This document shows positions 1 to 51,705 of a DNA stretch of 51,705 nucleotides, piece after piece; positions within the stretch are counted from its first letter, which is position 1; the number at the start of each line of letters is the position of its first letter. Source of the DNA: a virus. Under the pieces are notes generated by a model. It made no database searches. It was not told the origin of the DNA and saw nothing but the letters and a program-made list of their open reading frames with translations. The DNA is taken from IMG/VR virus record IMGVR_UViG_3300045921_000076, positions 1 through 51,705 of that record; one strand, given 5' to 3'. The position numbers and the translations under genes are program-made.

Positions 1-50
1 AGGTCGCCGGTTGACTTGATCTTAGCGTTGCGTGTCAGTAGTTCAGTCAT
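1..50 (-). CDS. GP88-like protein, 5' fragment (full copy at 50908-51567)
   Basis: The first 16 codons of the GP88-like gene are repeated here because the window overlaps itself. The ATG at 48-50 overlaps the TGA stop of the pentapeptide gene (ATGA), showing that the two genes are translationally adjacent in the intact genome. The rest of the gene lies at the right end of the window. Confidence 0.9.
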   Translation of the reverse strand, partial: MTELLTRNAKIKSTGD

Positions 51-189
51 GCGGTAACCACTTTTTTTAATACTGTAAGCATGTCTATGTACAGTTCGGT
101 ATCACGACGGTTGTAGTTGTTACGTTCTCCAATAGCTCTTGCATGTTCTAACCAGTAGTCGATGTCATACGGTCCTTCACAGCCTATAC
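1..189. repeat. Terminal overlap, copy 1 (matches 51518-51705)
   Basis: These 189 bases recur at the right end of the window. The copies differ at A60 versus C51577 and by one T in the following homopolymer (seven T at 62-68, six at 51579-51584). This is what a circular or terminally redundant genome gives when an assembler runs past its own start. The unique length is then about 51,517 bases. The two differences could be base-calling errors or real variants. Confidence 0.95.
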
Positions 190-532
190 TAACTTGTTTC
201 CCGTAACGTACGATGGACTGCCTAGGCATGTCAATCACTTGCAAGTCCGCGCCTATAACACCTTGCGCTGACACTAAATTGCGTATATTAGCGCCGCGTA
301 GATCTGCGCCGCTTAAATCAGCGTTGCGTAGACTAGCACCGCTTAAGGTCACACTGCGTAGGTCAGCGTAGCTTAGGTCAGCGCCGCGTATAGTAACACA
401 ACGTAGATTAGCGTTGCGTAGGTTAGCGTAGCTTAGATCGGCATTGCTTAAATCCAGTCGCTTACCAGTTGGTTCATTGTCAAGCCACTGCTTATGCAGT
501 GTTAATGCTTGTTTTAGTTCTTCGCTAGTCAT
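47..532 (-). CDS. Pentapeptide-repeat protein
   Basis: This 161-aa protein has a run of A(D/N)LXX pentapeptides from about residue 26 to 84 (for example DLSNADLSYANLRNANLR), which folds as a right-handed quadrilateral beta helix in this family. The C-terminal half, about 75 residues, is not repetitive and looks helical. Phage and plasmid members include DNA mimics such as gyrase-protecting Qnr/MfpA, but many have no known role and no partner is visible here. It follows a 47-aa gene by three bases and its stop overlaps the start of the GP88-like gene. The second, partial copy at the right end has a different C-terminus because of the homopolymer difference. Fold confident, role unknown. Confidence 0.85.
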   Translation of the reverse strand: MTSEELKQALTLHKQWLDNEPTGKRLDLSNADLSYANLRNANLRCVTIRGADLSYADLRSVTLSGASLRNADLSGADLRGANIRNLVSAQGVIGADLQVIDMPRQSIVRYGKQVSIGCEGPYDIDYWLEHARAIGERNNYNRRDTELYIDMLTVLKKVVTA

Positions 533-535
533 ATA

Positions 536-679
536 TTAGTACTCCATGTCATCGTATGAATCTATGAGACTAGTGATCTGATCTTCTACAAAAGCTTCCA
601 CCGACGTATATTTTGGATCGATTTCACCAGCTTCTACGAGTTCTTCATACATAATGTACAGTTCGTCTAAATCTCTCAT
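536..679 (-). CDS. Small acidic hypothetical protein, 47 aa
   Basis: The gene encodes MRDLDELYIMYEELVEAG and continues to 47 residues, very rich in Asp and Glu and predicted helical. A strong ribosome binding site (AAAGGAG) lies seven bases before the ATG. It sits between a 25-aa membrane peptide and the pentapeptide gene, with very short spacers, so it belongs to the leftward operon. I do not recognise a family. High acidity in an early phage protein is compatible with an inhibitor or DNA mimic, but that is speculation. Confidence 0.7.
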   Translation of the reverse strand: MRDLDELYIMYEELVEAGEIDPKYTSVEAFVEDQITSLIDSYDDMEY

Positions 680-680
680 G

Positions 681-758
681 TTAAAACTCCTTTCGTAAGA
701 TAAGATAAGCGGTTGTTGTTGCCACGATCGTTATTAGCAGTAGTATGTTTTCGTTCAT
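681..758 (-). CDS. Transmembrane micropeptide, 25 aa
   Basis: The peptide begins MNENILLLITIVATTTAYLI and ends LRKEF. It has a short acidic N-terminus, one hydrophobic stretch at residues 5-20 and a basic end, a single-pass membrane topology. It starts two bases after the previous stop, and the AAAGGAG in its last codons serves as ribosome binding site for the next gene. It resembles the 25-aa peptide at 812-889 in length, layout and seven aligned identical residues. Function unknown. Confidence 0.55.
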   Translation of the reverse strand: MNENILLLITIVATTTAYLILRKEF

Positions 759-759
759 G

Positions 760-810
760 TTATAGCTTCCAACGTGTTGCATAGTTGTTAGGTTCGTAAG
801 CGTGTAGCAT
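760..810 (-). CDS. Possible 16-aa leader or micropeptide
   Basis: The frame encodes MLHAYEPNNYATRWKL, starts one base after the preceding stop, and has GGGAG about seven bases upstream of its ATG. It lies between two membrane micropeptides with one-base gaps on each side. It may be a real micropeptide or only keeps ribosomes moving through the operon. There is no independent evidence of function. Confidence 0.35.
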   Translation of the reverse strand: MLHAYEPNNYATRWKL

Positions 811-811
811 G

Positions 812-889
812 TTACGATCTCCCTCTGTGGATGATATAGATAGCTGTTAAAAACGCGGTTATGGTTAGTACAAGCTGTGTGTCCGACAT
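812..889 (-). CDS. Transmembrane micropeptide, 25 aa
   Basis: The peptide begins MSDTQLVLTITAFLTAIYII and ends HRGRS, again an acidic N-terminus, one membrane-length hydrophobic segment and a basic C-terminus. Its start lies one base after the stop of the 73-aa gene upstream, and GGGAG lies in the last codons of that gene. Ungapped alignment with the peptide at 681-758 gives seven identities in 25, including the Tyr and Arg at the end of the membrane segment. Possible roles are holin regulation, superinfection exclusion or membrane-enzyme modulation; none is shown. Confidence 0.55.
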   Translation of the reverse strand: MSDTQLVLTITAFLTAIYIIHRGRS

Positions 890-890
890 T

Positions 891-1112
891 CTATAGTCTC
901 CCTACGTGTACGATAAAAGGGTTTTTGGTAGCCGCGATAAGCAAAGTGTCTAACGCTTTAATTGCTTTACGGTTTTGTTGAATACCCAGTAGAGATATTG
1001 CCGTTAGTAGACCTTGCTTTGAGTCCCACTTCACACTTGAGATCTTGCCGTTTGCGCTACGGTAAAGCACTTGATAGATGTCTTGTGATAAGTATCGTAC
1101 TGCTAAAGTCAT
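891..1112 (-). CDS. Hypothetical protein, 73 aa, first gene of the leftward arm
   Basis: The start at 1112 is chosen because AAAGGAGA lies six bases before it. The frame stays open upstream, but only as far as a TTG without a ribosome binding site. The protein (MTLAVRYLSQDIYQVLYRSA onward) appears to have an N-terminal beta hairpin followed by helices and a short hydrophobic C-terminus. I recognise no family. It is the promoter-proximal gene of the leftward transcription unit, a place where phages often keep early host-takeover proteins. Confidence 0.7.
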   Translation of the reverse strand: MTLAVRYLSQDIYQVLYRSANGKISSVKWDSKQGLLTAISLLGIQQNRKAIKALDTLLIAATKNPFIVHVGRL

Positions 1113-1188
1113 TGGTCGTCTCCTTTCTTCTTGCCTCACGGTTATTATTATGCATGTCATGTGCCACACAAAAAAGCCAATGATATCA

Positions 1189-1200
1189 ACTGTGGCGGGG
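1189..1200 (-). promoter_or_regulatory. 12-bp shared upstream motif (ACTGTGGCGGGG / CCCCGCCACAGT)
   Basis: The exact 12-mer occurs here and again at 47775-47786. Both sites lie in the longest gene-free stretches of the leftward arm, upstream of leftward genes. On the minus strand this copy is preceded by TTGACG and TTTTAG, words also seen in the two consensus promoters at 1928 and 47723. It may be a leftward promoter part or a regulator site. Confidence 0.45.
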
Positions 1201-1369
1201 ACTAAAATCGTCAACAACTTGTGCAGCAAGAGCGGTAAGTATGCGGGATGCAAGTGAATCTAAGGATTAGACAGTAGTGTTTAAGGATTGTACGAAAGAC
1301 ACTGCTGCAAGCCGCCACATACGGGCAAGCTGCCACTGCCGCCACGTGTGAGCAGTCGTAAGCGTGTGA

Positions 1370-1462
1370 CAAGCGGGTAACGAGCAGTGACAAGCGCTGG
1401 CAAGCGCTGGCAAGCAGTGGCAAGCAGTGACAAGCGCAGACAAGTGATAACAAGCGCTAACA
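1370..1462. repeat. Phased 10-bp direct repeats (about nine units, CAAGCNNTRR)
   Basis: Units begin at 1381, 1391, 1401, 1411, 1421, 1431, 1441 and 1451, with a degenerate unit at about 1370. CAAGCGCTGG occurs twice in succession, and variants include CAAGCAGTGG, CAAGCAGTGA and CAAGCGCTAA. The 10-bp period puts each unit on the same face of the helix. This resembles iterons or a cooperative binding array, and AT-rich sequence (CAATATATCA) follows directly. Confidence 0.85.
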
Positions 1463-1583
1463 ATATATCACACGCACATGCATCCATCCACACGCGCCCG
1501 TACCCATACTAGCACCGCACGTGCCAGCATGTACCACACGTGTCAGCTTACAAGCATGCCACAAGTGGGGTTGACGGGGGCTT

Positions 1584-1603
1584 GCGGGTGATTGATTACC
1601 CGC
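1584..1603. other. GC-rich hairpin (GCGGGT / ACCCGC, 8-nt loop)
   Basis: A 6-bp stem, GCGGGT at 1584-1589 and ACCCGC at 1598-1603, encloses GATTGATT. It lies between G-rich and C-rich blocks in the control region. No T-run follows on either strand, so it is more likely a structural or protein-binding element than a terminator. Confidence 0.5.
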
Positions 1604-1762
1604 TCCACACCCGGGGGCTATACCACGTTTAGGCACTTGTGACTTGCGTGCTTGCCGGCGTGCCCGTCACTGTAAATTTTCGCTACTGTGGAGGGGGGTG
1701 TCCCGCGGAGGTAACACAGTGACTTCATTACGCAAAAGTGGGAAGTGTGTTATGTAAGTTTT

Positions 1763-1775
1763 TGTAAATTTTACA
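1763..1775. promoter_or_regulatory. Palindromic operator candidate TGTAAA-T-TTTACA
   Basis: A perfect 6-bp inverted repeat with a one-base centre. A partial copy (CTGTAAATTTT) lies about 95 bases upstream, ending near 1680. Spacing and symmetry fit a small dimeric repressor, but no obvious HTH repressor gene was identified in the window. Confidence 0.45.
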
Positions 1776-1927
1776 GCGCCTTCTTATCGACCATCCCACG
1801 ACCCTACCCACCTCAACAACGCGTCTTAAAATCGCCGCTAGACACCTTTAACTTAACGTTAGCGCTAGTCTAGTGTCCGCGCGCGTACTAATAGTAACAT
1901 ACTTCTCACTGACTTGTAATTTTACTG

Positions 1928-1955
1928 TTGACAACTTTTAGGTACCAATTATAAT
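1928..1955 (+). promoter_or_regulatory. Consensus sigma70 promoter, rightward
   Basis: TTGACA at 1928-1933 and TATAAT at 1950-1955 match the bacterial consensus exactly, with a 16-base spacer. It points toward the late arm beginning at 2243. Spacer and downstream bases (TTTTAG, then GTAA..AGG after the -10) are shared with the promoter at 47723-47750, suggesting common descent or regulation. Confidence 0.85.
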
Positions 1956-2242
1956 CGTAACTAGGGAACACGCAAGATCGCTAACGCTTGCACTAACAAA
2001 CGACGCATGAACGCTCGCTCTCCACACGTGCCGGCATGCAGACTCGTAACGCAGTGTAACGATTGCGCTAACTAGCGGGGGACACATGATAACGCTAGAT
2101 ATATATATACCCGCCACCGCTTAGCAAGCACAAACGTTAATGCATGTTCAAGTAAAGCATATGCATGCAAAGCGTTAGCGCTCGTGCGTTAGCGAGCGTG
2201 TAGAAAAGAGCTAGCTCGAACACTTAAGTAGGAGTGTGTTCA

Positions 2243-2455
2243 ATGCGACACATAGTAACTTTACGACTAACAGACGGCTCCGAAGCAACACTTCCCATGC
2301 TTAGTCTACCACCCGTTATAAGCATAGGCAGTGCTAGACAAAGCTCATCTCCCCTAGCAGACACTTCTATTCTTCCGTTTACAAACAAAACCTTTGCTCG
2401 CATAAACGATACTCTGGTATATGAAGAAGTAGGAGACACTAACGATGACGTTTAA
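2243..2455 (+). CDS. Hypothetical protein, 70 aa, first late-arm gene
   Basis: The ATG at 2243 is preferred over the GTG at 2234 because TAGGAG lies eight bases before the ATG. The protein (MRHIVTLRLTDGSEATLPML onward) looks like a small beta protein followed by a polar tail. It overlaps the start of the terminase small subunit candidate by 11 bases. No family recognised. Confidence 0.65.
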   Translation: MRHIVTLRLTDGSEATLPMLSLPPVISIGSARQSSSPLADTSILPFTNKTFARINDTLVYEEVGDTNDDV

Positions 2456-2888
2456 TCCTAGTTTGCCACAATCAAAATTTAAAGCTTCTTTGTATGCTAA
2501 GCATCCTAAAATCGTGGTTAGCGAACTAACCCCACAACAGTTACAAACCTTAACCAACAACCGTAGCGTTGTTAAATGGGCAGAACAAGAAGGCTTCCTT
2601 GAGTGGCTAGGCGAAAAAGACACCGTTAGACGGCTGTTAGAAGCCACGTCAGAATCCGCCGTAGCTTGTCTTATGAGTATTGTAACCGAAACAGACGTTG
2701 GACCTGCCGGTCGAGTTACCGCAGCTAATCAAGTAGCAGCAGCTCGATTGATCCTTGAATACGCGGGCTTCACTCCCCCATCCCACAAGGTAGTGGAGTA
2801 CCGCGACAAGGACATAGAAAAGATGACCGAAACAGAACTAAAGGATTTTATTGCAACAAATTTAAAGCTTGTCAAGCCGTCCGCGTAA
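2445..2888 (+). CDS. Putative terminase small subunit
   Basis: This 147-aa mainly helical protein shows the layout seen in phage small terminases: a polar N-terminus, a central pair of helices including RRLLEATSESAVACLMSI and GRVTAANQVAAARLILEYAG, and a C-terminal acidic ELKDFI segment. The protein would recognise viral DNA and load the large subunit. Unusually, the large terminase is over 5 kb downstream rather than next to it. AGGAG lies about ten bases upstream of the ATG. The call rests on pattern and position; another DNA-binding role is possible. Confidence 0.5.
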   Translation: MTFNPSLPQSKFKASLYAKHPKIVVSELTPQQLQTLTNNRSVVKWAEQEGFLEWLGEKDTVRRLLEATSESAVACLMSIVTETDVGPAGRVTAANQVAAARLILEYAGFTPPSHKVVEYRDKDIEKMTETELKDFIATNLKLVKPSA

Positions 2889-2928
2889 AGGTATAGTGTT
2901 TAGGTAGGACTAGAGGAGGCTTGTTGCC

Positions 2929-3339
2929 ATGACAAGATCACGCAGTATTATTGCCGATATAGAGTTTCCTCTTGGACCAAAGCCTATACGAATTGAGTTT
3001 GTAAAGTCCCTAAAAGATCCAGATTGTGAAGACGGCGGGCAAATGTTTGGTCACACACTGATGGACGACAACCTTATCCAAATAAACGTTCGTGAACACA
3101 CTAGTTTAGACCACATCTGCTCAACACTGTTTCACGAGCTTATACATGCGTACTTTAACATAACTGGACAGAATCAAACTTTGTCTTATGAACAAGAAGA
3201 ATCCATCGTACGTATGCTAGAATCAATGTTGTTTTGGTTGGTCGACAAACAGCTATTGACTTCTCTACTTCCATGCGATAAATTGATTCCATACTTAAAG
3301 CGAGGTGCCCGTGTCAAACTCTCAGCTCGCAACAGTTAA
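2929..3339 (+). CDS. Putative zinc metallopeptidase-like protein (HELIH)
   Basis: The 136-aa protein carries HELIH at residues 69-73, the HExxH zinc signature, in FHELIHAYFN, with glutamates about 17 residues later (YEQEESIVRML) as possible third ligands, an SprT/gluzincin-like layout. There is no signal peptide. Similar small HExxH proteins are frequent in phage structural regions, where substrates are unknown. GAGGAGG precedes the ATG. Its end overlaps the next gene by 29 bases. Confidence 0.6.
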   Translation: MTRSRSIIADIEFPLGPKPIRIEFVKSLKDPDCEDGGQMFGHTLMDDNLIQINVREHTSLDHICSTLFHELIHAYFNITGQNQTLSYEQEESIVRMLESMLFWLVDKQLLTSLLPCDKLIPYLKRGARVKLSARNS

Positions 3340-3955
3340 CGCAGGCAGAACACTTGTTCTGTTTGATGGCACGCTAACAGGCAACGCTACCAAGACTGTG
3401 AACTTTGTTTTACACGCAGATACGCTACTGCTATCGGTGTTTGTTCGATCGGTTGCTAACTCCGTTACTGTAAGTTGCGACACGTTTACGCTAGAGGGCG
3501 AAGCAAGCGAAGTCATCTTGTTTCCGGCAGTATCGGCACCAACAACCGAACTCATACTTAAAAAAGCAGCTGTTGCTTTAGCTAACTGTAAGTTAAAAAT
3601 AAACCACACCGCCAACTGCGAACTTCAAGTAGTGGCTAAAGGTTTGACAGCAGGAGAACTAAACACAAGGATCCTGTCTGCTAACACCGCAACAGCGTAC
3701 AGCGCATCTGTTACGAACACCGCAGCAGTGTTAATCCCCGCGACGCTCTTTGACCGTAGCGGCTTAGTAATTAAAAACACTTCGTCAGCCAGCGTATATA
3801 TCGGATTTAGTCTCGCAGAAGCTACGATAGCAGGCGGTTGGTTACTGACACAAAACGAATCACTTAGTATCGACCTTGCTGCAGGGCAAGCGGTATTTGC
3901 TGTGCGTGCAACCCCGGGTACATCGGACATACGAATTATTGAGGCAATGGCGTAG
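3311..3955 (+). CDS. Virion-type beta protein with C-terminal DIRIxE domain
   Basis: The GTG at 3311 is preferred because GCGAGG lies just upstream; an earlier GTG at 3305 overlaps that site. The 214-aa product is rich in Thr, Ala, Ser and Val and looks all-beta. Residues from about 150 form a domain (GLVIKNTSSASVYIGFS ... SDIRIIEAMA) that recurs in the genes at 4317-5102 and 5323-5631 and more distantly at 3958-4296. Location among head genes and composition suggest a capsid decoration, head fibre or minor tail role; this is inference. Confidence 0.6.
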   Translation: MSNSQLATVNAGRTLVLFDGTLTGNATKTVNFVLHADTLLLSVFVRSVANSVTVSCDTFTLEGEASEVILFPAVSAPTTELILKKAAVALANCKLKINHTANCELQVVAKGLTAGELNTRILSANTATAYSASVTNTAAVLIPATLFDRSGLVIKNTSSASVYIGFSLAEATIAGGWLLTQNESLSIDLAAGQAVFAVRATPGTSDIRIIEAMA

Positions 3956-3957
3956 TC

Positions 3958-4296
3958 ATGGCAACAATAACCGTAGGTGGTGGCTCAACAAGCAGTGGTG
4001 GTGGTAATAACAACGATATTATATTTACGACTGGCGTAACTAGTAGACCGGTTATCACCTTAGCGGACACAGAACAAACTTTAAGCTTGCCTATTGGTAC
4101 AAAAGCGTTTATGTTAAAGAATGTAGGCAACGTTTCAGTGCGCTACGCTTATACTAGTGGTGGGACGGCTTCTGCCTACGTTACACTTGCGCCACACGCG
4201 AGTAAGTGGATAGACAAACTAGACGCAACTGCGCGATTTATTTATGTAAGATCTAGTGTAGCTGGTCATCAGCTAGAACTAGAGTATTGGGTTTAA
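3958..4296 (+). CDS. Small virion-type beta protein
   Basis: The 112-aa product begins with a Gly/Ser-rich linker (GGGSTSSGGGNNN), followed by a beta domain (AFMLKNVGNVSVRYAYTSGG) similar in layout to the C-terminal domains of its neighbours. It starts two bases after the preceding stop. The flexible N-terminus plus single domain suggests a small decoration or adhesin-type subunit. No enzymatic motif is visible. Confidence 0.55.
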   Translation: MATITVGGGSTSSGGGNNNDIIFTTGVTSRPVITLADTEQTLSLPIGTKAFMLKNVGNVSVRYAYTSGGTASAYVTLAPHASKWIDKLDATARFIYVRSSVAGHQLELEYWV

Positions 4297-4316
4297 CTAA
4301 CTAAAAGGAGAGATTA

Positions 4317-5102
4317 ATGATTAGTAAGGACAAGTTAGGTTTTGATGTAACCGACACCGACACTATTGCCGCTAGCGACAGCGTCGGTGCGTTTTTACGA
4401 GCTAGCGACGGCACGCTGTTGACGCACACTGACGTGAGTGGTAAAAAGGCACTGGACGTTAACATTGCTAACTCAGTGACCACAATCAACGCCGCTAACT
4501 TTGCTGAAGACTCAGCACACACCTCAGGCGCTATCGGTACGCACATACTTGCGGTACGTAACGACACCGAAGGATCGCTAGTATCTACCGACGGGGATTA
4601 CGGTTCTTTGCAATTAGACGCATCTGGTCGCCTTCGTGTTTTGCAGCGAGCTTTATCTAACAGCTCGGATTCAGTCGCTGCTGTGCAATCAGGTACTTGG
4701 ACAATCGACTCGATTACAAACCCTGTACCAGTTGCCATAGACCATGCAAACGACAGCATCAAAATCGGCGACGGTACAAACTTCTTGGCGTTTGTTGGCT
4801 CCACAGGTATTGCACGTACGGCTGACTATCACACAGCAGCTGCTAACTCAGCTATCAGCATTAACAACACGTCAGGTGGAACCGCTCTCGTTGCGTCTCC
4901 CCTAGCAAACCGAACTAGCATGTTTGTGCAAAACCTCGGCAACAAGGCAGTGTTCTTGGGCGTTGGCACCGTAACCAGTGCAAACGGTTTGCGTTTGTCT
5001 CCCGGCTCGGTTTTTGAAGCACGCATTGGCGCTGCTCTTAACCTTAAGGCTATTTCACAAGATGCCTCTGCTCAAGACATTCGAGTACTCGAACTAGCAT
5101 AA
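4317..5102 (+). CDS. Virion-type protein with GDYGSLQLD motif and C-terminal DIRVxE domain
   Basis: The 261-aa protein contains the stretch LAVRND ... GDYGSLQLDASGRLRV (about residues 80-104), a pattern common in minor virion proteins of tailed phages. It ends in the shared domain MFVQNLGNKAVFLGVG ... QDIRVLELA. AAGGAGA lies just before the ATG. It probably forms part of the particle surface. Function inferred from composition and neighbours only. Confidence 0.6.
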   Translation: MISKDKLGFDVTDTDTIAASDSVGAFLRASDGTLLTHTDVSGKKALDVNIANSVTTINAANFAEDSAHTSGAIGTHILAVRNDTEGSLVSTDGDYGSLQLDASGRLRVLQRALSNSSDSVAAVQSGTWTIDSITNPVPVAIDHANDSIKIGDGTNFLAFVGSTGIARTADYHTAAANSAISINNTSGGTALVASPLANRTSMFVQNLGNKAVFLGVGTVTSANGLRLSPGSVFEARIGAALNLKAISQDASAQDIRVLELA

Positions 5103-5115
5103 GGATAATTTTTAA

Positions 5116-5316
5116 ATGTTTACTAAAGATGATGTTGTAAAAGCCGACAAGTTCGCGCAGATTCTCTCCAAAGCCAAGTTTGACATGTCGGTGTCAGACT
5201 GGCTTTTGTTTCATCAACAGCTGATCTGGTATAACCAGTTAATCAAGCGTATACAAGATCATGTGTTTGAACCGGTAAAAATTACCGAAGATGAACCTAA
5301 AAAGTCAAAGAAGTAG
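5116..5316 (+). CDS. Hypothetical protein, 66 aa, helical with basic tail
   Basis: A small, mainly helical protein (MFTKDDVVKADKFAQILSKA onward) that ends in an acidic patch and a lysine-rich tail (EDEPKKSKK). AAGGAT precedes the ATG. It sits between two virion-type beta-domain genes and could be a chaperone or assembly factor for them, but nothing in the sequence proves this. Confidence 0.55.
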   Translation: MFTKDDVVKADKFAQILSKAKFDMSVSDWLLFHQQLIWYNQLIKRIQDHVFEPVKITEDEPKKSKK

Positions 5317-5322
5317 TATCAT

Positions 5323-5631
5323 ATGAGTATTACTTATAACCCAGATCGTATAGACGTTTTAGATACTGAGGGAGTATTTGCAGCGCTCACAGTAACTACA
5401 ACACCTGTCGAAGCTAAAGTGGGCGCAAATCCACTGACAGCTAGACAAGTCTTAGTTTTGCAACCTAAAGATCGTGATATCTTTTATGGGTTCAGCAACA
5501 CGGTCACAGCATCAACGGGCATTGAACTTTTTAGAGATCAAACTATCTCCTTACCTGTAGGACCTAGTGTTAGAGTATGGTTAGTAGCATCAAGCGGTTC
5601 ACGTAACATTCGCATACAGGAAATCGCATGA
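5323..5631 (+). CDS. Small virion-type protein, DIRIxE-family domain
   Basis: Most of this 102-aa protein is the shared beta domain: VLVLQPKDRDIFYGFSNTVT ... RNIRIQEIA. The C-terminal pattern (S/Q/R)-(D/N)-I-R-(I/V)-x-E-x-A aligns with those of the genes at 3311 and 4317. It overlaps the following gene by four bases (ATGA). The ribosome binding site is weak, so translation may be coupled to the gene before it. Confidence 0.6.
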   Translation: MSITYNPDRIDVLDTEGVFAALTVTTTPVEAKVGANPLTARQVLVLQPKDRDIFYGFSNTVTASTGIELFRDQTISLPVGPSVRVWLVASSGSRNIRIQEIA

Positions 5632-6113
5632 AACCTCTTACGATCTCACCTGTAGCGAGATCAGTACCATTTGACCCTACAAACACAGAGTTTACGTCGA
5701 CTGTTCGTACCGTACAGGAAGCCTTAGAACAAGCCGTCTTGTTTGGCGCGCGGTTTCAAGCTGCTGAATCTCTAAATGATAGTACCACAACGTCGCTGAC
5801 TGTATGGTCTACTAAAGTTACTTTAACACCCTCTTCAGCCTTACTACAGGGAAATTATTTACTTTTGTATGTGTGCACTGCAACCGCTGGAACTAACAGA
5901 GAAGTTGACGTTCGTGTGCGTCAAAACAACACGACCCTGTTTGAAGTTCGAGAATCTGTCGTCCGAAATCAAGGATCAAATACAATCTCTGGGTTCGTGC
6001 CCCTTACATCAGTGTCAGGCACACCTACGTTTACGTTAGAATTTAAAGTAGGCGGAACAGCAACAACTGTCACGGTGTCTAACGCCAGGCTTGTACTGTG
6101 GAGAATAGCTTGA
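5628..6113 (+). CDS. Virion-type beta protein, 161 aa
   Basis: The N-terminus contains TVRTVQEALEQAV, a helix resembling the VQxALE helices seen near the N-termini of phage fibre and head-protein subunits. The rest is beta-rich with many Thr and Val and ends in a VSNARLVLWRIA strand, as in lectin-like or tail-fibre domains. It overlaps both neighbours by a few bases. Probably a structural protein. Confidence 0.55.
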   Translation: MKPLTISPVARSVPFDPTNTEFTSTVRTVQEALEQAVLFGARFQAAESLNDSTTTSLTVWSTKVTLTPSSALLQGNYLLLYVCTATAGTNREVDVRVRQNNTTLFEVRESVVRNQGSNTISGFVPLTSVSGTPTFTLEFKVGGTATTVTVSNARLVLWRIA

Positions 6114-6700
6114 TGAGTTCTTACAACTTTACCAAAATAGTGGCTGTTGACAGACTTATGCACGAGATTCGCCAGTCACCAATTATTATTGCCTTAGACT
6201 ACATCACTCTAAACGGCGACGACCTCACTATCGTGTTTAAAGCCGATCTTCCGTATACCGATCAAGGACTTTTATCCGACTTAGTAACCGACCACGTTGC
6301 TACACCGCTACCTACCAACGACCGTACCCTAGTTAAACCCAGCGCATTTGCAGATCCAGAAGGAAGGCGAGCTAGACTTTACGGCACGCATTTTTTAACA
6401 TGTGCTGCAAATTCTGAGGTGTCACAAACCTATACACTTACCGCCGACAGGTTAATGGACGGTGCGGAATACATCTGCAGTGGAGGACAGTTAGGCGACT
6501 ACGTCGACTTCGAGGTTATACATCCCACGATTGGTGTAGTGGACGCTTTCTGCGCAAGATGGTATGTTGCTGAAGGTCGATCTTTGTATAAGCTGTATCC
6601 TGCGTTTATACCTGCTGGCTTAGGCATAAAAGTCACATATCATAATACTGGTAGCAATAACGCTATGATGGCTTTAAACGTGATGCTACACTCAGTGTAG
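6113..6700 (+). CDS. Putative structural protein, 195 aa
   Basis: The ATG at 6113 overlaps the preceding stop (TGATG) and has GGAGA eight bases upstream, so it is preferred over the GTG at 6098. The C-terminal half (ADRLMDGAEYICSGGQLGDY onward) looks like a beta-sandwich. No catalytic motif is obvious. Position and composition suggest another minor virion protein. Confidence 0.5.
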   Translation: MSSYNFTKIVAVDRLMHEIRQSPIIIALDYITLNGDDLTIVFKADLPYTDQGLLSDLVTDHVATPLPTNDRTLVKPSAFADPEGRRARLYGTHFLTCAANSEVSQTYTLTADRLMDGAEYICSGGQLGDYVDFEVIHPTIGVVDAFCARWYVAEGRSLYKLYPAFIPAGLGIKVTYHNTGSNNAMMALNVMLHSV

Positions 6701-6757
6701 GGTAACAGTCCACTAGTAATAATATCGGAGACTTACGTTCGTATAGAGGTAAAGCGC

Positions 6758-6949
6758 ATGATAGACTTGGCTCTACAAACCACTAAAATTTATAAAAAAG
6801 ATGGCAAGTACCTTGGAGTTGTGGAAGCAATGCCTGGAGTATGGGCGCAAGGAGACTCAAGGAAAGAAGTTATAAAGCTTCTTAGAGAATGTGCGGAAGT
6901 ATGGATTGTTGCACGAACAAAAGAGAAGTTGACAGTGTCTAAGAATTAG
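6758..6949 (+). CDS. Orphan HicB-like protein
   Basis: The 63-aa product matches the N-terminal HicB fold: beta strands with KDGKYLGVVEAMPGVWAQGD, then a helix with KEVIKLLRECAEVW. In HicAB toxin-antitoxin pairs this half folds like a degenerate RNase H and blocks the HicA toxin; the usual C-terminal DNA-binding domain is absent here. No HicA-like gene lies beside it. GAGG precedes the ATG. It might neutralise a host HicA toxin during infection; that is inference. Confidence 0.7.
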   Translation: MIDLALQTTKIYKKDGKYLGVVEAMPGVWAQGDSRKEVIKLLRECAEVWIVARTKEKLTVSKN

Positions 6950-7003
6950 TGATAGTCTATTAGACAACTAGGCATACTGCCTTAACCTTAACGAAGTTAT
7001 TAC

Positions 7004-7468
7004 ATGAAGTTTACGTTCACAAAAAACAACACTATCGGTTCACGTCTAATCTGCTGGGCACTTAACGAACCTGTGTCCCATGTAGCTATTCAGCTATCGA
7101 ACGGCATTGTTATACACTCAAAACTTCTAACCGGCGTTGTGTTAGACTGGCACACTCAGTTTACAAGAACAAACCAGGTTTTATTTACAGTTACACGACA
7201 CTTGTCGCCAACGCTAACAAAACAGCTAGTCGCTACTGTGTTAGACAACTACTCCAACCGTTCCTATGACTACGGTGCGGTATGTTATTTTGCCTGGCGG
7301 GTTTTGCTGTTCAAGCTGTTTAAGATTCCGTATCCCACAAAGTTTAAGTGGTCCTCTAGCAAAAAATTTATGTGTACAGAACTAGCTTTGTTGTTTACCA
7401 ATAAACCATCGTCAGATTTTATCACTCCCTATACCCTTTACAAGGAGCTAACCAGTGGCAGGCTTTAA
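7004..7468 (+). CDS. NlpC/P60-like (permuted papain fold) protein
   Basis: The 154-aa protein has SHVAIQLSNGIVIHS (His26) near the N-terminus and FMCTELAL (Cys124) near the C-terminus. This His-then-Cys order is the circularly permuted arrangement of YaeF/YiiX-type NlpC/P60 relatives. Members cleave peptide, amide or thioester bonds. As it lies among virion genes, a particle-borne cell-wall or lipid-modifying role is possible. Its end overlaps the next gene by 14 bases. Confidence 0.6.
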   Translation: MKFTFTKNNTIGSRLICWALNEPVSHVAIQLSNGIVIHSKLLTGVVLDWHTQFTRTNQVLFTVTRHLSPTLTKQLVATVLDNYSNRSYDYGAVCYFAWRVLLFKLFKIPYPTKFKWSSSKKFMCTELALLFTNKPSSDFITPYTLYKELTSGRL

Positions 7469-7814
7469 CACTAGAAATCTTTTAGAAGACAAACCCGCTA
7501 TTACAATGTCATCGTCTCTAGCGTCCGACCTTTTTAAAATTCATGAAGGGGACATCAGGCATGTAGTGTTTCAAATAAACGCCGCAGCAGATCCAGGAGC
7601 CATTACTCTTGAGACTTCCTATGACGGCGGACAAAGCTGGCGTGCAATAACACTAACTGCGATTGCAGCATATAGTAACGGGCTGGTTAGAGTACGACTG
7701 CCTGACGGATTTATCGGAAACGGACAGCTACCAGACTTACTCGGACCTCTAGCTAGACTAAAGTCAACAAACTCGGTCACCGTAACAGCTATTTGGAAAA
7801 CTATAATCAGCTAA
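7455..7814 (+). CDS. Putative minor virion protein, 119 aa
   Basis: A GTG start at 7455 with AAGGAG seven bases upstream. The protein contains SYDGGQSWRAITLTAIA, a pattern frequent in beta-sandwich phage proteins, and a Gly/Leu-rich loop (FIGNGQLPDLLGPLARL). No enzyme motif. It forms a tight operon with its neighbours. Confidence 0.5.
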   Translation: MAGFNTRNLLEDKPAITMSSSLASDLFKIHEGDIRHVVFQINAAADPGAITLETSYDGGQSWRAITLTAIAAYSNGLVRVRLPDGFIGNGQLPDLLGPLARLKSTNSVTVTAIWKTIIS

Positions 7815-7824
7815 CGAGGTATCT

Positions 7825-8262
7825 GTGACAACATCACGGGACATAGAACGTGTGTATGATCTCAAACGATTGTTTGACAAACAGTTAGACAAAGTAGATC
7901 AAACGTTAGACATGCCAGAACGAGTTGTTAAAGCAGCCAAGCTTTTAGATAAAATGCTAGGCACAGACGCTTGGCGTGCCGAGTCTCAGCTGCCCGAAGT
8001 AGAATTCCTACAAGTAGATGTATTGACGGACAAGCCGCTGTCTACCAAAGAGATTAACTCGTTATATACCAAAGTATATAAACTGTTACGCGAAGAAGGA
8101 CTGTCTCAAAAAGATGACACGTATGTAGTAGACCGCCTTGAACAAGCGGAGTGTGAGGAAGACGACGTGCCGTGTGATTGCTATGAGTGTACGCCATGTG
8201 ACTGTGAAGCTTGTCGTAAACAGAATCTGCTAGGACGCATCCTGGATTATGTCGCAAGATAA
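7825..8262 (+). CDS. Hypothetical protein with cysteine-rich C-terminal segment
   Basis: The 145-aa product has a helical N-terminal two-thirds (RDIERVYDLKRLFDKQLDKV onward), then a cluster of seven cysteines interleaved with acidic residues (CEEDDVPCDCYECTPCDC, then EAC), then a short hydrophobic helix. The cysteine spacing suggests metal binding, though it matches no zinc ribbon I can name. It directly precedes and overlaps the large terminase by 14 bases. GTG start with GAGG upstream. Confidence 0.6.
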   Translation: MTTSRDIERVYDLKRLFDKQLDKVDQTLDMPERVVKAAKLLDKMLGTDAWRAESQLPEVEFLQVDVLTDKPLSTKEINSLYTKVYKLLREEGLSQKDDTYVVDRLEQAECEEDDVPCDCYECTPCDCEACRKQNLLGRILDYVAR

Positions 8263-9706
8263 CGATCAAGATACCGCCCGACAACTAGCTGCTGCGTTAA
8301 AACGTTTACAGACGTTAGGCATGCAACAGTGCATGAACCCAAACGACCTGAATAGTCGACCTACGCCCAAGCAGCAAGAAATCTTTGAAGGTGCTGCTAC
8401 CTATGAGATTAGAGCGTTAGTAGCCGCTAACCAAGTAGGTAAGTCTAGCGTAGGGGGTAGAGAAGTTGCATGGGTTTTTGAAAATACACACCCGTACTGG
8501 AAAATCACTTCACGTACAAGAAAGATTTTAGTAATTGGTCGAGTTGGCGAACAAGTAGAAACTGAACTATGGCGTTCCAAAATCAAACCTTTTCTTACTC
8601 CCGGTACTTACAAAGAAGTTCGGACAGGCAACGCTTTGCAGCGTGTAGAATCTTTAGTCGACGACGCTGTTATCATTTTTATGTCACACCATAACGTTAA
8701 TGAAGCGAGAGAAAAAGCCCAAGCATTTGTTTTAGACTATGTATGGATGGACGAACTAACTGATTCGATTTCACTTATCATGGAACTTGCTTTGCGCGTT
8801 CAAGCAAATCAAGGGCGGTTTCTCTTAACGTTTACCCCCCTGCTAAGATCCCCCACCGTAAAAAAGTGGATAGAAGGACTGCAAGAACCAATAGGTAAGG
8901 TTTATAGACTTAACATGTTAGATAACCCTATCTACGCAGGACGCGAACACGAGATCCTATTACGCTATGCTACCTTGCCCGAAGCCGAACGACGAGCAAG
9001 GCTGTATGGTGAGTGGTTCACTGGTGAGCTGACAGTATTTAGTTTCAGTGAACAACGAAACGTTGAAGACCCGCCGGACTATCATCCTAGCTGGCGGCAC
9101 GTCGAAGTAGTTGATCCCGCAGCTAGCGGTAACACTGGATTTCTTCTGTTAGCTCAGCATCCGGCAACGCTTAGGTGGTACGTTACACGAGCCGACTACA
9201 TTAAAGGAGCCGCAGCGTCTGACCTTTTAAACGCTATTGAGCGCAAAACCGCAGGACTCAACATTGTAAAGCGCGTGTACGATCCATCAGCAACATGGTT
9301 TGCTAAAGAAGCACTCCACAGAAAACGAACCTATGTTGGCGTTCAAGACAAAGCTCGGCGAAAAGTTGAATTAATTAAACAAGTTGAAGAAGCCCTAGTC
9401 GCACAAACAATCTCTATAGCTAGCTGGTGTACTCATCTAAAAGAAGAACTTGGTACTGCTCAGTGGGAAGACAGTGGCAGGGAGCGGATTGAAGCGTCAA
9501 CAAAGTATCACCTACTAGACTGTTTACAGTACGGACTTGACAACTTGCCTAAAAATGATTTAGTATCAAAACCAACCACACATGATCAGTGGTTAAAACA
9601 GGCTAATCAAGAACGCAAGCGTAAAGAAGTGGATCGCTTAAAGTTTGGTAAGTTTAAACCTAACGCACGAATAGCAGCATTTAGGGGTCGTAGGTGGCAA
9701 GTCTAG
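8249..9706 (+). CDS. terL: Terminase large subunit
   Basis: This 485-aa ATPase-nuclease packages DNA into the prohead. Residues 59-66 (AANQVGKS) are the Walker A motif; LDYVWMDELT near 160-170 is Walker B with the catalytic Glu; VEVVDPAASG near 285 supplies the first nuclease aspartate of the RNase H-like domain, and STKYHLLDCLQYG near 416 supplies another. Length is normal. It is followed by a 53-aa membrane peptide and then the portal gene, the usual partner of TerL at the packaging vertex. The small subunit candidate is far upstream. Confidence 0.93.
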   Translation: MSQDNDQDTARQLAAALKRLQTLGMQQCMNPNDLNSRPTPKQQEIFEGAATYEIRALVAANQVGKSSVGGREVAWVFENTHPYWKITSRTRKILVIGRVGEQVETELWRSKIKPFLTPGTYKEVRTGNALQRVESLVDDAVIIFMSHHNVNEAREKAQAFVLDYVWMDELTDSISLIMELALRVQANQGRFLLTFTPLLRSPTVKKWIEGLQEPIGKVYRLNMLDNPIYAGREHEILLRYATLPEAERRARLYGEWFTGELTVFSFSEQRNVEDPPDYHPSWRHVEVVDPAASGNTGFLLLAQHPATLRWYVTRADYIKGAAASDLLNAIERKTAGLNIVKRVYDPSATWFAKEALHRKRTYVGVQDKARRKVELIKQVEEALVAQTISIASWCTHLKEELGTAQWEDSGRERIEASTKYHLLDCLQYGLDNLPKNDLVSKPTTHDQWLKQANQERKRKEVDRLKFGKFKPNARIAAFRGRRWQV

Positions 9707-9855
9707 ACATTATATTTTTAGGTTACTATCTACTTCTAACAGCCGCTGTTGGACTAGCTCTAATAGCAGCTATCTTACATCAAAAACTTAAGCGCGTTGA
9801 TCAGTTAACTAAACAACTAAAGAAACTTATACTCATGCGTAGGAGCCATCGCTAA
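9694..9855 (+). CDS. Small membrane protein, 53 aa
   Basis: The frame starts at a GTG overlapping the end of terL, with TTAGGGG six bases upstream, and stops at TAA overlapping the portal ATG (TAATG). It fills exactly the space between the two genes. The product has one membrane helix (residues about 6-28, LGYYLLLTAAVGLALIAAI) followed by a basic helical tail (KLKRVDQLTKQLKKL). Single-pass topology with a cationic cytoplasmic helix could fit a holin-like or spanin-like role. Tight coupling suggests it is translated. Confidence 0.6.
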   Translation: MASLDIIFLGYYLLLTAAVGLALIAAILHQKLKRVDQLTKQLKKLILMRRSHR

Positions 9856-11759
9856 TGCCAAAAGTCCAGCAGTTAACAGCTGAAGAAGTAAAGCGACTAG
9901 TTCTTAAACGCCTCGAAGCATGTAAAAAACATCGCGAACAGTTTGAACAGCAGTGGCAAGAAAATCACAACATCTTATACTCGTCGTCGTACAAGTTAGG
10001 ACAGAGCGTATCACAAGGATTTGATGAAGCTTATGAACTCGAATCTGGCGACGTAGATAGTGGCGATTCACAAATAGGCATGAACTATGCTTTTAAGTAC
10101 CTTCGATTTTTTCACTCTCAACTTAGCGCAAATCCACCAAGTGTGATAGCCAGACCAACGTCAAGTGATGCGACCGATAAACGTAAAGCAGATGCAGCGG
10201 ATAGGTTAGTACGACACGCTCGGTCCACCAATAAACTAGACGAACTTATTGATCAACAAAACCTTAACATGTTAACTTATGGTAATGGTTGGCTTAAATT
10301 AGTGTGGAACCCAGACAAAGGAGACATCTACGACTTTAACGACGAAACCAAAGAAGTTATCATGGAAGGCGACATTGAAGCGTATGCACCAGCACCCCGC
10401 GACGTATGGCTAGATCCAGACGCACGAACCTGGGACAACGTACGGTTTATTATCGAACGTCATTATATTCCCTACGAAGAAGCGGTGTTCAGGTTTCCAG
10501 AACACAAAGAAGTGCTTAAACGCCAAATAGAAACATCGTCCGCGTCACCAAGTTTTACGGTGGAACAACAAGAACTCTATACAGACCACGTAGCAGTATA
10601 CGAGTACTACGAAAAAGGCTCTCCTGTTAACGGCATGGCAGGCAGGCACGTGTGGTTTACCGCTGATGGCACTATGTTAAAGACACCGTCAGCTAACCCT
10701 CACTACAAAGCTGGACTACCTTACCACCTTCTTACCTACGTCGACGTGCCTAATCAGGTCTATGGTAAGTCTATTGTTGACTACGTAGCTAGACTTCAAG
10801 ATATGTTAAACCGCTTAGATTCACAGATACTAGACGTATTGCAAGCACATACCGTAGTTCGTATGGCAATTCCTGAAGGCTCTGACATCGAAGACCAAGC
10901 GTTGTCTAACAGTGCATGGGACTGGGTTAAGTACTCCGGCAACCAAGCACCTCACTTTATACCCCCCACACAGCTGCCCTCTGATCCGTGGAGATTTCGT
11001 GAACAGTTAATGCTAGCTATACAAGACTTGTACGGCGTAAACGATGCGATGATGGGCATACAGCGCCGCGAGCAATCAGCCGTATCACAGCAAACATCTA
11101 TCGAAGCCGGAACCATGATTCACAGACGACTGTTTAAAAAATATCAACTAGTTGTCCAACAGATATACAAGGACTTCTTAGGGCTGGTTCGCGAGAACTG
11201 GACTGAACCCCGCACTATCTTAGTCCTTGGTAAAGAAAAGGCGTTTGAAGTAGCGGACTTTAAAGGCGCTGACATTTCGGGAGGTTTTGACTTAGACGTG
11301 GAATACGGCACTAGCCTTCCGTTAGATCCCAACATGCGACGCGAAGTGATTACGCTTTTAACTCCACAGCTAAAAGAAGCTGGCATGTCAATGAAAGCTA
11401 TCTTACGCTACATGAAGCTCAACGATCTTGAAGGGTTGCATGATAGGGCTGAGATGGCTGCCGAACGTCAGCGTGAGATTTTTGAAAAGATGATACTGCA
11501 AAATATCTATATTGAGCCACGAGAAGTCGCTGACCATGCTGCCATGTTAGAGTTTGCGTATGACTACATTATGACGGCTGAGTTTAGAGACTTGCCAGAA
11601 TCCGCAAAGCAGTTAATTGAAAAACATATTAAAGATCGCGAAGCTATACAAGCAGCTGCGGTCTCTCCAGCTGGTCCTGCTGGACCGGCAGCGCCAGCAG
11701 GCGGTGATCCTCTAGCTGCGTTGCTAGGCGGCGGTGGTGACTCTTCTCCTATTGGCTAA
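9855..11759 (+). CDS. Portal protein
   Basis: The 634-aa product has the length and position of a podovirus-type portal (head-tail connector), which forms a dodecameric ring for DNA passage. Recognisable portal features include NMLTYGNGWLKLVWNP near residues 137-152, YGKSIVDYVARLQDMLNRLD near 303-322, a region with RREQSAVSQQTSIEAGTM near 399-416, and a long helical C-terminus ending in a Gly/Ala/Pro-rich tail. It lies between terL and the scaffold gene. AGGAG precedes the ATG. Confidence 0.9.
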   Translation: MPKVQQLTAEEVKRLVLKRLEACKKHREQFEQQWQENHNILYSSSYKLGQSVSQGFDEAYELESGDVDSGDSQIGMNYAFKYLRFFHSQLSANPPSVIARPTSSDATDKRKADAADRLVRHARSTNKLDELIDQQNLNMLTYGNGWLKLVWNPDKGDIYDFNDETKEVIMEGDIEAYAPAPRDVWLDPDARTWDNVRFIIERHYIPYEEAVFRFPEHKEVLKRQIETSSASPSFTVEQQELYTDHVAVYEYYEKGSPVNGMAGRHVWFTADGTMLKTPSANPHYKAGLPYHLLTYVDVPNQVYGKSIVDYVARLQDMLNRLDSQILDVLQAHTVVRMAIPEGSDIEDQALSNSAWDWVKYSGNQAPHFIPPTQLPSDPWRFREQLMLAIQDLYGVNDAMMGIQRREQSAVSQQTSIEAGTMIHRRLFKKYQLVVQQIYKDFLGLVRENWTEPRTILVLGKEKAFEVADFKGADISGGFDLDVEYGTSLPLDPNMRREVITLLTPQLKEAGMSMKAILRYMKLNDLEGLHDRAEMAAERQREIFEKMILQNIYIEPREVADHAAMLEFAYDYIMTAEFRDLPESAKQLIEKHIKDREAIQAAAVSPAGPAGPAAPAGGDPLAALLGGGGDSSPIG

Positions 11760-11766
11760 AAAATAG

Positions 11767-11795
11767 TTGACAAGATTATTTACGCTATATAGACT
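11767..11795 (+). promoter_or_regulatory. Probable sigma70 promoter before scaffold/capsid genes
   Basis: TTGACA at 11767-11772, a 17-base spacer and TAGACT (four of six consensus bases) at 11790-11795 lie in the 112-base gap before the scaffold gene. An internal promoter would raise scaffold and capsid expression. The -10 is imperfect; TATATA at 11786-11791 is an alternative with a spacer that is too short. Confidence 0.5.
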
Positions 11796-11871
11796 AAAGA
11801 CAGTTGCTATCTTTACATCAAAGACGCAACTTTAACCATATATTATGCCACCCACATAAAGGACGCATACC

Positions 11872-12927
11872 ATGATCCCTGAACACGATGAACTTACTGT
11901 AGATGTACAAGCTGAACTTGCTTCCGCTGCCGCTGAAGAAGCCACTGTAGATGCTGGACTAGAATCTTTAGACTCTTCTTCGTCAGACCAAACAGAAGGC
12001 GGGAACCTTGAAGTGCCCGAATCTAGCTTTTGGGACGATGAGTCGCCTGCTTCCGAAACCGCTGATTCTCCTTCCGAAACCGAAGCTAAACAACCTAATC
12101 TATCCGCAGCTGGGACGATTAAGTACAAAGCAGACGGTAAAGAAATTGAAATCAGTTTAGAAGAAGCAAAAAAACAATTGTCTCTTGCCGCAGGTGCAAG
12201 GCGTGCTTTTACTGAAAAGCAAAAGATTCAAAAGCAGTACGAAGCCTTAAGTAAAGAACGTCAAGAATTGCTAAAAATTAAAGAAGCCTGGGACAAGCTT
12301 GAAGAACTCAAGAACGATCCCGAACGGCTAGCTGAAGTAATTTTTGACAAACCGTATGCCGACATCGAAAAAGAAGTCTACGAGCGACGACGCTTGTATG
12401 AAGAGGCGACACCGGAAGAACGTCAACTTCTTGAATACGAAGCAAGGATGCGAAACCTTGAACGCGACATGGAACGTAGAAACAGAGAAGCTGAGCGCAA
12501 ACGTCAAGAAGCAGAGGAGCGTGAATATAGCGCAACCACTACTAAACTTGAAACTGCGATGCAGCGTGAGTTTTTCAAACACCAAGTCGTCGATAGTCAA
12601 GATCCTACTGTAGCAAATAAACTACGTAAGATGTTATGGAGGCAATCGGTTGCTGACTTAAAAGAGTACGCTAAACGGTTACCAGAAGGTAAACTACCTG
12701 GACCAAAGCTTATTGCAAAAGTATTTGCTGACAATGCAAGGGCTATATCTGGCTTTAAGTCCGAGATTGTTAACAAAGAAATAAAGCAAGCTGTTGACCA
12801 GAAAAAACAAGCGTCAGTACAAAAAGCACAACTTTCAAGTACGGCAAACTACTCCTCACAAATTGATCCTAACTTAATGAAACTAAACCCTCTTGACCTC
12901 TTTAATAAACTTCGAGGTCGAGGCTAA
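11872..12927 (+). CDS. Putative capsid scaffolding protein
   Basis: The 351-aa protein has an acidic Ser/Glu-rich N-terminus, a lysine/glutamate coiled-coil centre (residues about 100-230, for example RNLERDMERRNREAERKRQE) and a basic C-terminus, typical for scaffolds that guide capsid assembly and then leave. It directly precedes the major capsid gene, the standard scaffold position. No protease for its removal is seen nearby, so exit without cleavage is likely. Confidence 0.8.
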   Translation: MIPEHDELTVDVQAELASAAAEEATVDAGLESLDSSSSDQTEGGNLEVPESSFWDDESPASETADSPSETEAKQPNLSAAGTIKYKADGKEIEISLEEAKKQLSLAAGARRAFTEKQKIQKQYEALSKERQELLKIKEAWDKLEELKNDPERLAEVIFDKPYADIEKEVYERRRLYEEATPEERQLLEYEARMRNLERDMERRNREAERKRQEAEEREYSATTTKLETAMQREFFKHQVVDSQDPTVANKLRKMLWRQSVADLKEYAKRLPEGKLPGPKLIAKVFADNARAISGFKSEIVNKEIKQAVDQKKQASVQKAQLSSTANYSSQIDPNLMKLNPLDLFNKLRGRG

Positions 12928-12950
12928 TTAACTAACAGGAGCTTTTTACA

Positions 12951-14267
12951 ATGACCGTTCTATCAAACCTCACACTCGCTAACTATCTAAAAATCGTATC
13001 TAAAGGTGCAGTTTACAACAACTTGTCAGAAGACAGCCCAATTTGGGAAATGATCAAAAAGAAGAAAAAGGGCAAAGACGAAGGTCGTGAGCTTAGATTC
13101 TTAATTAGATCAGCTTACGGATCTTCTGCTGCCGGCTTCGTCTCTTTGAGTGGTGCTTATCCAGCTTCACATAAGTCAAGTACTAGTGAAGGTCGCGCGC
13201 AGTACAAAGATTTTGCTTTGACTGTAGAAGCAGAACGTGCTGTTATTGCACGCGCTATTAGTGACATGAGCCGCTACGGTGAACCGTTTGCAGAAGAAAT
13301 GAGAGCTAAGACAATCGCTCTTAGTCGTCTACTGTCAGCCGCTGTTTACCAAGACGGTACAGGTGTACTCGGCGAGGTACAATCGCACACTACGTCTTCT
13401 GGTGCAGCTGGCGATCAGATCACTGTTACTTTAAAATCAACTAACGCTGCTCGAGGACACGTGGGTTGGTTTGAATTCGGCGACCGTATAATTTTTGCAA
13501 CTGCTAACGGCGTGCAAGACGCGCAAGGTAACACATCCTGGGAAGTTATTTCTCGTGACCGCCCAGCTAACCAAGTTGTACTAAAAGCACTTGCTGCTCA
13601 CACAGCAGTATCTGCAAACAGCCTTGACAACGACTACATCTATCGCTCACAGCAAGTAACTAGACCTGACTTGACAACGCCACCGACAGCTGACTATGGC
13701 ATACTTACTGAAGCGTTTGTTGGTCTTGATTCTTTAAGCCGCAACGACGGACGACTAGTTAACAACATTACTTTGAGTGGCGCTTTGGGTGGCACACGAC
13801 GTGATGCTGGTAACAACCCTATTGATTCACAAGACTTCCAAATACTGATGTCAAACATCATGGTTGCTGTAGGACAAGGACGCTATAAGTATTCTAAAGC
13901 TATGATGGCTTGGGAAACTCTTGACGCCCTGGTTGAATCTCGTGAAACTGATAGGCGATTTAACTCTATCCAAGACAACAAGCGTGGTGTTGTTGAACTC
14001 GGTTACCAACATGGTAAAAATGCTGTTATTTTTCAAGCCGACGAATTCTGTCCAAAGAAAAAGATTTACGTTTGTCCTGAAGGCGACGTACTGCAGTTCT
14101 ACGGCTCAGACTTCGAAGTCGTTAAGCCAGAAGGCGGCAAAGGTATGCACCTAAAACCAAACTCTAACGGCTACGACAGAACCATGCAACTGTTCATGGA
14201 AGGTACAGGATGTTTGATTTCTGTACACAGTGCAGGCATTGGCGTTATCGAGAACTTTACGGCATAA
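12951..14267 (+). CDS. Major capsid protein (HK97-like fold inferred)
   Basis: The 438-aa product follows the scaffold gene, has a strong AGGAG site, and is followed by a terminator, as expected for the most abundant virion protein. The sequence shows an early helix (NYLKIVSKGAVYNNL), an E-loop-like basic patch, and a late FMEGTGCLISVHSAGIGVI stretch as in podovirus capsid proteins of the N4 gp56-like group. The fold is inferred from position and pattern rather than from alignment. Confidence 0.85.
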   Translation: MTVLSNLTLANYLKIVSKGAVYNNLSEDSPIWEMIKKKKKGKDEGRELRFLIRSAYGSSAAGFVSLSGAYPASHKSSTSEGRAQYKDFALTVEAERAVIARAISDMSRYGEPFAEEMRAKTIALSRLLSAAVYQDGTGVLGEVQSHTTSSGAAGDQITVTLKSTNAARGHVGWFEFGDRIIFATANGVQDAQGNTSWEVISRDRPANQVVLKALAAHTAVSANSLDNDYIYRSQQVTRPDLTTPPTADYGILTEAFVGLDSLSRNDGRLVNNITLSGALGGTRRDAGNNPIDSQDFQILMSNIMVAVGQGRYKYSKAMMAWETLDALVESRETDRRFNSIQDNKRGVVELGYQHGKNAVIFQADEFCPKKKIYVCPEGDVLQFYGSDFEVVKPEGGKGMHLKPNSNGYDRTMQLFMEGTGCLISVHSAGIGVIENFTA

Positions 14268-14284
14268 GCATAACCACTAACCTC

Positions 14285-14325
14285 GCGCGTAAGGCAACTT
14301 CGGTTGCTTTACGTGCTGTTTTCTT
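14285..14325 (+). terminator. Rho-independent terminator after the capsid gene
   Basis: A 14-bp stem (14285-14298 with 14303-14316, including G-T pairs) is closed by a stable C(TTCG)G tetraloop and followed by TGTTTTCTT. It lies between the capsid stop and the fibre start and would set high capsid mRNA levels while letting some polymerase through to the tail genes. Confidence 0.8.
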
Positions 14326-14336
14326 GTAGGACTACA

Positions 14337-17300
14337 ATGGCACGTGTTACTGGTAACTTAGAATTAGACGGCACGACTGTAAAGCTAAAACAAGGACAGA
14401 CAAATTCTCAGTCTATTGTTGCGGGTGCTCCTACGGTTCCCAATCAACAAATACGGTTACCTAATGAAACCGACACGTTGACTGAACTTATCACAGCCAC
14501 AAGCGGTGGTGACGCATCTAAGCGTATAAAGTTTAACACGTCATCACAAACCACTAACACCATACTTACCATCAACACAGCACAAACCACGTCTCAGACG
14601 TTAACCATACCAAACATTTCTAGCACAGACTCAATCTTACTAGCAAACGCCACGCAAACCCTAGCTAACAAAACGTTAGAAGATCCAACACTTAAAACGG
14701 CAACACACGAACTAGGACTTAGGGTAGCTCCAGGCAACACCGCATCAGCGCTGCTAACGTTTGATCTAAACAACGTGTCCAGAAACATTAATCTTGGCGG
14801 TAACTTTTCAACTTTAATAGACAACGTTAGTCTGATAGCAGCTATCGGAGGATCCTCAGTTAGCTTACCACAAAATGGATCGCTTCTCTCGCTAGTCACC
14901 AACACCGTTACTATACCGAACACCGCTGCAGCAACAATCTCGTTAGCATCAAACAACACACTAACGCTAGATAGTTCAATCACTCAGCTTATTATTACAG
15001 GCGACTTAACTGTCAACGGTACAACTACCACTATCAACAGCACTAACCTTGCGGTTAGCGATAAAAACATTACGGTCAACTTTAACGGTAACAACGCAGG
15101 ACTTAGCGTTGGTGATCCCGCTGGTATAACGGTGGAAGATGGTATAGCGGATGGCACAAACTCAAGACTTATCTGGAACAACACGTCTAAACGGTTTGAA
15201 GCTGGACAAACAGGTTCCGAGATCGAACTTACGCTTAACACAGCCACACAGACTCTCACTAATAAAACATTTGATTCTACCTCTAACGTTGTTCTTAAAG
15301 GCGGCAACACAGATGGTTCAGCATTAACCCTTGGCACAAACGATGCTTTTAACACACAAATAGAAGCAAATAACAGTGTTAGATTAACGGCACACCATAA
15401 CCCAGCAGTTGCAGGAGATGTCACCATCAATGGTACTTCAGCTATTAGAGTACCAGTAGGAACTCAGGCTGAACGTCCCTCTTCTCCATCTAACGGTATG
15501 GTTCGCTATGACTCTACAGCAAACAAGTTTGAAGGATTTAAGAACGGTGCTTGGGCGGAGTTAGGATCTGCCGCAAGTGGTGGTATTAACTACATTGCAA
15601 ACCCTGACGCAGAAGACACAACAACGGCAGGTTGGGCAGCATATAAAGATACTGCAGCAACAACTCCAGTTGACGGAACAGGCGGTTCACCAACTGTCAC
15701 AATTACCAACACATCAACCAACCCTGTAAGAGGGACAAGATCATTTCTTTTAAGTAAGCCAGCCTCAAACGTCCAAGGCGAGGGTATTAGCTATGATTTC
15801 ACAATTGATAGAGCAGATACTAATAAGCAGCTTACAATAAGCTTAGACTATTTCGTGTCTGATACTAACTATGCAAGCGGCAATGTAAGACTTTTTGTTT
15901 ACGATGTCACTAACAACATTCTTATCTATACAGGTCAACCTGATCTTCCCGCTTTCATTGGCACAGAATCAGCATACACACACAAAACAAGCTTTGTATC
16001 CACAAACTCAACTAGCTATAGGCTAATCCTTCACATAGCCGCAACGCATACTAATACTTTCACAATGACCTTCGACAACGTCCGTGTTGGTCCTGATTCT
16101 TTTGTAAGCGGAACTCCAGTGACGGATTGGCAAACATATACGCCAACCTTTGGCGCAGGATTTGGTACTGTAACATCAATTCAATTTGTGTATAGACGTG
16201 TTGGCGACACAATGGAAATTCAAGGTAGAGCTGTTTCAGGAACAGTATCTGCTAACCCAGCAACTTTTACATTACCCTCACCTTTTATTGCTAGCTCAGT
16301 GACAGGAAGTGCTGTGCAATTGTGCGGTGAAAGCACTACAGTAGCATTAGGTACACTTGGAACAAGAAACTCAGCTTCTTTGTATTATACCCCAGGGTCT
16401 GCAACAATTACGTTTTCAAACGTTGGAAACAACAATGATACAAGAAACTTACTACCATTAAATGTGAATGTTATAATTTCTAGTAACATTGAATTCTCTT
16501 TGTTTGCCCGTATCCCCATCGCCCAGTGGGCAGGCTCAACAGTATCTATTGATAACTCGCAGGTGGAGTATGGGTATAACACCACTGCTTTTAATGATTC
16601 AGATGACTACAACCCAGCAAACACAGCATATGGTCCTCAAGGAGCGCCTTTTGCAGCTGTGAATTTAACAACCTTTAGAGGTAGAAGAGTTAAATTTTTA
16701 ACACCAATTCAACCAACTGATGTAATAGATCTGGAGGTGTCAGCAGATGGTGGCAAGTCATGGGCATCAGTAAATAGCGGTGCTCTTATTCTTAGTGCAG
16801 CAAGCTATCCTTTTAATAGATTTCATTATGTGGATGGAGCAACAGCCGCCACACACACTCATGGCGCTGGAGCGCATCTAGTTGATGCTGCGACAGGCGA
16901 GGTAAATGTTACGTTTGGAAGGTATTTTTTTAGATCTACAAACGGTAGCGTTTTGCGTGAATGGAGCACTGAAGTAAACTCAAACTACCGCTGGCGTGTA
17001 TCTAAATCCCGCAATCCTTTAAGCATCGGCGGACTTACTGGCACTAAGTGGCAAATGAAGGCACCTACCTCAGACATAACGTCGGATGGAACTGTCAACG
17101 CTCTTACTTTCAACAATCTAACTATTGGAAGAACCTATCGAGTTACGTTGTTTGGACGCGCAAGATGTAACGATGGTGCTTCTGACCGTTTCGTGCGGAT
17201 GAGTATATTTCATAATTCAGCGCTTATCGGTGTAATTTTAGTCGACGTCGAAACTGCTACAGCTGCCGAAAATACAGCAAGTACGTCAGTTATTTTTGTA

Positions 17301-17438
17301 GCCACCACAACAACACTGACATTTTCAGCCGTAAGCGCTTCAGCTACGTCGCGTTGGCAATGTGACGGATCTTCAACACAAACCCACGCCATTCTTGAAG
17401 AACTACCCCTCCACAGTCAAACAAGTGAGTGGACGTAA
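14337..17438 (+). CDS. Large tail fibre / receptor-binding protein
   Basis: The ATG at 14337 (MARVTGNLELDG) is preferred because the frame upstream runs through the terminator. The 1033-aa protein has repeated ATQTL(A/T)NKT motifs near residues 105 and 305, then ERPSSPSNGMVRYDSTANKF near 378, typical of phage fibres, then two or more beta-sandwich domains that look carbohydrate-binding (FDNVRVG near 580; a jelly-roll-like C-terminus at about 890-1033). It probably contacts the host surface. Codon choice in about 15.7-17.0 kb looks different from the first third, suggesting an exchanged receptor-binding module. Confidence 0.8.
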   Translation: MARVTGNLELDGTTVKLKQGQTNSQSIVAGAPTVPNQQIRLPNETDTLTELITATSGGDASKRIKFNTSSQTTNTILTINTAQTTSQTLTIPNISSTDSILLANATQTLANKTLEDPTLKTATHELGLRVAPGNTASALLTFDLNNVSRNINLGGNFSTLIDNVSLIAAIGGSSVSLPQNGSLLSLVTNTVTIPNTAAATISLASNNTLTLDSSITQLIITGDLTVNGTTTTINSTNLAVSDKNITVNFNGNNAGLSVGDPAGITVEDGIADGTNSRLIWNNTSKRFEAGQTGSEIELTLNTATQTLTNKTFDSTSNVVLKGGNTDGSALTLGTNDAFNTQIEANNSVRLTAHHNPAVAGDVTINGTSAIRVPVGTQAERPSSPSNGMVRYDSTANKFEGFKNGAWAELGSAASGGINYIANPDAEDTTTAGWAAYKDTAATTPVDGTGGSPTVTITNTSTNPVRGTRSFLLSKPASNVQGEGISYDFTIDRADTNKQLTISLDYFVSDTNYASGNVRLFVYDVTNNILIYTGQPDLPAFIGTESAYTHKTSFVSTNSTSYRLILHIAATHTNTFTMTFDNVRVGPDSFVSGTPVTDWQTYTPTFGAGFGTVTSIQFVYRRVGDTMEIQGRAVSGTVSANPATFTLPSPFIASSVTGSAVQLCGESTTVALGTLGTRNSASLYYTPGSATITFSNVGNNNDTRNLLPLNVNVIISSNIEFSLFARIPIAQWAGSTVSIDNSQVEYGYNTTAFNDSDDYNPANTAYGPQGAPFAAVNLTTFRGRRVKFLTPIQPTDVIDLEVSADGGKSWASVNSGALILSAASYPFNRFHYVDGATAATHTHGAGAHLVDAATGEVNVTFGRYFFRSTNGSVLREWSTEVNSNYRWRVSKSRNPLSIGGLTGTKWQMKAPTSDITSDGTVNALTFNNLTIGRTYRVTLFGRARCNDGASDRFVRMSIFHNSALIGVILVDVETATAAENTASTSVIFVATTTTLTFSAVSASATSRWQCDGSSTQTHAILEELPLHSQTSEWT

Positions 17439-17440
17439 AA

Positions 17441-17659
17441 ATGGATCAGCACTTAGTTCGCATTGAAGACAAAATAGACAAGTTATCAGACAAACTCGAT
17501 AACCATCTAGAACGTCTAAGCAAAGCAGAAACTCACATTGAACACCTACGAGGTCACTTAAAGGTCTTTACGACAATTTTTTTATCGATAGTAAGTATTT
17601 TAGCGTTGTCTTATTGGGACAAGTTAGTTATACTGTTATTTAACCTACCACCAACGTAA
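17441..17659 (+). CDS. Coiled-coil plus transmembrane protein, holin-like candidate
   Basis: The 72-aa product has an N-terminal coiled coil (DQHLVRIEDKIDKLSDKLDN) and one membrane helix (about residues 44-60, TTIFLSIVSILALSYW), the layout of XhlA-type holin-associated proteins. A GTG at 17429 in the same frame would add four residues. It starts two bases after the fibre stop. No second holin or spanin lies beside it, so a membrane-linked assembly role is also possible. Confidence 0.5.
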   Translation: MDQHLVRIEDKIDKLSDKLDNHLERLSKAETHIEHLRGHLKVFTTIFLSIVSILALSYWDKLVILLFNLPPT

Positions 17660-17670
17660 GGAGTTTTGGT

Positions 17671-17901
17671 ATGAAACTAGACATGTTACAAAAAATGTTA
17701 GATGAGCTTGCCGACAAGTATCCAGCCCTTGAAGATCAAGCAATGGAACTTAAGTCGTCCATCGATGATATGAAACCTTCAATTGAAGATGACCAAGAAG
17801 AAAAGAGCGTAATGGATGAAGAAGACGAACTTGACATGATGTCCGAAGATGAAGACATGCTCGCGGACGAAGACGAAGAAGAAGACGATCGCATGATGTA
17901 A
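17671..17901 (+). CDS. Extremely acidic hypothetical protein, 76 aa
   Basis: The C-terminal half is almost entirely Asp, Glu and Met (for example MDEEDELDMMSEDEDMLADE), after an N-terminal helix. AAGGAG precedes the ATG. Such proteins in phage structural operons are often assembly aids or particle components, and extreme acidity also permits DNA mimicry. Family not recognised. Confidence 0.6.
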   Translation: MKLDMLQKMLDELADKYPALEDQAMELKSSIDDMKPSIEDDQEEKSVMDEEDELDMMSEDEDMLADEDEEEDDRMM

Positions 17902-17913
17902 GGAGTCACGCGC

Positions 17914-18897
17914 GTGAGTTTAACTACCACGGAACTAATTGATATGGTGAGAGATCAAACTGATGAACACTCACAAATCAATCTAAGTCCACAACAAATC
18001 ATTGATGCACTGAACCGAGGACAACGCAAAGCCGCAAACATTCTCGCACGCAGGTACGATGAATTTTTTTGGGCAACCGTAGAAATACCTACGGTAAATG
18101 CGCAGTCAACCTATGCTTTACCAGCTAGAACCTATGGCAGGCGTATCGAAAAGATTGAAGTTAAAACTCAAGGCGATTCTTCAGTACTCCACGAAGTTCG
18201 TAAAATCTCTAACCGCGACCGAACACCGTTTGTTACCAATTCTACTACATCCAGACCGCAGTACTACTCACAGTCAAAAAACGTGATTGAACTGTACCCT
18301 AAACCTAACGGCTCTTCAATACTAGTAGTACATTACAACACAGCACCAGAAAAGTTAGTGGTTCCGCAGGGACGTATTACTAACATCAACACGTCAAATC
18401 CCGCACACTACGTAGTGGTAGACAGCCTTGGTTCACAAGTTTCTACATCAACAACAGGGTTTAACGCATACGTAAACATTATAGATTACGTAACCGGCGC
18501 AGTTAAAGGTACCATGCAAGTGCAGTCTATTAACACCGCAGCCAACCAAATAGTCTTTAAGCCGTCTGCTTTAACTAGAACATCAGTGTTAGGACGTACA
18601 ATAAGCACAGCGTTGCCAGCAGACACGGTGGTGGATGACTATATCTGTCTAGTAACCGGTTCATGCGTTGCCGAAATACCCGACGCGTATCAAGACTATC
18701 TTATACAATACGCTGTGTTAGAGATTAGACGTAGATTCGCAGAACCTACAAGCGAAGAATACGCACAACTAAAAGAACTCGAACAAGAACTTCTTAAAGC
18801 GTGGGCAGGACGTGAATCCTCCCACAGAATTCGTAAAGTCTCGCCTCATTGGGGAACAGGCGCGTACGATCGTAAACGTCGACTACTTTCGTCTTAA
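17914..18897 (+). CDS. Tail adaptor protein (gp11/tail tubular A-like)
   Basis: The 327-aa protein starts with the helical pattern of podovirus head-to-tail adaptors (ELIDMVRDQTDEH ... LSPQQIIDALNRGQRKAANI), and ends with helices (QDYLIQYAVLEIRRRF, KELEQELLKAW) as in T7 gp11 relatives. A beta domain of about 80 residues in the middle (residues about 150-235) appears inserted. It would sit under the portal. It lies directly before the nozzle gene, the order expected for podoviruses. GTG start. Confidence 0.75.
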   Translation: MSLTTTELIDMVRDQTDEHSQINLSPQQIIDALNRGQRKAANILARRYDEFFWATVEIPTVNAQSTYALPARTYGRRIEKIEVKTQGDSSVLHEVRKISNRDRTPFVTNSTTSRPQYYSQSKNVIELYPKPNGSSILVVHYNTAPEKLVVPQGRITNINTSNPAHYVVVDSLGSQVSTSTTGFNAYVNIIDYVTGAVKGTMQVQSINTAANQIVFKPSALTRTSVLGRTISTALPADTVVDDYICLVTGSCVAEIPDAYQDYLIQYAVLEIRRRFAEPTSEEYAQLKELEQELLKAWAGRESSHRIRKVSPHWGTGAYDRKRRLLSS

Positions 18898-18912
18898 AAA
18901 GGACATGCACTG

Positions 18913-21900
18913 GTGGCTCTTTCGTTTCAAAACATATCTTTAAAACAACTAGCACGAGGGTTAGACTTACGTGCAGTTGAGAACGCTGTAACGCCAGGTT
19001 ATAGTGAACGACTGCGCAACATCACAACGTCTAGCTCTGGACACATCAGTAAGCGTAAAGGTTATCAAACATACGCGGGATCGCTGCCCATGCGAGCACG
19101 CACTGTAACACACACTACTAACAAAATCACCATCTCGTTAGACGGCTCAATTAACACACTCAATTTGCCTAAATCCCCACTAGTGGTGTTTGGCAAGCTT
19201 GGTAAGCCTTCTGCAGCAGCAACAGGCGATTTTACAACCAGCAACACGCTACGGTACTACCCCACGTTTACCACTACTATTCCAGACAGTATTGCCGCAG
19301 GACCACAAACGTCTGTGTTCCAAGCCGGACGCTACAATGCAACGTATGGTAATCCCCTGTTTAGCACTGCAATTAACACGTCTCCTACAGACTCTTCGTG
19401 GTCTTGGGCAGTTTATGATTGGGATGTTAACAACACAGCGCCTTACGACATTGACGTGTCTACAATCTTACCGTCGTTAACTGATGTGTTCTTTTATGCC
19501 AACGATTATCAAGGCGTGGGCGGTACAAGTTATGCGACTACTTATACCGGCGGCAACGCTGCCAAAGCAGCCACCGTACCTCTTAGCTCGATGACCGTCG
19601 CCGCCAACACTATCACTGCCACAGCACACACACTCACTACCGGCGACTCTGTAGTCTTTTCACTCGCCTCGTCTTTACCTCCCGAACTGTCAGCAGGCGT
19701 AGAATACTTTGTTATCAATGCGTCAACTAACACGTTTCAACTCGCAGCCACTAGCGGGGGACCGGCACTTAGTTTAACTAACGGATCTTACAGTGCTACG
19801 TTAGACGCGCGTGGAACCACTTATACTATTTTTGCTTCACAACATCAGCTTAACACCTTTTTTATCCTACCACAGATTTTTATTGAAGCTGGCGTTGAGT
19901 GGCAAGCCGTTCTGGCACAAGAGTTGTTAGTTAATGAATCCACCGGTGCAGTGACGGTTCGCATACTAAACTCAACCGCAAGCCCGCTGTCAGTTAAAGT
20001 TTTACTGGTGTCCTCCAGCGGTAACGAAACCGCTACTTCTACAAATCCAAGCACTTATACCACTACACTAAACACACCATTTGTACACATTGCTATGTAC
20101 GACACTGTTATAGCCAACACCAAACAGTTTGTATATCCCGACACCGCAACTTACAACGACGTGACTAAAAATCTTACGTTTACCTATACTGGCTTGTCCG
20201 GCACCGCAAGGTTTAACTGGGCATATTCGAGCGTGCAGTCTAACGCTCTAGTGCTAGAAGATACTACCGACACTTTTGAAGCCTACGTTGACAATTCACC
20301 ACAAATTACGATTTGGGGACTAGAACACGAAGGAGCTTACAACACCGCACTTTTTGGTGGACACGTATCACACATTGACAGTTACCGAAACGCTCAAACT
20401 ACCGAGCTTGTTGCTGGTCTGGGCGGCAACTTATACAAAGCTTTAGAGTTTGCTGACGCAGCGGTGGAGTATGGTTATGGCAACACCGAAGTTGAAATTC
20501 AAAATCGCGTTGCATCGACTGTAACGTTAGGACCGTTGTTTAGAACTACAGGCGCACCTACAAGTAGAGGCTTTGGATCGCCGGCTGTTACGGCAAATAA
20601 TATTGATGCAAACGGTTACGCTGTTATAACGGACATAGTTGTCACCAACGTGGGTGAAGTAACTTATACATTTAACTTTAGTAACAAAGCCAACAACTTA
20701 GATTCAACACTGCTTGAAGCCCAAGAACTGACTGTTACCAATGCGCCCTACGACCTGTTCAATGGTACGTTTAAAATTATTGGCTTTAACAATACCGCAA
20801 ACACGATTACAGTAAAAAACCCCGACGCAGTGCTAACAGGTATATATGACTCAAGTGGTCTTGATGCTAGGGGCGCGGTGTTCACAGACAAACTTTCGTT
20901 AAGTGGTGTACAGGAGTTTTTAGCAGGTGATACTCTTACGTGGTCAGACGCTGGCGTCAGTACACGCAAGGTACTAGCTACAGCGACGGATCATGTAGTT
21001 CTTAATGGTATTACGACACTTCTGACACTTTCAGGCGGCTTGCTTGTAACTGGTGAACGACATACTTCCTACGTTCCCGTTAACGACATCAAAGACATTG
21101 TTACCGGCGACATGTGTGCAGTTGACGGGCTGTTGCGACAAGTTCGAGTAAGACGTGTGCGCGCGCCCCAAACACTGTCCATAGTTAGTATATCGTGTAA
21201 CAACAGTGGTATTGCTACTGTCGAATTTAATCGCCCGCATAACCTGTTAGTAAATGACAAGGTGTTGATTACCGAGACATTAGCAGTCTATGATGGCTTA
21301 CGTACGGTGTCGGCTATAGTAGATCCGTTTAAGATCACGTTTAACACAGGCACTAACACTTCACAGCCAACGGTTAACTTAGTAGGACGCGCACACAGAA
21401 CTATCACGTCTATCACAGGCAGTGGAACTACCGCAACTGTGGTAACTGACGCTAGGCATTATCTTAACGTGGGGGATCAAATTCTTGTGTTGGGCACTAC
21501 CAAGTACGACGGTGTACACACGGTTACCAGCACACCATCGTTCACCACGTTTACCTTTGCTAGCACGGTTACGACCGCCTATACCGCGTCTGTGACACCA
21601 GGAGACACCGTTGCTTACTTGCGTGGCGGGTTTATTATCGACGAAACCCTCAATATCTACGACGATCCTGACACCCCACAAAAATTTACAGTAGCCAACA
21701 GGTGGATCCCTATTGAGATACCCTCTACGGCGTTTGATCTACCAACAAAGGCTGTAGTACAGCACTGGACATCTAAATCCTATGACAATCAAAAGATCAT
21801 CAGGTCCACTACCGTAAGTGACAATCTTTATCTTACAAACCAAGATGACATTGTATACAAATACGACGGTACTTCCCTGTCGCAAGCAGGACTTCCTAAA

Positions 21901-24417
21901 TGGCAAGCACAGCTATTTACTAGCTTTGACACGTCAATTCCTGCTTTAGCTGAAGGTCCAAAATACTCATACACTGCTAAAGACGATGACGCGAGGTCCC
22001 TTACTCTTGCTAGCATCGCGCCTATAAAAGTAGGTGATATCATTTACTTAGACGGCGACAACGTTAACACGTTTATCGTTACTGACATTGACTTAACACA
22101 AAACATGATCTTTTTGACTGGACAAGAAGGTGCGACGTTTACAAACGTGTTTACCTCGAGTACGGGCGACATTCGCCGCGTACGCAGGTACTACTACTAT
22201 TTTAGACTAAACGCTGTTGACGCCAACAACAACCTGATCTCGTCTGCGGTTACAGGGCAAGAAGACTACATCGTTGATTTAAACGTAGCAGCCACGATTA
22301 AACACCGCTTAGTAGGACTGCCGTCGTTTAGCTTTTTAGACTATGATAGACTTGAATTACAAGTGTTTAGAACCAAAGCTAACGTGCCGGGTTCGTACTT
22401 TTTAGTACAACAACTAGCTCTTAATTTTGATAACACTGAAGGCTACATAGACGTCAGCGACGGTTTGGCTGATGAAGCATTGATTACACAAGATTCACTC
22501 GGACTAAATACCGCCACCGTACCACCAACAATCAACGGACTAGGTACCGAACTTGGAACCACCTGGACCTTACCACCAAGAGCCGCGTATGTAACGTCTG
22601 CTGACAACAGACTTATCTTAGCAAACATAAAAGACTATTCAAACGTAAGCATAACTTTGCGAAAAAAGAATCAAAGTGCGGAATTTACTGCAGCCGACTT
22701 GAGCGGTAAGTTTTTAAAGTTTCACAAAGATATACTAGTTCCAGGCACTGTAGCCGACAACGTTAATGATCTCACAGTAGCGTATACTACTGCGACTCCT
22801 ACTACCATCACAAACATCACTGCAACTACTACAAGCTTCACCGTGTTGACTGCTACCACACCACTGGTTGGTAACTGGGTATACTTGTTTCACCACACAA
22901 ATGCACCAAACCACAACCTGACCTATGCTGGTTGGTGGCAAGTAGCATCCGTTGTTCCAGGGGTTAGCTTTACTGTAAACTTTAATCACGCAGGTGCCAC
23001 GCCGACTAACTTTCCTGTACGGTTTGTAACCGCAGCAAACAAAGCGTTGCCGGTCTATCTCAGCGCTGACTATAACTACAAATACTTTGGCGCGCAAGAT
23101 CTTGATGAAACTGATGTTCAAATTAGAACTGCAAACGCTATTAACTCAGCTATGCGTATGGTAGACGTTACCCTTGCAGGACAATCGACGTTTACGCCTT
23201 GGCTATTTGCGTATGCGGGTTCTGAGTACGGTCTAGGAACTCTAATAGTTCGACAAGAAACTACGTTTACATCTAACTTTGGCTTAACGACTCCCGCAGC
23301 AATTGTCAGCGGTGAGTATTATGTAAACGGCGTCTTGCGATCTCCTAACACCGAAATTAGCTCTACTAGACGCTTGTTTCCTTCACGCGTTGTGATCAGC
23401 TATCCTAACTTTCCTGAAATCTTTGACAATCCCTACGCTGATCAGTCTGAGTCGGACTCCGTTATAGATGTTAACTCAGCAGACGGGCAAGAAATTACTG
23501 GCATCATTCCGTTCTTTGGCGAAACGGTGTTCGGTTCTGGTAGTGTTGAAGACATTCTAGTTGTGTTTAAAACTAACTCCGTGTACCTCGTTGACATACG
23601 TACTAGGCAGATCTCTAAGGTATCGTCTCGCGGGCTAGGCTGCACCGCACCATACAGCATTGCTACCACAAAAGATGGTATTATATTTGCTAATGAATCC
23701 GGTATTTATCGACTTAACCGAAATCAATCTGTGTCATACGTTGGGCAGTTCATAGAACGTTACTGGCAAGATGTTGTTAACAAAGTCGACATGTCTCGGA
23801 TCACTGGACATCATTATGCAGTTGGTAACGCATACAAACTGTCTGTGCCAATTAACGATGAAGCCAACAACTCCACCGTTTTAGTATACGATCATCAACT
23901 AGAAGGTCGCGAACAAGAGTTTGGTGCGTGGTCAGAGTATACCAACCATCCTGTCACAGGTTGGGCAAACTTACGTAGCGACGCGTTTTTTGCATCTACG
24001 CTAGGTCGAGTATTTGTTTTACGCAACTCAGGCGAAGCTTCGGACTACCGCGACGACGCCGCAGCTATCACTAGTGATGTTATACTTCGTGCCATGGACT
24101 TTGACCAGTCTGGTGTTAGAAAAGTCATATCTACGGTCACGTCACACTTACAGTTACGGTCTAGCTCTCAGACAGGTACCCAACTGTTTAGTAGTGTAGA
24201 CTTAAATGGTGACTTTGAACCGTGTGATGTTTTGACGGCAGAAAAGACCAACAATGTTAAAGTCGTGTCGCTACGAAGTTCGCTGCCACGCCGAAAGCAA
24301 ATTTACCTACAACTACAATATGTTAATGCAGTTAAAGACGAAGAATTTATCCTAAGCGGCGTTGACATGTATGCTGCTCTGCTCAATAACAAGGGCGTGA
24401 GAGAAGCAGTTGACTAG
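18913..24417 (+). CDS. Giant tail nozzle-like protein (gp12/tail tubular B-like), 1834 aa
   Basis: The N-terminus (LKQLARGLDLRAVENAVTPG, then GHISKRKGYQTYAGS) and the C-terminal 350 residues (ESGIYRLNRNQSVSYVGQFI, a propeller-like region) match the design of podovirus tail nozzle proteins. At 1834 aa it is over twice the size of T7 gp12. The extra length holds several beta modules with recurring H-x-L-x-x-G-D patterns near residues 230, 766 and 838. These probably form added surface domains on the tail. GTG start with AAGGA upstream. Confidence 0.75.
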   Translation: MALSFQNISLKQLARGLDLRAVENAVTPGYSERLRNITTSSSGHISKRKGYQTYAGSLPMRARTVTHTTNKITISLDGSINTLNLPKSPLVVFGKLGKPSAAATGDFTTSNTLRYYPTFTTTIPDSIAAGPQTSVFQAGRYNATYGNPLFSTAINTSPTDSSWSWAVYDWDVNNTAPYDIDVSTILPSLTDVFFYANDYQGVGGTSYATTYTGGNAAKAATVPLSSMTVAANTITATAHTLTTGDSVVFSLASSLPPELSAGVEYFVINASTNTFQLAATSGGPALSLTNGSYSATLDARGTTYTIFASQHQLNTFFILPQIFIEAGVEWQAVLAQELLVNESTGAVTVRILNSTASPLSVKVLLVSSSGNETATSTNPSTYTTTLNTPFVHIAMYDTVIANTKQFVYPDTATYNDVTKNLTFTYTGLSGTARFNWAYSSVQSNALVLEDTTDTFEAYVDNSPQITIWGLEHEGAYNTALFGGHVSHIDSYRNAQTTELVAGLGGNLYKALEFADAAVEYGYGNTEVEIQNRVASTVTLGPLFRTTGAPTSRGFGSPAVTANNIDANGYAVITDIVVTNVGEVTYTFNFSNKANNLDSTLLEAQELTVTNAPYDLFNGTFKIIGFNNTANTITVKNPDAVLTGIYDSSGLDARGAVFTDKLSLSGVQEFLAGDTLTWSDAGVSTRKVLATATDHVVLNGITTLLTLSGGLLVTGERHTSYVPVNDIKDIVTGDMCAVDGLLRQVRVRRVRAPQTLSIVSISCNNSGIATVEFNRPHNLLVNDKVLITETLAVYDGLRTVSAIVDPFKITFNTGTNTSQPTVNLVGRAHRTITSITGSGTTATVVTDARHYLNVGDQILVLGTTKYDGVHTVTSTPSFTTFTFASTVTTAYTASVTPGDTVAYLRGGFIIDETLNIYDDPDTPQKFTVANRWIPIEIPSTAFDLPTKAVVQHWTSKSYDNQKIIRSTTVSDNLYLTNQDDIVYKYDGTSLSQAGLPKWQAQLFTSFDTSIPALAEGPKYSYTAKDDDARSLTLASIAPIKVGDIIYLDGDNVNTFIVTDIDLTQNMIFLTGQEGATFTNVFTSSTGDIRRVRRYYYYFRLNAVDANNNLISSAVTGQEDYIVDLNVAATIKHRLVGLPSFSFLDYDRLELQVFRTKANVPGSYFLVQQLALNFDNTEGYIDVSDGLADEALITQDSLGLNTATVPPTINGLGTELGTTWTLPPRAAYVTSADNRLILANIKDYSNVSITLRKKNQSAEFTAADLSGKFLKFHKDILVPGTVADNVNDLTVAYTTATPTTITNITATTTSFTVLTATTPLVGNWVYLFHHTNAPNHNLTYAGWWQVASVVPGVSFTVNFNHAGATPTNFPVRFVTAANKALPVYLSADYNYKYFGAQDLDETDVQIRTANAINSAMRMVDVTLAGQSTFTPWLFAYAGSEYGLGTLIVRQETTFTSNFGLTTPAAIVSGEYYVNGVLRSPNTEISSTRRLFPSRVVISYPNFPEIFDNPYADQSESDSVIDVNSADGQEITGIIPFFGETVFGSGSVEDILVVFKTNSVYLVDIRTRQISKVSSRGLGCTAPYSIATTKDGIIFANESGIYRLNRNQSVSYVGQFIERYWQDVVNKVDMSRITGHHYAVGNAYKLSVPINDEANNSTVLVYDHQLEGREQEFGAWSEYTNHPVTGWANLRSDAFFASTLGRVFVLRNSGEASDYRDDAAAITSDVILRAMDFDQSGVRKVISTVTSHLQLRSSSQTGTQLFSSVDLNGDFEPCDVLTAEKTNNVKVVSLRSSLPRRKQIYLQLQYVNAVKDEEFILSGVDMYAALLNNKGVREAVD

Positions 24418-24439
24418 CGTTGGCGGTATATAGTATAAT
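24410..24439 (+). promoter_or_regulatory. Sigma70-type promoter for the ejection-protein operon
   Basis: TTGACT (24410-24415, overlapping the nozzle stop), an 18-base spacer and a perfect TATAAT (24434-24439) lie in the 52-base gap before the next gene. It would start a transcript for the internal-protein genes and lysozyme. Confidence 0.65.
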
Positions 24440-24469
24440 CATAACTGTCATCTAGTTAAGGATGTATGA

Positions 24470-27328
24470 ATGAAAATTCAAGGCGGACAGGTTGATACGG
24501 GTGAAACGTTAGCTGACAGACTAAAACGTTTAGAAACGCCTATTGCAGCCACCGCTACTCCGCTAGGCGCTACACGCGCGGGCGCTACACCTAACCAAGC
24601 AAAGATGGCACGCAGTCCTGCACGTTTGCAATCTTTAACTCAACAAGCCCTTAAATCACAGCCTACGCCACCAGAACAAACATTGCAAACTGTTGAACGT
24701 CAATCACAGGGCATGGGCGCTGTTAACGCACAGGATCAGTCCGCACAGCTACAAGCTACACAGTCTCTAGCTGGCATGTCTGCTATGGCACAGCAGCGGG
24801 TACAGGCAGCAATTAATACACGACTAAACAACTTAGCTACTCAGCAAAAAGGACAAGCACAAACTCTAGACGAGCAAAAACTACGAGCTACACTTGGCGT
24901 AACAGGTCAGGGACTAGATCTTGTACAGCTTGACGGCAACACACAGATAACACAAAACGAAGCTGTCACACAGTTTCAGCAAAAACTACAAGAGTATGCA
25001 CAAAATCCTACACAAGACAAGTTAGTGGAACTTGAAACTCTACGTCGCGCTGCAGGATTTCAAGGTGATCTAACAAGCTCTCAAGGCATTAACAACTTGT
25101 TTATGCAAGCCGGAGCTGCTACAGGTACTACTGCGGCAACAGCTTTACAAGATAAGCTTACCGTTAAGGATTTTGAACCGGCAGAGTTAGGTTTTAACTC
25201 GTTCACTGATCTCGCAAACACGCTTGGTGTAGACCCTGCGACAATTCAAGACATGTCAGTTGAAGAACTAAAACGCCAGACACAGCTGGCTGTTGATCGC
25301 GAGAAACAACATATTGAAGATCTTAGAGCTAAACTAGCATCGTCGCCTCCTGGCAGCGCACAACGCATGATCTATGAACGTCGGCTAAACAACGTGTTAG
25401 CAGGCGGCGCTAGCCAAATAGAACTTAAAACCGCAGAAGCTGCCGAAGACATCTCCACAGCTGACCGCATACGTATAGGTGATCAGGAACTAACGGTTGC
25501 TGACGTGTTAGACGATGCTAAGCTGTCAGCGCGTATTGAAGCCTACCTTTACTCGTCGCCAGCACAGCGTGACCGGCTGTTTCCGCCAGACAAGTTTTCA
25601 GAGCTTAGAGAGTGGATTGAAGCAAATGAACTAGCACTTAACGACTTAGCTAGTACCTTAGCCGAAGAACAAGAAGGCTGGCAAGAATCCTTAGATGCTT
25701 GGCGCAACTTAGGTGACTTGTCTCGCATAGGTGCCGCAGACGGTGTCGATGTTAGATTATCCAACGAACTTATATCAGCTATTGCAGGTAACGTCTATGA
25801 TCCTAACAAACTCGTCACACAAGCGCAGGTGGACGCTGTTAGGCAAGCCATCAAGGACAGTCCCGTCGGTCAGTTAATGCAAGATCCTGCTAACGCTGCT
25901 AAAATACAAGCGCTTGATCCCGAAGACTTAACCAAACTTAAAGATGCCAACAATCAGTGGAACTCGCTAGAAACTATTAACCAGCAGTATGCCGCGGGAC
26001 AAGCATTTTCATCAGACGCAACATACAAAAAGTTTGCCGGCGCTAACAATCATTCCGGCGACTACGCAACGTCAGCTGATATGATAAAACACGCACAAGC
26101 AGCTCCGGTATACGAGCAAGTTAAAAATAATCATCGTAACTGGTTAGCTGACGATGACTTCATGAACGCAAGTCTAGCGACTAAAAAAGCGTTTGCCGAC
26201 AATCCTCAGCGATTTAAAGAGTTTAACGACTTACGTACACTGAAAACAGCTATTCAAGGTCCCGTACGCAGCGACGCTAATTCACTGTCTAAAGCCATGT
26301 TTGGGCACGACCTTGCGTCAATGGAAACTATGTTTAACGCACTTCAGCGTCAGTCTGGATTTAACCGCGCGGCAGCTAATCAACTCGAAACGTTTAAGCG
26401 TGTGTTTGGCGGTGACGGTAATCCTGTGTCTGGGTTTTGGAATGTCGCAAATCCACTCGTTGCCAACGCAGACCAACAAAACATTGACACCGCTGCGCAA
26501 GGACAAGCAGCTGAACTCCTGGCACAAATTAAGGCTATTAAAGACGCTAAGTTTAACGAGCGTCCGCAGCCTTATAGCGTGTATGGATCAAAAGACGCTG
26601 CCGGCAATCCTGTGTCGGGTATTTCAACTAACCCACCGATGCGTATAGATGCGTTGTATGACATTGCTGAACGTGTCACAGGCAATCAACCTCTAAACCA
26701 AGAACACTTTGTTGCGTTAGTAGATGCAGTTAAAGATTACTTACAGCTGTCTGACAGCGAAATCGACAAAGCCATTGCTATCGTAAACGACGAGTTTACG
26801 TATGCAAACAAGGCAGCCGCCACGCAAGAAGATATAAAACTAGGTAATGCGCCTGAGAACTTTCCTGTAAACTATGAACACGCTAAACAAGTTTATAACC
26901 AGCTAAAGGGCACTGCTAGCAAAGTAGCACAAGCCCGAGCAGAACAGCAGGCAAGAGCAGCAGAAGTTGAAGCGGAAAAACAGCGTCAAGCGCAAGCCGA
27001 AGAAGAACGTAAGAAGCGTGATACGCTAACAACAACTACCACAGCTAAAGTACGTGAGCTAAGTAAAACTGCGCAACAAGCATCGTTAGCGGTATTTACT
27101 TATTTACAAGGTCCTATACCGTTCGATCGCAATACAAAAGCGCGACAACAATCACTTTTAGAGAATAGCGCTAAAGCCTATCAACAAGTTATAGACTATT
27201 TGGAAGCTCAATTTAAATCGTCACCTTGGCTTAAGGACAACGCAGATCTAGTTGATGAGTTACGACGCACAAAGGTACAACAAGCACTAATTAATAGTAG
27301 GCTAAACGAGTATAAAAGAGCGAGATAA
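24470..27328 (+). CDS. Putative internal virion (ejection) protein, 952 aa
   Basis: A long, Gln/Ala/Asp-rich helical protein with coiled-coil stretches, no membrane helix and no catalytic signature that I recognise. It follows the nozzle gene and heads a group of five similar large helical proteins, the place where podoviruses encode proteins ejected with the DNA. A KAREEQQ-like coiled segment occurs near residues 815-850. The assignment is by position and composition. Confidence 0.6.
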   Translation: MKIQGGQVDTGETLADRLKRLETPIAATATPLGATRAGATPNQAKMARSPARLQSLTQQALKSQPTPPEQTLQTVERQSQGMGAVNAQDQSAQLQATQSLAGMSAMAQQRVQAAINTRLNNLATQQKGQAQTLDEQKLRATLGVTGQGLDLVQLDGNTQITQNEAVTQFQQKLQEYAQNPTQDKLVELETLRRAAGFQGDLTSSQGINNLFMQAGAATGTTAATALQDKLTVKDFEPAELGFNSFTDLANTLGVDPATIQDMSVEELKRQTQLAVDREKQHIEDLRAKLASSPPGSAQRMIYERRLNNVLAGGASQIELKTAEAAEDISTADRIRIGDQELTVADVLDDAKLSARIEAYLYSSPAQRDRLFPPDKFSELREWIEANELALNDLASTLAEEQEGWQESLDAWRNLGDLSRIGAADGVDVRLSNELISAIAGNVYDPNKLVTQAQVDAVRQAIKDSPVGQLMQDPANAAKIQALDPEDLTKLKDANNQWNSLETINQQYAAGQAFSSDATYKKFAGANNHSGDYATSADMIKHAQAAPVYEQVKNNHRNWLADDDFMNASLATKKAFADNPQRFKEFNDLRTLKTAIQGPVRSDANSLSKAMFGHDLASMETMFNALQRQSGFNRAAANQLETFKRVFGGDGNPVSGFWNVANPLVANADQQNIDTAAQGQAAELLAQIKAIKDAKFNERPQPYSVYGSKDAAGNPVSGISTNPPMRIDALYDIAERVTGNQPLNQEHFVALVDAVKDYLQLSDSEIDKAIAIVNDEFTYANKAAATQEDIKLGNAPENFPVNYEHAKQVYNQLKGTASKVAQARAEQQARAAEVEAEKQRQAQAEEERKKRDTLTTTTTAKVRELSKTAQQASLAVFTYLQGPIPFDRNTKARQQSLLENSAKAYQQVIDYLEAQFKSSPWLKDNADLVDELRRTKVQQALINSRLNEYKRAR

Positions 27329-27333
27329 TCACT

Positions 27334-28296
27334 ATGGCAACATTACTAGAATCTTTACAAAAACGACTAGCACAGTCAGGTACCACGCTACAACCTCCCG
27401 CGCAGCCTCAACAACAAGCCATGCAACAAGCTCTACAAGCCGGCACAGGTAAAGTCAGTAGTAGCGTGGGATTTGGCAGCGCTAGGCAGTCGTCGCTTGG
27501 TGAACAGTCTGCTATAGCTACCGCCGAACAACAAGCGTTGCAACAGCAACAAAAAACTGCTGGTCTAATACAAGACATAGGACAGCAGTCTCAAGCAGTT
27601 GAACAAAAAGAAACCTTAGCTGGCGAACAGCTTCAAGCACAGCGTGAACGCGTAGAAAACCAACTCGACTCGCAAGCCCGTGTAGCAAGACAAGACTATC
27701 AAGACCAAGAAGAACAGGCTCGAGCTAGACGCGACGCGGCAACATATATAAAACTAAATTCCTTAACACAGAAAGCAGACCAAGCGTTGCAGCAGCTAGC
27801 AACACAACGCGGCGTGAAACTAGACGATATCTTTGCTAACTATGACAAGCAACAAGCTGAACTTGAACTAGCAAAAGCCGACTCCGCCCTTAATCAGTCT
27901 ATCTTTAACCTACAGATGTCTAACCGCGCTTTTATTGACGAACTAGAAATGATCGGTAATAACAGGCAGTTAAACTCAGCACTTGACTTTCAACGCGAAA
28001 CACAGGATATTATATGGGGAATAAACAGCGCTCAGGCGCGTGAGCAGTTTGACTGGCTCCGAGGACAAGATCTTAAAGCGAGAGACTTCGAACGGCAACT
28101 AAGTCAGATGGGTATTCAAAGTCGTTTGGCAGTGTATGACATGGCAATGCAAGCTAATCAAACTCAGTTTTACAGTAAAGCAATTAATCAAGTTGGACAA
28201 GCCGCAGCGACCGGACTAAAGTCCATACCATCAAAAACAACTGTACCATCTGGTCCGCCAACAGCTGGTCCTGGCATGACTGCGAGCGCTAACTAA
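27334..28296 (+). CDS. Gln/Ala-rich coiled-coil protein, putative internal virion protein
   Basis: The 320-aa product is dominated by glutamine-rich helices (QQQAMQQALQAG, EQQALQQQQKTAG) and a Pro/Gly-rich tail. It begins six bases after the preceding stop and overlaps the next gene by one base (TAATG). Similar coiled proteins in podoviruses form the inner core or the DNA-ejection channel. No specific family recognised. Confidence 0.6.
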   Translation: MATLLESLQKRLAQSGTTLQPPAQPQQQAMQQALQAGTGKVSSSVGFGSARQSSLGEQSAIATAEQQALQQQQKTAGLIQDIGQQSQAVEQKETLAGEQLQAQRERVENQLDSQARVARQDYQDQEEQARARRDAATYIKLNSLTQKADQALQQLATQRGVKLDDIFANYDKQQAELELAKADSALNQSIFNLQMSNRAFIDELEMIGNNRQLNSALDFQRETQDIIWGINSAQAREQFDWLRGQDLKARDFERQLSQMGIQSRLAVYDMAMQANQTQFYSKAINQVGQAAATGLKSIPSKTTVPSGPPTAGPGMTASAN

Positions 28297-29258
28297 TGGC
28301 TACACCACTAGATCAATTATATAACAAAGTGCCTGGGCTTGACCTAACCGCTGAGCGTCAAGCTCGCAGCGCTGCTAACATACAGTTAAAGCAACAAGCG
28401 TCACAAACCCTTGCTCAACCACAAGCCCAAGTAATGAGCAGCGCACGACAAGCTCAGGCGTTAGCACCGGCGGCAGTGCAGCTACAAGCACAAGCAGGCG
28501 CACAAGCACAAGCACAGCAACAGCAGCTACTTGGACAGCAAGCGCAGTCTGCGTTAAGACAACAGCAGCTTACATCCCAGCTGCGTACTGATCGCGCGGC
28601 TATAGAACAGCAGTCAATGCTTGCAGCTAAAGAACGCCAACAGTTTGAGGCTCTTGCCGCGGAACAACAGGCTACTAAGCGCAGAATCACTCGAGATGAC
28701 ATTGCTGCCGAAAAAGCTCTCGCGCAGCAGGGACTTATACTTGATAACAACGTATTTTTAGTCAGTGATCAACAGTATAAAGACCTAGCAAAAATAGATC
28801 GTGACTTAGCGCGTATGGCATTTGACGACGTGCGGGTGTTTAAGCAAGACGAGATGGGACGTAAGTTTACGAACGAGCAACAACTCATATTGTACGCCAC
28901 ACAGAAAGCTAAGAGCGCACAAGAGTTTAGAAGTATGGCTCGCGCAGTCGAACAAGAAATGAAACGACGTGACATCGTGTTTGACGGTGTAATGAAAGAT
29001 ATGCAGCAAGTGTTACAGCGTGGTTACCTTAACGAAAAAGACGACTTAGATCGTGACACACGAATGCAAATAGAACGTAACTTACGAAAACTAGAAGAAG
29101 ATCAAGCTAAACGTCAGCGAGATGCTGCAAAGAAACAAGCACTTATAAGCGGGATTATGACCGGAGCTATGGCAGGTGGTATGCTAGGACCTGGCGGTCT
29201 CGTTGCCGGCGCGATAATAGGTGCTGCTGGTGGCATAGCTGCTGGAGGAGGAGTCTAG
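28296..29258 (+). CDS. Gln/Ala-rich protein with C-terminal glycine-zipper membrane segment
   Basis: The 320-aa protein has Gln/Ala-rich coiled coils in its first two thirds (AQAQAQQQQLLGQQAQSALR). It ends in a Gly/Ala-rich hydrophobic run (SGIMTGAMAGGMLGPGG, then LVAGAIIGAAGG), a glycine-zipper pattern able to insert in a membrane. As an ejected protein it could help build a channel through the inner membrane. Same length as its upstream neighbour, perhaps an old duplicate. Confidence 0.6.
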   Translation: MATPLDQLYNKVPGLDLTAERQARSAANIQLKQQASQTLAQPQAQVMSSARQAQALAPAAVQLQAQAGAQAQAQQQQLLGQQAQSALRQQQLTSQLRTDRAAIEQQSMLAAKERQQFEALAAEQQATKRRITRDDIAAEKALAQQGLILDNNVFLVSDQQYKDLAKIDRDLARMAFDDVRVFKQDEMGRKFTNEQQLILYATQKAKSAQEFRSMARAVEQEMKRRDIVFDGVMKDMQQVLQRGYLNEKDDLDRDTRMQIERNLRKLEEDQAKRQRDAAKKQALISGIMTGAMAGGMLGPGGLVAGAIIGAAGGIAAGGGV

Positions 29259-29259
29259 T

Positions 29260-30600
29260 ATGGACAAAGAAAAAACATTTTGGGAACGCCTGCGTCACAC
29301 GTGGAACCATCTTTATGAAGATGAAGTCCAACCCAAAACCAGTGCTTTAACCGAAAAACCTGCGGAACCTGTCTCTAACCCAGAGCCTTTGCTGCCTAAG
29401 ACACCAGACGTGCCTACTACTCCTTCACCGCCAGCGGACGTAGCCTCAACACAAAAACAGCTAGCAGCCGAAAAACGAGAAGTTCCGACCGATGCCCTTG
29501 ATATGTTAAATCCAAGAGAACGGGCGAGATATAATATTTTAACTCGAGAACTAACAACACTAAAACCAGAAAACGTAACCGACAGGCAAGTACAAAAATG
29601 GGAAACCGATATTGATGTCTTAAGAAAAAGATACAATGTTCCGGACAGTGTATACAAAGATTACATTGATAGTATTAATCGCGCACATGAAACTTACAAA
29701 CAAGAAGTTGACGCGACACGCAAACAACAAGCCTTTAATCACATGTTGGCTGCACTAGGTAACGTGTTTATTGCCCGCTTTGCTGCCGCGGCTAAAGGTC
29801 CAGGCGTACAAGCGATTGACTTAAGTAACGAAATGGCACAAGCGTCTAGAAACTTAGATGCCGCCTTAAAAACCGCAGACAAAAAACTAGACGTGGCGCG
29901 GGAACAAGCACAAAGTGAACGCACGCTACTTAACATTTTACAAGAAAATGAACGCTGGAACGACGCACAAGAGCGTTATAACAAGGCACAGACAACAGCT
30001 CAGCGACAAGAAGCAAAACAAGACGCACAGCGTGAACTTGAGTTTTTGATAAATCAAGCATACCGTAAACAGGCTGCAGCCGAACGGCAACAGGACCGGC
30101 TTGACAGAGCGGACGCAGCACGAGAAGTTAAAGAACTAAATCAAAGGTCACGCCTTGACGAACAAGCACAACGCCGACGTGAAGCTGAAGCAAGAATGTT
30201 ACAAACACGAAGTGATAGACTTGTGTCTGACATAGATAAAATCTTAAACGACAAGAAAATAAAGAATGAAGACGAACGGTTAGCAGCAATCAACACTGCA
30301 ATTACAAAGTCCGCACTACCGATTCCAGCAGAGGCACGTAAAAACTTGACAACGCGTGTAGGCTTTTGGGAATCGATTGCAGGTCCAAGTAAAGAACGTT
30401 TACGTAATGAACTCGAACAAACGGTGTCGGGATCAGTACAACCATATATCGATCGTATACGTTCAGGCGCGATTCGTTCGGTGAGGTTTAAAAAAGAAGG
30501 TCAGCCAGCAATGGATATATCTTACACCGACTATCAAAAAATGTCCGAGTCAGACAAACAACAAATTTTAGGTGACGGATGGACACTCGAATACAAGTAG
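29260..30600 (+). CDS. Coiled-coil putative internal virion protein, 446 aa
   Basis: After an acidic Pro-rich N-terminus, the protein is a long charged coiled coil (residues about 70-330), then a small globular C-terminus containing SVRFKKEGQPAMDISYTDYQ. GGAGGAG lies just upstream of the ATG. It overlaps the lysozyme gene by 22 bases. It belongs with the neighbouring ejection-type proteins; specific function unknown. Confidence 0.6.
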   Translation: MDKEKTFWERLRHTWNHLYEDEVQPKTSALTEKPAEPVSNPEPLLPKTPDVPTTPSPPADVASTQKQLAAEKREVPTDALDMLNPRERARYNILTRELTTLKPENVTDRQVQKWETDIDVLRKRYNVPDSVYKDYIDSINRAHETYKQEVDATRKQQAFNHMLAALGNVFIARFAAAAKGPGVQAIDLSNEMAQASRNLDAALKTADKKLDVAREQAQSERTLLNILQENERWNDAQERYNKAQTTAQRQEAKQDAQRELEFLINQAYRKQAAAERQQDRLDRADAAREVKELNQRSRLDEQAQRRREAEARMLQTRSDRLVSDIDKILNDKKIKNEDERLAAINTAITKSALPIPAEARKNLTTRVGFWESIAGPSKERLRNELEQTVSGSVQPYIDRIRSGAIRSVRFKKEGQPAMDISYTDYQKMSESDKQQILGDGWTLEYK

Positions 30601-31181
30601 TAACCAAAGCGCTTGAGAAGTTAAAACAGTCTGAGGGATTTAGCGATAAGCCTTACTGGGACTTTACTCAGTTAAGTATAGGTTATGGTTCTAGTGTTAG
30701 TGCCGAGGAAGCTGCCTACATAACAGGGGCAGCTGGCATGTCACTTACACAGTTGTTAGCACTAGGACAACGCAAGTGTAATCAAATACTTGCTCAAATG
30801 TCAGCCCCGCGACTCACCGTTCAGCAAGCTTTAGACAGACTTCAAACGCGAGTAGAAAGAGATCTTGATAGGCTAGAATCACTTACCCCCGCCACCGTTA
30901 AACTGTCTGTGACACAAAAAGTAGCACTTGTCGACTATTTGTACAACAAGGGAAACCTTGGACCAAAAGCCACCGCTGCTCTTAAAGCCGGTAAGATACT
31001 AGAGCTAGCCTATGAACTAGACGTAGTTACCGCGGGTGGTAAATTTCACCGAGTAGTCTATGGACGTACTATTGAATCTGTGGTAGAATTACTCTTGTAT
31101 ACACCACACATCGTGGAGTTACCGAACGTACTTAAGTCACTACAAGACAAAGCTTCTAAACGTCCAGGATACACAGCATAA
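30579..31181 (+). CDS. GH24 lysozyme (T4-type muramidase-like)
   Basis: The 200-aa protein has the GH24 active-site block SEGFSDKPYWDFTQLSIGYG with Glu19 and Asp28 at T4-lysozyme spacing (E+9). Ser33 stands one residue early in place of the usual Thr. It would hydrolyse the MurNAc-GlcNAc bond of peptidoglycan. No signal peptide is evident. Lying among ejection-protein genes rather than beside a holin, it may act during entry as well as lysis. It overlaps genes on both sides. Confidence 0.85.
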   Translation: MDTRIQVVTKALEKLKQSEGFSDKPYWDFTQLSIGYGSSVSAEEAAYITGAAGMSLTQLLALGQRKCNQILAQMSAPRLTVQQALDRLQTRVERDLDRLESLTPATVKLSVTQKVALVDYLYNKGNLGPKATAALKAGKILELAYELDVVTAGGKFHRVVYGRTIESVVELLLYTPHIVELPNVLKSLQDKASKRPGYTA

Positions 31182-34100
31182 TGAACTCGCTTGATATTCT
31201 TAAAAAATACGGAGCCACACCGCTAGAACCTGTTGAAGAACCAAAGCTCGACAGCGAGCAGCCTACGACACTCACACAGCCATCATCGCCGGCATTAGAC
31301 ATATTTAAAAAGTATGGAGCAGTGCCTGTTGCCGAGGAACCTAAGACAACAGATACAGTTCCTCAAATCACAAAAACCTCTACGTTTGACGACATTACGT
31401 TAGGCGTCAAGGAATCTCTTTTACCGTTTAGCGTTACCAAAGAAGAAGCTAAACAAGAAGGATCTATTACTAAAGCAATTGCAAACATTACAACAGACAT
31501 TGCAGGACTGCTCGCCGCCGGTAAAGCTGGTGCCGCGGTAGGCGGGGCTATTGCAGGACCTGTAGGAGCAGCCGTTGGAGGCACAGCTGCTACGCTTGGT
31601 TTAGGTGTATATCGTGCCCTAGGTATGGAAAAAGTACGAGCAGAAGCAGATGACCGTGAAATGTCTCCTAAAAACATAGCCGTTAACTTAGTTACAGAAA
31701 CCCTGCCTATCGTACGACATGCTAAACTAGGCATGAATCTCGCACTTAGTGGCGCACAAGCTGCGGCTCAGTTTGAGCAAGCTAAACAGTATGGCGCTAG
31801 TGGCGAAATGGCGGCGCTTATAGCGGTGGTGGGTGGATCAGTAGCAGGCGTCACTAGGCGATCAGTGTCTAACGAAGAAGTTGAAAGACTTGGCGCGCTT
31901 GCGTTTGTTACAGAACCCACCATGTCAAAACAAGCTGTTGAAGGTATTGACGCGGTTTTGCAGGAAGGTAAAGGTCAGCGCACAGTACAACAGGTCTATG
32001 AGTATTTAGATCAGTACAGAGAGTCTGAAAACAAACTTGCAGAACTTGTAACTGCTTTTCCTGGTCGTGCTAAAGAACAACGGGCATTTGTTCAAGAGCT
32101 TCCCGCCGATACTAAAAAAGCTTTGTTAGAACTGCCTGAAGTTAAAGGCACGTTAGAGTATTTTAAAAAATCGGTCACTGCAAGTAAGTCTGACGCTACG
32201 GAAGCGCTTGAAACTAAAGCTATTTTAAATGCCTTACGCGAAGAAGTAGGTGGAATGACAGCCTATTTTACTAAATCGTCTGGCGCACAGCAAACGCAAT
32301 CTTTAAAAGAAGTACTAGACAAACAAGCCTTAACGTTTGGCGAAGCTTACAACATCTACCGCACACACAAGCTAACGGTGAACAAACTTAAAGCTCAACT
32401 AACAGATGTAGCCGATAATGACATCGGGCGTCCTATGGGGTTTTTGTCGTCCGACTACCACGTGGCAAGAGCTATTGATGACATTACAGGACTGGACTTA
32501 AGATCTCGCGTGGACAGGCTAGCGCAGTCAGAACTTAGTCATAGAGGCGTTGTAATACACTATCAGCGTCAAGTAGGAAACTTAGAAAAAGAAATAAAAG
32601 CTGCTAAAATTGACTCTAAAGAACTGGGTCGAATGCTAGAAATGCCAGTCGCAGAACGCTTAGTATACATACAGACAGCATATCCCAAAAATGCTACACA
32701 AGTGCAAGATCTCCTTACTAAAAGTAGAGCGCTGTTTGACGATATGCGTACTTACGGTATGGCAAACGGCATTAACATTCCTTACCGCGAAAACTACTTT
32801 ACGTCAAAGATGCAAGACGCCGCGGAAGCGTCTGCTAACATGACACGTGTGGTAAAGCAAGTACAAGAAACACTCAAAGATCTTCCCCCCACTACCACAG
32901 TTAACGAACTTATCGAGCAACTTGGAGACAAGCCGCTAGCAGTATCTGTGCGACAACTAAAAACTGTACTTGAATACGCGTTTCCTGAGCTTGACTCTAA
33001 GCCTTTACGGTTTGAAGCTTTACCTAAATATATTGATAGGTTTGAGCGTCGAGCGATAGAAAAACAATCGTTAGGATTCGAAGCGTCTGCGGCATTTGCG
33101 CGTACCGGGGAGTTACCAGAACTAGTGCGTGAACGCGATGTTGGTACCGTACTTAGAGCCTACGCTCAGAACATTAGTCGAGCTGTACACTTTGATACAC
33201 AGATAAAAGAGCTTGCGGAATATAGAGATGCGCTACAAACTTTGGGACTAAAAAACTCCGCCGACTGGCTAGACAATTACATCAAATCACAGTCTGGACA
33301 TCCAGGACGGGTAGCTGCCGCAATTGCCGCAACACAGTCAAAAATGCGCGCTAATTTACTCAAAGCCACAGAGAACACGTCGTTAGCTAAAAGATTAGGA
33401 GCAAAGACAACACTAGCAGCCGTGGACTTTATGACCTACGTGCCTAGTATTATTTATCAAAACTTTCTTGGTGCAAGACTAGGACCAATTATACTTAACA
33501 TGACACAAACACCTATGCTCGCGGGACCAGAAATTGGTGGAATCGCAGGACAAAAGTTAGTAGCTAAAGCAGCTCTTAAAACTGCAGTTGCAATGCGCAA
33601 AGGGCGTGATTTTACTAAAGAAGTAGAAGACTACATCGATGCAGCGCGAGCTGTGCCAGAACTGGCGTCACGGTGGAAAAACGTACAGCTTGCATCTAAA
33701 CAGCTCAGTGCTCTTGAAGAGATCCAGTTTGCTAACACGATAAAGTCGGAGTTGTCTAAGGGTGCATTGAAGCGTGGGTTTGAAAACATGCTTGGAGTTA
33801 GTGGTCAAATATCTTTAGGAGCCTACACTTTTACAGACACGATTAACAGGCACATCACGATTAACATGTCTAAAGAACTAACAAAAGACTTACTACAAAA
33901 CAAGCCGTATGCGTTAAAGTTTTTGCGCCAAAGCGACACCTCGTTTAAAACCGACATCGCACGTGTACGCGGTCTTATGAGCGAAACGTCTGATCCAGCT
34001 CGCAAAGAAGCTTTAGAAAAGACGCTGGAGTATACGGTGGCGGGATATATTATGGGTAAGACACAGTTCTTTTACACTAAGGCTAGTTCGTCAAGGTGGG

Positions 34101-34531
34101 CGCGGGAAGTTGGTCCTTTGTTTAGTATGTTCACGAAGTTTCCACAGATGCTTGGTTCTGACATCTACGAAAAACTTGTGCGTAAAAAAGAGTATTCAAA
34201 GTTTGTGCAGCAGTATGCCGCACCGACTGTGTTAGTGGGTGGATTCTACTCGTTACTTGGCGACTACAAAGATGAGCCTAGGGCGCAAGCACTACGACTA
34301 AACAACGCATGGCGAATGACGCCGCTTAGCTCACTTGAAGTGAACGTACCTCCGCTTGTTAGTACTGGGGGTAGTGCTGTTATGGCGCTAGCTGACGTAG
34401 TTAACGGCGATATCGAACGAGTCGGTGGTCGAATACAAAATGTAGCATCTACACTTGTACCGTTACAATGGGTGTCTTCGGGCATAAAAGATGCATATAA
34501 ACTCATAACTAATGAAAGGATAGAAGAGTGA
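31181..34531 (+). CDS. Very large putative internal virion / DNA-ejection protein, 1116 aa
   Basis: The N-terminus carries two copies of a short motif, LDILKKYGATPLEP and LDIFKKYGAVPVAE (about residues 4-17 and 39-52). A Gly/Ala-rich hydrophobic zipper follows (about 107-143, AGKAGAAVGGAIAGPVGAAV). The rest is mostly helical, with a hydrophobic stretch (SIIYQNFLGARLGPIILNMT) near 760. Such giant proteins at the end of podovirus late operons are ejected to form a conduit. No lytic motif seen. Confidence 0.6.
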   Translation: MNSLDILKKYGATPLEPVEEPKLDSEQPTTLTQPSSPALDIFKKYGAVPVAEEPKTTDTVPQITKTSTFDDITLGVKESLLPFSVTKEEAKQEGSITKAIANITTDIAGLLAAGKAGAAVGGAIAGPVGAAVGGTAATLGLGVYRALGMEKVRAEADDREMSPKNIAVNLVTETLPIVRHAKLGMNLALSGAQAAAQFEQAKQYGASGEMAALIAVVGGSVAGVTRRSVSNEEVERLGALAFVTEPTMSKQAVEGIDAVLQEGKGQRTVQQVYEYLDQYRESENKLAELVTAFPGRAKEQRAFVQELPADTKKALLELPEVKGTLEYFKKSVTASKSDATEALETKAILNALREEVGGMTAYFTKSSGAQQTQSLKEVLDKQALTFGEAYNIYRTHKLTVNKLKAQLTDVADNDIGRPMGFLSSDYHVARAIDDITGLDLRSRVDRLAQSELSHRGVVIHYQRQVGNLEKEIKAAKIDSKELGRMLEMPVAERLVYIQTAYPKNATQVQDLLTKSRALFDDMRTYGMANGINIPYRENYFTSKMQDAAEASANMTRVVKQVQETLKDLPPTTTVNELIEQLGDKPLAVSVRQLKTVLEYAFPELDSKPLRFEALPKYIDRFERRAIEKQSLGFEASAAFARTGELPELVRERDVGTVLRAYAQNISRAVHFDTQIKELAEYRDALQTLGLKNSADWLDNYIKSQSGHPGRVAAAIAATQSKMRANLLKATENTSLAKRLGAKTTLAAVDFMTYVPSIIYQNFLGARLGPIILNMTQTPMLAGPEIGGIAGQKLVAKAALKTAVAMRKGRDFTKEVEDYIDAARAVPELASRWKNVQLASKQLSALEEIQFANTIKSELSKGALKRGFENMLGVSGQISLGAYTFTDTINRHITINMSKELTKDLLQNKPYALKFLRQSDTSFKTDIARVRGLMSETSDPARKEALEKTLEYTVAGYIMGKTQFFYTKASSSRWAREVGPLFSMFTKFPQMLGSDIYEKLVRKKEYSKFVQQYAAPTVLVGGFYSLLGDYKDEPRAQALRLNNAWRMTPLSSLEVNVPPLVSTGGSAVMALADVVNGDIERVGGRIQNVASTLVPLQWVSSGIKDAYKLITNERIEE

Positions 34532-34719
34532 TACACAAAGTAATTTTAGGAACCTTGTCAAGCATGCTAATGAGAGTGATCTTAAATCCGTCGTTTTTAG
34601 AGTGGGCAATTATGTATTCGGCGAGAAAGCTTGCAGAATATACCAACACGCCACACGACGACGCGTTTGTAACTAAGATCGAAGAACTTCTTGCCGCAAG
34701 TAAAAAGGAACCGCAATGA
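34528..34719 (+). CDS. Small late protein, 63 aa
   Basis: A GTG start overlaps the preceding stop by four bases (GTGA). The N-terminal half is hydrophobic (KVILGTLSSMLMRVIL) and the C-terminal half is an amphipathic helix with acid residues (HDDAFVTKIEELLAASKK). It resembles small proteins found beside holins in other phages, but I cannot assign a family. It overlaps the next gene by four bases. Confidence 0.5.
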   Translation: MIHKVILGTLSSMLMRVILNPSFLEWAIMYSARKLAEYTNTPHDDAFVTKIEELLAASKKEPQ

Positions 34720-34964
34720 GTGATAAGAAGTCGGTCAGCTTTAAAAAAGAACACAAGTCGGATAAAGGTGGGTTGACAGAAGCCGGACGCGAGTTTTATA
34801 ATCGTGTGACGGGTTCGAACCTCAAACCGCCACAGCCTGAAGGTGGAGCTAGACAACGCAGTTACTGTGCTAGGTCTGAAGGACAAATGAAGCAACACAA
34901 CATTGACTGTCGAAAAGATCCTAACAAACGGATCTGTAAGGCAAGAAGAAGGTGGAAATGTTAA
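34716..34964 (+). CDS. DUF6321-like small basic protein
   Basis: The 82-aa protein has the pattern GGLTEAGREFYNRVTGSNLK followed by PPQPEGGARQRSYCARSEGQ, which I recognise as the DUF6321-type motif frequent in aquatic phages and bacteria. It is strongly basic with three cysteines spread through the second half. Function of the family is unknown, and its place at the end of the late arm suggests a virion or DNA-binding accessory. Confidence 0.7.
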   Translation: MSDKKSVSFKKEHKSDKGGLTEAGREFYNRVTGSNLKPPQPEGGARQRSYCARSEGQMKQHNIDCRKDPNKRICKARRRWKC

Positions 34965-35098
34965 GTAAAGACAAAAAGAAATTCAAAAAGGGTATGTCTA
35001 TTTACGATGAGTTAATGGCGCACGTTCCTGACAGCATAGACGATGAGAGATCTAAACAGATCTTAGTCGTCAAAAAACTCAAGAAAAAAGAGGAATAA
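34958..35098 (+). CDS. Small charged protein, 46 aa
   Basis: The frame starts inside the last codons of the preceding gene (AAGGTGG upstream) and encodes MLSKDKKKFKKGMSIYDELM onward with a lysine-rich start and end and an acidic centre. It ends two bases before the next ATG, and its last codons carry the AGAGG ribosome binding site for that gene. No family recognised. Confidence 0.6.
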   Translation: MLSKDKKKFKKGMSIYDELMAHVPDSIDDERSKQILVVKKLKKKEE

Positions 35099-35100
35099 TC

Positions 35101-35409
35101 ATGATAAGTAGGCAAAAGTCCACAAGAAGAATCCTAGATTTTTTAGAAACAAACATGCCTACGTTGCCGGATGCACCAGCAGCTAAGCGTGATGCAAAAG
35201 CATCTGTAGAAGAAGATACGGTGCCTACCCCTGAATCAGATAAAAAGTTTGTGCAAGGATCTAATCCAAAGCGTAAACGTCAGATAGCGGAGTCAGATGG
35301 TATTGATCCAGTCGTAGAAGCTACTGATATGGCTATGGCTCCTACGGCTACCAGTAATCTAATCGATCGACTGTTAACAGGTTCGGCTAAGAACAGACGG
35401 CTGCCGTAG
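35101..35409 (+). CDS. Hypothetical protein, 102 aa, last late-arm gene
   Basis: A disordered, Pro/Asp/Lys-rich protein with helix RQKSTRRILDFLETNM at the start and SNLIDRLLTG at the end. The middle contains a basic patch (NPKRKRQIAESDG). It is the final rightward gene and its last 36 bases overlap the end of the leftward nuclease gene on the other strand. Family unknown. Confidence 0.55.
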   Translation: MISRQKSTRRILDFLETNMPTLPDAPAAKRDAKASVEEDTVPTPESDKKFVQGSNPKRKRQIAESDGIDPVVEATDMAMAPTATSNLIDRLLTGSAKNRRLP

Positions 35410-35973
35410 GGAGCAGTCGACTACTCGATCTAGATCTTCAGGATACAGTACTACCTTGCTAAACTTAAGTTGTGGTAAGATCGGCGGGCGGTAACAGTTA
35501 AGAACTTTACCGGCTTGTAAGTAGTAGCGCAGGCTTACCGTGCCACCAATCAAGTCCACATACGTTAGAGCTAGGTAGTCGTTAATCTTAGGTGATTCAA
35601 TTAAGACATCGACGTCGCCTCTGTCCGGATTATACGTAAATACCCAACTTGACCACTTTGGGTTACTATAGGATTTGACATGTACTAAGTGTGAATCTCC
35701 ATGAACAGTGCCTACGAGATCCGCACTGAACGACTTCTGTTTACCAACGTACAAGTTAAGATCAGGCTCTGACACTGTGTCGTATTCCAAGTGCCGCCGT
35801 AGGATATCTCTCACACCAAACTCAGCTAGTGCTCCGGATACAATATCTTGTGAAATTTTAGATATATTAGACTGTCCTCGCGACTTAAGTTTTGACATAC
35901 GTGACTCAATGGTCCTTGTTGCAAAGTCTTCAGCTAGCGTTTGCCACGCAGGATCAATCCGCACTGTATACAT
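35374..35973 (-). CDS. Putative PD-(D/E)XK nuclease
   Basis: The 199-aa product has the spaced residues of a PD-(D/E)XK core: Glu51 in GALAEFG, Asp85 in SADLVG and His98-Val-Lys100 in LVHVKS, with hydrophobic beta strands around them. Such small enzymes include Holliday junction resolvases and restriction-type endonucleases. It is the last gene of the leftward arm and overlaps the last rightward gene at its 3' end. Substrate unknown. Confidence 0.55.
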   Translation of the reverse strand: MYTVRIDPAWQTLAEDFATRTIESRMSKLKSRGQSNISKISQDIVSGALAEFGVRDILRRHLEYDTVSEPDLNLYVGKQKSFSADLVGTVHGDSHLVHVKSYSNPKWSSWVFTYNPDRGDVDVLIESPKINDYLALTYVDLIGGTVSLRYYLQAGKVLNCYRPPILPQLKFSKVVLYPEDLDRVVDCSLRQPSVLSRTC

Positions 35974-36196
35974 CTTTAAGTCTCCTTAGAAGTTTTCGAA
36001 GGATTTTAGTTTGATGAGCTACGCGTCCATGCAGCTCATGCACTTTTTCTGTAAGCTTTTCAACTTGGATTGACAAGCTCTCCACTGTCTGATTCTTGCG
36101 CTTTTCCTTGCGTGTCTTCTCCTTGCGAGCGTACTCCAAACTCGTTACTACTTTCAACGGTGGTGGGGGATTCTTTGGCGTATCGTTCGTCGACAT
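35954..36196 (-). CDS. Coiled-coil hypothetical protein, 80 aa
   Basis: The start MSTNDTPKNP is chosen for its AAGGAGC site eight bases upstream. A Pro-rich, lysine-rich N-terminus leads into a coiled coil (SLSIQVEKLTEKVHELHGRV). Its first 137 bases overlap the 99-aa gene upstream in another frame. No family recognised. Confidence 0.55.
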   Translation of the reverse strand: MSTNDTPKNPPPPLKVVTSLEYARKEKTRKEKRKNQTVESLSIQVEKLTEKVHELHGRVAHQTKILRKLLRRLKDVYSAD

Positions 36197-36359
36197 TTTT
36201 AGCAAGCTCCTTCATCTTGTTTAAGACCGCGGTTAAAGCGCTAATCTCGCCCTGCAGCTGCATTTGTCTGTCAGCTAATGACTTCTGGACTTCTGGCGCA
36301 TTAACTAACAGTCTTTCAATCCATTCTTTTAATTCTTGAATAAAAACTACTTCTTTCAT
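36060..36359 (-). CDS. Coiled-coil hypothetical protein, 99 aa
   Basis: A helical protein (IQELKEWIERLL ... LQGEISALTAVLNKMKEL) with a polar, probably disordered C-terminus. AAAGGGG precedes its ATG, and the start overlaps the stop of the 127-aa gene by four bases. The disordered tail is coded by the same DNA as the N-terminal half of the following gene. Function unknown. Confidence 0.55.
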   Translation of the reverse strand: MKEVVFIQELKEWIERLLVNAPEVQKSLADRQMQLQGEISALTAVLNKMKELAKNVDERYAKESPTTVESSNEFGVRSQGEDTQGKAQESDSGELVNPS

Positions 36360-36739
36360 AGAGAACCCCTTTCATGTACATAAAGCTTACCAAACTCTGG
36401 TATCTGTGTCAGATCAACATCTTCATTAGCATGAAACGTTAAAGCCGGCGTGACTACTTCATCAGTTTCGTCAAACAACTGAGGTCCGTGTACGGTGCCT
36501 AAGGTATACAAAATTAATGACGGACGTAACGACACAACTCTGCCTTTTATCGAAAACGACGTGTTGCTAACAATCTTAACTACATCGCCGGCTTTGATTT
36601 TTTTAAGAACCTTACCTGCAGTTGAATAAACTGTAAAGGTTGGAAGGATAATACTACCTCGAGTGCTATCTAAACGGTAGTCTCCGTTAAAGTTCAAACA
36701 ACGTTTTACTAGAATACGCAAACTAGCTCCTGCTTCCAT
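36356..36739 (-). CDS. Hypothetical beta protein, 127 aa
   Basis: The start MEAGASLRIL has AAAGGAA about eight bases upstream; the longer frame from 36784 overlaps another gene. The protein looks all-beta in its first two thirds (VYSTAGKVLKKIKAGDVVKI), resembling an SH3- or OB-like barrel. A role in nucleic-acid binding is possible but unproven. Confidence 0.6.
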   Translation of the reverse strand: MEAGASLRILVKRCLNFNGDYRLDSTRGSIILPTFTVYSTAGKVLKKIKAGDVVKIVSNTSFSIKGRVVSLRPSLILYTLGTVHGPQLFDETDEVVTPALTFHANEDVDLTQIPEFGKLYVHERGSL

Positions 36740-36740
36740 A

Positions 36741-36920
36741 TTAAAGTTCCTTTCCTGTAGAGGGTTTAGGTAAGTCTTCGGCATTAAACACTAAAGCGCG
36801 TAGGGCATCGATCTCAAGAGACATGTTATAGTAGTCCACTAATAACTGTTTATATCGGTCTAGCAGTGTGGTGGTTAAGGCTTCGATGTCTTGTAGCTCT
36901 TTATTAACAGGTGTTGCCAT
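36741..36920 (-). CDS. Hypothetical helical protein, 59 aa
   Basis: The frame begins MATPVNKELQDIEALTTTLL and ends KPSTGKEL; AAAGGAA in its last codons serves as ribosome binding site for the next gene. GGAG lies about nine bases upstream of the ATG. Two predicted helices and a short polar tail. It fills the gap between the zinc-ribbon gene and the 127-aa gene. Confidence 0.65.
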   Translation of the reverse strand: MATPVNKELQDIEALTTTLLDRYKQLLVDYYNMSLEIDALRALVFNAEDLPKPSTGKEL

Positions 36921-36925
36921 TTGGT

Positions 36926-37222
36926 TTACTCCTTTACTACTTTTTTAAGTTCGGTTTTAAGTCGTTTCTCTTCAGCAAAGTTACGGTCAGCCTTTGCTTC
37001 AGCTGCGGCACGTTTAAGAAATCTTTGAACTTTTAAGTCCGAGAACCGTTTAGTACCGTCTGGAAGTGCTACCGTCATAATGTTAGGTGCCATGAACACA
37101 TAAGCTGCTTGTGCACCACAGCCTTCGCACACTACTTCCGCCGGCTGCTCGCCTTTTGTATGCAGCTGAACGTCGTGCCAGCCACAACTTCTACAAGCGT
37201 AATCATATGTTCGGTAACTCAT
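36926..37222 (-). CDS. FmdB-like zinc-ribbon protein, 98 aa
   Basis: The N-terminus has CRSCGW and, about 20 residues later, CEGCGA, a CxxC...CxxC zinc ribbon beginning MSYRTYDYACRSCGWHD as in FmdB-type proteins. A charged helix fills the C-terminus (RAAAEAKADRNFAEEKRL). Zinc ribbons of this kind bind DNA or proteins and occur in many phage replication regions. A second one is at 39752-39937. Confidence 0.75.
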   Translation of the reverse strand: MSYRTYDYACRSCGWHDVQLHTKGEQPAEVVCEGCGAQAAYVFMAPNIMTVALPDGTKRFSDLKVQRFLKRAAAEAKADRNFAEEKRLKTELKKVVKE

Positions 37223-37225
37223 GAT

Positions 37226-37495
37226 TTACGCCTCTAACTCATCTAAGTTAATACTGTTGTCATTTAAAATTTCGTAAAATTTCTGCTCCAGTAAAAACAC
37301 TAGTTCGTGTCCACCATGAGGCTCCAGCTTTGTAAGTATCTCGTTGATAGCACGATCTTCATAGCCATGCTTTCTTGCTGGGCGAAACACTTCTTGCGCT
37401 GTGCGCCACAATGCTGAGTACATTAATCCAGATGTATGACATAGATTAAAAGCACTTTGATCCGCTGGTAGATTAAATTCAAGAATCGCTTTCAT
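37226..37495 (-). CDS. Conserved phage hypothetical protein, 89 aa
   Basis: The start at 37495 has GGAGGT eight bases upstream; the longer frame runs back into the helicase gene. The protein (MKAILEFNLPADQSAFNLCH) has the pattern ILEFNLP followed by SALWRTAQEVFRPARKHGY, which I have seen in phage proteins of unknown function. It follows the helicase gene in the leftward operon. Confidence 0.7.
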   Translation of the reverse strand: MKAILEFNLPADQSAFNLCHTSGLMYSALWRTAQEVFRPARKHGYEDRAINEILTKLEPHGGHELVFLLEQKFYEILNDNSINLDELEA

Positions 37496-37532
37496 AGACT
37501 TACCTCCACTGTTAAGATTAATGTTTACAGGT

Positions 37533-38930
37533 TTAGGATACCGTGTCAACTGCTTCTTGAAACCATGCCGGAAACATATTCCTGTGTTTGTTCCACAGCG
37601 TGTAAAATGAGGCGTCAAGAATAACGGTGGCTCCTTTGTCTAAGGGACCTCGGCAGATACGACCACTAGCTTGTAAAAGTGATAGAATCGCTTGCCATGC
37701 ATACCAGTCAGGACGCTGCATGCGCTTGTGGTCAATCGCAGGGTCCGCTAACGACAAGAACGGAATCTTAGTGATAAGCTGCCATCTTCCTTTGTCACCA
37801 CTCAAGTCAACGCCTTCAGTCATGCCTGCTGCCATAAGCACATACGGTTCGGTCGCTGTCAAAAACTGCTGTAAAACACGTCCTTTAGATGCGTTGTCGT
37901 GCCACAGGTATCTAGGATCGTTAGCAAGTAGTTGCTGTAGCGGTTTACTCATCCCGTATGTAATGTGAACCAAACCTTTAGTTGTAGGATTGGCGTGTGT
38001 ATATGCTTTTATTTTGTCTGCAAGAGCTGGTAGTAGTGCCTCTTGATTTTTGTATGAGATCTTTCCTACGGTGTCAATAATTACGGGGCGTCGATAAGGA
38101 GCAATAGGAGAGTTAGTATTAATATATGCAATCCGTCTACGGTCTAATCCAAGATCGTAGATATCAGTAGGTCCAATTGTAGCACTTACTAGCACAATCT
38201 TTTTAACTTTATGTGGATTCCAGAGTATCGGCGGCTGTTCTCTAGCATCGATCGGAGTAAACTTAAGACACTCACGATAGTCCCCGCGATAGTAGTCCCA
38301 TGTTCGTTGACACAGTGACCGCATGCGATCACGTTTAAGTGTTGATAGTAGCTTTTTGTACTTAGCGCCTCGAGATTCTAACCAAGCAAGTACGTCTTCG
38401 TAGGTTTGTATTTCTGCAGGATAACAGTCTTTATGTTTCCATATACGTTTTGCAGCGTCGTCGGTTAACATCTTGAGTAAGTTATGTGCTTCATCTACGA
38501 TTAAAGTAGAACGCCACTGCTTGTGTGCAAGGTAGGTATAGTAATTGGCAAGATAAATAGGTGCGGCATAGAAGGTTTTAGTGGCGGTAAGAAGTGGGCA
38601 GTTATCGCAGTAGCGTTCGCATTTTTTCTTAGTAGTTTCGCATGGGCGTTTGTCACGCGCGCAATAGTAAGTAGATTTTTTAGCTAGAGTTGGTAACGAT
38701 GGGAACTCTCGTTTGTACTGATCTATTAGAATATTATTCGGCGCTAAAATCGCGGCTTCTCCTAGCCAACTAGCTAGCGTCGTTGTAACCCGACTCTTGC
38801 CCGCGCCTACAGGCATGTTGACAACAAACACATCATGTGATGACCATAAACGTTCTAGTTCAGACAAAGCATGGGACTGCTGTGGTCTGGGTGTAAACGT
38901 GGTATCAAAATGTGAAAGTATACTTGTCAC
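37533..38930 (-). CDS. DinG/XPD-like SF2 helicase with Fe-S cysteines
   Basis: The 465-aa protein has Walker A (MPVGAGKS, near residue 40), four or more cysteines between motifs I and II (CARDKRPCETTKKKCERYCD, then NCPL) that fit an XPD-type Fe-S cluster, DEAH (near 146), VLVSATIGP (motif III), GMTEGVDLSGD (motif V) and QASGRICRG (motif VI). It should unwind DNA 5' to 3' during replication or repair. It is shorter than bacterial DinG. It overlaps the RuvC-like gene by four bases. Confidence 0.85.
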   Translation of the reverse strand: MTSILSHFDTTFTPRPQQSHALSELERLWSSHDVFVVNMPVGAGKSRVTTTLASWLGEAAILAPNNILIDQYKREFPSLPTLAKKSTYYCARDKRPCETTKKKCERYCDNCPLLTATKTFYAAPIYLANYYTYLAHKQWRSTLIVDEAHNLLKMLTDDAAKRIWKHKDCYPAEIQTYEDVLAWLESRGAKYKKLLSTLKRDRMRSLCQRTWDYYRGDYRECLKFTPIDAREQPPILWNPHKVKKIVLVSATIGPTDIYDLGLDRRRIAYINTNSPIAPYRRPVIIDTVGKISYKNQEALLPALADKIKAYTHANPTTKGLVHITYGMSKPLQQLLANDPRYLWHDNASKGRVLQQFLTATEPYVLMAAGMTEGVDLSGDKGRWQLITKIPFLSLADPAIDHKRMQRPDWYAWQAILSLLQASGRICRGPLDKGATVILDASFYTLWNKHRNMFPAWFQEAVDTVS

Positions 38931-39448
38931 TTATTACGCCTCTTTCGTTTAGCTTTAGGTGTGTTTATAGCATCTTGTGCAATACGTAGTGTAGCCATAA
39001 GCATCATCAGCGCATCATTAACATCTGACTTACTGTAGTCTTCAATAGTCCGTGCATACTTTTTCCACGTGGTTGTAGGAATCTCTAATACGTGATCAGC
39101 GCGACACGCTGCAATAGTTGTCCCTACTGCCCAATGAAGATATGCATGCGCCTGAGCGCCTCGAATTCGTTCGATAATCATAACATCGATATGTCCTATT
39201 TCATCAATTAAATAGAACAACTTGTTTAAGCGTTGCTGTACTGACTGCTTATAGTTGAGAAGCAGTATACGCGAGTCAGTGATACTGCCGTTTTCGTACA
39301 AGGCAATGCCAGGCATGGAATCTTTAGAACCGCTTGATGGATCAACAGCAAGTACCCTACCTGATAGGATAGTTTTACACAGCTTGCCGGCACTGACTTC
39401 ATAAGCACTAGCGTTTTTCTTAAGTTTGTTTATAGTTGCTCCGCGCAT
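38927..39448 (-). CDS. RuvC-like Holliday junction resolvase
   Basis: The 173-aa protein shows the RNase H-like RuvC core: Asp36 in VLAVDPSSGS, Glu93 in VMIIERIRGA, and Asp142/Asp145 in SDVNDALMML. It would cut four-way junctions or concatemer branches before packaging. The C-terminus is very basic (KAKRKRRNK). Its neighbours are the helicase and primase. Confidence 0.75.
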   Translation of the reverse strand: MRGATINKLKKNASAYEVSAGKLCKTILSGRVLAVDPSSGSKDSMPGIALYENGSITDSRILLLNYKQSVQQRLNKLFYLIDEIGHIDVMIIERIRGAQAHAYLHWAVGTTIAACRADHVLEIPTTTWKKYARTIEDYSKSDVNDALMMLMATLRIAQDAINTPKAKRKRRNK

Positions 39449-39627
39449 TATATTTGTTCCTCATCTGTTGACAGGCGTTGTAGCTTTCGTTCTGGTAGCC
39501 AGCGTGGTGGGTTAAGTGCAACTAAGTACTGAACTTCGTTAGCATATAAGCGCTTGTCTAAAACCTGTGTGACTACCTGTACATAGAAATTGTCGTTTAG
39601 GATAACTGTGTCCATATACTTAAACAT
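39448..39627 (-). CDS. Hypothetical protein, 59 aa
   Basis: The frame begins at an ATG that overlaps the preceding stop (TAATG), has GAGGAGG about nine bases upstream within the previous gene, and ends with a TAA overlapping the resolvase ATG. The product (MFKYMDTVILNDNFYVQVVT onward) has beta-rich and basic parts. Family unknown. Confidence 0.65.
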   Translation of the reverse strand: MFKYMDTVILNDNFYVQVVTQVLDKRLYANEVQYLVALNPPRWLPERKLQRLSTDEEQI

Positions 39628-39758
39628 TAAAAAGGTACCTCCTCGTCGTCTAGGTTAAAGTCTAGTTCCCACTCTACGTTGTCTAATAGTTCTTTTGACG
39701 GTGTGGGTTTTGGTCGTTTCTTTGTCGCGGACTTTCTAGGCTTTTTCTTTTTTACCAT
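39627..39758 (-). CDS. Basic micropeptide with SSB-like acidic C-terminal tip, 43 aa
   Basis: The peptide has a strongly basic start (MVKKKKPRKSATKKRPKP) and ends DFNLDDEEVPF, which resembles the DDDIPF tip of bacterial single-strand DNA-binding protein that docks replication and repair enzymes. It lies between the zinc-ribbon and resolvase genes, overlaps both neighbours by a few bases, and has AAGGGA before its ATG. It may act as a minimal adaptor tethering SSB-tip partners to DNA; this is inference. Confidence 0.6.
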   Translation of the reverse strand: MVKKKKPRKSATKKRPKPTPSKELLDNVEWELDFNLDDEEVPF

Positions 39759-39937
39759 GATCCCTTCCTTCCCCAGTTGTCGCCACGTGTTGCCGTGGGT
39801 GATATATCTATAACTCGTTTGTAGTCGGTGACTTTACAGACACATGATGTTGTGGGCAACTTGTCGCGTGAATCAACTGATCTATACTCGATCACCACTA
39901 CGTTACAGGACTTACATACATAGGTGTAATTAGGCAT
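39752..39937 (-). CDS. FmdB-like zinc-ribbon protein, 61 aa
   Basis: The start at 39937 is supported by AAAGGAG six bases upstream. The protein starts MPNYTYVCKSCNVV and has a second cysteine pair (SCVC) about 25 residues later, a small zinc ribbon of FmdB type. It overlaps the primase by eight bases and the micropeptide by seven. It may be a replication accessory. Confidence 0.7.
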   Translation of the reverse strand: MPNYTYVCKSCNVVVIEYRSVDSRDKLPTTSCVCKVTDYKRVIDISPTATRGDNWGRKGSW

Positions 39938-40724
39938 TGTAGCTCCTTTGTTCATAGGCTTCATATATTTTTTGTTCTATTACTCGGCTATCTAAAGGCG
40001 GCACTGCATGTTCATTGTTCCAATTATAAGCATGACGTACTGCTTCAGAGTAGTCAAGTCCTAGGTCATAACAGATTGTTCCTATTCGCCAAACATGACA
40101 TCTTCTGCCGCCAACACTCACCTTGTCTCCAAGCGCTAATGCTAGTATGTGCGGGCTTACCTTTTCCTGAATTTCTTTTACTGTTGTCGGAGGCTTACGT
40201 GTCCATGGATCAATTACTAACTTATAGTTTCCCTGATGCCTATCTAACAACTGCTTTCTGTGCCCGGGGTTCTTCTCGTGCCATGTTCCAGTCAACCTGT
40301 ACAAAGCCGTGTTGTGGTAGATCGTTAAGTCGGCGTCAGGTGCATGTTGTTTAACCCACTGCTTTTGCGCTTGTGCTACGGTAGTTCCTTCCATTGGTTC
40401 TATTGCCACGTGGAGGTGTATACTACGATTACCACTGGTATATACATCAAAGCTGATATCTTCTGCTTCAAGTTTGTTCGCTAACCTGTATGCGCTTTCG
40501 GGCGTAGAATCAAAGTCCAACAGTAGTTCTTCTGACCGAACAGCTTCTGTTTGTAAGTCTCGAAAGTGACGTCGATCTAGTATACGCTTAACCGTTGATT
40601 CCGAATAAAAATACACAGACCTGAACCCCCCGTGTTTCCACGTAGCTAAGTCAGCTGCGGCAATAAAACGCTCTGGCGTTACATGCGGTCTGCGCACAGT
40701 TGGTGTAACGTAAGCGTAAAACAT
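39930..40724 (-). CDS. Archaeo-eukaryotic-type (AEP) primase
   Basis: The 264-aa protein has the AEP catalytic set: DFD (Asp70 and Asp72) in ELLLDFDST, SGNRSIHLHV (residues 97-106, the sG..HlH nucleotide-binding motif), and LYRLTGTWHEKNPG near 164 (the RlpGt..K region). It would make RNA or DNA primers at the replication fork. The C-terminal 90 residues look helical as in primase C-terminal domains. It lies 20 bases after the polymerase C-terminal gene. Confidence 0.85.
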   Translation of the reverse strand: MFYAYVTPTVRRPHVTPERFIAAADLATWKHGGFRSVYFYSESTVKRILDRRHFRDLQTEAVRSEELLLDFDSTPESAYRLANKLEAEDISFDVYTSGNRSIHLHVAIEPMEGTTVAQAQKQWVKQHAPDADLTIYHNTALYRLTGTWHEKNPGHRKQLLDRHQGNYKLVIDPWTRKPPTTVKEIQEKVSPHILALALGDKVSVGGRRCHVWRIGTICYDLGLDYSEAVRHAYNWNNEHAVPPLDSRVIEQKIYEAYEQRSYNA

Positions 40725-40744
40725 TAGTCCTCGCGTGGTAATAG

Positions 40745-41602
40745 TTAGTCTTCACACTTAATAGATGCCAAAGTATCGCACACAGTGAAGCCACCCTTGA
40801 TGGGTATCGTAGGTTGCAGAAGATCGTTAATGTAAGTGTATGCATCTTTAAGCAGCTGAAGTGCCGCTTCGGCGTATGACTCTTCTACTTCCCACACAGT
40901 TTCATCGTGGTAGTCTACAATCCACGGATACATAGGAATACGCCGTGACTTACGTTCATCATTTATGTACGACAGCATAAATAAAAGTATGTTGTGACCA
41001 GTGCGCTGACAAAACGTGTTAACGATGTCTTTAAGACGTGACTCATGCAACAGCGTTGGCATATACAGTCCGTCATAAAACCAACCGCGGTTGAACTCCC
41101 ACTCCGCTACAAGCTTTTGTTCAAACGATGCGATGCCTGCATACAAGGCATGCCAATCTTCTGAAATCCTATCCACTGCTTCTCGTGTTAGAGGCTGTCC
41201 CGATTCTTCGTCGACGACGTTATTTTCGAGGAGGGTTTGATATATCTTAAAACTTCCAGCGCCATACTGCTTAGCAAGATGAACTGTTTTTGAAATGGAA
41301 CGTATGGTCTTAAACTCTTTTTTCGCCGCCGCAATCGTTTCAGGTGTCGGGTTTGAAGGATCATATATAGTCCTCACTTTGTTAGACCACATAGACATGT
41401 GTGCTGCGTTAAACAAGTAGACGTCGTTTGGTTTTGCGTTAGGTCCATACAGCGACATGAGCGTTGGATCTTTAGAATACTCAGTCAGCACTATGGGTTC
41501 AATTGCCGACAGGTCAGTTTGAATAAGTTTGTGTCCCGGTCTAGCTCGCCAACATTCTAAGTATTCTTTAGTCTTTGGTTGCTGCGTAATATTTATCGAC
41601 AT
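40745..41602 (-). CDS. DNA polymerase family A, C-terminal (palm and fingers) piece
   Basis: The 285-aa product carries motif A (QTDLSAIEPIVL, residues about 28-39), motif B (SKTVHLAKQYGAGSFKIY near 100-118) and motif C (VDYHDETVW near 227-235), so the nucleotidyl-transfer residues are complete. It starts MSINITQQPKTKEYLECW, just past the point where the N-terminal piece ends in TGRIAGGGD, so together they form one ordinary polymerase. Its own AGGAAG site lies before the ATG, and a stop codon lies two codons upstream, so it is translated separately. Confidence 0.9.
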   Translation of the reverse strand: MSINITQQPKTKEYLECWRARPGHKLIQTDLSAIEPIVLTEYSKDPTLMSLYGPNAKPNDVYLFNAAHMSMWSNKVRTIYDPSNPTPETIAAAKKEFKTIRSISKTVHLAKQYGAGSFKIYQTLLENNVVDEESGQPLTREAVDRISEDWHALYAGIASFEQKLVAEWEFNRGWFYDGLYMPTLLHESRLKDIVNTFCQRTGHNILLFMLSYINDERKSRRIPMYPWIVDYHDETVWEVEESYAEAALQLLKDAYTYINDLLQPTIPIKGGFTVCDTLASIKCED

Positions 41603-41648
41603 ATTTTAAGTCTTCCTAATAGGTGTTTTAACTCTAAACCGCAGGACG

Positions 41649-42302
41649 TTATGGCGCAACTTCTTGTTTTAAGTACGTAAACTTAGTAATGTATCGCAGT
41701 GCTTCTTCGCTTCGTAAGTCTCCGGATTTTGCATATGACTTAGCGTGAGTGCTGCTTGGTCCTTGGTTATACGCTACTGCAGCCTTACCTGTGTCTTGGT
41801 ATAGATCAAGTAGACGTCTGTAGTAACACGCTCCTGCATACAGGTTGATGGTTGTTTCCCATACGTCTTCGTCAGCGAACTCTGTGATACCGCAGTAACC
41901 TAGTCCTTCCTTAAATGCCGCTCTAGCTACCTGTGTTAGTCCGCGTGGACCAGTAGGTGACTGCGCGTATTTCATGAACCGAGACTCGATAGCAATGATC
42001 TTAATAAACGCACGCCTGTGTTCATCGGTGTCAAATATATTTATGGTAACTTCTACAATAGACTGCGCTAGTATTTGCTTTCGTATAGGTGACAGCGGTG
42101 CATTTACTTGCTGCATCATGTCAATAGCATACTGTCCAATGTTGGTTTTAAGGTTCGTGGGATCTAGACTTGCTTGATATTCATTTACTCGCTTTGGATT
42201 AATCCCCACCACCAGCAATACGCCCAGTAATAGTACCAAACACTTTAAAGCCTGGACGTAGGATGTCTTCCGTACTAAGGTTTTCCAAACACGACCTAAC
42301 AT
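41649..42302 (-). CDS. SLT-type lytic transglycosylase, membrane-anchored
   Basis: The 217-aa protein has a signal-anchor (residues about 18-34, ALKCLVLLLGVLLVVGI), then a Slt fold: Glu106 in AIESRFMKY is the expected catalytic acid, followed by SPTGPRGLTQV and AVAYNQGPSS. It would cleave peptidoglycan in the periplasm. A perfect AAAGGAGG lies six bases before the ATG. The first 104 bases overlap the polymerase N-terminal gene in another frame, so the anchor is encoded over the polymerase TGR motif. It sits between the two polymerase pieces. Confidence 0.85.
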   Translation of the reverse strand: MLGRVWKTLVRKTSYVQALKCLVLLLGVLLVVGINPKRVNEYQASLDPTNLKTNIGQYAIDMMQQVNAPLSPIRKQILAQSIVEVTINIFDTDEHRRAFIKIIAIESRFMKYAQSPTGPRGLTQVARAAFKEGLGYCGITEFADEDVWETTINLYAGACYYRRLLDLYQDTGKAAVAYNQGPSSTHAKSYAKSGDLRSEEALRYITKFTYLKQEVAP

Positions 42303-43578
42303 AGCTTTCCTCCTTTGTAAGATCTCTGTAACTAACTAGCAGTTTACCTAGGTCTCCTAAGAATCGTAGCGCCTTGTTGTCGAGTGATGGTTCTCCCGAT
42401 TCTGTAGTTTTAAGTGCTGTAAATTTAAGTACATCATAAAACAGGTGTTTAAGATCCGGTATTGAGTTTAAGTTAAACCAATGCTCTGCTGGTAAGCTGC
42501 TTAATGCCTGACGCCGCTCATCCCAAGCAATCCACGCAGCGTTGTAACGTTGTCCACTGTTTTGAAGATCTTGAAGCTTAAGATGCCACGCTACCCACCG
42601 TTTACTCAGACTGCCATCTTTTGTTCGGTTGGGCGGTTGCTTGGACATGTGGTTGTGTATCAGGTCTATCTTTTTAGGCTGCTTGGCTAGTAATTCAGCA
42701 TAGGCTTTTTCTTTACGCTCTGCGATAATCTCCTGTACATAAGGCGATTGATAAAACGTATTAACGTACTTGTTGATTTCTGTTAAAAGCTTTTCGCGGT
42801 ATGCTTCCACTCCTGCACGATCGATAGTGATCCCACGTAGCTTCTGTTCGCGGAGCAAAGCGATTTCGTTAAACCACAAAGACGCGTGATCTAAAAGACT
42901 TCCTTCGCCGGTAATAGAATCATATGCTTTAATTAAATCATGATACAACTCATAACAAGCCTCCGCGTCGTTTGCACAGTAAAGCATAAAGCTTTCTGGT
43001 TCGAGGTCAGCAAGTTGAGACATAGCGCTTTTTGGCAGCTTGTGTTTACTTAATAACTGTGTCAGGTTATCTTTGTTGTTCACTGCGGTGTTTAAGACAT
43101 TTTCATTAGCATGATCTAGAGACCATGACTGACCATCCCAACCTTCGGTGCTACATAACTTATACATAACATAGGTACATGCGGCGTAAGATAACTTAAC
43201 GAACGCATACTTTTGTGCATAGTAATCTAACCATGTAGAGTCAAACAATAAATTGTGCGCAATTAAGGGTATGCCGCGAAGTTGAGTAAACAGCGTTTTA
43301 AAGTCGTCAATAGTAAACGCCCGCGTATCTAACGCGACGACAGCGTAAGGGCTGGCAAGTCCTATCGTAAGTATGCGACTATCTGGCGCAAAAGGAGATA
43401 GTCCAGTAGTTTCTAGGTCGATTGCACAAATCTGCTGCGGTGTTAGCCCAAGTATAGCGCGAAGGTCATTGAGCTGTGTCGGGGGGAGTATCTGCACCGG
43501 ACGAAACTTTAGCGGCGTCGAGCGTTTGGATAGCAGCACGTAAGGCGTTTGCGTTAAGGTTGCTGGTTCCTGCATCAT
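42199..43578 (-). CDS. DNA polymerase family A, N-terminal (3'-5' exonuclease and thumb) piece
   Basis: The 459-aa product has exonuclease motif I (IDLETTGL near residue 55), II (AHNLLFDSTWLD near 112) and III (YCANDAEACYEL near 200), a DEDDy proofreading set, then the thumb helices, and ends GTITGRIAGGGD, the T-x-TGR motif that normally precedes motif A. No 5' nuclease domain. The remaining polymerase domain is in a separate gene at 40745-41602. Its start overlaps the upstream gene by 113 bases, with GGGAG before the ATG. Confidence 0.9.
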   Translation of the reverse strand: MMQEPATLTQTPYVLLSKRSTPLKFRPVQILPPTQLNDLRAILGLTPQQICAIDLETTGLSPFAPDSRILTIGLASPYAVVALDTRAFTIDDFKTLFTQLRGIPLIAHNLLFDSTWLDYYAQKYAFVKLSYAACTYVMYKLCSTEGWDGQSWSLDHANENVLNTAVNNKDNLTQLLSKHKLPKSAMSQLADLEPESFMLYCANDAEACYELYHDLIKAYDSITGEGSLLDHASLWFNEIALLREQKLRGITIDRAGVEAYREKLLTEINKYVNTFYQSPYVQEIIAERKEKAYAELLAKQPKKIDLIHNHMSKQPPNRTKDGSLSKRWVAWHLKLQDLQNSGQRYNAAWIAWDERRQALSSLPAEHWFNLNSIPDLKHLFYDVLKFTALKTTESGEPSLDNKALRFLGDLGKLLVSYRDLTKEESYVRSCLENLSTEDILRPGFKVFGTITGRIAGGGD

Positions 43579-44128
43579 AAAACTCCCGTAAAATTAGAGA
43601 AGCTTTTGGTATTGCATGCAGCTGTGAGTCCTCTATTAAAGACTGTAAGTCCTGAAACTCAACTGCTTGGTTATCGTAGAGGCGAACGTAACCTGTGGCG
43701 GTCTGTTCGACTATATACCCCGCGCCTTGCTTAATTACGATACCTACTGTAAAGCCCCGAAGCACTTGGAGCATTTGTTCTAGTCCGTAACGATCAATAG
43801 CATCTAGATAAACAGCATGCGCGTTGCTAGGCAACAGCGCACGCATAAACAGTCGGAACGGGAGAGACCAACCTTTAGGATCATTTTTCGGACGAACATA
43901 AATTTTGTGACGTTGGTGTAAATCCGCGCCAAGAGACAGCGTGAGTTCAATGTAACCTCGAGTCACCAGCCATAGTGTGTCCACAGCCGAAATCGTAACC
44001 GTGTGAGAGCCAGCAGGAAGTTTACCAACGCCACGAATTGGAGTTGCTAACACCGTTGACGTAAAACCAGATTTAAACGCTGTCAACCTACGCGCAAGCA
44101 TTTGTTGTCTAAGTCTTTCGTACGCCAT
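43466..44128 (-). CDS. Hypothetical protein upstream of polymerase, 220 aa
   Basis: An alpha/beta protein without recognised motifs. Its N-terminal half is beta-rich (PAGSHTVTISAVDTLWLVTR), the C-terminal half mixed, and it ends in an acidic, Pro-rich tail (SGADTPPDTAQ). A single-strand DNA-binding or polymerase accessory role would fit the position but is not shown. The last 113 bases also encode the start of the polymerase in another frame. Confidence 0.6.
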   Translation of the reverse strand: MAYERLRQQMLARRLTAFKSGFTSTVLATPIRGVGKLPAGSHTVTISAVDTLWLVTRGYIELTLSLGADLHQRHKIYVRPKNDPKGWSLPFRLFMRALLPSNAHAVYLDAIDRYGLEQMLQVLRGFTVGIVIKQGAGYIVEQTATGYVRLYDNQAVEFQDLQSLIEDSQLHAIPKASLILREFYDAGTSNLNANALRAAIQTLDAAKVSSGADTPPDTAQ

Positions 44129-44149
44129 GGTGTTAACTTACCTTTCTTG

Positions 44150-44473
44150 TTAGAACGTGCGTGCAGCTACAGGTGGTTTGTTGCCGCCGCCGTTGAACCC
44201 ACCGCGGTTTGCGACCTTTTTTATACCTGTTGATGACGTTCCCTCTGCTGACTTGGGTTGGTATTTAGGTCGAATGTTAATGTTGTAGTCCGGAGAGGAC
44301 TCGCTAGTCTTTTCTCTGACTGGCGACATAAGCAGTTCAAACTCTTCTAGGTTACCAAACGTCGCAAGAGCTTCCTGTAAGTCAGAAACTTTAATGGTTC
44401 CTACCACGAATCCACCGAACTTGCCTTCACGATTCCAAGCACCTGTTAATCTGATTGATGACTTCTTTTGCAT
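44150..44473 (-). CDS. Hypothetical protein, possible DNA-binding, 107 aa
   Basis: The start MQKKSSIRLTG is supported by AAGGAG seven bases upstream. The N-terminal 65 residues look like a small beta-rich domain (GAWNREGKFGGFVVGTIKVS), followed by a Gly/Asn/Lys-rich tail (ANRGGFNGGGNKPP). A flexible basic tail fits nucleic-acid binding. It lies between the nuclease and the polymerase-adjacent gene. Confidence 0.5.
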   Translation of the reverse strand: MQKKSSIRLTGAWNREGKFGGFVVGTIKVSDLQEALATFGNLEEFELLMSPVREKTSESSPDYNINIRPKYQPKSAEGTSSTGIKKVANRGGFNGGGNKPPVAARTF

Positions 44474-44509
44474 AACACACTCCTTAGAATAAGACAAACC
44501 AGCACCATG

Positions 44510-45481
44510 CTAGTCGGTCGTTGAGAACGCTTCTTTAACAAGGTCTAACCAGTAATTATAGTCACCGGTTGCATCATAGTTATCACATGCTGATGCTAGA
44601 GGACAGTAATCACACGGATTATAAGAAGACCTAGCTCCCAGCATGTTCTTTTGAGCGGGTCGCGGACCAAGCTTTTTAGTCGCGGGAATCTTACTTACTA
44701 GATCGTAGTAACGCTCAATCCCTTCTACAGTTATTATTGTTGCTTGTGGACATGGCATTCCGCAAGTAAAATATGATAACGTGCCGTTTTCAAACGACAG
44801 ATCGTATTCTCGTACGAATGGTTTAATGTCCCAAGCTTCAGGTCCGCTTTTACCTTGCATCATCTTGACGTCATAGCGATCAGCTAGCGAGCGTTTTAGA
44901 TTATACGGAACAAGCCAGTTAACGCGCGAAGAATACACTAGCTTAAACGGTATGTCAAGACGCCACATGTAATGAGCAGCTTGTATCAAGTGATCCGTTT
45001 TTGGCTCGAGCTTGTAGTGTACAGCATTAGCTGTCCACACAGACGATACAAGTTTAAGTTCAATGCCTACTTGTGGTACTTTGTCATCAGTACACAGGAC
45101 AATGTCCGGACGTCCAGTAACTGTTGTGCCGTTTGGAGTAGTCCACACCACGGGAATCTCTTGTTCCCTAAGAATTACGCCCTTCCACGCTTTGCTTAGC
45201 GTCTGCATCCATTGGTCTTCGTTGTCTAAACCAGCTCCAAACATAAGATACGTTTCAGCCGAATGCTGCTCTTGTATTCCAGACGAACGCAAATGCGCTA
45301 GTCTATGACACTTTCCTATAACTGTGGCGAGATCTGCGGACACGTGCCCTACTGAACCTCCACGCAAGGTTCCGACTTTGTCTTGTTCAGATACCTGTGC
45401 TTCGTCTACTACAGCTTCGTGTCCCGAACGCCACAACTGCAGTATTGATATGTGGGACGCTGCATTTATAGTAACGGTCAT
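44510..45481 (-). CDS. Cas4/RecB-like PD-(D/E)XK exonuclease
   Basis: The 323-aa protein has Asp127 in TGRPDIVL and Glu142-Leu-Lys144 in GIELKLV, the PD-(D/E)XK core. Four cysteines (Cys58, 290, 293 and 299, the last three in NPCDYCPLASACDNY) have the layout of Cas4/AddB-type Fe-S nucleases. It would act as a DNA exonuclease in recombination or replication; no CRISPR is present. It overlaps the upstream gene by four bases. Confidence 0.8.
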   Translation of the reverse strand: MTVTINAASHISILQLWRSGHEAVVDEAQVSEQDKVGTLRGGSVGHVSADLATVIGKCHRLAHLRSSGIQEQHSAETYLMFGAGLDNEDQWMQTLSKAWKGVILREQEIPVVWTTPNGTTVTGRPDIVLCTDDKVPQVGIELKLVSSVWTANAVHYKLEPKTDHLIQAAHYMWRLDIPFKLVYSSRVNWLVPYNLKRSLADRYDVKMMQGKSGPEAWDIKPFVREYDLSFENGTLSYFTCGMPCPQATIITVEGIERYYDLVSKIPATKKLGPRPAQKNMLGARSSYNPCDYCPLASACDNYDATGDYNYWLDLVKEAFSTTD

Positions 45482-45849
45482 CGTTTGTACCTATCATCAG
45501 TGCCTGTAGCGGTGGTTTTATATTCTAACAAAAAGAGTAAGCAACAAGCTGCATGGGCTAGATGATCGTGACCTGATTCCGAATCAAGATCCACACCATC
45601 TAAGGATGCATAAATGTGTCGCAGAGCGGCTCCGTAAAGCCGCGACCAAGCCATGCCTTTGCGCCAGTTGTGTGCATCGTACTTCTTGCGTCCAAACTCC
45701 AACACCTCTGCAATTTGGAGCAGTGGTTTCGTAGGTATTAGTTCTAGAGGGGGTTTCCCCCCGTCGTACTTAGTACCTTCTTCTAGCGTGGGATGAGGCT
45801 GATCTTCCATCTCACGTTCATGTATCTGCTTTTGTTTGAAGTATCCCAT
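45478..45849 (-). CDS. dATP/dGTP diphosphohydrolase-like protein (DUF5664/MazG-related)
   Basis: The 123-aa protein has GTKYDGGKPPLELIP, then EVLEFGRKKYDAHNWRKGMA and a later GHDHLAHAACCLLFLLEY, the pattern of the dATP/dGTP diphosphohydrolase N-terminal/DUF5664 family. Members hydrolyse purine dNTPs to dNMPs, altering nucleotide pools. No PurZ or DatZ partner occurs in the window. It overlaps both flanking genes. Confidence 0.75.
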   Translation of the reverse strand: MGYFKQKQIHEREMEDQPHPTLEEGTKYDGGKPPLELIPTKPLLQIAEVLEFGRKKYDAHNWRKGMAWSRLYGAALRHIYASLDGVDLDSESGHDHLAHAACCLLFLLEYKTTATGTDDRYKR

Positions 45850-46036
45850 TGTCGCTCTCCTGCTGTTTAGCTAGTTCCTGTAATAGTTTAAACGTGGTGT
45901 CAAGGCATAGATTAAAAATCACTGACGCGTCTTTAGGGTTCACGCCGTACACTTTACACAAATGTTCATACGCGGGGTAGAGATTTGTTGCGATAGTTAT
46001 TGTGTGACGGCGTTGTTGTCTACTAGTGTTTGGCAT
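45818..46036 (-). CDS. Hypothetical protein, 72 aa, possible DNA-binding
   Basis: The start MPNTSRQQRRHTI is chosen for GGAGGT about eight bases upstream. A basic N-terminus leads into ITIATNLYPAYEHLCKVYGV, a strand-helix-helix layout that could be ribbon-helix-helix-like. Its start overlaps the ClpP-like gene by 14 bases. Function unknown; a small regulator is one option. Confidence 0.55.
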   Translation of the reverse strand: MPNTSRQQRRHTITIATNLYPAYEHLCKVYGVNPKDASVIFNLCLDTTFKLLQELAKQQESDNGILQTKADT

Positions 46037-46691
46037 ATGGTATAACCTCCAAGTAATGTGGTGCAAGAGCTTTTAGTTGAGGAGCTGTCAGCGTGAGTTC
46101 AGTAAGCCACATTTCACTAAAAAACTCCGGCGAGAGCTTTAGCTGCGCTTGTATCATAGTATTGCCCCAGTATTGCAAGGCTTCTAAAGAACTGACTAGC
46201 GCACGTAGTGATACTAAGTTATATGGACCATCCAAATATACTCCAACCGAGTGCCACATGAGGTTTGATAGCTCATGCGCGTAACGCTTATCACAATGAT
46301 TAAAAATCAGAAACGCCGCGCTTGCTGCTTGCCTTGTTACGGTACATACTAACTTTATGTTGTTTACACGCGCTTGATCCATGGCTGTCATGATTTCCAT
46401 CATTGTACTAACACTTCCCCCAGGGCTATTAATTTCGAAGTGTATTTCTGTTACGCCGTCTGCAATCCTATCGCGAATCTCAGACGGGACACCAAAGTGA
46501 TTTAACTGACTTATAGGACCTTCAATCTTGATCAGTGCCGCAGTGGGTGTTCCAGAGTTCCAAAACAGATTGTCTAACGGAGGCGTAAGAGCGTTTGGCT
46601 TTGTGGTTAGGACCAAGAGCGCTAGCGCGGCTAGTGTTGTAACTAAGAGTAATAACACTGCTCCTAACCGCTTTTGTACTGAAGTCAACAT
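46023..46691 (-). CDS. Membrane-anchored ClpP/SppA-like serine protease
   Basis: The 222-aa protein begins with a membrane anchor (residues 9-29, LGAVLLLLVTTLAALALLVL). It then has a ClpP-type crotonase fold: FEINSPGGSVST (oxyanion loop), Ser124 in RQAASAAFL and His147 in LMWHSVG. Phage ClpP-like enzymes usually mature capsids, but this one is in the early arm, far from the capsid genes. It may cut membrane or periplasmic proteins of the host. Confidence 0.8.
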   Translation of the reverse strand: MLTSVQKRLGAVLLLLVTTLAALALLVLTTKPNALTPPLDNLFWNSGTPTAALIKIEGPISQLNHFGVPSEIRDRIADGVTEIHFEINSPGGSVSTMMEIMTAMDQARVNNIKLVCTVTRQAASAAFLIFNHCDKRYAHELSNLMWHSVGVYLDGPYNLVSLRALVSSLEALQYWGNTMIQAQLKLSPEFFSEMWLTELTLTAPQLKALAPHYLEVIPYAKH

Positions 46692-46710
46692 AGATTACAT
46701 TTCCTTTCAT
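46522..46710 (-). CDS. Possible overlapping small gene, 62 aa
   Basis: The frame starts with an ATG overlapping the preceding stop (ATGA) and has AAGGAAC upstream; it then runs over the first part of the ClpP-like gene in another frame. The start MKGNVIYVDFSTKAV resembles the opening of small phage proteins. Given the nearly complete overlap with a well-supported gene it may be spurious. Confidence 0.25.
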   Translation of the reverse strand: MKGNVIYVDFSTKAVRSSVITLSYNTSRASALGPNHKAKRSYASVRQSVLELWNTHCGTDQD

Positions 46711-47063
46711 TGTTGAGGTTCCTTTACCAAAGTTAATTGTGGCTTACTTTTAACATAGTCGTCAACAAAAATTAAATCACTGCGCAAAATACCGCACACT
46801 ACCACGTCTCCAAGCTTACGTAACATCAGTATTAGACTTGCTACTATGAACGGCGACGCCTGATACTCATTCACGTATACGCGCATTTCTGACGAATGAA
46901 GAAACACGTCTAGTTGTGGGCGGTTGCGAAACAATACACTGATTGGTTCATCGAAAGATGTTGCAGTCGATGGTATTACGAACGAAATGTCAGAGCTTTG
47001 ATCCATGAGTTTACGCAACTTATTCAATCTTAATGTGTAACGCATTTTATTAAGCCAGTTCAT
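46707..47063 (-). CDS. Hypothetical protein, 118 aa
   Basis: After a basic start (MNWLNKMRYTLRLNKLRKLM) the protein alternates strands and helices (FLHSSEMRVYVNEYQASPFI), with one hydrophobic helix (VASLILMLRKLGDVVVCGIL). No recognised family. It precedes the ClpP-like protease gene with overlap or a short gap and may be cotranscribed with it. Confidence 0.55.
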   Translation of the reverse strand: MNWLNKMRYTLRLNKLRKLMDQSSDISFVIPSTATSFDEPISVLFRNRPQLDVFLHSSEMRVYVNEYQASPFIVASLILMLRKLGDVVVCGILRSDLIFVDDYVKSKPQLTLVKEPQQ

Positions 47064-47127
47064 AAATCTCCTTTAAAGCTTGTAAACGAATTGTAATTTT
47101 GCCCTACGCATGCTTGCGTTAGAGTCA

Positions 47128-47349
47128 CTACGTAAACTCCTGATAGTGAATGACGTTACGTATAGTTAGATCTGGTAGCGGACCTGTATGTACCAGCCGC
47201 GTCACACTTATGAAGCCCATATTACCTACAAGTCTGTCGCGCACGAGTTTAGTAAACGCCTCCTCCGCTGTTTTGACGTCGGAACTCACTAAATAGTTGT
47301 TCCAAGTACGTGGGGCATCAGTGGTGCTTTTAGTTTGTACAACGTACAT
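47128..47349 (-). CDS. Hypothetical protein, 73 aa
   Basis: A small alpha/beta protein (MYVVQTKSTTDAPRTWNNYL onward) with a central helix TAEEAFTKLVRDRLV and a beta C-terminus. AGGAGG lies before the ATG. Family unknown. A 64-base gap separates it from the next gene downstream; nothing was recognised there. Confidence 0.6.
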   Translation of the reverse strand: MYVVQTKSTTDAPRTWNNYLVSSDVKTAEEAFTKLVRDRLVGNMGFISVTRLVHTGPLPDLTIRNVIHYQEFT

Positions 47350-47386
47350 ATTGTTTGCCCTCCTATGGACTATATCGGTTTAAAGT

Positions 47387-47707
47387 CTATATTGCTTTAA
47401 CCGTTAAAGCCTTAGCGCCTAAGTCACTGTTTAGACGTCCTCCTCTGCCTCCACTTTGGGCATAATCTAGCGCATCTAAACAGGCTGTTATATGTTCAAT
47501 CACAACACAGTTCCTGGCGGCAAGCGTTGCTTTAAGTTCGGGGTAGTCTTCTGCAACATGTAAAGTAAACGATAGTGGTTCAATTAAAACCGGTGTTACC
47601 CAGTATTTACCAACACATGACTTATCTGTAACGGTGATATATACGCCTTTAATCCCGCCTTCTTCTGTGTAAACGACAGAATCTAGTATTACTTCTGGTT
47701 CTTGCAT
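47387..47707 (-). CDS. Hypothetical protein, 106 aa
   Basis: The protein begins MQEPEVILDSVVYTEEGGIK and contains strands and a helix with ITACLDALDYAQSGGRGGRL. GAGGAGA lies about eight bases before the ATG. It is the first leftward gene after the 168-base intergenic element. No family recognised; position suggests control by that element. Confidence 0.6.
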   Translation of the reverse strand: MQEPEVILDSVVYTEEGGIKGVYITVTDKSCVGKYWVTPVLIEPLSFTLHVAEDYPELKATLAARNCVVIEHITACLDALDYAQSGGRGGRLNSDLGAKALTVKAI

Positions 47708-47722
47708 CTTACGAATCTCCTC

Positions 47723-47750
47723 TTGACAGGTTTTAGATCAAAGTTATAAT
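47723..47750 (+). promoter_or_regulatory. Consensus sigma70 promoter pointing against the leftward arm
   Basis: TTGACA at 47723-47728, a 16-base spacer and TATAAT at 47745-47750, both perfect. It shares TTTTAG in the spacer and GTAA..AGG downstream of the -10 with the promoter at 1928-1955. It points rightward, while all genes around it run leftward, so it would make a short or antisense RNA into the gene at 47876-48397. Confidence 0.7.
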
Positions 47751-47774
47751 GGTAAACAGGATACCGACTGTTAC

Positions 47775-47786
47775 ACTGTGGCGGGG
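47775..47786 (-). promoter_or_regulatory. 12-bp shared motif, second copy
   Basis: The 12-mer ACTGTGGCGGGG (CCCCGCCACAGT on the minus strand) is identical to 1189-1200. Here it is followed on the plus strand by TATAATC, there by ACTAAAATC. It lies in a 168-base gene-free stretch (47708-47875) that otherwise holds only the promoter above, an AAAGGAGG without a usable start codon, and small inverted repeats. Confidence 0.45.
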
Positions 47787-47875
47787 TATAATCAAGTGTA
47801 TCACGCATACTGGCTCGCGCGAGAAGCTAAAGGAGGTATAAGATCGCCTCAAGCTGCCACATGTATACGCTATAA

Positions 47876-48397
47876 CTAGTGAATACATGCTTCCCCCGCG
47901 AGAGACAGCGATGATTGATTGTATACGCCCGAACTTATACGCTGATAGTATGCAAGGCGATGCTTGCTAAAACACTCAGGCGTTATTACATGTGCGTTCA
48001 TGATACTAGTAGGGCATCCGTCGTCATACTTGTGGTTGTCATGCGTAAAGTATCGTAGCTCACAGTGAACCAGTTCATGTAACACCAACGCTTCTTGTTG
48101 TAACGCGTTAAACCTTTGCCAGGCAGATTCCTTCAACTCTATTCGTTGTCCTTTGTTGTGCAAGGAGTAGCATACCCCTACCGTGTAGAGCACGTCCATG
48201 TCTGTGAACTCTTTTACAATTACAATGGGTACTGTTAAAGAACGTCCTGTCATGTTTGCAAACTGCTGCTGGTATCCTTGTACTTCCTCTGTTACGTAAC
48301 CGTCAACCCAGTTAAGCTTTCCTGACGCTTTTCGATCGACACTGCCACAGTAAGTTAGAAACACTAAAAGACTAATCACGTACATGCGCCCTACCAT
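47876..48397 (-). CDS. Lipoprotein-like zinc metalloprotease candidate (HELVH)
   Basis: The start at 48397 has a GGAGG site six bases upstream; the frame extends further but without a site. Residues 1-17 (MVGRMYVISLLVFLTYC) look like a signal peptide ending in a lipobox-like Cys17, although Tyr at -1 is not canonical. HELVH lies at 107-111, followed by cysteines and histidines (FTHDNHKYDDGCP). It would be exported and could cleave envelope proteins. It follows a TM micropeptide and a collagen-like lipoprotein. Confidence 0.65.
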   Translation of the reverse strand: MVGRMYVISLLVFLTYCGSVDRKASGKLNWVDGYVTEEVQGYQQQFANMTGRSLTVPIVIVKEFTDMDVLYTVGVCYSLHNKGQRIELKESAWQRFNALQQEALVLHELVHCELRYFTHDNHKYDDGCPTSIMNAHVITPECFSKHRLAYYQRISSGVYNQSSLSLAGEACIH

Positions 48398-48399
48398 AG

Positions 48400-48480
48400 T
48401 TACCTCCGTACTTGCACAAAGTAGCCTATACACCAACAAACTACAACCATCACTGCCCACGTAATATATATCGCCGTCAT
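48400..48480 (-). CDS. Transmembrane micropeptide, 26 aa
   Basis: The peptide starts MTAIYITWAVMVVVCWCIGY and ends FVQVRR: one membrane helix then two arginines. AGGAG lies six bases before its ATG, and its last codons (CGGAGG) contain the ribosome binding site of the metalloprotease gene. It sits exactly between two secreted-protein genes. It may regulate the lipoproteins or act in the inner membrane; function unknown. Confidence 0.6.
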   Translation of the reverse strand: MTAIYITWAVMVVVCWCIGYFVQVRR

Positions 48481-48483
48481 TAC

Positions 48484-49125
48484 TTACTCCTGCTTAAGTA
48501 GCGTGAAGCTGATAATCGGCTTAATGCCGGCAAGCTTTGGTTCGCGGGGGATAATCTGCAACATAGTTACCTCCGCGTTGATAAGTGGATCAGTTACCAC
48601 AGTCACCAGGTCCTTATCGCTGTTAGTATCACATCCTGTAGGTGCGTTTTCGAGCTTTAAATAGCTATACTCAAAGTCTTTAGTACCAGATTTGCGCTGA
48701 TAGCAGTACACGCGAGAACCCATGATAATATCAACCCACCCACCACCGGTTAGGCTGCCTGTTATTTCCGGTACCGTAAACTTTCGGGGGAACATCACGG
48801 TAGCGCTGCCGTTGATCGTAACCTTGTTATAGTTTTCCCACGGTGTCAGGGATCTATCTACTTCTATTTGAGCAGACATAAGCTTAACTGAACTACCGTT
48901 AGCGCCGGCTACGCCTTGTGGTCCTTGTGCACCATCGTTACCTTGTGCGCCAGCTGGTCCTTGTTCGCCGTCGTTACCACGTGTACCGGCTGGTCCTTGC
49001 TCGCCAGGCACACCTTGTGGTCCTTGCGGTCCTGGACGTCTTCTGGTGACTTGCTCATCGCTGCCACATGCTATGGTTAGAACAAACGCGCTTACGTATG
49101 CACTTAGTTTTGTTGTGACTGTCAT
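48484..49125 (-). CDS. Collagen-like lipoprotein
   Basis: The 213-aa product begins with a probable lipoprotein signal (MTVTTKLSAYVSAFVLTIAC) with Cys20, then about 15 Gly-X-Y triplets (residues about 32-76, for example GPQGPQGVPGEQGPAGTRG), then a C-terminal beta domain of about 130 residues with cysteines. Collagen-like phage proteins are usually tail fibres, so an exported collagen lipoprotein in the early arm is unusual. It is expected on the host surface as a trimer and could change phage adsorption or host contacts. Confidence 0.75.
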   Translation of the reverse strand: MTVTTKLSAYVSAFVLTIACGSDEQVTRRRPGPQGPQGVPGEQGPAGTRGNDGEQGPAGAQGNDGAQGPQGVAGANGSSVKLMSAQIEVDRSLTPWENYNKVTINGSATVMFPRKFTVPEITGSLTGGGWVDIIMGSRVYCYQRKSGTKDFEYSYLKLENAPTGCDTNSDKDLVTVVTDPLINAEVTMLQIIPREPKLAGIKPIISFTLLKQE

Positions 49126-49349
49126 TTTAAACTCCTCACTGTTACTTGTTTATAGTTTTGTCTAATGTCATGTGCAATGAACGCATCAACTGACTCTGCT
49201 GATTTTAAGTCATCGAACGTTGTCTGTGGTACTCCAACATATAAGTAGGTGTCATTTTGTTTGTACGTCACCGACAGCCGCTGTGACTTATAGTCATACG
49301 TGACTGCTTTTATGTTAGAGTTTTTGTCAGCAAATTCTATCGTAACCAC
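49122..49349 (-). CDS. KTSC-domain protein, 75 aa
   Basis: The protein matches the KTSC pattern: AVTYDYKSQRLSVTYKQND, then YLYVGVPQTTFDDLKSAESV and DAFIAHDIRQNYK. KTSC domains are small beta-alpha modules of unknown function seen in phages and bacteria, proposed to bind nucleic acid or other proteins. It overlaps both neighbours by one to four bases. Confidence 0.8.
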   Translation of the reverse strand: MVTIEFADKNSNIKAVTYDYKSQRLSVTYKQNDTYLYVGVPQTTFDDLKSAESVDAFIAHDIRQNYKQVTVRSLK

Positions 49350-49591
49350 TATCGATGTCCTCCGGTTTTAAGGTAGTATCGTCTACCTGCTTCTATTTTT
49401 ATGCCCTCCTCAAAGCTGTCAAATCCCTCTGGTTCATGAAACCATGCCACGCGCTCTTGTGCTTGTGACGGGTAAACCGATGGCGGCGAACCCCACCACT
49501 TATGTTGTGCGAACCCCCCCTCGTACACACGCACCGGCACAAGTGTTCCTTTGATAAGTTTTAGTTCAGTTCTTAGTAGTTTAGGAAACAT
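49349..49591 (-). CDS. Hypothetical protein, 80 aa
   Basis: A small, Trp/Tyr-rich beta protein (MFPKLLRTELKLIKGTLVPV onward, with HKWWGSPPSVYPSQAQERVA). Its end overlaps the KTSC gene by one base and its start overlaps the 77-aa gene by 11. No family recognised. Confidence 0.55.
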   Translation of the reverse strand: MFPKLLRTELKLIKGTLVPVRVYEGGFAQHKWWGSPPSVYPSQAQERVAWFHEPEGFDSFEEGIKIEAGRRYYLKTGGHR

Positions 49592-49814
49592 TTAGTAACT
49601 CCTTTATTGATGGTTGTAGTTCACTAAACTGTTTGTTGAACTCATCTGCGTCGCTTGCGGACCACTGCTCTTGCATGTCAAACGGCAACTGTGAAAAATG
49701 CCAGTCAAAGATAAAGTAGAACTGGTCGATTGCTCGAGGATCATCAGGTGAGGCGCGTACCATGTCCTCATACACGCCTTGAGCTAGTCTCTTGATTGTG
49801 TCTTTAGGTATCAC
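49581..49814 (-). CDS. Hypothetical helical protein, 77 aa
   Basis: An acidic, helical protein (KDTIKRLAQGVYEDMVRASP onward) rich in Phe and Gln in its second half. It lies three bases after the previous gene. Family unknown. Confidence 0.55.
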   Translation of the reverse strand: MIPKDTIKRLAQGVYEDMVRASPDDPRAIDQFYFIFDWHFSQLPFDMQEQWSASDADEFNKQFSELQPSIKELLNVS

Positions 49815-49817
49815 TTG

Positions 49818-50036
49818 TTAGACCTCCTCATCTTGTGAAACGTTTTCTTCAATAATACCACATACTTCTATGTTGCGGGGATCGTTTGGTTCGTGTACGT
49901 TTATGCATACTTCGCGTGTGACGTCTCCTGCTAGTACGTGGTTTGGTACGTCGTCTACTGTTTGTGCCGTCACTTCTGCTTCGTATGTTGTGACGGTCAC
50001 TATCTGATATCTGACACGGTAGATATTAAGTCTCAT
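49818..50036 (-). CDS. Hypothetical beta protein, 72 aa
   Basis: The first half alternates hydrophobic strand residues (NIYRVRYQIVTVTTYEAEVT), the second half is acidic and ends in DEEV. It overlaps the upstream 72-aa gene by 11 bases. No family recognised. Confidence 0.55.
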   Translation of the reverse strand: MRLNIYRVRYQIVTVTTYEAEVTAQTVDDVPNHVLAGDVTREVCINVHEPNDPRNIEVCGIIEENVSQDEEV

Positions 50037-50244
50037 TAGTAAGCCTCATTTCGTGCTCAACTAACACACGGTTAAGGTGTTGCGTTCGTATCGTTAGCCC
50101 GTGAATCACGTCGGTCAAGTCATCATACAACGCATGTTCCGCGCGGTTATTGAGGTTCAGTTGTTGGTGCAGCACCTTCAGGTCATGCAAGGTACGCTTT
50201 GCTGTTTGGACAAGGTCAAACAATGTTTGAGTATGCTCGGTCAT
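50026..50244 (-). CDS. Coiled-coil hypothetical protein, 72 aa
   Basis: A heptad-rich helix (TLFDLVQTAKRTLHDLKVLH, then LTIRTQHLNRVLVEHEMRL). It overlaps the DUF932-like gene by four bases (ATGA). Function unknown; possibly a partner of that protein. Confidence 0.55.
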   Translation of the reverse strand: MTEHTQTLFDLVQTAKRTLHDLKVLHQQLNLNNRAEHALYDDLTDVIHGLTIRTQHLNRVLVEHEMRLTNET

Positions 50245-50915
50245 GCTGCTGCCTTTATGATCTGTGATAACAAGTCGACGTTGCGTTCAGCCAATCGTTG
50301 TTCTGAACGGGCAGTCTTTGCCATCTGTTCATTGACTATCTGCCACAAGTTATACAGCGTTGGCGCTTGGTCTTCGACACGCCTTGCGGCGCTGTTATCT
50401 ACCAGCGTTAAGACGTTGTTAGTGGTACGCTTAGACAAACCAAGAGACAGTACGATGTTCTTTTGTTGCTCAACACTTAGCTCACGTGTTTTGAGCGCTG
50501 TCATCTGTTCAGTAAGTGTGCTTCGGATCCAAGCAATCGCTTCGACGATGCGATCGTGTAACATAGACAAAAACTGTTCGGCTTTTTGTCCTTTTACGTG
50601 TCTAACTTTCGCATGATAGCCGGTGCTGCCTATGATTAACCCATTAGAGCAAACGAATCGGTATAACCCTACCGAAATTTGCAAAGACTTCTCACCATTG
50701 TAGCTATTGAACAGTACAATACGTGGTGTTAGCTTGTCGCCGGCGGTGTCAAATGTCATGTTATCTAGCGTGAATTGATAACAGTGAACAGTACTTTTTT
50801 TGCGTCCACTCTTTAATTGTCGCACCGTCGACGATACTTGCTGACTTTCCAGAGCATTAGTGATGATGTTTAGAACGTCGGATGTTTCGATTCTCAAGTA
50901 TGAAGTACTAAGCAT
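50241..50915 (-). CDS. DUF932-like phage protein
   Basis: The 224-aa protein contains PRIVLFNSYNGEKSLQIS followed by GLYRFVCSNGLIIGS, the diagnostic stretch of the DUF932 family (phage/plasmid-like proteins of unknown function, often near replication genes). A long helical C-terminus follows. It overlaps the GP88-like gene by eight bases. Function is not known for the family. Confidence 0.75.
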   Translation of the reverse strand: MLSTSYLRIETSDVLNIITNALESQQVSSTVRQLKSGRKKSTVHCYQFTLDNMTFDTAGDKLTPRIVLFNSYNGEKSLQISVGLYRFVCSNGLIIGSTGYHAKVRHVKGQKAEQFLSMLHDRIVEAIAWIRSTLTEQMTALKTRELSVEQQKNIVLSLGLSKRTTNNVLTLVDNSAARRVEDQAPTLYNLWQIVNEQMAKTARSEQRLAERNVDLLSQIIKAAA

Positions 50916-51567
50916 GGTTTGAACTCCCTTCAGTTATAAATTGTTTACTTTTTACTCCGTGATATACTAAACCTATTCGTGGATTAGGTCCTATCGCTAC
51001 CAAGTCATCGTCACTTGCGTTCACGTATCCCGCGCGATGCAAAGCTTCCTCTGACGCGAACACGGCGCTATGACGATCGGTGGTACTGTCTATTAAATGA
51101 TCAGCGAGTCCTCCTTGACTAAAGATTAGTGTAAAGTTCACTGGGATCTGGTTCTCTTTTTGTAAACGTTTAAACAGTGGTACCATTTTTGTGTACGCAT
51201 AAAACTTAACGTTAGGCAGCGCCGTCATAATACTAAACCACGCCATGATATAAGACAGAGAATAAAAGTCACCTGAATCATGAACACGAACGATCGTGGC
51301 GCGTTTCTTTTTAATCTCGCTAACCATAACCTCAACAAAGTCAGGTCTAAGAGTAGCTTGTAACCGAAACTCATACGACGGCTGAACGTTAGACCATACG
51401 TAAGCGCCTTGTTTGGCGTAGCATCCCTTAGCACAAGAGCCAGCGAGAGGACACGTCTTAAGACCAGACGCGCTGAATCCCGCGGGAATACCAAAGTTGA
51501 ATAAACGCTCACCGTGAAGGTCGCCGGTTGACTTGATCTTAGCGTTGCGTGTCAGTAGTTCAGTCAT
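50908..51567 (-). CDS. GP88-like cysteine-cluster protein
   Basis: The 219-aa protein has FNFGIPAGFSASGLKTCPLA and a Cys39-Cys45-Cys49 cluster (CPLAGSCAKGCYA), then RVHDSGDFYS near residue 95, the pattern of the Gene product 88 (GP88) family found in many phages. Cysteine spacing suggests metal or Fe-S binding, but the activity is unknown. Its start overlaps the stop of the pentapeptide gene across the join of the window. The first 16 codons recur at 1-50. Confidence 0.75.
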   Translation of the reverse strand: MTELLTRNAKIKSTGDLHGERLFNFGIPAGFSASGLKTCPLAGSCAKGCYAKQGAYVWSNVQPSYEFRLQATLRPDFVEVMVSEIKKKRATIVRVHDSGDFYSLSYIMAWFSIMTALPNVKFYAYTKMVPLFKRLQKENQIPVNFTLIFSQGGLADHLIDSTTDRHSAVFASEEALHRAGYVNASDDDLVAIGPNPRIGLVYHGVKSKQFITEGSSNHA

Positions 51568-51705
51568 GCGGTAACCCCTTTTTTAATACTGTAAGCATGT
51601 CTATGTACAGTTCGGTATCACGACGGTTGTAGTTGTTACGTTCTCCAATAGCTCTTGCATGTTCTAACCAGTAGTCGATGTCATACGGTCCTTCACAGCC
51701 TATAC
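51518..51705. repeat. Terminal overlap, copy 2 (matches 1-189)
   Basis: These 188 bases repeat the start of the window. Differences are C51577 (A at position 60) and one T fewer in the homopolymer. See copy 1. Confidence 0.95.
51560..51705 (-). CDS. Pentapeptide-repeat protein, 3' fragment (variant C-terminus)
   Basis: This is the last 48 codons of the pentapeptide gene, cut by the window end. The missing T shifts the final codons, so the product ends KKGLPHD and stops inside the GP88-like gene at 51560-51562, instead of ending KKVVTA as in the left copy. Only one version is probably correct for a given genome. Confidence 0.85.
   Translation of the reverse strand, partial: IGCEGPYDIDYWLEHARAIGERNNYNRRDTELYIDMLTVLKKGLPHD

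Follow-up and report, generated by a model that had tools for sequence, protein, structure and literature searches.

The window, the whole virus record of 51,705 bases, contains an exact 127-nt repeat near its two ends (63-189 and 51579-51705), which most likely represents the overlap left by circular assembly, and the closure is read through by a second contig that is 99.98% identical. Because of the end repeat and the second contig across the closure, the genome is apparently complete. Three genes lie in succession on the minus strand, namely the two parts of a family A DNA polymerase (polN and polC) and, between them, a gene for an SLT lytic transglycosylase. The features of the locus, in the direction of reading, are:

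42199 to 43578, minus strand: polN, the N-terminal polymerase gene (3'-5' exonuclease, thumb, and palm to the TGR motif), 459 aa; assigned by PHROG and Pfam, with a predicted family A fold
42309 to 42314, minus strand: Shine-Dalgarno AGGAGG of the SLT gene, within polN, read from the sequence
42199 to 42302, minus strand: out-of-frame overlap, 104 nt, encoding the TGR motif of polN in one frame and the membrane helix of SLT in the other
42201 to 42242, minus strand: codons of the SLT hydrophobic helix CLVLLLGVLLVVGI, in the +1 frame over the polymerase codons for FGTITGRIAGGGD
41649 to 42302, minus strand: SLT lytic transglycosylase gene, 654 nt, 217 aa; assigned by Pfam SLT, PHROG, and likeness to T7 gp16
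41985 to 41987, minus strand: codon of SLT Glu106 in ESRF, from alignment to T7 gp16
41603 to 41648, minus strand: spacer from the SLT stop to the polC start, 46 nt, with AGGA at 41617-41614
40745 to 41602, minus strand: polC, the C-terminal polymerase gene (palm and fingers; motifs A, B, and C), 285 aa, N-terminus MSINITQQPK; assigned by PHROG, Pfam, and AlphaFold

The split of a family A polymerase into polN and polC is confirmed. Matches to the PHROG family 17 profile span positions 656-978 in polN and 980-1227 in polC, two ranges that abut, and the Pfam DNA_pol_A coverage of the two proteins is likewise adjoining; the 3'-5' exonuclease domain is found in polN (Pfam PF01612, 7e-11). The polN gene stops directly after TGRIAGGGD (C-terminal end FGTITGRIAGGGD), and polC begins 596 nt beyond this stop. 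A stop codon lies two codons upstream of the polC ATG, so that polC has no hidden N-terminal extension. When joined, the two proteins are one residue longer at the junction than the polymerase of a T5-like phage and one to two residues longer than most intact relatives, in which the length of the linker itself varies by many residues; two separate genes are thus found to join into one intact homologue without loss. Together, the chains contain the DNA_pol_A fold, the TGR motif, motif A (D..E), motif B (R...K.......YG), and motif C (HD). Residues that are invariant in distant phage polymerases are retained in both the exonuclease (including D54, E56, D113, and D204 in joined-chain numbering) and the polymerase (including G452 and R453 of the TGR motif, D488, E493, K563, Y571, N653, Q657, H690, and D691). 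An earlier note on this DNA had placed the split between the TGR motif and motif A, described the join as almost seamless and all motifs as present, and proposed alignment with intact family A polymerases. The gene coordinates, the adjoining profile ranges, the retained residues, and that alignment, with its one to two extra residues, all agree with this description. The gap of 596 bases was also correctly given; the SLT gene had been described as confined to this gap, whereas its start lies 104 nt inside polN.

Relatives of the polymerase were found in viral contigs through degenerate patterns of its conserved motifs. Single-protein queries with polN, polC, and SLT gave no matches in the viral contigs, distant phage polymerases, once aligned, were too heterogeneous to serve as a scan query, and scans of cellular genomes found no relatives. 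The polymerase is one uninterrupted frame across the split point in ten of the 12 relatives found (G003, G006-G012, G016, and G017; 33-38% identity), and tblastn alignments in two of these (G010 and G011; loci L034 and L048) run from polN residue 458 directly into polC residue 2. An eleventh relative (G015) has one polymerase frame with an intein. Given ten relatives with an uninterrupted frame and an eleventh with a single intein-containing frame, the split is not a product of chance. The split arrangement with an SLT gene in the linker was seen in one contig only.

The SLT protein consists of a basic N-terminus, one hydrophobic helix, and an SLT domain at residues 98-187 (Pfam SLT, 8e-12), and it falls within PHROG internal virion and endolysin families. 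The domain aligns with that of T7 gp16, including the glutamate of the ESRF motif (Glu106), which we take to be the catalytic residue from general knowledge of SLT and gp16 enzymes. The basic residues ahead of the helix suggest that the protein would reside in the inner membrane with the SLT domain outside. While the window protein shares the SLT domain and the ESRF glutamate with T7 gp16-type and other SLT lytic transglycosylases, it differs from the gp16 type in being small, apparently membrane-anchored, and encoded among replication genes, with an anchor that is read over another gene. Homologues of SLT are located away from the polymerase, at a distance of about 3 to 11 kb, in five relatives (G007, G012, G015, G016, and G017), and those of G007 and G012 likewise start with a hydrophobic stretch. 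Since relatives carry SLT homologues elsewhere, the window SLT is probably a resident lysis gene that moved. The window also contains a separate phage lysozyme gene (30579-31181) and a gene for a ClpP/NfeD-like serine protease with an N-terminal membrane segment (46023-46691); in G012, a gene similar to this protease is found directly after the SLT homologue (L111 1851-2609).

The start codon of the SLT gene lies in the +1 frame of polN, shortly after a strong Shine-Dalgarno context (AAAGGAGG). The first 34 codons, which encode the basic segment and the hydrophobic helix CLVLLLGVLLVVGI, are superimposed on the polymerase codons for FGTITGRIAGGGD. When the polymerase stretch was recoded into 20,000 synonymous versions drawn with the codon usage of the genome, the +1 frame stayed open in 15% of the versions, and none of the 20,000 was as open and hydrophobic as the actual overlap. 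The same is true of the other in-gene stretches of the window (0 of 7,534). On account of these two comparisons, the polymerase codons at the overlap appear to have been chosen for the second frame. Constraint would therefore act in both frames, as indicated in the +1 frame by the codon test and in frame 0 by the conserved TGR protein sequence. The suggestion that a latent +1 anchor frame exists in all members of the family proved false, the same frame in relatives being closed by stops or less hydrophobic. The tuned overlap over a catalytic motif is notable, although the phage has other long overlaps as well. The upstream neighbor of polN is overlapped out of frame by 113 nt (window 43466-43578), and several early genes of the phage overlap by tens of bases.

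Structural predictions were made for the separate polymerase chains. The AlphaFold model of polC has a mean pLDDT of 90, with Bst, Taq, and Plasmodium apicoplast polymerases as the best Foldseek matches, and the single-chain model of polN (pLDDT 80) matches the fold of family A polymerases. Disorder in the polN model is restricted to the first 11 residues, a short loop, and the last 16 residues, which comprise the TGR hairpin. These last 16 residues would pack against polC, and their disorder in polN alone is what would be expected if polC is needed. Both polymerase frames are fully open (744 codons in total), with no stops or frameshifts apart from the junction. The helicase and other replication genes are kept as neighbors, and searches of the apparently complete genome for further DNA polymerases of families A, B, and C found none. 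An active two-chain polymerase is likely.

The explanation judged probable is that the polymerase was cut in the variable linker that connects the TGR motif to motif A by an insertion of homing or recombination type, and that the two chains associate and work without splicing, with an overprinted SLT gene between them. Under this explanation, polN, SLT, and polC would be translated from three separate starts, probably on one message. The polN chain would supply the exonuclease, thumb, and TGR hairpin, and the polC chain the palm and fingers, which hold motifs A, B, and C; the two would fold as parts of one polymerase held together non-covalently, as shown for the split family B polymerase of Aeromonas phage 25 (PMC2988022). 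The SLT protein would be translated from inside polN, with its membrane anchor encoded by the TGR codons in the +1 frame, and the overlapping stretch would consequently be constrained in two frames. Because mobile elements repeatedly land in this linker in the polymerase family, an insertion there through homing or recombination most likely initiated the split, with the inserted DNA taken over or replaced by the lysis gene.

Judged from the sequences compared, the linker between the TGR motif and motif A has been invaded repeatedly, as illustrated by an intein in G015, a fracture in G005, and the published split of phages MEP401 and MEP402. The polymerase of G015 (L118, IMGVR_UViG_3300024355_000518) is an ORF of 1070 aa with a 309-aa intein in the linker after TGRLAGKSPNLQQ, and this intein is absent from its near-twin G017 (L120). 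In G005 (L065, IMGVR_UViG_3300035698_004006, 1421-5582), the polymerase is in four pieces. The first break is at the same place as the split in the window and holds a 71-aa ORF; the second is beside an endonuclease VII-type gene; and the third appears to be a split intein around an HNH gene, the halves of which were identified by visual inspection of their Cys and Asn-Cys boundaries but gave no matches in a family search. The sister of G005 (G008) has an intact polymerase. For this reason the fractures in G005 and the window look independent, and a single ancestral fracture common to both is disfavored.

These examples suggest an origin that is compatible with two working chains, in which the insertion point is a homing site and the SLT gene travels with, or has replaced, a homing endonuclease still circulating in the same linker among related phages. 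Such an origin is tentatively entertained, at somewhat short of even chances. The intein that is present at the linker in G015 and missing from its near-twin agrees with it, as does the breakage of the G005 polymerase here and at two further points holding endonuclease VII- and HNH-type genes. Against it, the insert in the window consists of only the SLT gene and the 46-nt spacer, in which no homing endonuclease gene or remnant was found; the 71-aa ORF at the matching break in G005 has no family match, and its interpretation as a homing endonuclease remnant found no support; and ordinary illegitimate recombination would look alike. A homing origin of the split in the window may thus be proposed by analogy only. 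The chances are about even that the linker is a standing target for mobile elements in this polymerase family, and that the phage's own lysis gene took the slot here and built its anchor by reading the catalytic TGR codons in the +1 frame.

The possibility that the polymerase is simply broken, with polN and polC as remnants in a phage that depends on the host polymerase, draws on the divergence of the protein. The window polymerase is the longest branch of its family (2.1, versus a median near 0.8-1.0) and, of 108 positions that do not vary among eight intact relatives, it retains 85 and has changed 23. This long branch and the loss of family-invariant residues could reflect an altered or relaxed function, and because of them activity should not be taken for granted. 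Decay is nevertheless unlikely: both frames remain open over 744 codons with the junction as the sole disruption, the catalytic residues are kept, each part has its own start, the helicase and other replication neighbors are retained, and a second polymerase was not detected.

It is very unlikely that the roughly 600 nt between the coding parts splice themselves out as an intron (whether of group I, degenerate, or of some unknown class), with SLT as its internal ORF and splicing restoring one chain. The in-frame seamless join would suit an intron, the U before the putative 5' site and the G at the putative 3' end formally fit group I rules, and group I introns are common in phage polymerase genes (PMC6083498; PMC2993671). 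However, Rfam searches of the region for group I and group II introns, RF00028 included, gave no match at E values up to 10. As a control, the same search found the T4 nrdB intron at 2e-6 and missed the td intron, which is cut off by the end of its locus (one of two recovered). The insert folds no better than shuffled sequences (z +1.4), about 550 of its 600 nt are SLT coding sequence, the SLT start is within the upstream exon and codon-tuned there, and each half of the polymerase keeps its own start. The view in the earlier note that the gap does not hold a group I intron is upheld by both the Rfam search and the folding comparison.

An assembly chimera, in which SLT DNA was wrongly joined into an intact polymerase gene, is highly improbable even though the arrangement occurs in a single contig and 40-44 kb has no second-contig coverage, since the genome closes on itself, the G+C of polN, SLT, and polC is 0.441, 0.440, and 0.437, relatives carry the SLT family, both the start codon and the hydrophobic helix of SLT consist of polymerase DNA whose codon choice is biased, and a stop and a start lie exactly at the split. 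A split intein was rejected, as polN has no residues after GGGD and polC cannot extend upstream past the stop above its ATG.

A split phage polymerase as such is already known in cultured phages. One is that of the infectious Methylophilales (OM43) phages MEP401 and MEP402, in which the family A polymerase is encoded by gp13 and gp15 with gp14 between them (PMC10580990). As in the window, the polymerase is in two genes, the division falls after the TGR motif and ahead of motif A, hardly any residues are lost, and a short ORF occupies the gap. These phages belong to another lineage, their split lies some 25 residues closer to the C-terminus, immediately ahead of motif A, and their insert is a 77-aa ORF of unknown function rather than a transglycosylase; the authors left open the possibility of an intron (PMC10580990). 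Two separately translated chains are also found in the T4-like Aeromonas phages 25 and 44RR, which have a split gene 43 (43A/43B) and in which the phage 25 chains co-purify and are active (PMC2988022, citing Petrov et al. 2010). In contrast to the window, that polymerase is of family B, and its two genes are separated by an untranslated spacer or by a seg homing endonuclease. The PolB gene of jumbo phage MIJ3 is likewise broken into two parts that flank another gene, but its chains carry the halves of a split intein around an HNH gene (PMC6892783), whereas the window has no intein sequence. The assertion in the earlier note that known phage polymerase interruptions are introns or inteins with homing endonucleases is contradicted by the small ORF of MEP401 and MEP402 (PMC10580990) and by the active split gene 43 of a T4-like phage (PMC2988022). 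As far as searches of the literature and sequences show, the new elements are the lysis gene in the gap, the membrane helix over the TGR codons, and the linker as a repeated site of insertion.

If the lysis gene did take over the linker and build its anchor there, a replication enzyme and a lysis enzyme depend on shared nucleotides, such that a change in the TGR region is also a change in the anchor, and polN, SLT, and polC must be inherited together. An essential and highly conserved enzyme motif would apparently also encode a membrane helix in a second frame. The locus would also show, as a natural experiment, whether a family A polymerase remains functional when its chain is divided in two beside the active site, a question raised for MEP401 and MEP402. 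Inteins, fractures, and now an ordinary phage gene have entered at this one linker, which bears on how genes become permanently split. Directly after polC, a 264-aa gene (window 39930-40724) that matches nothing in Pfam or PHROG contains LLLDFD and SGNRSIHLH and resembles primases of the archaeo-eukaryotic type by sequence.
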